A DNA stretch of 21,850 nucleotides, from IMG/VR virus record IMGVR_UViG_3300024344_001599, positions 1 through 21,850 of that record; one strand, given 5' to 3'. How positions within the stretch are numbered: position 1 is the first letter of the stretch; each line of letters opens with the position of its first letter. Shown here in pieces: positions 1-21,850 of the stretch. Both the position numbers and the translations under genes were made by a program. The DNA comes from a virus. A model generated the notes under the pieces. The model saw only the letters and a program-made list of their open reading frames with translations, had not been told where the DNA came from and searched no databases.

Positions 1-1
1 G

Positions 2-1414
2 CCAGAGGTTAAACTCCTGGCTAATACTGGTCTTATGTCCATGAATAAAGAAACAGGTTTACCACAGTTTGCTAAAGGAGGAGGTATATTAAAGTCTCTT
101 ATTCCAATGATTGCTGGTGTAGCCTTCCCTGCCTTACTTGGACCTTCTATAGCAGGAGCTTTAGGAAGTTCAGCTCTTGTTGGTAATGCTATTGCTGGAG
201 GACTAGGAACAGCATTTGGAGGAATTATAACAGGAGAAGATCCTGCTGAAGCTTTAACAAAAGGACTAATTGGTGGTGGTTTAACTTATGGTTTAGGAAG
301 TGCATTTCCTGAAACCTTTGGTTATGGCAAAGCACCAGAAGCAGGTGGAACAGGAGGGATGCCTCAAACTAGTGCTGGCTACAATAGAATGAGAGAAGCT
401 TATTCTCCTCCTACTATAGGAGAGTTTAGTGGAGGGATGCCTCAAACTAGAGCTGACTACAATATAATGAGAGAGGCTTTTTCTCCCCCTACTCCTCCAG
501 GAAGAGGAGAAGGCTATGATGCTTTTACTTTTTATGATCCTGCTACAACAGAAAACTTTAGAGATCTTCCTTTGGATACTCGATTGAGGTCTATGGAGTT
601 GGACCACTTTAGAGACCGAAGAGATGGATTAAATTTAGTTGAATCTCTTACTCCATATCAGAAACATAGTTTTAGAACAGGACTTTATCCAGGTGGTAAA
701 AACGTGCCACCCTTTGTTGAGCGTTCTTCACCTGTACAAAATATTATGGGTACTGATACAATTACAGATACAGTTACAGAAACATCTATGCTTGATGGAT
801 TTAAAGATAGATTATTTGATAAAACAAGTTTAGCTTCATTAGCAGGAGCAGCAGGTGCAGGACTCTTAGTTCCTGAAGAACAGGAAGAAGTTAAACTAGA
901 AGAAAGAGAAGAGTATGTTCCTCGTGAATTAGATTATGTCTTTAAAAGAAAAAGACCTAGTTTTATTGATGGATTAACACCTCGACAAATAAGTGAGCTT
1001 TATCAAAGAGGTGGTATAGATAGAAGATTCTATGAAGGTACAGGAAGAGGAAAAGATGTTTATAGACCTATTGCTGCTCAAGAAGGTGGGGGTATAGAAG
1101 ATTTGATTAGTATATCAGAACAAGTGGGGATCAGTCAAACACCTTTTGAGGGTAAGATACCAGGTCAAGGACATGGTATGGAAGATAATGTTGTAATGCC
1201 TATTCTGGATAGAGGGGGAGTTGCAGCAGTTAGTCCTAAAGAATATGTAGTTCCTGCTGATGTTATGGCTATGATAGGAAATGGTAATGCAGATGATGGG
1301 GCTAAAGAAATGGATGGTTTTATAGAAGATTTTAGAATGGTAAAATATGGGAGGCCAACACAGCCCCCTGAAATGAATGGAAGGAGTGCCTTACAATCTC
1401 TAATGAAAACATAA
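2..1414 (+). CDS. Virion-associated protein, 5'-truncated by the window edge
   Basis: Unrecognised phage protein, probably structural or DNA-ejection related, judged from its place ahead of the internal virion genes. The frame stays open to the left edge. The first ATG at 35 has no Shine-Dalgarno, and the codons before it read PEVKLLANTGL, so the gene almost certainly starts outside the window. From the ATG at 35, 459 residues are visible. A Gly/Ala-rich hydrophobic stretch lies at about residues 18-95, typical of membrane-active ejection proteins. Next comes a 26-residue tandem duplication (residues 107-132 and 133-158). The middle is charged, and the C-terminus carries a VSPKEYVVPADVMAMIGNG motif that I associate with marine phage virion proteins. 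The next gene starts 26 bases downstream. I am confident it is a real gene and not confident of its function. Confidence 0.8.
   Translation, partial: PEVKLLANTGLMSMNKETGLPQFAKGGGILKSLIPMIAGVAFPALLGPSIAGALGSSALVGNAIAGGLGTAFGGIITGEDPAEALTKGLIGGGLTYGLGSAFPETFGYGKAPEAGGTGGMPQTSAGYNRMREAYSPPTIGEFSGGMPQTRADYNIMREAFSPPTPPGRGEGYDAFTFYDPATTENFRDLPLDTRLRSMELDHFRDRRDGLNLVESLTPYQKHSFRTGLYPGGKNVPPFVERSSPVQNIMGTDTITDTVTETSMLDGFKDRLFDKTSLASLAGAAGAGLLVPEEQEEVKLEEREEYVPRELDYVFKRKRPSFIDGLTPRQISELYQRGGIDRRFYEGTGRGKDVYRPIAAQEGGGIEDLISISEQVGISQTPFEGKIPGQGHGMEDNVVMPILDRGGVAAVSPKEYVVPADVMAMIGNGNADDGAKEMDGFIEDFRMVKYGRPTQPPEMNGRSALQSLMKT
353..508 (+). repeat. Two-copy 78-bp tandem duplication inside the first CDS
   Basis: Two adjacent 78-bp units begin at 353 and 431, each opening with GGAGGGATGCCTCAAACT. 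Each encodes 26 residues starting GGMPQT; 17 of the first 21 residues are identical, and the unit ends diverge. The length is a multiple of three, so the frame is kept. This is an in-frame duplication within a low-complexity linker, not a CRISPR or iteron array. Confidence 0.85.
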
Positions 1415-1440
1415 ACTGCACAGCAGTACATCCTGTAGGG

Positions 1441-1839
1441 ATGAGTGCTTTTTGGGATCAGATAGAACCCTTATTAGAAAAAGTTATACCTACTACTTTT
1501 GGTAGAGAAACTGTAGAATCCATTAGAAAAAAAATTGAAGATAAAGAAATAATCTTATGGATACTGTGGAAAGATATTAATAATATTGAAGGAATTGTTA
1601 CTACTAAAGTAATAGAGTATCCTGATAAAAAAGTTTTGTGGTGGGGATTTTTAGCATCTAAAAATAATCAACTTCATAAATGGTTTTCTTCTATGGTTGA
1701 TACATTATCTAAGTATGCTATATCTAATGATTGTGAATGTATAGAGATTATAGGGCGTAAAGGTTGGATGAGAGAATTTAATAAAACAAAAATAAAATTA
1801 ATAAACATAGGAACTGTATATGAAGGGAAGTTATTATGA
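1441..1839 (+). CDS. GNAT-like small virion protein (T7 gp13-like position)
   Basis: A 132-residue protein. The C-terminal pattern (an EIIGRKGW motif followed by INIGTVYEGKL) resembles small phage proteins with an acetyltransferase-like (GNAT) fold found next to internal virion genes. T7 gp13 (138 aa) has comparable length and position, ahead of gp15 and gp16. No clear acetyl-CoA binding loop (Q/RxxGxG/A) is visible, so activity is doubtful. The start at 1441 directly follows a GTAGGG, an unusually short spacing for a Shine-Dalgarno; no better in-frame start is seen. The stop overlaps the next start as ATGA. The gene looks real from its coupling and frame; the family call is tentative. Confidence 0.6.
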   Translation: MSAFWDQIEPLLEKVIPTTFGRETVESIRKKIEDKEIILWILWKDINNIEGIVTTKVIEYPDKKVLWWGFLASKNNQLHKWFSSMVDTLSKYAISNDCECIEIIGRKGWMREFNKTKIKLINIGTVYEGKLL

Positions 1840-3977
1840 GTTTTCTTTTTGGTGGTGGTAGTAAACAGCAAGCACCTGCTTCTGTTCAAACTGTAAGTCA
1901 AACTTCTGAGTTTCCAACAGAGGTTCAACCTTTTATTACTGATGTTTTAGAAAAAGCTAAAGCACAACAGGAAGGTAGAGAGTTTGAATTATTTGAAGGA
2001 CCACGTATTGCTCCTTTTACTACAGAAGAAGAGACAGCTTTTACTGGTATTGAAGGATTAGCTCAAGCAGGTTTAGGTTCTTTTCCTGATATGGCTTCTT
2101 CTGCATTTTATGCACAACAGGCACAGGATGCTGCTGAACAAGGTCTAAGACAAATGGAAGCAGCAGATGTGGCAAGGCTAACCAATCCTTTTCAACAGAA
2201 TGTAATAGATTTAGAAAAAGAAGAAGCTATACGACAGTTTGAGGGAACTACTTTACCACAGATAGGAGCACAAGCAGCAGGAACTGGAGGTTTTGGTGGA
2301 AGTAGACAAGCTATACTAGAGGCAGAAGCTCAGAGAAATTTACAACAACAGTTAGGTGATATACAATCCAGAGGTTTAAGGGATGCGTATGATCTAGCAG
2401 CAAGACAATTTGAGGCTGAAAGAGGAAGACAAGCTCAAGGTGCAGGACAATTTGCAGGATTTGCTCAAACTTTTCCTGGTCAAGCTATGAGAGAACTAGG
2501 AGCTTTACAGTCTGTAGGAGAGCAAAGAAAAGCTGTAGATCAAAGAGCATTAGATATTGCTTTGTCTGACTTCTTAACTGAACAAGAATTTCCTTCAAGA
2601 CAGCTACAGGAATATCAATCTCTTATTAGAGGCTTTCCTATACAACCTAATATCTTTAGGCAAGAAGTTCAATCTCTTCCTGCTGTTCCCCTTTCTCAAC
2701 AGTTGTTGGGTCTTGGTGCAGCAGGTGCAGGTGTTGCTGGACAGTTGGGTGCATTTAGAAAATCAGGTGGACAGATTGAAGGAGGACTTAGTTCTTTAGA
2801 AAAGCATCAAGATAATATACCTCGCCCACAATTTCGACCTCAAATATTAGGAGATATATCAGTTGAGGATATAATGTTTCAAATTAGAGGTGGGGAGTTT
2901 CCTAGTAAAATAATAGAAGAAGCAGATAGATACTTAGAGACTATACCTGGATATGAGGGTGGGAAAAATAGAACTTCAGCATCCAGAGCAAGTGCTATAA
3001 GAGAGCTGATAAAGAAAGGTCAACTAGATTCTACTCAAAGAATAGCACGAGGTAAAGTAGATATTCCAGAGGCTCTTCGCCCACCAGTTGTAGATGTAGA
3101 TGAAACTGTTGTTAAAGAGACAACAGATAATACAGTAGTTGAAGCCTCAGATACTATTACTGAAAGGATGAAGGATAGAATAAGTTCTTTGAAGGAAGCT
3201 AGTGGTGGTGGTGGTAATATAATTTCTAACCCATTTCTCTCTCCTGACTTTGCTGATTTAGAAGAGATAAAAGAAAGATTTACTAGACCTGGACCTGCAA
3301 GAGAAAAATATCGTTCAGAAATAGAAAGTTTTTATGCTCAAGATAAAATAGATGAACGAAAAGATAAAGCAAAACAAGATTATACTGATAGTTTATTTAG
3401 AGCATTAGCTTCTGGTGGTCTTGAGCTTGCTAGTAAACGTGATCCTGGTGCAGGTGGTATGATAGGTCAAATTGCTTCTGCTGCAAAAAGAGCAGGAGTA
3501 GTAGATACTATTGGTGAAGCTGGTAAAGAACTTACTAAGACGCAAAAAGATTTACAGAAAGAACAGTTAGGAGCTTACAAGGTTCTTGCTGAGTTAGAAT
3601 CAGAAGACTTAGATAGATTTGTTGCTAGAGCTGGATTGACTGCTGACTTTGTAAATGCTAATGCAAATCTTCTTGAAGCGATGAAAGAAGATCCTGAAAA
3701 AATGAAGGTGGTAGGAACGATGATACATAATATGAGATCAACAGAAGGTGATCTTGTAAATTCTCAATTTTTTGATGAGGGATTAAAACCTATTTTGGCA
3801 AACGTACCTTCTCTACGGACAAATCAAATAGCTGAATTATTAAATGGGTTGTTAGCAGATGCAAGAAGATCATCAGATGCTAGTAAGAAATCACAACCAA
3901 AAGTAACAGAGGATGATAATAAGAAAAAAACAGAAAAAGTATTCACAAACGCAGAAGATCTTTTAAGGGTAGATTAG
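1836..3977 (+). CDS. Internal virion / DNA-ejection protein, 713 aa (T7 gp15-like size and place)
   Basis: Predicted structural protein. The N-terminal half (about residues 20-260) is Gln/Ala-rich and helical, with the pattern NPFQQNVID, then a GGFGGSRQA loop and repeated charged helices. I recognise this pattern from marine phage internal virion or tail proteins. A Gly/Ala hydrophobic patch lies near residues 285-305. The C-terminal third is charged and helical and ends in a Lys/Glu-rich tail. Its length is close to T7 gp15 (747 aa), and it lies directly ahead of a gp16-sized gene. Translation is coupled to the 132-aa gene by an ATGA overlap at 1836-1839. No enzymatic motif is visible. The role is inferred from context, not from a recognised domain. 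Confidence 0.65.
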   Translation: MSFLFGGGSKQQAPASVQTVSQTSEFPTEVQPFITDVLEKAKAQQEGREFELFEGPRIAPFTTEEETAFTGIEGLAQAGLGSFPDMASSAFYAQQAQDAAEQGLRQMEAADVARLTNPFQQNVIDLEKEEAIRQFEGTTLPQIGAQAAGTGGFGGSRQAILEAEAQRNLQQQLGDIQSRGLRDAYDLAARQFEAERGRQAQGAGQFAGFAQTFPGQAMRELGALQSVGEQRKAVDQRALDIALSDFLTEQEFPSRQLQEYQSLIRGFPIQPNIFRQEVQSLPAVPLSQQLLGLGAAGAGVAGQLGAFRKSGGQIEGGLSSLEKHQDNIPRPQFRPQILGDISVEDIMFQIRGGEFPSKIIEEADRYLETIPGYEGGKNRTSASRASAIRELIKKGQLDSTQRIARGKVDIPEALRPPVVDVDETVVKETTDNTVVEASDTITERMKDRISSLKEASGGGGNIISNPFLSPDFADLEEIKERFTRPGPAREKYRSEIESFYAQDKIDERKDKAKQDYTDSLFRALASGGLELASKRDPGAGGMIGQIASAAKRAGVVDTIGEAGKELTKTQKDLQKEQLGAYKVLAELESEDLDRFVARAGLTADFVNANANLLEAMKEDPEKMKVVGTMIHNMRSTEGDLVNSQFFDEGLKPILANVPSLRTNQIAELLNGLLADARRSSDASKKSQPKVTEDDNKKKTEKVFTNAEDLLRVD

Positions 3978-3979
3978 TA

Positions 3980-6900
3980 ATGGCTGACTTAGTATTAAGT
4001 CCTGATTATAGGTCACAAAGTTTTCATCAGATATATGATAAACTTAGTGCAGACCCTGACCTATCTCCAGAAGAAAAGAGAGAGTTTATCAGGGGATATA
4101 ATATTGATCCAAAAGACTTTGGAAAACAGTTACAACTGTATGGCGAAGCTTTGGATAAGGGAGAAGACATTCGTACTTTCTCTGAAGCAGGTACTAGTGG
4201 TGCAACAGTAGGGCGTACAGTAGGAAGATTTGCAGGAGAAAGTCTTGGATTTTTAGATACTCTTATTGGAGATGGTTTAGGGTTAGTAAGTAATGATGCT
4301 GAAGAATGGTGGACTAATTTAGGTCAAGATTCTCGTTTAAATGATATTATAGGGATAGAAACTATACGAGATATTAACGCTGCTCTTGATCCTTATCATG
4401 ATACTAATACTATTCAAGGAGCAGCAGAAGAAGGGATAGGAACTCTTGCTAGTTATTTTACTGGAGCAGGAATAATTAAAGGTGCAAGGGGAGGAATAAC
4501 TCTTGGTGCAAAATCTCTTAATCCTAAACTTACTAAAGCTAACAAAGCTGTACCTATTCAAAAAGTATCTCCTGTTAAAAATAGCTTTGGAAAAAAACTA
4601 AAGAAAAATGCACTAACAGGATTTGATTTTGCTGTAGCCTCTACCTTTATAGATGATCCTGAAGAAAATGCTGTTAATATGCTAACAGATATGTTTCCTG
4701 AAACTTTAGATTTTTTAGAAGCTTATAGGGTAAATCCTGAAGACCCTGAGATGCGTCAAAAGTTTGATGCTTTTTTAAATAATCTTATTTTATTTGAAGG
4801 AGCAACAGTACTTCTTCAACCTTTTTTAACAGGTGCAGGTAAAGTATCTATAGATGCTTTTGCTAAAGGAGCAAATAAAATCTCACGTATGGCTCCTGAT
4901 AATGTTCGTATTGCAGCTAAAGACTTAGGTAAATTTGCAGCTAGAAACTTTACTTCAAAGCAGGGTATATTTGATGAAGGATTTAGAGCTTTATCTCGTA
5001 GGGATAAAAGGAAAGCTAAGTTTATAAAAGAAATTGAACAGGCTAATACAGCTCTTCTAACAGCTATTAAGCGAGAAGGTAGGGGGCAGAATAAAAAAGA
5101 AATTGATAGGCTTCTTAACCAGTATTTAGGAGGAACACCAGGCGAAAAAGCTGCTGCTATACTAGAGTTACAGAATATGAATATGACTAAAACAGTTGAT
5201 ATTATTCAAAAGATGCGAGGAGATATAGATGGGTTATCTCAGGGCATTAGAAAATATCTGCGACCTAAAGGGGGATCAAAGCCTGAAGATAGCTTACAAG
5301 CTATATTTGAAGCTAATGATGGGATCTATTTAAATAGAGCATACAGAACATTTGATGATCCTAACTGGAAAGGATTAAAAAGTTTAAGAAAAGAATTGGG
5401 TGAACAAAAAGCTGATAGAATTATTAATAATGTCAAGGCTCATTTAAGGGGTAATGTTAAGTTTAAAAAGATGAATCCAGATATGAATGAGGAAGGTCTA
5501 CAAAATTATGTAGATAATCTTGCGTTAGGATTTAAGGGACAGCCAGGAGCATTTAGCAGGTTTATGAATGATGTGTATGGTGCAGGATCTAGCAATATAG
5601 CAAAAAAACGAAAAGAGATTCCTCCAGAAATTAGAGAGTTGTGGGGAGAATATAAAGACCCTTTTAAAAATTATGCTAGAACAATGGAGAAAATGTCTAG
5701 TGTTCAAGTAGAACTTGACTTTCTTGAAGAGATGTCTAAGGCACTACGCAATAGAGGATATACACAAGCTGTTAAAAATGCTGCGAAAAAAGTAGGCATC
5801 CAAAATTTAGATGAGAAAAATGTTAAAACTCTTTTAGATAGAGATCGTAAACTTTTAGATATAGGTGAGGATTTAGGAGCTGCTGGTCAAAAAAGATTAG
5901 AAGGAATAGTTGGTAAAGAGGCTGCTGCAAGTTTTGATGGTAATCCTTTAAAGGGTTTGTTTGGTGATGTAAATTATAAGAAAGCTATTGAAACAGGACT
6001 AGACTTTAATTTTAGAACTGATAATCCTCTAGGTCTTTTACTACGCACTTGGATGAAAATAAAAGCAGGTACTCAAGTTAGTCAAACAGTTCTAAGTCCT
6101 ACAGTTCATGGAAGAAATATAGTTGGTAATGGTATCATGATGCTGGCTAATGGATATATGTTGCCTGTTGCTGGTAAGGGAACAAAGAAATTTTTTGAAG
6201 ATGTTTCTAATAAAATTTTTAAGATGAACGATAAAGAAATAAATAAATATAGTAATAGATTACTAGAGTTAGGTATTACAGAATCTGCTGTTAAAGCTAG
6301 TATCATTAAACAAACTGCTGGAGAAGCATTTAAAAAAGGACCAGCTTCTATATTTGATAAAGGATTTAAAAGAGTTGGAAAGAAGATAGCTAAGATTCCC
6401 TTTGATATGTATCAAGCTGAAGATGATTACTTTAAAATTCTTCACTTTGAAAAGTCTCTTGGTTTAATGAAGAGAGCTTATCCTGAGTTAGCACAACGAG
6501 CTAAGAATATGAATATTCCTAAAGCTGATAGAGATAGTGCATTAAGAGAGCTAGAAGAAAGAGCTGCTGAAAGAACGAGAGCAAGGATGCCTAACTATGG
6601 TGAAGTTCCACGAGCATTAAAAGCATTAAGAGCTGCACCTTTAGGAGATTTTGCTGCTTTTCCCTGGGAAACTATGAGAACAAGTAAGAATCTTTTAGTA
6701 GGTTCTATTAAAGATATACGATCAGGTAATCCTGAATTAAAAAAAGCAGGGTATAAAACTCTTGGTGGTATGGTTTCTGTTGGTGTAATGGGAGATATGC
6801 TTTCAGATTATTCTGCTCAAGTTATGAACATATCTCCAGAACAAAGAGATGCTGCTGATAATTTGGGAGCAAGGTGGGAATATAATATTCCTAAAATATT

Positions 6901-7903
6901 TATAAGTGATATAAATAAAGATAAAAATAATAGGCTAGGGTTTAATTATTTAAATCTTGGTCCTATTGATCCTTATGAATATTTTAAACCTATAGCTAGA
7001 ACTGCTATAAAAGTTTTAACAGGTGGTGATGATTTAACAGATGAAGATATTAATCGTGCTATCATGGCTAATGTAGATAGAACTTTTGGACCTTATGTAG
7101 GAACATCTATGCTGACAAATGCAATAATGGAAGTTGCATCAGGAAAGGATACAAGAGAAGGAGATGATGTAGGAACTATTGCTGAGAAAGTTGTAACAGG
7201 TTTACTTGAACCACTAACTCCAGGCTTTGTTAAGTTCATGCAGAGGCGTAGTCAGTATGAAAAGAGTGATGAAGCAGCACGAAGAAGAGGATATGGTGAA
7301 GCTGAAAGTAAGTATGGATATACTATGTCTGAAGGACAACAAGATTGGTTAGCTCTTACAGGATTTGCTCCACAAAGATTTGATATCAGTGCTAACTTTA
7401 GACGAGATATGTTAGGACATAACCGTAGTAATCAAGATGCTGCTGCTAGATTTAGAGGAATAGAACAGGCTCTTGGAACAACTGATCCTGGTACATTTGG
7501 TTTTGCTGAAGAGCAAACTGCTGCTAAGTTATTTGAAGACTTTAAAGATGTTCAAAGAAAAAGACTTACAGCACAAAAGAAGTTACATGGGGATTTAGAA
7601 GATTATAGGGTATTAGGATTAAATGAAACTGATGGATATTTTACAGATAAAAATATAACAGATGCTTTATCAAGAGCTGATGCGAGGGGAAAAAGTAGAG
7701 AAGTTCCTTCAGCTTTACTTGAGCTTATTCAAAGAGTAGAAAATAATAGATTTACTCCTTACTTATTACCAGATAACTTAGTAAAAACTGCAAGAAAATT
7801 ATTAGGAATTGATATACCTGTCAGTGAAATGAGTGACCTTCAACGACAATTATATGACAGTCGTATATTTGAATTTTCAGAAACTGAAGAGATTGAGGAG
7901 TAA
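3980..7903 (+). CDS. Large internal virion protein, 1307 aa (T7 gp16-like size and place)
   Basis: Probably the large ejectosome component that leaves the capsid with the DNA. Its length nearly equals T7 gp16 (1318 aa), and it is the last large gene of the late block, before the lysis genes. The N-terminus (to about residue 170) is acidic with Gly-rich amphipathic segments. Around residues 698-717 the motif QTVLSPTVHGRNIVGNG, followed by a hydrophobic stretch, is one I associate with large phage ejection proteins. I do not see the ES/GLMQ signature of a lytic transglycosylase, which T7 gp16 carries near its N-terminus. The start at 3980 follows the previous stop by 2 bases, with AAGGG about 10 bases upstream. 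The C-terminus is acidic. Confidence 0.7.
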   Translation: MADLVLSPDYRSQSFHQIYDKLSADPDLSPEEKREFIRGYNIDPKDFGKQLQLYGEALDKGEDIRTFSEAGTSGATVGRTVGRFAGESLGFLDTLIGDGLGLVSNDAEEWWTNLGQDSRLNDIIGIETIRDINAALDPYHDTNTIQGAAEEGIGTLASYFTGAGIIKGARGGITLGAKSLNPKLTKANKAVPIQKVSPVKNSFGKKLKKNALTGFDFAVASTFIDDPEENAVNMLTDMFPETLDFLEAYRVNPEDPEMRQKFDAFLNNLILFEGATVLLQPFLTGAGKVSIDAFAKGANKISRMAPDNVRIAAKDLGKFAARNFTSKQGIFDEGFRALSRRDKRKAKFIKEIEQANTALLTAIKREGRGQNKKEIDRLLNQYLGGTPGEKAAAILELQNMNMTKTVDIIQKMRGDIDGLSQGIRKYLRPKGGSKPEDSLQAIFEANDGIYLNRAYRTFDDPNWKGLKSLRKELGEQKADRIINNVKAHLRGNVKFKKMNPDMNEEGLQNYVDNLALGFKGQPGAFSRFMNDVYGAGSSNIAKKRKEIPPEIRELWGEYKDPFKNYARTMEKMSSVQVELDFLEEMSKALRNRGYTQAVKNAAKKVGIQNLDEKNVKTLLDRDRKLLDIGEDLGAAGQKRLEGIVGKEAAASFDGNPLKGLFGDVNYKKAIETGLDFNFRTDNPLGLLLRTWMKIKAGTQVSQTVLSPTVHGRNIVGNGIMMLANGYMLPVAGKGTKKFFEDVSNKIFKMNDKEINKYSNRLLELGITESAVKASIIKQTAGEAFKKGPASIFDKGFKRVGKKIAKIPFDMYQAEDDYFKILHFEKSLGLMKRAYPELAQRAKNMNIPKADRDSALRELEERAAERTRARMPNYGEVPRALKALRAAPLGDFAAFPWETMRTSKNLLVGSIKDIRSGNPELKKAGYKTLGGMVSVGVMGDMLSDYSAQVMNISPEQRDAADNLGARWEYNIPKIFISDINKDKNNRLGFNYLNLGPIDPYEYFKPIARTAIKVLTGGDDLTDEDINRAIMANVDRTFGPYVGTSMLTNAIMEVASGKDTREGDDVGTIAEKVVTGLLEPLTPGFVKFMQRRSQYEKSDEAARRRGYGEAESKYGYTMSEGQQDWLALTGFAPQRFDISANFRRDMLGHNRSNQDAAARFRGIEQALGTTDPGTFGFAEEQTAAKLFEDFKDVQRKRLTAQKKLHGDLEDYRVLGLNETDGYFTDKNITDALSRADARGKSREVPSALLELIQRVENNRFTPYLLPDNLVKTARKLLGIDIPVSEMSDLQRQLYDSRIFEFSETEEIEE

Positions 7904-7907
7904 GAAT

Positions 7908-8159
7908 ATGCACACTGACCCTACGATGATATGGAATCTTATATTAACGCTGGCAGGAGGTGGCTTTATGTGGTGGATAAGAGGTGTAACCCAACAGATT
8001 AATGAAGCCAAGCGTAGGTTAGCAGATACCAGAGAGGAGCTTGCAAAGAACTATGCTACTCGCCAAGAAACAGAAGAAGATGTTAAAAAGATAATGGAAA
8101 GGTTTGATAAACTAGATAGTAAAATGGATACATTTATAGAAAGGATGTTGTCTAAATGA
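7908..8159 (+). CDS. Small membrane protein with coiled coil, lysis-associated
   Basis: An 83-residue protein. I chose the ATG at 7908 because GAGGAG lies 7 bases upstream and it avoids a long overlap with the 1307-aa gene; the frame is open back to an ATG at 7833, which is unlikely to be used. Residues 7-25 form one hydrophobic, Trp-containing membrane segment. Residues 27-83 are a charged heptad-like helix, probably a coiled coil. It is fused by ATGA overlap to the endolysin gene, so a holin, holin regulator or spanin-like role is plausible. A second, better holin candidate is on the other strand at 9395. No family is firmly recognised. Confidence 0.7.
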   Translation: MHTDPTMIWNLILTLAGGGFMWWIRGVTQQINEAKRRLADTREELAKNYATRQETEEDVKKIMERFDKLDSKMDTFIERMLSK

Positions 8160-8539
8160 ATAGATGGGAGTTTTTTAGTGAACAAGAATTGTCATGTAGA
8201 GGAACAGATGAATGTGAAATGAATGAAGAGTTCATGGAAAAGCTTGTAAGATTAAGAAAGAAATTTAATAAACCAATGATTATAAGTTCTGGTTTTAGAA
8301 GTCAAGCTCATAACAGTGCAATCAATGGGGCAAGACACTCCCCTCATTTATTGGGAAGAGCTGTAGATATTTTATGTCATGGAAAAGATGCTTATACATT
8401 GGTAAGACTAGCTATAGATAATGGTATGACAGGTATTGGAGTTCAACAACGAGGCGATTATGAAAGTCGCTTTATTCATGTAGATGATATAGTTAAAAGT
8501 AAAGTCCACCATCGGCCTTGGATATGGTCTTATAAATGA
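8156..8539 (+). CDS. Endolysin, M15A-type D-Ala-D-Ala / L-Ala-D-Glu peptidase
   Basis: A 127-residue zinc peptidase predicted to cut peptidoglycan cross-links or stems at lysis. The peptidase M15A signature SxHxxGxAxD is intact at residues 62-71 (SPHLLGRAVD), giving Zn ligands His64 and Asp71. The third ligand, His108, lies in FIHVDD with Asp110. The GFRSQAHN segment before the first motif is also typical. It is a single-domain protein with no signal peptide or separate wall-binding domain, so it needs a holin or equivalent for export. It is translationally coupled on both sides: ATGA with the membrane protein upstream (8156-8159) and ATGA with the IscA-like gene downstream (8536-8539). Which bond is cut cannot be told from the sequence. 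Confidence 0.9.
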   Translation: MNRWEFFSEQELSCRGTDECEMNEEFMEKLVRLRKKFNKPMIISSGFRSQAHNSAINGARHSPHLLGRAVDILCHGKDAYTLVRLAIDNGMTGIGVQQRGDYESRFIHVDDIVKSKVHHRPWIWSYK

Positions 8540-8862
8540 TAGAGATAACTCCCAACGCTAATGAACATTTATCCAGTATCGTAAGTTCTTCCAAAGATTG
8601 CGAGGGTGTATTGTTGTCCGTAAGAGGAGGAGGATGTGCAGGATTTTCTTATGAATGGTCTTTGTTAGAAGAGTCCAATAATAAGGAAGAATATGAAAAA
8701 ATATCTCTGACAACTGGAACATTATTTATTGATCCTCTTGCTGTAATGTATGTATTAGGTGCTGTGGTAGATTACTCTAAAGATGTCTTTGGTGCAATAC
8801 TAAAGATTGAGAATCCTAATGCACAATCTAAGTGTGGATGTGGAGAAAGTTTTAGCGTTTAA
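8536..8862 (+). CDS. IscA/ErpA/HesB-like A-type Fe-S cluster carrier
   Basis: A 108-residue protein with the three cysteines of A-type carriers: Cys34 in RGGGCAGFSY, then Cys100-Gly-Cys102 in the C-terminal CGCGESF motif. Family members bind a [2Fe-2S] or [4Fe-4S] cluster and hand it to apo-enzymes. Its length equals bacterial IscA (about 107 aa), so it is complete and likely functional. It is the last gene of the late, virion/lysis strand and is coupled to the endolysin by ATGA overlap, an unexpected place for a metabolic helper. A possible phage client is the Cys-rich Cas4-like exonuclease at 17327. Its stop overlaps the stop of the convergent small terminase by four bases. Confidence 0.9.
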   Translation: MIEITPNANEHLSSIVSSSKDCEGVLLSVRGGGCAGFSYEWSLLEESNNKEEYEKISLTTGTLFIDPLAVMYVLGAVVDYSKDVFGAILKIENPNAQSKCGCGESFSV

Positions 8863-8876
8863 TCAAACGCACACTT
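8847..8876. terminator. Possible bidirectional terminator at the convergent gene ends
   Basis: GCGTTT (8855-8860) and AAACGC (8865-8870) form a perfect 6-bp stem with a 4-base AATC loop that covers both stop codons. AAGT (8847-8850) and ACTT (8873-8876) can add an outer stem. There is no clean U-tract on either strand, so termination efficiency is uncertain. Its position exactly where the two transcription blocks collide supports the role. Confidence 0.4.
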
Positions 8877-9266
8877 CTTGTATATCTCTTCCACTTCTTC
8901 CTTTCCAATAATCTCCATAAACTTAATGATCTCTTCCTTGAGTTCTTTCTTATCAAGTTCTTTTTCAGAATCTCCTTTTGATCCCCTCACTCTTGATAAA
9001 AGTTCCAGTGCTTTGATAGCACTGTTGGTATGTCCATTTGCTTTTGCAAATGTATATTGGTTTTCTATTTCATCTACCACATCTATATTTGTCTGAAGTT
9101 CTTTTTCTAAATCTTCAATTCGTTCTGCAATCTCAGGATTATTTATAAGTCTATAACCTTGATTGGCAGCAGACCTATCTGAGTATCCAGCAGCTTTAGC
9201 AGCTTCTGTAGCATTTCTATGAATAATGTATGCTTGAGCGAATTTTTCCTGCTTTTCATTCAACAT
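8859..9266 (-). CDS. terS: Terminase small subunit
   Basis: A 135-residue protein matching the Terminase_2-type small subunit. The N-terminus LNEKQEKFAQAYI, then a helix-turn-helix with NATEAAKAAGYSDRSA and INNPEIAERI (about residues 18-50), is the typical DNA-binding half that recognises the packaging site. The C-terminal half is a charged helix used for oligomerisation. AAGGA lies 9 bases before the ATG, a good Shine-Dalgarno. It is the last gene of the leftward block and converges on the late strand. The large subunit is not in this window, so packaging genes are split between transcription units. A 128-bp structured gap lies upstream. Confidence 0.88.
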   Translation of the reverse strand: MLNEKQEKFAQAYIIHRNATEAAKAAGYSDRSAANQGYRLINNPEIAERIEDLEKELQTNIDVVDEIENQYTFAKANGHTNSAIKALELLSRVRGSKGDSEKELDKKELKEEIIKFMEIIGKEEVEEIYKKCAFD

Positions 9267-9394
9267 TAGCTATTTCCTTAAAAAATATGCCCCATAAATC
9301 GTCACACAGAACGATTTGAAGGTGTTCGTAGGGCAACATACCTGAGAATAATGATCTTTCTGTATGAGCTTATATCAGCCTTGAGAAAGATTTC
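9267..9394 (-). promoter_or_regulatory. Structured gap between holin and terS with three inverted repeats
   Basis: No gene fits in this 128-bp gap, but it is rich in inverted repeats. ATCTTTCT (9354-9361) pairs with AGAAAGAT (9384-9391). AAATCGT (9296-9302) pairs with ACGATTT (9311-9317) around an 8-base loop. TATG/CATA (9286-9296) is a short hairpin followed on the minus strand by six Ts (9285-9280). The last two together resemble a weak intrinsic terminator in front of terS. Alternatives are an RNA processing site, or a replication or packaging site next to the small terminase. I see no copy here of the promoter found before ssb and hsp20. Confidence 0.5.
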
Positions 9395-9799
9395 TTAGTT
9401 TTTCATGTTGTTTCTAGCCTTACCTTTCCACTTTTCTGCGGTTCTCATTCCACCCAAGCCAAGTAACGCTAAAGTTAGAGGAAGAAGTCCTTCAGTGGGA
9501 ATTAATGGAAGAGGTATATCGTTCTCAGTTACATTGATTACCCATACAGCAATAGGCTGAAGAACAAATTGCCATGCTAAACCAAAACAACAGACCCACA
9601 TGATAGCAGGTCTAGCTCCAGCTACAAATATGCTTGCGTGTTTAGCTTGTTCAATGTTTGCTTGTATCTGAGCAAGGTTTGCATCTTGTACACTTTTCTT
9701 TAGCTCATGATTAAGTTTTGTTTTAAGGTCTTTGTCCTCAATAAATTTATCAAGAACATTATCTACTACACCTGCAACTGTATCTACAATTCCTAACAT
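9395..9799 (-). CDS. Holin, 3TM family (GTA_holin_3TM-like)
   Basis: A 134-residue membrane protein predicted to form the hole that lets the endolysin reach the wall. An N-terminal amphipathic helix with a charged segment (residues 1-55) is followed by hydrophobic segments at about 56-86 (FVAGARPAIMWVCCFGLAW) and 103-118, ending GMRTAEKWKGKA. This ARP...W and GMRTAEKWKG layout is typical of the three-TM holin family first named in gene transfer agents. A Shine-Dalgarno AGGAG stands 7 bases before the ATG. The gene starts 2 bases after the fusion gene's stop. The endolysin lies on the opposite strand, so the lysis genes are not in one operon. Confidence 0.85.
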   Translation of the reverse strand: MLGIVDTVAGVVDNVLDKFIEDKDLKTKLNHELKKSVQDANLAQIQANIEQAKHASIFVAGARPAIMWVCCFGLAWQFVLQPIAVWVINVTENDIPLPLIPTEGLLPLTLALLGLGGMRTAEKWKGKARNNMKN

Positions 9800-9801
9800 A
9801 A

Positions 9802-12081
9802 TTAATCTCCTATATTAAGTAGTTCTTGATAGGTTTGTTTTTGCTGTGCTTTTGATTTGTTCCATAACGCAGCAACTAAAGTGTTTTCTCCATGAAAGGA
9901 GAGATCCATATCTACATCATCTCTTTCAAATATCTTTTCGCAATCCTGTGCCATAGCCAACAGTTCTCCTGTAGTCCAGAAGGGTTGGTCATCCACAGAA
10001 ACTTGCATAAACTTTGGAGCACCCTCTTCACCAAAAGCAGACTTATCTTTTTTAGAAGGTTCATCAACATTACAATCAAAACCAAACAGATGAAATCTTC
10101 TAAAGCCTAGAGTGTGCATGATACCTATCGTTCTCATAGCTGCACAGGTTCCTCCTGTAATAAGAGTTGCACCTTCTTTTATTCCTAAATCTTTTTCTAC
10201 AATAAGTTTAGCAGGTTTTCCTGTACTCTGTCCTTTTTTGTGTTCATCAAGATTCTTTTGAAGAGCTTGAGTATAAGCATGCCATCCAATAATTTTAGCC
10301 TTACGCTGAAGCAAGTAACGAGTAACAGAAGGTTCAGTCATGGAGGCAACAAAGAATAATGTATCTTTATCAAACTTTTTAAAGAGACTCTTTCTTACAA
10401 TACCATGTGTACTTTTTCCTGTAATGGGGCGAGGATCAAGAATAGTACATCCCCAAGGTTGAAATCCATTCTCTACAAGATGGGGGAGAGAATGTTTAAC
10501 ACACATAATACGTGCCTTTATTCCTAGTTTTTCTTCTTCTTTTATTATCTCACGTAATTTATTCCAATCAGTGCTTGGTCCTCCAGAGACTATGATGCCT
10601 ACATCTTTAGTATTCTTTGCTTTGTCTACCCAATGTGTAGAGTGTATGAGTTTCATATTTTCTTTTACGTTCCCCATAATATCTTCTTTTTCTACACAGT
10701 CTTTAGGATTAACAATAATAGGAACTTGCAAAAGTTCTTTAGGTAAAGCGTCTATATCTCCTGAATTAATAATAACTGCTATATGACATCTACCTCCTCC
10801 TGTTACATCATCCTCTGAAGGAAGAATGTATTTCTTTGTTGCTTCAAACTTTTCTAAAGTTTTTGCAGGAGCTAAGTATTTTTCATTAGGTAATTTTTTA
10901 TCTTTATCAGGAGTAAATACTTTATCTAATACACAAAGGGGAGAGTGGCTAAGTTTTTCAAAGGCTGTATTAAAATCTTCTGGTTCATCAAACCCACCTA
11001 TGAATGTATAGTCTGCATCCTTAACCAGCTCTTCATCAATCTCTCCTTTTATAAAAGAAAAGTTAAACTCTAATCCTTTACTCTTTCTATCTTCTTTATA
11101 AGAATTGAAAAGAGCATTAGCTTTATTATAATTAACAGATTTAAAATCATTAAATAAAATATAAGTTACAGATTTATTTTTTTCAAAAGCTTTAGTACAA
11201 CTTCCTATTGCTCTTTGACTATCCCACTCTCCTACTTCTACAATTTTTTGTGGAGCACAGTATTGTATAATCTCACCTAATTTTTTGTATCGTAGATTAC
11301 TACGTGCATCAGGACTACCATATTCAGAGTGCTTCTTTTCTCCTTTCTGGTGAATCATAATATCTCCCAAGAAAGAAGAATCAAAAGCTTGAGGACCACT
11401 TAAATGACTTACAATAGTATCTAAATGCCCTGTGAGATCCACTACTTTTAACCCATGAGCTTTATAAATATTAATAAGACGAGAGATAACAAAGCCATCA
11501 TGCCACTCTCTGTAAGTGGTTACTTCTCCAGACATATAAAACCCTCGTAAATCTCCTAACAAATCAAGAGGTGGTCTAAAGTTTAAATTAAAAGCCATGA
11601 AAGAAGTTTCTGCAAACTCAAAGTTTTTTCTATCCATATAAACAAATTCTGCTTTAGGATTAAGATGAGGAATAAAATGTTTATCTGAAACAGGTTTGAT
11701 TGTATAAGTATCAGCGTCTAACCATATCAACCACCCTGCACGTTTCGATTCCTCTGCCATTTCAAATGCTAGTTCTGTAAGACCAAACACTTTATGACAA
11801 AACTTTACAGCATCTACTCTCCAGTTATAGGGAACTTTACCTCCCATTGTACCGTCATGATCTTTGTGTTCGTTTCTAAAATCATGAAGGTCTTGAATTT
11901 CATTTAGATTTCTATAAGTAATATTATCACTAACAGGATAATCATAATCTGCTATATTAAAATCGTGATAAAAAGCTGTGAGGTGAAGTCCTTCTCCCCA
12001 ATTTTCTTTAACGCTTTCTAACATCTTTCTTGCATAGGTTGCATAACCGTCTTCAGAAAACGTAGTAATAAAATTTAACAT
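9802..12081 (-). CDS. Three-part fusion: glycosyltransferase + methyltransferase-like + DUF115 domain
   Basis: A 759-residue protein. Residues 1-255 are a GT-A glycosyltransferase with the metal/nucleotide-sugar motif D122-A-D124 in WLIWLDAD. Residues 264-468 match the phage's own stand-alone methyltransferase (16657-17340) along the whole length, but the SAM loop reads EVGEWDSQRA instead of EVGCWNGEHG and the DGGH motif has become GGFD, so this domain is probably inactive in methyl transfer. Residues 493-735 look like DUF115/MptE-like, with GIIVSGGPS at 495-503; relatives act in flagellin or surface glycan modification. The start is coupled to the upstream glycosyltransferase by TAATG, with GAGGTGAT before the ATG. 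The role is probably sugar modification of the virion, host surface or phage components; substrates are unknown. Confidence 0.75.
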   Translation of the reverse strand: MLNFITTFSEDGYATYARKMLESVKENWGEGLHLTAFYHDFNIADYDYPVSDNITYRNLNEIQDLHDFRNEHKDHDGTMGGKVPYNWRVDAVKFCHKVFGLTELAFEMAEESKRAGWLIWLDADTYTIKPVSDKHFIPHLNPKAEFVYMDRKNFEFAETSFMAFNLNFRPPLDLLGDLRGFYMSGEVTTYREWHDGFVISRLINIYKAHGLKVVDLTGHLDTIVSHLSGPQAFDSSFLGDIMIHQKGEKKHSEYGSPDARSNLRYKKLGEIIQYCAPQKIVEVGEWDSQRAIGSCTKAFEKNKSVTYILFNDFKSVNYNKANALFNSYKEDRKSKGLEFNFSFIKGEIDEELVKDADYTFIGGFDEPEDFNTAFEKLSHSPLCVLDKVFTPDKDKKLPNEKYLAPAKTLEKFEATKKYILPSEDDVTGGGRCHIAVIINSGDIDALPKELLQVPIIVNPKDCVEKEDIMGNVKENMKLIHSTHWVDKAKNTKDVGIIVSGGPSTDWNKLREIIKEEEKLGIKARIMCVKHSLPHLVENGFQPWGCTILDPRPITGKSTHGIVRKSLFKKFDKDTLFFVASMTEPSVTRYLLQRKAKIIGWHAYTQALQKNLDEHKKGQSTGKPAKLIVEKDLGIKEGATLITGGTCAAMRTIGIMHTLGFRRFHLFGFDCNVDEPSKKDKSAFGEEGAPKFMQVSVDDQPFWTTGELLAMAQDCEKIFERDDVDMDLSFHGENTLVAALWNKSKAQQKQTYQELLNIGD

Positions 12082-12866
12082 TAACTCATCACCTCTTCCA
12101 TTTGTATTTCTTTAAATAGTTGACTCCACTCATCTACATAAGTTTTTTCAATATCCCTTTTAACTTTCCAGTTTTCAAAAGCAGGACCACCTGTAGTAAA
12201 GTGAACATTACAGGGTTCGATTGTTTCTGCTGAGTGTCCATCTAACCAGTTCCATTCAGGAGCTATTTTTCCAATAGGATTCCTACTATGATTACGCCAA
12301 TCAAGCCACTTAAAATTATGAAGCCACCAACCTGTTTTAGTATTAACATCTCCTACTGTTAGTTCTTTATGTGCTTTATGTTCACAATTCCATAGCATAA
12401 AACTTGACCAGTTCTTTTTAGAATAAGACTCTTGTAATTTATTATCCATCTTTACAGCATCTTTGGGAACATAATCATGGTGAACACACCATAAAGGTGT
12501 ATCACTATCTTTTTTTGCTGCATCAAAAACTTCTTTTAGGTCTGCTCTAATAAACATATCACAATCCATATAGAGAGCATAACCTTCATATTGATTAAGC
12601 ATGGGAACAAGAAATCTAGTGAAACTAAAATCAGTTGAGAAAGGTTTTTTATCAACGTAATCAAACCTTTGAAGATCATAGTTGACTCCCTCTTCAACAT
12701 GAAATCCTCTCCAATACAGACCCATCATCCTTAGTTTATCTTCGTATAATGGAACTATATTATATGTTTCTGTGGTATTTCTTTTAATAGATTCTACAAG
12801 AACATCAAAGTATATTTTTTCCTTCTTATCATATCCTATGTAGATAGTATCTAATCTTTGATTCAT
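12081..12866 (-). CDS. GT-A family glycosyltransferase
   Basis: A 261-residue cytoplasmic enzyme predicted to move a sugar from a nucleotide-sugar donor. The N-terminus DTIYIGYDKKE, the DxD motif at Asp101-Cys-Asp103 (LYMDCDMFI) and the late His in HFTTGGPAFENW (about residues 222-233), a third metal ligand in such enzymes, are all in place. This is the GT8-like layout, complete at the usual length. It overlaps the zinc-ribbon gene by ATGA at 12863-12866 and the fusion gene by one base, so the three are a tight translational unit. AGAGGA lies 7-8 bases before the ATG. The acceptor is unknown; working together with the fusion's own glycosyltransferase and DUF115 domain is likely. Confidence 0.82.
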   Translation of the reverse strand: MNQRLDTIYIGYDKKEKIYFDVLVESIKRNTTETYNIVPLYEDKLRMMGLYWRGFHVEEGVNYDLQRFDYVDKKPFSTDFSFTRFLVPMLNQYEGYALYMDCDMFIRADLKEVFDAAKKDSDTPLWCVHHDYVPKDAVKMDNKLQESYSKKNWSSFMLWNCEHKAHKELTVGDVNTKTGWWLHNFKWLDWRNHSRNPIGKIAPEWNWLDGHSAETIEPCNVHFTTGGPAFENWKVKRDIEKTYVDEWSQLFKEIQMEEVMS

Positions 12867-13054
12867 TTACTTTCCTCTTGTGTGTCTACATCTACGAGAT
12901 CATAGGGTGTGCCACAGGTGATACATCTCATACTACCATCTGAATACAATAACCAATGGGCTGAGAGTGTATCCCACTGAGAACATACCTCACAGCTTAT
13001 AGGTTCTGCTTCTTCGTGCTCTTCTTTCTTTGTAAGAATATGTAAATCACCCAT
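12863..13054 (-). CDS. Small zinc-ribbon protein
   Basis: A 63-residue protein with two CxxC knuckles, Cys21-x2-Cys24 and Cys44-x2-Cys47, spaced by 19 residues, predicted to bind one Zn2+. Both ends are acidic. It could be a small protein-binding or transcription-type zinc ribbon; no family is recognised. AGGAATTAG before the ATG is an acceptable Shine-Dalgarno. It heads the glycosyltransferase cluster and starts 22 bases after the terminator-like hairpin that follows hsp20. Transcription must therefore come from read-through or an unseen promoter. The ATGA overlap with the glycosyltransferase supports it being a real gene. Confidence 0.75.
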   Translation of the reverse strand: MGDLHILTKKEEHEEAEPISCEVCSQWDTLSAHWLLYSDGSMRCITCGTPYDLVDVDTQEESK

Positions 13055-13076
13055 CTCTAATTCCTATATAAAGAAA

Positions 13077-13105
13077 GGGGTGAGGATGGAGCTAACCCCC
13101 ACCCC
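13077..13105 (-). terminator. Intrinsic terminator after hsp20
   Basis: On the minus strand GGGGTGGGGG pairs with TCCTCACCCC across a 9-base loop (10 bp including two G-U pairs), and is followed at once by TTTCTTT. It lies 11 bases after the hsp20 stop. The plus-strand transcript would have A-C mismatches and no U-tract, so the signal is specific to leftward transcription. Downstream genes in the same direction begin only 22 bases later, so it is probably leaky. Confidence 0.72.
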
Positions 13106-13116
13106 CTCTAAAAGCT

Positions 13117-13563
13117 TTAGCTGTTGTTAATGGGGATCAGCTTCGGCTTTTGTTCCTCTGGAATTGCTACATTAATATTAATTTCTAATAACCCATTTTT
13201 TAACGCAGCTTGAGTAACTTCGGCAGCTTCAACAAGAGGAAAAACTTTTCTAAATTTTCGTGTGGCTATACCCTTAAACACATACTCACCGTCAGTAAGT
13301 GAGTCTCCTGTGATTGTCAGGATATTTTCTTTTTGCTCTACAGTAATTTCTTCTTCTTTAAATCCTGCCACAGCTAAGATTATTTTCCAATTAACATCTG
13401 ATGTTTTAACAATGTCATGGGGAGGATAGTTACTCTCAAAAAAAGCATCAGATTCTATACCATTTAGCATGGTATTAACCATACGATCAAAACCAATCGA
13501 ATGTTTCCAGTATCCCTTCCAAAACTCAGGACTAATTCTGTTACTAGACATAAGCATATTCAT
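13117..13563 (-). CDS. hsp20: Small heat shock protein, Hsp20 / alpha-crystallin family
   Basis: A 148-residue holdase chaperone of the IbpA type, predicted to keep unfolding proteins soluble during infection or virion assembly. Visible marks are a GFDRMV segment (residues 24-29), YPPHDI (46-51), AVAGFKEEEI (64-73), the alpha-crystallin domain signature AALKNGLLEI (119-128) and a C-terminal IPI anchor (143-145) of the I-x-I type used in oligomerisation. It is full length. AAAGGAG stands 7 bases before the ATG at 13563. It has its own promoter-like element at 13620-13649, a switch-like leader and a terminator right after it, so it appears to be transcribed as a single-gene unit within the leftward block. 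Confidence 0.92.
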   Translation of the reverse strand: MNMLMSSNRISPEFWKGYWKHSIGFDRMVNTMLNGIESDAFFESNYPPHDIVKTSDVNWKIILAVAGFKEEEITVEQKENILTITGDSLTDGEYVFKGIATRKFRKVFPLVEAAEVTQAALKNGLLEININVAIPEEQKPKLIPINNS

Positions 13564-13565
13564 AA

Positions 13566-13614
13566 TATTTCTCCTTTGTTAGCGAGTTATTTAGGAGTCC
13601 AAAATAGGCACTCC
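13566..13614 (-). promoter_or_regulatory. hsp20 mRNA leader with two competing hairpins (possible RNA thermometer)
   Basis: In the minus-strand leader, GGAGU-g-CC pairs with GG-ACUCC around a UAUUUU loop (13594-13614), leaving the Shine-Dalgarno free. The same CUCCU can instead pair with AGGAG of the Shine-Dalgarno, extended by UAUUU with AAAUA, making a bulged 10-bp stem (13566-13606) that hides the ribosome site. The two folds exclude each other. Leaders of bacterial small heat shock genes often hide the Shine-Dalgarno in imperfect helices that melt with heat; this is by analogy only. Confidence 0.5.
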
Positions 13615-13619
13615 ATTAC

Positions 13620-13649
13620 AAGTGTCTCATAGTCTTACTTTCTAGTCAA
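13620..13649 (-). promoter_or_regulatory. Promoter of hsp20, copy 1 of a conserved phage promoter
   Basis: On the minus strand TTGACT, 12 bases, then TATGAGACACTT; this equals TTGACT-N17-GACACT if read as -35/-10. An A-rich stretch sits just upstream (13651-13664), like an UP element. The same arrangement with identical spacing is found before ssb at 18775-18804. The leader to the ATG is about 56 bases. The -35 fits sigma70; the poor -10 leaves open a phage RNA polymerase or an activator. Confidence 0.7.
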
Positions 13650-13657
13650 GTATTTTT

Positions 13658-15592
13658 TTAAATATCTACAATCTCACACACTCCTGCGGTGCAAGCTAAC
13701 TGCTGTGTTCCTTTTGTTGTATCTTCTTTCTCCCACTCTGGAAGCTTAGACCAATCAATATTTGTAGGAAATTTAGCAGCATATTTTTCATATTCTTTCT
13801 TTGCTATATCTTGATATGGTGCTTGTTTATAACTGTGGTCACTGTGGGGAAGGAAGGATACTCCTGATAGATAGTTGAAGTTATCCCAACACCATGAACC
13901 TACACCCACCCACTCATGTTCTCTTACAGAGATGGTGACAGAGGGTTTATGTTCACACCATTTTTCTGCATACATTTTCCACAACTCAAGCTGTTGGATA
14001 GCCCCTTGATCGTTTCTATGTATAGCATTTTCAGGAGACTTCATAGGAAATGAAAATACTACGGTGCTGTCAGGTCGCATCTGGTCAGGTTCATGAGGTA
14101 TATTAGAAGCCATCATAAACTGCGTAAGAGGATCTTTAATATCTCCACGCACTGTTCTTATATAATATGGGGAGTGTCTTGCATGAATACCAGAGGCACT
14201 GTCTACTAACTGACTCACTGTTCCAGAAGGTTTAACACAAGTAACTGCAGTAGATTGAGGTATATTTAATTTAGAAGACCATTCTTTATTTGTTTCTATT
14301 GAATAATCTTTAAGAGAAGTAAGTAAAGTTTCTAGTTTTACTTCATTATTATAAGTTCCATTAAGAAGTTTACAGTCCATGATACCTGTAAGTGATACAC
14401 CTAGAAGTCTTTCTTCTTCTGTATTGGTTTGCCACCTCTTTCTCAGGTAGCCGAACTTTGTCATGGTAGCTTGGATAGTTCCTAAAATGGTAGCCATTCT
14501 AATTTTCTTTTTAAGTGTTGCTCTGGTATCGTCTACCCTGCACACAACCTCTGTTAGGTTACAAAACTGATTAGGGCGAAGAATAATTTCAGAGCAAGGA
14601 TTAGTTCCAAAGTCAATTTCCCATTCCCTTCTTCCATTACTTTTAGATTTAAGTTGAGCAGATTGTCTGTTAAACATCCCTCTCTCACCTGATTTACTTT
14701 CATAAAGAGAAGACCATTCCTTCATGAAGGTAGCTGTATCTGGTGGATCTGTATAGACAGCAGAGTTATTAGCCAGTGATCTTTCTGGATTCGTTTCCCA
14801 CCACTGTCCTTTCTTTGCTGATCTTAGTCTATCATCTGAAACATTAGAAAGAGATATCAAGGCAGACCTTCTTACTCCACCAACAACTACCACTTCACCT
14901 GTCTTACAAACAATATCATGACACTCTAATGAAGTAAGTTTTCTACCCTTTGCTTGTTTAAATTTGTTGATTGTAAAATTAAATAATTCTTTAAGAGGAT
15001 CTGGACCTGACGCTCTTCCTCCAAAGACATGAAGCCTAGAACCTGCTGGTCTTACCTTATCCATATTAATTTGAGGAACTCTTCCTGAATACAAATAAGA
15101 TATTAAATCTTTAAATGCTCTAGCCCACCCTTCTTTAGAATCAGCCACACTAATTACATCATCAGTCTCTTCCATTTCTGTATAAGGAATGGTTGGTAGA
15201 TTATTTACATACTGTCTTTCTACAGAGAATCCTACCCCTGTTCCATTCATAAGAATATACAGCACTTCATCAAAAGATCGAGGACTATCTATAGGTATAT
15301 AAGAACAATTATATCCTGCAATATTTTCTCTTTCTAATGCTGGTCCTGCAGCCATCATAGCTCTCATGCTAGGCATAACTTCTAAAGCATATATACTTCT
15401 GTAAAGTTCGTTCCATATTTCACTATCTTCTTCAGATAATTTAATTTCAAGATTATCTTCTATATGATATTTAAAATAGTTTATAAGTCTTGAAATAGTT
15501 TCTTCCCAAGTTTCTCTACGGTTGTCTTCTTCAAGCCAACGAGAATACCTAGAAAGGTGTATGAAGGTTTGGTAATCTGAGGGTAGTGCCAT
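13658..15592 (-). CDS. nrdJ: Class II (adenosylcobalamin-dependent) ribonucleotide reductase
   Basis: Makes deoxynucleotides from ribonucleotides for phage DNA synthesis, using a B12-derived radical and needing no second subunit or oxygen. I chose the ATG at 15592 (644 aa) because AAAGGAGCAAAGGAGCAAGAC directly precedes it; an in-frame ATG at 15637 overlaps the upstream gene and lacks such a site. With this start: RYSRWL near the N-terminus, Cys96 (GYNC), GTGVGFSVE (117-125), the NPCSE loop with thiyl Cys333 and Glu335, partner Cys344, and a C-terminal Cys634-x4-Cys639 pair for re-reduction. The layout matches the monomeric Lactobacillus-type enzyme. The stop lies 8 bases before the hsp20 promoter. 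No thioredoxin is seen in the window. Confidence 0.93.
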   Translation of the reverse strand: MALPSDYQTFIHLSRYSRWLEEDNRRETWEETISRLINYFKYHIEDNLEIKLSEEDSEIWNELYRSIYALEVMPSMRAMMAAGPALERENIAGYNCSYIPIDSPRSFDEVLYILMNGTGVGFSVERQYVNNLPTIPYTEMEETDDVISVADSKEGWARAFKDLISYLYSGRVPQINMDKVRPAGSRLHVFGGRASGPDPLKELFNFTINKFKQAKGRKLTSLECHDIVCKTGEVVVVGGVRRSALISLSNVSDDRLRSAKKGQWWETNPERSLANNSAVYTDPPDTATFMKEWSSLYESKSGERGMFNRQSAQLKSKSNGRREWEIDFGTNPCSEIILRPNQFCNLTEVVCRVDDTRATLKKKIRMATILGTIQATMTKFGYLRKRWQTNTEEERLLGVSLTGIMDCKLLNGTYNNEVKLETLLTSLKDYSIETNKEWSSKLNIPQSTAVTCVKPSGTVSQLVDSASGIHARHSPYYIRTVRGDIKDPLTQFMMASNIPHEPDQMRPDSTVVFSFPMKSPENAIHRNDQGAIQQLELWKMYAEKWCEHKPSVTISVREHEWVGVGSWCWDNFNYLSGVSFLPHSDHSYKQAPYQDIAKKEYEKYAAKFPTNIDWSKLPEWEKEDTTKGTQQLACTAGVCEIVDI

Positions 15593-15611
15593 GTCTTGCT
15601 CCTTTGCTCCT

Positions 15612-15926
15612 TTAAGTTTTATTTTCCCCATAAACAAGTTCTAAAATTAATTCAGCATAGTGTATTACTTTCTTTATATCTGCTGATCCTTCACCTTTCG
15701 TTTTATGTCTTGTAATATACTTTACAATATTTCCTTCTAAAAAATCAAGATTGTTCTTCACGATATATTCTACAGGTTGAACTGCACACTCTTTGTAGTG
15801 TGTTCCATCAACTTGTTTAGAGAGTGGGTTCTTAGACATTTCTCTTTGTTTCCTTTCTTCTTTCATGTATCTCACACAATAATCATCCCAAGATTCATAC
15901 TGTTTTCTCTCAAGAAAGTAGTGCAT
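15612..15926 (-). CDS. DUF3310 protein
   Basis: A 104-residue protein whose C-terminal two thirds match DUF3310, a small family common in phages. The signature DGTHYK, then AVQPVEYIVKNNLDFLEGNIVKYITRH and a helix ending HYAELILEL, is clear from about residue 40. Members are sometimes called nucleotide-kinase-like, but the function is unknown. The charged N-terminal 30 residues are not part of the domain; Met30 is an alternative start. I keep 15926 because AAGGA stands 9 bases upstream. It overlaps the previous gene by 17 bases and ends 19 bases before the chosen RNR start. Placement beside RNR fits a nucleotide-metabolism link, which is inference. Confidence 0.82.
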   Translation of the reverse strand: MHYFLERKQYESWDDYCVRYMKEERKQREMSKNPLSKQVDGTHYKECAVQPVEYIVKNNLDFLEGNIVKYITRHKTKGEGSADIKKVIHYAELILELVYGENKT

Positions 15927-16299
15927 TTATTCTTTTCCTTATAAAAGTTACTTCTTTAGATCGTAATATCTTATGAGCAAAGCCTCGTGTATAGGAAGGA
16001 TCAAGTCCAGCCATATCACAAACATATTCAAAATCTGAAGTAGATGCAGTTACCGAAGTAAAGAACCATGAATAAGCTTGGTTTTTTACTAGGTGAGCTT
16101 CGCCAGCAGAACAGGTGGCAGTAGGATAGTAAGGGTGAGTGGCATCTAAGAGAGCTTGTAAAACAACTGCAAGATATAGATTTCTTTCTGACTCCCCTTC
16201 TTTCATAGTTTGTCTAAATTGAAATATCTCATAGTTAATATCTACAGACCAATCATAAATGGTTTCTGTTTTTTCTTTTTTTTCTCGATCTTTTGCCAT
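15910..16299 (-). CDS. Conserved hypothetical phage protein
   Basis: A 129-residue soluble protein I do not recognise firmly. The N-terminus is Lys/Glu-rich. The middle is helical (ERNLYLAVVLQALLDA), followed by AYSWFFTS, then DFEYVCDMAGLDPSYTRGFAHKIL, and a basic C-terminus. A Trp-Phe segment followed by F-x2-VC-x2-AGLDP-x2-R recurs in small phage and prophage proteins and looks like a helical, possibly nucleic-acid-binding fold. The first 47 bases overlap the end of the endonuclease gene, and the Shine-Dalgarno is weak, so the exact start is uncertain. It sits among replication and nucleotide genes. Confidence 0.65.
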   Translation of the reverse strand: MAKDREKKEKTETIYDWSVDINYEIFQFRQTMKEGESERNLYLAVVLQALLDATHPYYPTATCSAGEAHLVKNQAYSWFFTSVTASTSDFEYVCDMAGLDPSYTRGFAHKILRSKEVTFIRKRINALLS

Positions 16300-16660
16300 T
16301 TAACCACTCTTGAGGAATACCATCTTTTCTCCTGCAATATAAGAATCCATGTTTTTCACACCATTTTGCATAGGTCATCTTCCCATTTTTATACAGCTTG
16401 GAGTTAGGATTGTCAAACACAAACCGTATATCAAGGTCTTTTTTTTGCTCTTGAATAAACAAATGTTTCTTTCTATCTTCTAAAACAAATCTACCTTTTA
16501 CTTCTAAAATAATTCCATTAGGTAATAAAAAATCAGGAGTATAGGTTTTGTATTCTTTCCATACATAATCTACTTTAGATTCTTCATACCGAATAGGTAT
16601 GCCTGATTCCTTTAGGAAATCACATACGATCTCTTCAGACTTAGACCTGAAGCGTATCAT
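16253..16660 (-). CDS. T7 gp3-like endonuclease I (Holliday junction resolvase)
   Basis: A 135-residue PD-(D/E)XK nuclease that in T7 cuts branched DNA and helps degrade host DNA. The alignment to T7 gp3 from memory is clear: FRSKSEEIV ~ FRSGLEDKV, YEESKVDYV ~ YEEWKVPYV, YTPDFLLPNGI identical, LEVKGRF ~ VETKGLW, DRKKHLFIQEQ ~ DRKKHLLIREQ, and CEKHGF near the end. Catalytic residues are present: Glu9, Glu26/27, Asp43, Glu53 and Lys55 (equivalent to T7 Glu20, Glu35, Asp55, Glu65, Lys67). It is slightly shorter than T7 gp3 (149 aa) and ends in a basic KRSRKKRKNRN tail. ATGA overlaps the methyltransferase stop at 16657-16660. Confidence 0.93.
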   Translation of the reverse strand: MIRFRSKSEEIVCDFLKESGIPIRYEESKVDYVWKEYKTYTPDFLLPNGIILEVKGRFVLEDRKKHLFIQEQKKDLDIRFVFDNPNSKLYKNGKMTYAKWCEKHGFLYCRRKDGIPQEWLNGKRSRKKRKNRNHL

Positions 16661-17340
16661 TTTTGTATGTCTTCTCTGGAAGAAATGATTAAGGGAACAA
16701 GTAATGTATCTTTATTGTGGGGAGGTTTCCCTTCATTAACCACGATTGCAAGATGCGTAATCCCTCCCTCACGTACAGGATCACTTGAAGGGAGTATCCA
16801 TTTTGCTTTATCTATTATGTTATCTACCACTACATTCGTTCCTAAGTAGGGAGCATCTGGAATATTTTCTTTATGATCGTGAGTAAAGTAATCATCAAAA
16901 ACTATAACCTTAGATGTTATAGATTTAGCATAATCGTTTTGAACTGTAGCTATGGAATGACCACCATCAAGGAACGCAAAATCTACAGAGTGATCTTCCA
17001 TTACCTTATTCGTATCTCCCTTTATTAATTCATAAGTAAATCTATGATTATATCTTTCTTTTAAAACAGAAAATTTATCAGACACTTGAGATATAAACTG
17101 TCTTGATTTACTATTTAATTCTTTTTTATCTAACTGAGAATCTCCTTCTTCAAATAAATCATACCCTATATAATGAACAGAGGAGTTGTGGGAATGTAAG
17201 GCTGCTTCTGCCATCTGAACTCCATGTTCTCCATTCCAACACCCCACCTCTAACAGTGTAGAGGGTTTATAGAATCTTACCAATTCCATTAATTGAAAAT
17301 ATCTAAGAGGTGGAATGTTAATGTTCCTAGTTTCTTTCAT
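16657..17340 (-). CDS. Class I SAM-dependent methyltransferase (Methyltransf_24-like)
   Basis: A 227-residue enzyme with an intact Rossmann core: motif I LLEVGCWNGEHG (residues 29-40), an acidic second strand YIGYDLFEEG (58-66), and FLDGGHSIATVQND (123-136) with the DGGH metal or catalytic site seen in sugar O-methyltransferases and cephalosporin-hydroxylase relatives. A C-terminal extension (WILPSSDPVREGGITHLAIVVN and on) is shared with the middle domain of the 759-aa fusion, so the two are paralogues. That link suggests a sugar or glycan target rather than DNA. GAGGT lies 8 bases before the ATG. It overlaps the exonuclease gene by 14 bases and the endonuclease by 4. Confidence 0.85.
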   Translation of the reverse strand: MKETRNINIPPLRYFQLMELVRFYKPSTLLEVGCWNGEHGVQMAEAALHSHNSSVHYIGYDLFEEGDSQLDKKELNSKSRQFISQVSDKFSVLKERYNHRFTYELIKGDTNKVMEDHSVDFAFLDGGHSIATVQNDYAKSITSKVIVFDDYFTHDHKENIPDAPYLGTNVVVDNIIDKAKWILPSSDPVREGGITHLAIVVNEGKPPHNKDTLLVPLIISSREDIQK

Positions 17341-18196
17341 AAGGATTTACCTCTTCAATGTTAGGTTCTTTAGAAACGTGAGTAAAGAATTTCGGACCGT
17401 TTGCATAGTTGAACTGGCGTAACCCTTTACCGTTATTAGCATCAGACCAACAGTGTAACTTATATACACAATAAACACACCCAAAGTCCAAACGCCTGTT
17501 GCCAGAGCTACCGTCAGGAATATCATCGTAACATCTAGGGGGTGGCGTATCTCTCTCCACCACATTTTTAACTTTCTTAATCTTCTGCGAGACATCAGGC
17601 ATCTCCATTTCATGTAAATGTGCAACAGCAATCTCACCTGTTTGTTTATTAATAACAACCCATGCTGCAGCTTTATCTTTTTTATCTTGAGCATACGCTG
17701 TTAGTTGATGAATATATCCAAAAGGATCTTTCTTACTTAACTCATTAATATTAAACTTATTAAAAGAAAAATTAGATGCACTTTTAAAATCAACTAAGAC
17801 TCCATCTACTCTAGCATCTTGGTGTCCTTTGACTCCACTCACACTTAATTCTTTTTGTGATTCTGTTACGGTATGTCCTGACAGTTCAGAAAAAGCAATT
17901 AAAAGTTCTTCAAGAATATTACCATATAAAAATTTAATATATGTAGGACCATCTAATTCTTCTCCTTGAATACCTTTGGAGGAATACCAAATCTGTCTGA
18001 GGGGTTTTCCTATCTGAGATAATCTTAGTGAAGTTCTAAGTTTTCTTTCTTCATACACCGCATTAAATAAATGCTGTCCAATATTTTTTCCTACTCTCTC
18101 ACATATTTCTTTTGCTTGTGTTTGATGAACAACAACTCCTTCATTGGAAGTAAATAAAGAATAGATATCTTGAACTAATGATGTAATTTTTTTCAT
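17327..18196 (-). CDS. Cas4/RecB-like PD-(D/E)XK exonuclease with Fe-S cysteines
   Basis: A 289-residue nuclease predicted to resect DNA for recombination or host DNA breakdown, the job of gp6 in T7. Motifs in order: LYGNILEELL with Glu96/97, GHQDARVDG with Asp127, VDFKSA with Asp136-x-Lys138, and QLTAY (Gln164, Tyr168), the RecB-family motif. Cys222, Cys240, Cys243 and Cys249 could hold a [4Fe-4S] cluster as in Cas4/AddB, though the first Cys is nearer to the others than in Cas4. No Shine-Dalgarno precedes the ATG; a strong hairpin ends 7 bases upstream and holds an in-frame TAG (18212-18214), which fixes the ATG as the first possible start. It is not a CRISPR gene here: no array or other cas genes are seen. 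Confidence 0.85.
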   Translation of the reverse strand: MKKITSLVQDIYSLFTSNEGVVVHQTQAKEICERVGKNIGQHLFNAVYEERKLRTSLRLSQIGKPLRQIWYSSKGIQGEELDGPTYIKFLYGNILEELLIAFSELSGHTVTESQKELSVSGVKGHQDARVDGVLVDFKSASNFSFNKFNINELSKKDPFGYIHQLTAYAQDKKDKAAAWVVINKQTGEIAVAHLHEMEMPDVSQKIKKVKNVVERDTPPPRCYDDIPDGSSGNRRLDFGCVYCVYKLHCWSDANNGKGLRQFNYANGPKFFTHVSKEPNIEEVNPYERN

Positions 18197-18203
18197 AATA
18201 TAG

Positions 18204-18237
18204 GTAGGGGGCTAACATTCTTATGCCAACCCCCTAC
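18204..18237 (-). terminator. Strong 15-bp hairpin after ssb, abutting the exonuclease start
   Basis: On the minus strand GTAGGGGGTTGGCAT pairs with ATGTTAGCCCCCTAC around an AAGA tetraloop; the outer 8 bp are perfect and three G-U pairs sit inside. In the plus-strand transcript those become A-C mismatches, so the fold is built for leftward RNA. No U-tract follows; the exonuclease ATG is 7 bases on. It may be a leaky terminator, a 3' stabiliser for ssb mRNA or a processing site that also limits exonuclease translation. Confidence 0.6.
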
Positions 18238-18252
18238 ATACTCCTTTCTTAA

Positions 18253-18726
18253 TTAGGAAGCAGCAGCAAATGGAATGTCTTCACCACTATTATTAGTATA
18301 TCCTTCTTCTACAGCAAACTCTGAGTTACCGTTAGGATTATACTCTATCAATTCAAGAACTTGAACGGAGTTCAAACCAGCAGAAAAGCCAGACTTGTTA
18401 CCGAAAGTCCACTCAAAAGGTCTGTAGGAAACATTGACCTTTGAACCATTACCTACAAGAACATCTTTCATAGGATTAAGTTTTGCGTCTACAACTTTAG
18501 GAGGATCATTAACCATTCCATCCTTACGCTTGACTTTCATTTTGGCAGTAATAAAGTTTCCACGATCATCACCTACGTTCTTGACCGTCAACTGGTCAGT
18601 CTCAACAATGGCAATATTTTCTTCATCGAGCTGACAGATATCAATGGTGTAAACACCATCACTATCAAAAGTAGTATTGGGTGCAGTTATTGAAGCCCAA
18701 TAAGCAGTTCCGTTTATAACACTCAT
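18253..18726 (-). CDS. ssb: Single-stranded DNA-binding protein (T7 gp2.5-like)
   Basis: A 157-residue protein predicted to coat ssDNA and recruit polymerase and helicase. Beta-rich sequence (NGTAYWASI, YTIDICQL, FITAKMKVKR, SKVNVSYRPFEWTFGNKSGFSAGLNSVQVLELI) fits an OB fold, and the C-terminal tail is acidic and ends GEDIPFAAAS, close to the DIPF tip that SSBs use to bind partners. It lies between the DNA polymerase and exonuclease genes, as expected for a T7-type replication block. AAGGAG precedes the ATG by 10 bases. It has its own promoter (18775-18804) and a hairpin after the stop, suggesting extra expression suited to a protein needed in large amounts. The family call rests on the tail, fold pattern and context. 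Confidence 0.82.
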   Translation of the reverse strand: MSVINGTAYWASITAPNTTFDSDGVYTIDICQLDEENIAIVETDQLTVKNVGDDRGNFITAKMKVKRKDGMVNDPPKVVDAKLNPMKDVLVGNGSKVNVSYRPFEWTFGNKSGFSAGLNSVQVLELIEYNPNGNSEFAVEEGYTNNSGEDIPFAAAS

Positions 18727-18774
18727 AGTAATCTTACTCCTTACAGTTATTTTACATATTACGGTTAATGGTGG

Positions 18775-18804
18775 AAGTGTCTCATATCTTAGACTCTAAG
18801 TCAA
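18775..18804 (-). promoter_or_regulatory. Promoter of ssb, copy 2 of a conserved phage promoter
   Basis: On the minus strand TTGACT, 12 bases, then TATGAGACACTT, with spacing identical to the hsp20 copy at 13620-13649. The 12-base middle is also partly alike. A 13-base palindrome CTTAGACTCTAAG (plus strand, 18788-18800) lies inside, and a 16-bp palindrome overlaps the upstream edge. The leader to the ssb ATG is about 48 bases. Confidence 0.7.
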
Positions 18805-18818
18805 CACATTAATGTGTT
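18803..18818. repeat. Perfect 16-bp palindrome overlapping the ssb promoter
   Basis: AACACATTAATGTGTT reads the same on both strands. It spans the DNA polymerase stop codon (18809-18811) and two bases of the ssb -35 element. It could be an operator for a dimeric regulator. Hairpin formation is less likely because there is no loop. Confidence 0.6.
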
Positions 18819-20470
18819 TCAGACCAAGTTTTTCCCACCTTAAATTCATTGTCCATAGGACACTTTAAATTTAATATCTTTTCAGTTTCTTTCATCGCCT
18901 CCTTTGTTATGTTACAGAATTTATTGATGTGATCTTTTCTTACTTCAAACTGATACTCATCATGGATAGAAGCTACCAATCGTGCATCAAGTTTTTGGTG
19001 ATGTATTTTCTTAGTCATACATACCAACCAGTGCTTACAGATAATAGCTCCTGCACCTTGTATCAAGGTATTCAACGCCTTATGACTTGACCTTACACTC
19101 AAAGGTCTACCATCCAGACCTTTTATTCTCCCACTTCTGGATGTTTTCTCAAGTTCTGCACGAAGGTTCTTGAAGGAGGGAAGGTTTCTTAGAAAAGAAT
19201 CAATTAGTTTTTGACCTTCCACCTTAGACTTTCCAGATATTAATCCTATCTTGGCTGCACCTGCACCATACATCATGGCATAGATAAATGTCTTAGCTTC
19301 ATCTCTTGTTTTTAATCCTGCTTTATGTTGGTTATAGGTATGTATGTCACCTTCAATAACTTCTTTAGTGAAGTGAGGATCATTCATATAATGAGCTAGA
19401 CATCTAATCTCTAATTGAGATGCGTCAGTTCCTACAAGAGAGTATCGTATGGGATCTGAAACAGTCCAACACTCTCTACATTCTTTTCCATAGGGAGAAT
19501 AAGATGCTGGAACTTGTGCCATATTGGGAGAGTGGTGTGCCATACGACCAGTAACAGTCTTTAGAGTCATTACTCTTCCATGAACTCTTCCTTTACTATC
19601 AGCTAACTCTCGCCAAGAATTAATCTGCACTATTCTTTTTTGTAAAAGAAGATACCTAGATATAAGTTTAGCTTCTGGAATATCAATAGTATTTAAAACT
19701 TTTTCATCTACTATTACGTTTCCTTTTTCTGTATGCTTTTTAGGTTTCCATCCTAAAGTTTGTAGCCTACTTGCAATCTGTTTACGAGAGGCAGGATTAA
19801 ATATTTCTATCTTATCTTGTAAACGCTTACCTGTTTTTTCTGAATATCTTTCATGGGTGATAGGAGGAAAAACTTTTTGTAAATTATTTTCTATCTCTGA
19901 TGTTTCATCCATAAACTGAGCTACTAACACACTAGCTTTCTGTTCATCTAACATAAAACCATTTACTTCTTGTTGATCTACTATAGCTCTTACTTGGTGC
20001 TCTAACTCAATGGCTTGAGATGGACAACCAAACATATGAGAACCTATATACTTTACAAGCTTATGTGTTATTTCCACATCTTGTTTACAATACTCCAACA
20101 TCTGTGGGGAATACGTAGTAAAATCTGTATGATCTTGTTTGGGAGATTTAAATCTTTCTCCCCATGCTTCAAGCGAATGACCCCCTTCAATTTCTGGATA
20201 CAGTAACTGAGAGAGTAACAATGTATCTGTGACTTTAGTGGGGGTGATTGCCGTAAGATTAAAGTTGTTAAGTATCCTAGCATCGAAACTAACTCCATTG
20301 TGCATAATAAAATTATCTATTTGTTTAGAGAACTCAGGAAATTTGGTGTAACATTCGTCTTGAATAAATGAAAAAACTTTATTGGTTTGTATATCTTTAG
20401 CTACGATACAGTGAATTGTCTGAACATTATCAACAAATCCATCTGTTTCTATATCAACTATGCACCTCAT
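18809..20470 (-). CDS. DNA polymerase, family A (T7 gp5-like) with 3'-5' exonuclease
   Basis: Replicative polymerase, 553 residues (T7 gp5 has 704). Exonuclease motifs are intact: Asp6-Ile-Glu8, HNGVSFD with Asp63, and YCKQD with Tyr127/Asp131, so proofreading is expected. Polymerase motifs: TVTGR (306-309), motif A GTDASQLEIR with Asp349, motif B RDEAKTFIYAMMYGAG with Arg389, Lys393, Tyr397 and Tyr401, and motif C HDE with Asp504. Tyr397 matches T7 Tyr526 / E. coli Phe762. It is shorter than T7 gp5, and the thumb insertion that binds thioredoxin is not evident. AGGA stands 8 bases before the ATG. It overlaps the upstream gene by 17 bases and lies between the helicase region and ssb. Confidence 0.95.
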   Translation of the reverse strand: MRCIVDIETDGFVDNVQTIHCIVAKDIQTNKVFSFIQDECYTKFPEFSKQIDNFIMHNGVSFDARILNNFNLTAITPTKVTDTLLLSQLLYPEIEGGHSLEAWGERFKSPKQDHTDFTTYSPQMLEYCKQDVEITHKLVKYIGSHMFGCPSQAIELEHQVRAIVDQQEVNGFMLDEQKASVLVAQFMDETSEIENNLQKVFPPITHERYSEKTGKRLQDKIEIFNPASRKQIASRLQTLGWKPKKHTEKGNVIVDEKVLNTIDIPEAKLISRYLLLQKRIVQINSWRELADSKGRVHGRVMTLKTVTGRMAHHSPNMAQVPASYSPYGKECRECWTVSDPIRYSLVGTDASQLEIRCLAHYMNDPHFTKEVIEGDIHTYNQHKAGLKTRDEAKTFIYAMMYGAGAAKIGLISGKSKVEGQKLIDSFLRNLPSFKNLRAELEKTSRSGRIKGLDGRPLSVRSSHKALNTLIQGAGAIICKHWLVCMTKKIHHQKLDARLVASIHDEYQFEVRKDHINKFCNITKEAMKETEKILNLKCPMDNEFKVGKTWSETH

Positions 20471-21008
20471 TTACTGTTCCTTTAGGTATATCTTTTGTGG
20501 ATGAAAGACTTTCTATATCTTTAAATGGAACAAGAGTAAGCTTGTCTTTCATTGAAGGTCTACTGTAAACATGATAGGGTTTTTTCCCTTTAACATGACC
20601 TAGAGATTTAACTTTATCATTTACCAGATCAAGTAGTTCTTTTCTATTTACAAGTAACCATGATTTAAATCTTTCAAAAACAATATAGTCTGCTTTACCA
20701 AGTATCCATCCAATATGTCCTTGAGTATTCTTGGCTTCTACCCATGTAAATTCATCTTGAGTAGAAGAATCAGAACGATTAACTTTCTTAATAGATTTTA
20801 CATCAAACTTTTGTGATCCTTTTATTCCATACTCAGAAGGAAGAATACCACTTACATCCCAATGTTCTCTCCAATCCTGTTGCTTTGTAGCCCACACCAC
20901 ATCTGATAAAAGCTGAGATGCAAAACTTTCTTCCACCTCTTTGCCTTTTTTAAGGTATTCTTTTATGGTTTTCTTTAATGCTGGAGAATATTTACGATTG
21001 TTACTCAT
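20454..21008 (-). CDS. Putative PD-(D/E)XK nuclease-like protein
   Basis: A 184-residue protein. The sequence suggests, but does not prove, a restriction-endonuclease-like core: a helix with Glu26 (GKEVEESFASQLL), then HWDV with Asp51, FDVKSIKK with Asp69-x-Lys71, and WVEAKNTQGHIGWILGKADYIVFE with Glu91 and Asn94. The segment GWxxGKADYIxFE recurs, to my memory, in small phage proteins predicted as nucleases or polymerase-associated factors. It lies between helicase and polymerase, overlapping the polymerase by 17 bases and starting 4 bases after the helicase stop, with AAGGA 8 bases before the ATG. A role in replication or host DNA breakdown is inferred. The gene is real; the family is tentative. 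Confidence 0.6.
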   Translation of the reverse strand: MSNNRKYSPALKKTIKEYLKKGKEVEESFASQLLSDVVWATKQQDWREHWDVSGILPSEYGIKGSQKFDVKSIKKVNRSDSSTQDEFTWVEAKNTQGHIGWILGKADYIVFERFKSWLLVNRKELLDLVNDKVKSLGHVKGKKPYHVYSRPSMKDKLTLVPFKDIESLSSTKDIPKGTVNEVHS

Positions 21009-21012
21009 CTTA

Positions 21013-21850
21013 TTATCCTTCTATTTGAAAGGGATTTTCTTCTTCTTCAATCTCAAAAGGATTAGAAACTTCAGACATTCTACCAGTTTCCCTATTGTAA
21101 TGCAAGTAGGTAGCAATACCTGTATCTCCTGTATATCTGTTCTTCAATATACGAACTGTAGAAGTGTTAGCAAGTTTCTCATCTTCCTCTTGTTGGTTAC
21201 GTTCCATAGCAATCACAGCATCACTGAGATGGGCTATACTTTGTGAACCTCTTAGGTGAGAGAGAGATATTTCTCTTCCATCTTCATGCCCCTTGTCACC
21301 ACTTGCTCTGCGTAAATGTGATACAAGCATGAGTGCAATTTGTGTTTCCTCTACGAGAGATCGTAACTTTGTCATAAGTAAATCAATACTTTTTCTTTCA
21401 TCTCCCATATCTTCCTGACCTGATACCAGTATAGAAAGATGGTCAAGAAAGATCCATTTACAATCTAATGCTTTAGCCATATGTCTTACACGATTAAGTA
21501 TTTCATCGTTGCTTATAGAACCAAAGTGATCGAAGGCAAAGAACCTTCCTGTTCCAATGGTGCGTTCTTCCCATGCTCTGAGTTGATCTCTTGAGAAAGT
21601 ATCACGCACTTCTTTAATGTATAGTCTTGCATCTGCTTCAACAGACATAATATTGAAGGCTGTGTTACGCACAGATTCTTCTAATGCTAACACTCCAATG
21701 TTATCTTCAGTGTGAAGCATGATGTGGTGCATCAACTCTCGCATGACACTGGACTTACCCATTCCTGCACCACTGGTAAAAGTTACCAGCTCTCCTGTTC
21801 TGATACCATACAATTTATCATTCATACCAACCCAAGGAAAGGCTACAGAC
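21013..21850 (-). CDS. Replicative DNA helicase, T7 gp4 C-terminal / DnaB-like, cut by the window edge
   Basis: A RecA-fold hexameric helicase. About 278 codons are visible and the frame stays open to the right edge, reading VAFPWVG before the first Met (21825), like the linker before the T7 gp4 motor, so the gene continues outside the window. Counting from that Met: Walker A SGAGMGKSS (18-26), LEES with catalytic Glu50, Walker B WIFLDHLSIL, VSHLRR (the sensor His), the DLRGS-like segment LSHLRGSQSIAHLSD, and RILKNRYTGDTG with the arginine finger region. All match T7 gp4 in order. The acidic C-terminal tail (EIEEEENPFQIEG) resembles the T7 gp4 tail that contacts polymerase. Whether a primase domain is fused upstream cannot be seen here. 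Confidence 0.92.
   Translation of the reverse strand, partial: SVAFPWVGMNDKLYGIRTGELVTFTSGAGMGKSSVMRELMHHIMLHTEDNIGVLALEESVRNTAFNIMSVEADARLYIKEVRDTFSRDQLRAWEERTIGTGRFFAFDHFGSISNDEILNRVRHMAKALDCKWIFLDHLSILVSGQEDMGDERKSIDLLMTKLRSLVEETQIALMLVSHLRRASGDKGHEDGREISLSHLRGSQSIAHLSDAVIAMERNQQEEDEKLANTSTVRILKNRYTGDTGIATYLHYNRETGRMSEVSNPFEIEEEENPFQIEG

Follow-up and report, generated by a model that had tools for sequence, protein, structure and literature searches.

Small heat shock genes are classical targets of ROSE-type RNA thermometers. In Pseudomonas, the short ROSE-like leaders of ibpA (55–62 nt) are proven thermometers, and consist of a hairpin I and a hairpin II in which U(U/C)GCU pairs with the Shine-Dalgarno (SD) sequence around a bulged G (PMC3669281). 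Phage mRNA leaders for which temperature sensing has been proposed or shown include those of lambda cIII, SPbeta blyA (fourU) and a gut-phage σ70 gene (fourU), and the 2024 paper that added the last of these regarded the blyA leader as no more than the second phage RNA thermometer known (PMC11182007). ROSE elements in phages were not described in the open-access literature searched, and the cyanophage small heat shock protein literature examined does not mention a thermometer. To our knowledge, no ROSE-type thermometer element has been described in viruses.

The DNA analysed here (the window) comes from an uncultured phage and, like its nearest relatives, is a genome fragment, 21.85 kb long. 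Named phages gave no near DNA match to the window; at the protein level the closest are the Pelagibacter phages HTVC103P, HTVC104P and HTVC115P (DNA polymerase 45%, ssb 40–47%), which also have an hsp20 gene with the RNA element described below, but which differ from the window in gene order and are at a much lower level of identity. Beside the endolysin gene, a 108-aa ORF at 8536–8862(+) resembles an A-type iron-sulphur carrier (IscA/ErpA, with the CGCG motif) and matches PHROG 17776, a family without assigned function. The leftward block also encodes large putative glycosyltransferase-like proteins and a methyltransferase-like protein (9802–12866(−) and 16657–17340(−)), with weak or no PHROG matches.

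We consider it probable (about 75%) that ssb and hsp20 in this phage are single-gene units transcribed from host σ70 promoters, and that the hsp20 leader is a ROSE-like thermometer. The features are listed in Table 1.

Table 1. Promoters, genes and RNA structures at the ssb and hsp20 loci of the window
Feature	Position	Strand	Details
ssb promoter	18776..18804	-	−35 TTGACT 18799-18804; extended −10 TATGA 18782-18786; −10 GACACT 18776-18781
ssb predicted +1	about 18769	-	Predicted from promoter
ssb, gp2.5-like ssDNA-binding protein	18253..18726	-	PHROG 112, E 4e-15
3′ hairpin after ssb	18204..18237	-	15 pairs, weak U tract; may terminate transcription or protect the 3′ end
hsp20 promoter	13621..13649	-	−35 TTGACT 13644-13649; TATGA 13627-13631; −10 GACACT 13621-13626
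hsp20 predicted +1	13614	-	First base of hairpin I, seven bases past the −10
ROSE-like RNA element, 54 nt	13561..13614	-	Predicted +1 through start codon; R1 60.9 bits (own sequence in seed)
Hairpin I	13594..13614	-	GGAGU-[G]-CC-UAUUUU-GG-ACUCC, bulged G
Hairpin II	13571..13586	-	CUC[G]CU pairs with SD AAGGAG (13571-13576), bulged G
hsp20, small heat shock protein	13117..13563	-	PHROG 432, E 1.4e-33
3′ hairpin after hsp20	13074..13108	-	Fold prediction

A repeated promoter upstream of ssb and hsp20

The first-pass annotation had reported a sequence occurring twice with identical spacing, and TTGACT-N12-TATGAGACACTT is indeed present in exactly two copies on the minus strand of the window, at 13620–13649(−) upstream of hsp20 and at 18775–18804(−) upstream of ssb. 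Two copies were reached in 0/100 shuffles (mean 0.06), and a third copy, which the annotation had also failed to find, was absent from the window at up to three mismatches. The motif ends 56 nt (hsp20) and 48 nt (ssb) before the ATG, in line with the leaders of about 50 bases noted earlier. The gap holding the ssb-side site follows the DNA polymerase gene, and the gap holding the hsp20-side site follows the ribonucleotide reductase gene. Within the leftward block, the two copies are the only minus-strand TTGAC-N16-18-xAxxxT sites with a TG extension, and one further TG-bearing site of this kind in the window, at 1109–1138(−), is located antisense within a rightward gene. The intergenic placement and the conservation of the slot in relatives uphold the earlier proposal of a promoter sited only before ssb and hsp20 in the window.

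Relatives were retrieved via the polymerase, hsp20 and ssb, giving 70 distinct ssb upstream regions. The scan of related phages that the first-pass annotation had proposed found TTGAC-N16-18-xAxxxT before ssb in 65/70 distinct relatives (2.8 in shuffles), mostly with a spacing of 17, and before hsp20 in 27/70 (2.1 in shuffles). At one slot, 17 bp from TTGACA, the relatives have the hexamers GACACT, GACATT, GACAAT, GATAAT, TATACT or TATAAT, which supports the original alignment of GACACT as a −10 box behind a 17-bp spacer. A TG extension accompanies 29/30 weak −10 boxes versus 30/44 strong ones (Fisher p = 0.003, uncorrected for the kinship of the sequences), and this near-constant presence of TG beside a weak −10 is behaviour of a σ70-like promoter. 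A generic σ70 scanner overlooked both sites, as GACACT agrees with TATAAT at only 3/6 positions. The site has in common with bacterial σ70 extended −10 promoters a TTGACA-like −35 (TTGAC[A/T]), a 17-bp spacer (within the 16–18 bp range), TG one base before the −10 (TGN), A-11 and T-7, but differs in its non-consensus GACACT, which is fixed as TATGAGACA in the window's phage group. Judged by its sequence, the repeated site is a σ70 extended −10 promoter of the ordinary host type; σ70 would be used at both sites in vivo, with ssb and hsp20 transcripts predicted to start as given in Table 1.

The weak −10 had earlier been taken as a possible sign of a phage polymerase or a phage-encoded activator, and TATGAGACA recurs unchanged at both promoters in the same genome, as well as in many relatives, a uniformity greater than a loose σ70 site requires. 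We nevertheless find this explanation very unlikely, since consensus TATAAT or TATACT replaces the weak hexamer at the same slot and spacing in relatives, with TG compensating for the weak box, and the N12 is unconserved, which counts against a T7-type promoter. Furthermore, no T7-like RNA polymerase gene was found in the complete genomes of HTVC103P and HTVC115P, in a search where the positive control HTVC019P did give a signal, the window itself being a fragment whose genome may encode a factor of this kind elsewhere. Given the −10 variants in relatives and the polymerase-less complete genomes, a phage-polymerase promoter is not the explanation we favour. An exact-motif scan of IMG/VR gave 12 contigs, with three matches being ssb promoters, one an hsp20 promoter, six a single coding sequence of unrelated phages, and two (L003 and L011) compatible with chance.

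The promoter pairing of ssb with hsp20 is genuine. Four contigs (62, 60, 28 and 18 kb) from another phage group each contain exactly two copies of TTGAC-N13-TGTGTCATAAT, located 60–90 bases ahead of ssb and hsp20 and nowhere else. Most other relatives have a single copy of the TATGAGACA version per fragment; many of these fragments extend to only one of the two genes. The TTGACT and the 12-mer common to both copies could suggest that one promoter was recently copied within the genome, as opposed to two sites being kept independently. This is highly improbable, as the N12 and both flanks are wholly different, and as three relatives (L166, L036 and L297) keep both places although the two −10 regions differ from each other, being other −10 versions, so that the two promoters are not always identical. 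In L004 (775–1134) and L006, a tandem promoter pair is present upstream of ssb, separated by a hairpin and a short insert, and L014 has a single promoter directly before ssb, with the spacer of the upstream copy in L004 and L006.

Both genes are followed by a hairpin. The one after ssb has z < −2 at the same place in 51/52 distinct relatives, and the one after hsp20 has z < −2 in 56/68 (mononucleotide shuffles in both cases). With these strong 3′ hairpins, each gene resembles an insulated promoter-gene-hairpin cassette, with termination uncertain because of the poor U tracts. Each σ70 promoter would then drive a one-gene unit of promoter, gene and 3′ hairpin within the leftward operon, and ssb and hsp20 would thereby receive their own dose of mRNA.

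A conserved RNA structure in the hsp20 leader

The first-pass annotation overlooked a structured, conserved RNA in the hsp20 leader. Alignment of leaders identified a two-hairpin RNA common to the hsp20 leaders of very different phages, with the consensus of hairpin I being NNNNU-[G]-CC-loop-GG-NNNNN, followed by CUYGCU opposite AAGGAG around a bulged G. The signature of U(U/C)GCU and AGGA with the bulged G is present in nearly all leaders. In the whole structure 97.4% of cells are paired (50–60% in slid controls), with two-sided changes in 10/13 pairs and a covariation of 0.512 versus 0.189 when shuffled, while hairpin I has 98.9% of cells paired and 6/7 pairs changed on both sides, and helix 2 has 95.8% of cells paired; all these figures are biased in favour of the structure, as the alignment was fitted to it.

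The class of promoter varies between σ70 and T4-late (TATAAATA), while the leader stays. In the other phages with σ70 promoters the gap that precedes the stem is mostly 3–9 bases, and in those with T4-late TATAAATA promoters the same leader follows directly. In L114 (2908–2948) and L296–L299 (near 1504), hairpin I (GGAAUGCCAUAAUGGGUUCC) is kept and the UUGCU anti-SD strand is lost, and hairpin I thus seems to have a function of its own there.

Relationship to ROSE elements

A covariance model (R1) was built from nine phage hsp20 leaders only, since hairpin I came out misaligned when all 40 leaders were aligned with MAFFT. Of the 77 matches that R1 gave in 842 kb, 74 lay at hsp20 and the other three were copies of one weak match; polymerase loci (720 kb) gave two matches, again both at hsp20. 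No genome had more than one match. In about 1.5 Mb of phage DNA altogether, T4-late phages included, matches fell almost only on hsp20 leaders. A weak second element in L126–L128 lacks UUGCU and was taken as chance.

In the window, UCGCU opposes AGGAG with a bulged G between, as in a ROSE-like hairpin II, it is preceded by a 5′ hairpin, and the hsp20 start at 13563 places the element in the leader of a small heat shock gene. The best Rfam matches of the window's leader are ROSE_2 (E 0.013, 21.9 bits against a gathering score of 65) and ROSE_3 (E 0.17, 17.4 against 43 bits), both below the gathering score. The leader of L107 scores 43.5 bits with ROSE_3, above the gathering score of 43, and Rfam ROSE matches were also obtained for the leaders of L109 (39.4 bits, E 1.2e-4), L036 (33.6 bits, E 0.003) and the cultured phage Melnitz (34.1 bits, E 4.6e-4). 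As a guard against circularity, the L107 group was left out of a further model (R2), which still recovered the L107 leader (E 2e-7, E-values of R1 and R2 being rough because of a short calibration). A search with RF02523 of six bacterial genomes gave no match, and its controls were silent as well.

The record of 'Pseudomonas phage Y7' (L305, OQ572409.1, unverified) contains an ibpA-like leader that matches R1 (rough E 7e-6) and Rfam ROSE_3 (69 bits). The gene behind this leader is very probably a host ibpA with its thermometer, and the record may be bacterial DNA filed as phage. A match to a manganese riboswitch was found near an Alteromonas hsp20 (L257, 5234–5387), below cut-off (E 8.5e-5).

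The hsp20 leaders thus carry, by computation, a conserved and covarying RNA element related to ROSE. Like the Pseudomonas ibpA thermometers, which have the same two hairpins, this element precedes a small heat shock gene and has ROSE_3 (RF02523) as best Rfam model. The phage leaders differ in being phage-encoded, AT-rich and driven by σ70 extended −10 or T4-late promoters; most of them score under the Rfam cut-off, and thermosensing by them is inferred.

Proposed temperature control of hsp20

The predicted hsp20 transcript begins with the first base of hairpin I, which would make its leader a two-hairpin ROSE-like element of the short kind. In the cold, CUCGCU would pair with the SD sequence around the bulged G and limit translation, and warming would open hairpin II, allowing Hsp20 to be made. 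ViennaRNA curves of SD opening at 5–50°C did not tell the hsp20 and ssb leaders apart. The helix in the window has a C-G pair where P. putida ibpA has U-G, and is thus the counterpart of the U38C mutation, which cut heat induction of P. putida ibpA to 1.7-fold (PMC3669281); the window's version may therefore respond weakly.

Alternatively, the leader may exert translational control or affect mRNA stability independently of temperature, for instance as an operator autoregulated by Hsp20 or as a 5′ end protector. Ocean phages meet modest temperature swings, hairpin I covaries most strongly and begins at the predicted 5′ end, and it is retained in leaders that have lost the SD hairpin, all of which would fit such a role. 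We regard this as rather unlikely, given that U(U/C)GCU and AGGA with the bulged G make up hairpin II in nearly all leaders, that the Rfam ROSE models are the best matches, and that the downstream gene is of the classical ROSE target type. Temperature control of hsp20 by its leader is the reading we favour.

Implications

Like the hsp20 element, the leaders of lambda cIII, SPbeta blyA and the gut-phage σ70 gene belong to phage mRNAs, but these are of other structural classes, precede other genes and are each found in one or a few phages, unlike the hsp20 element, which is shared by unrelated phage groups. As a promoter, the repeated site is unremarkable, if neatly paired, and the RNA element behind its hsp20 copy is the part that deserves a bench test; since the element recurs in cultured phages, among them Melnitz and HTVC103P, heat control of a phage chaperone is testable at the bench. 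The covariance model can be used to find further phage elements. A thermometer would offer a reason for maintaining hsp20 as a separate transcription unit. There is a somewhat better than even chance that marine phages generally, both the polymerase-lacking HTVC103P-like and the T4-like ones, control their small heat shock genes through a ROSE-type thermometer. If so, no viral RNA thermosensor would be more widespread, and phage protein output would be linked directly to ocean temperature.
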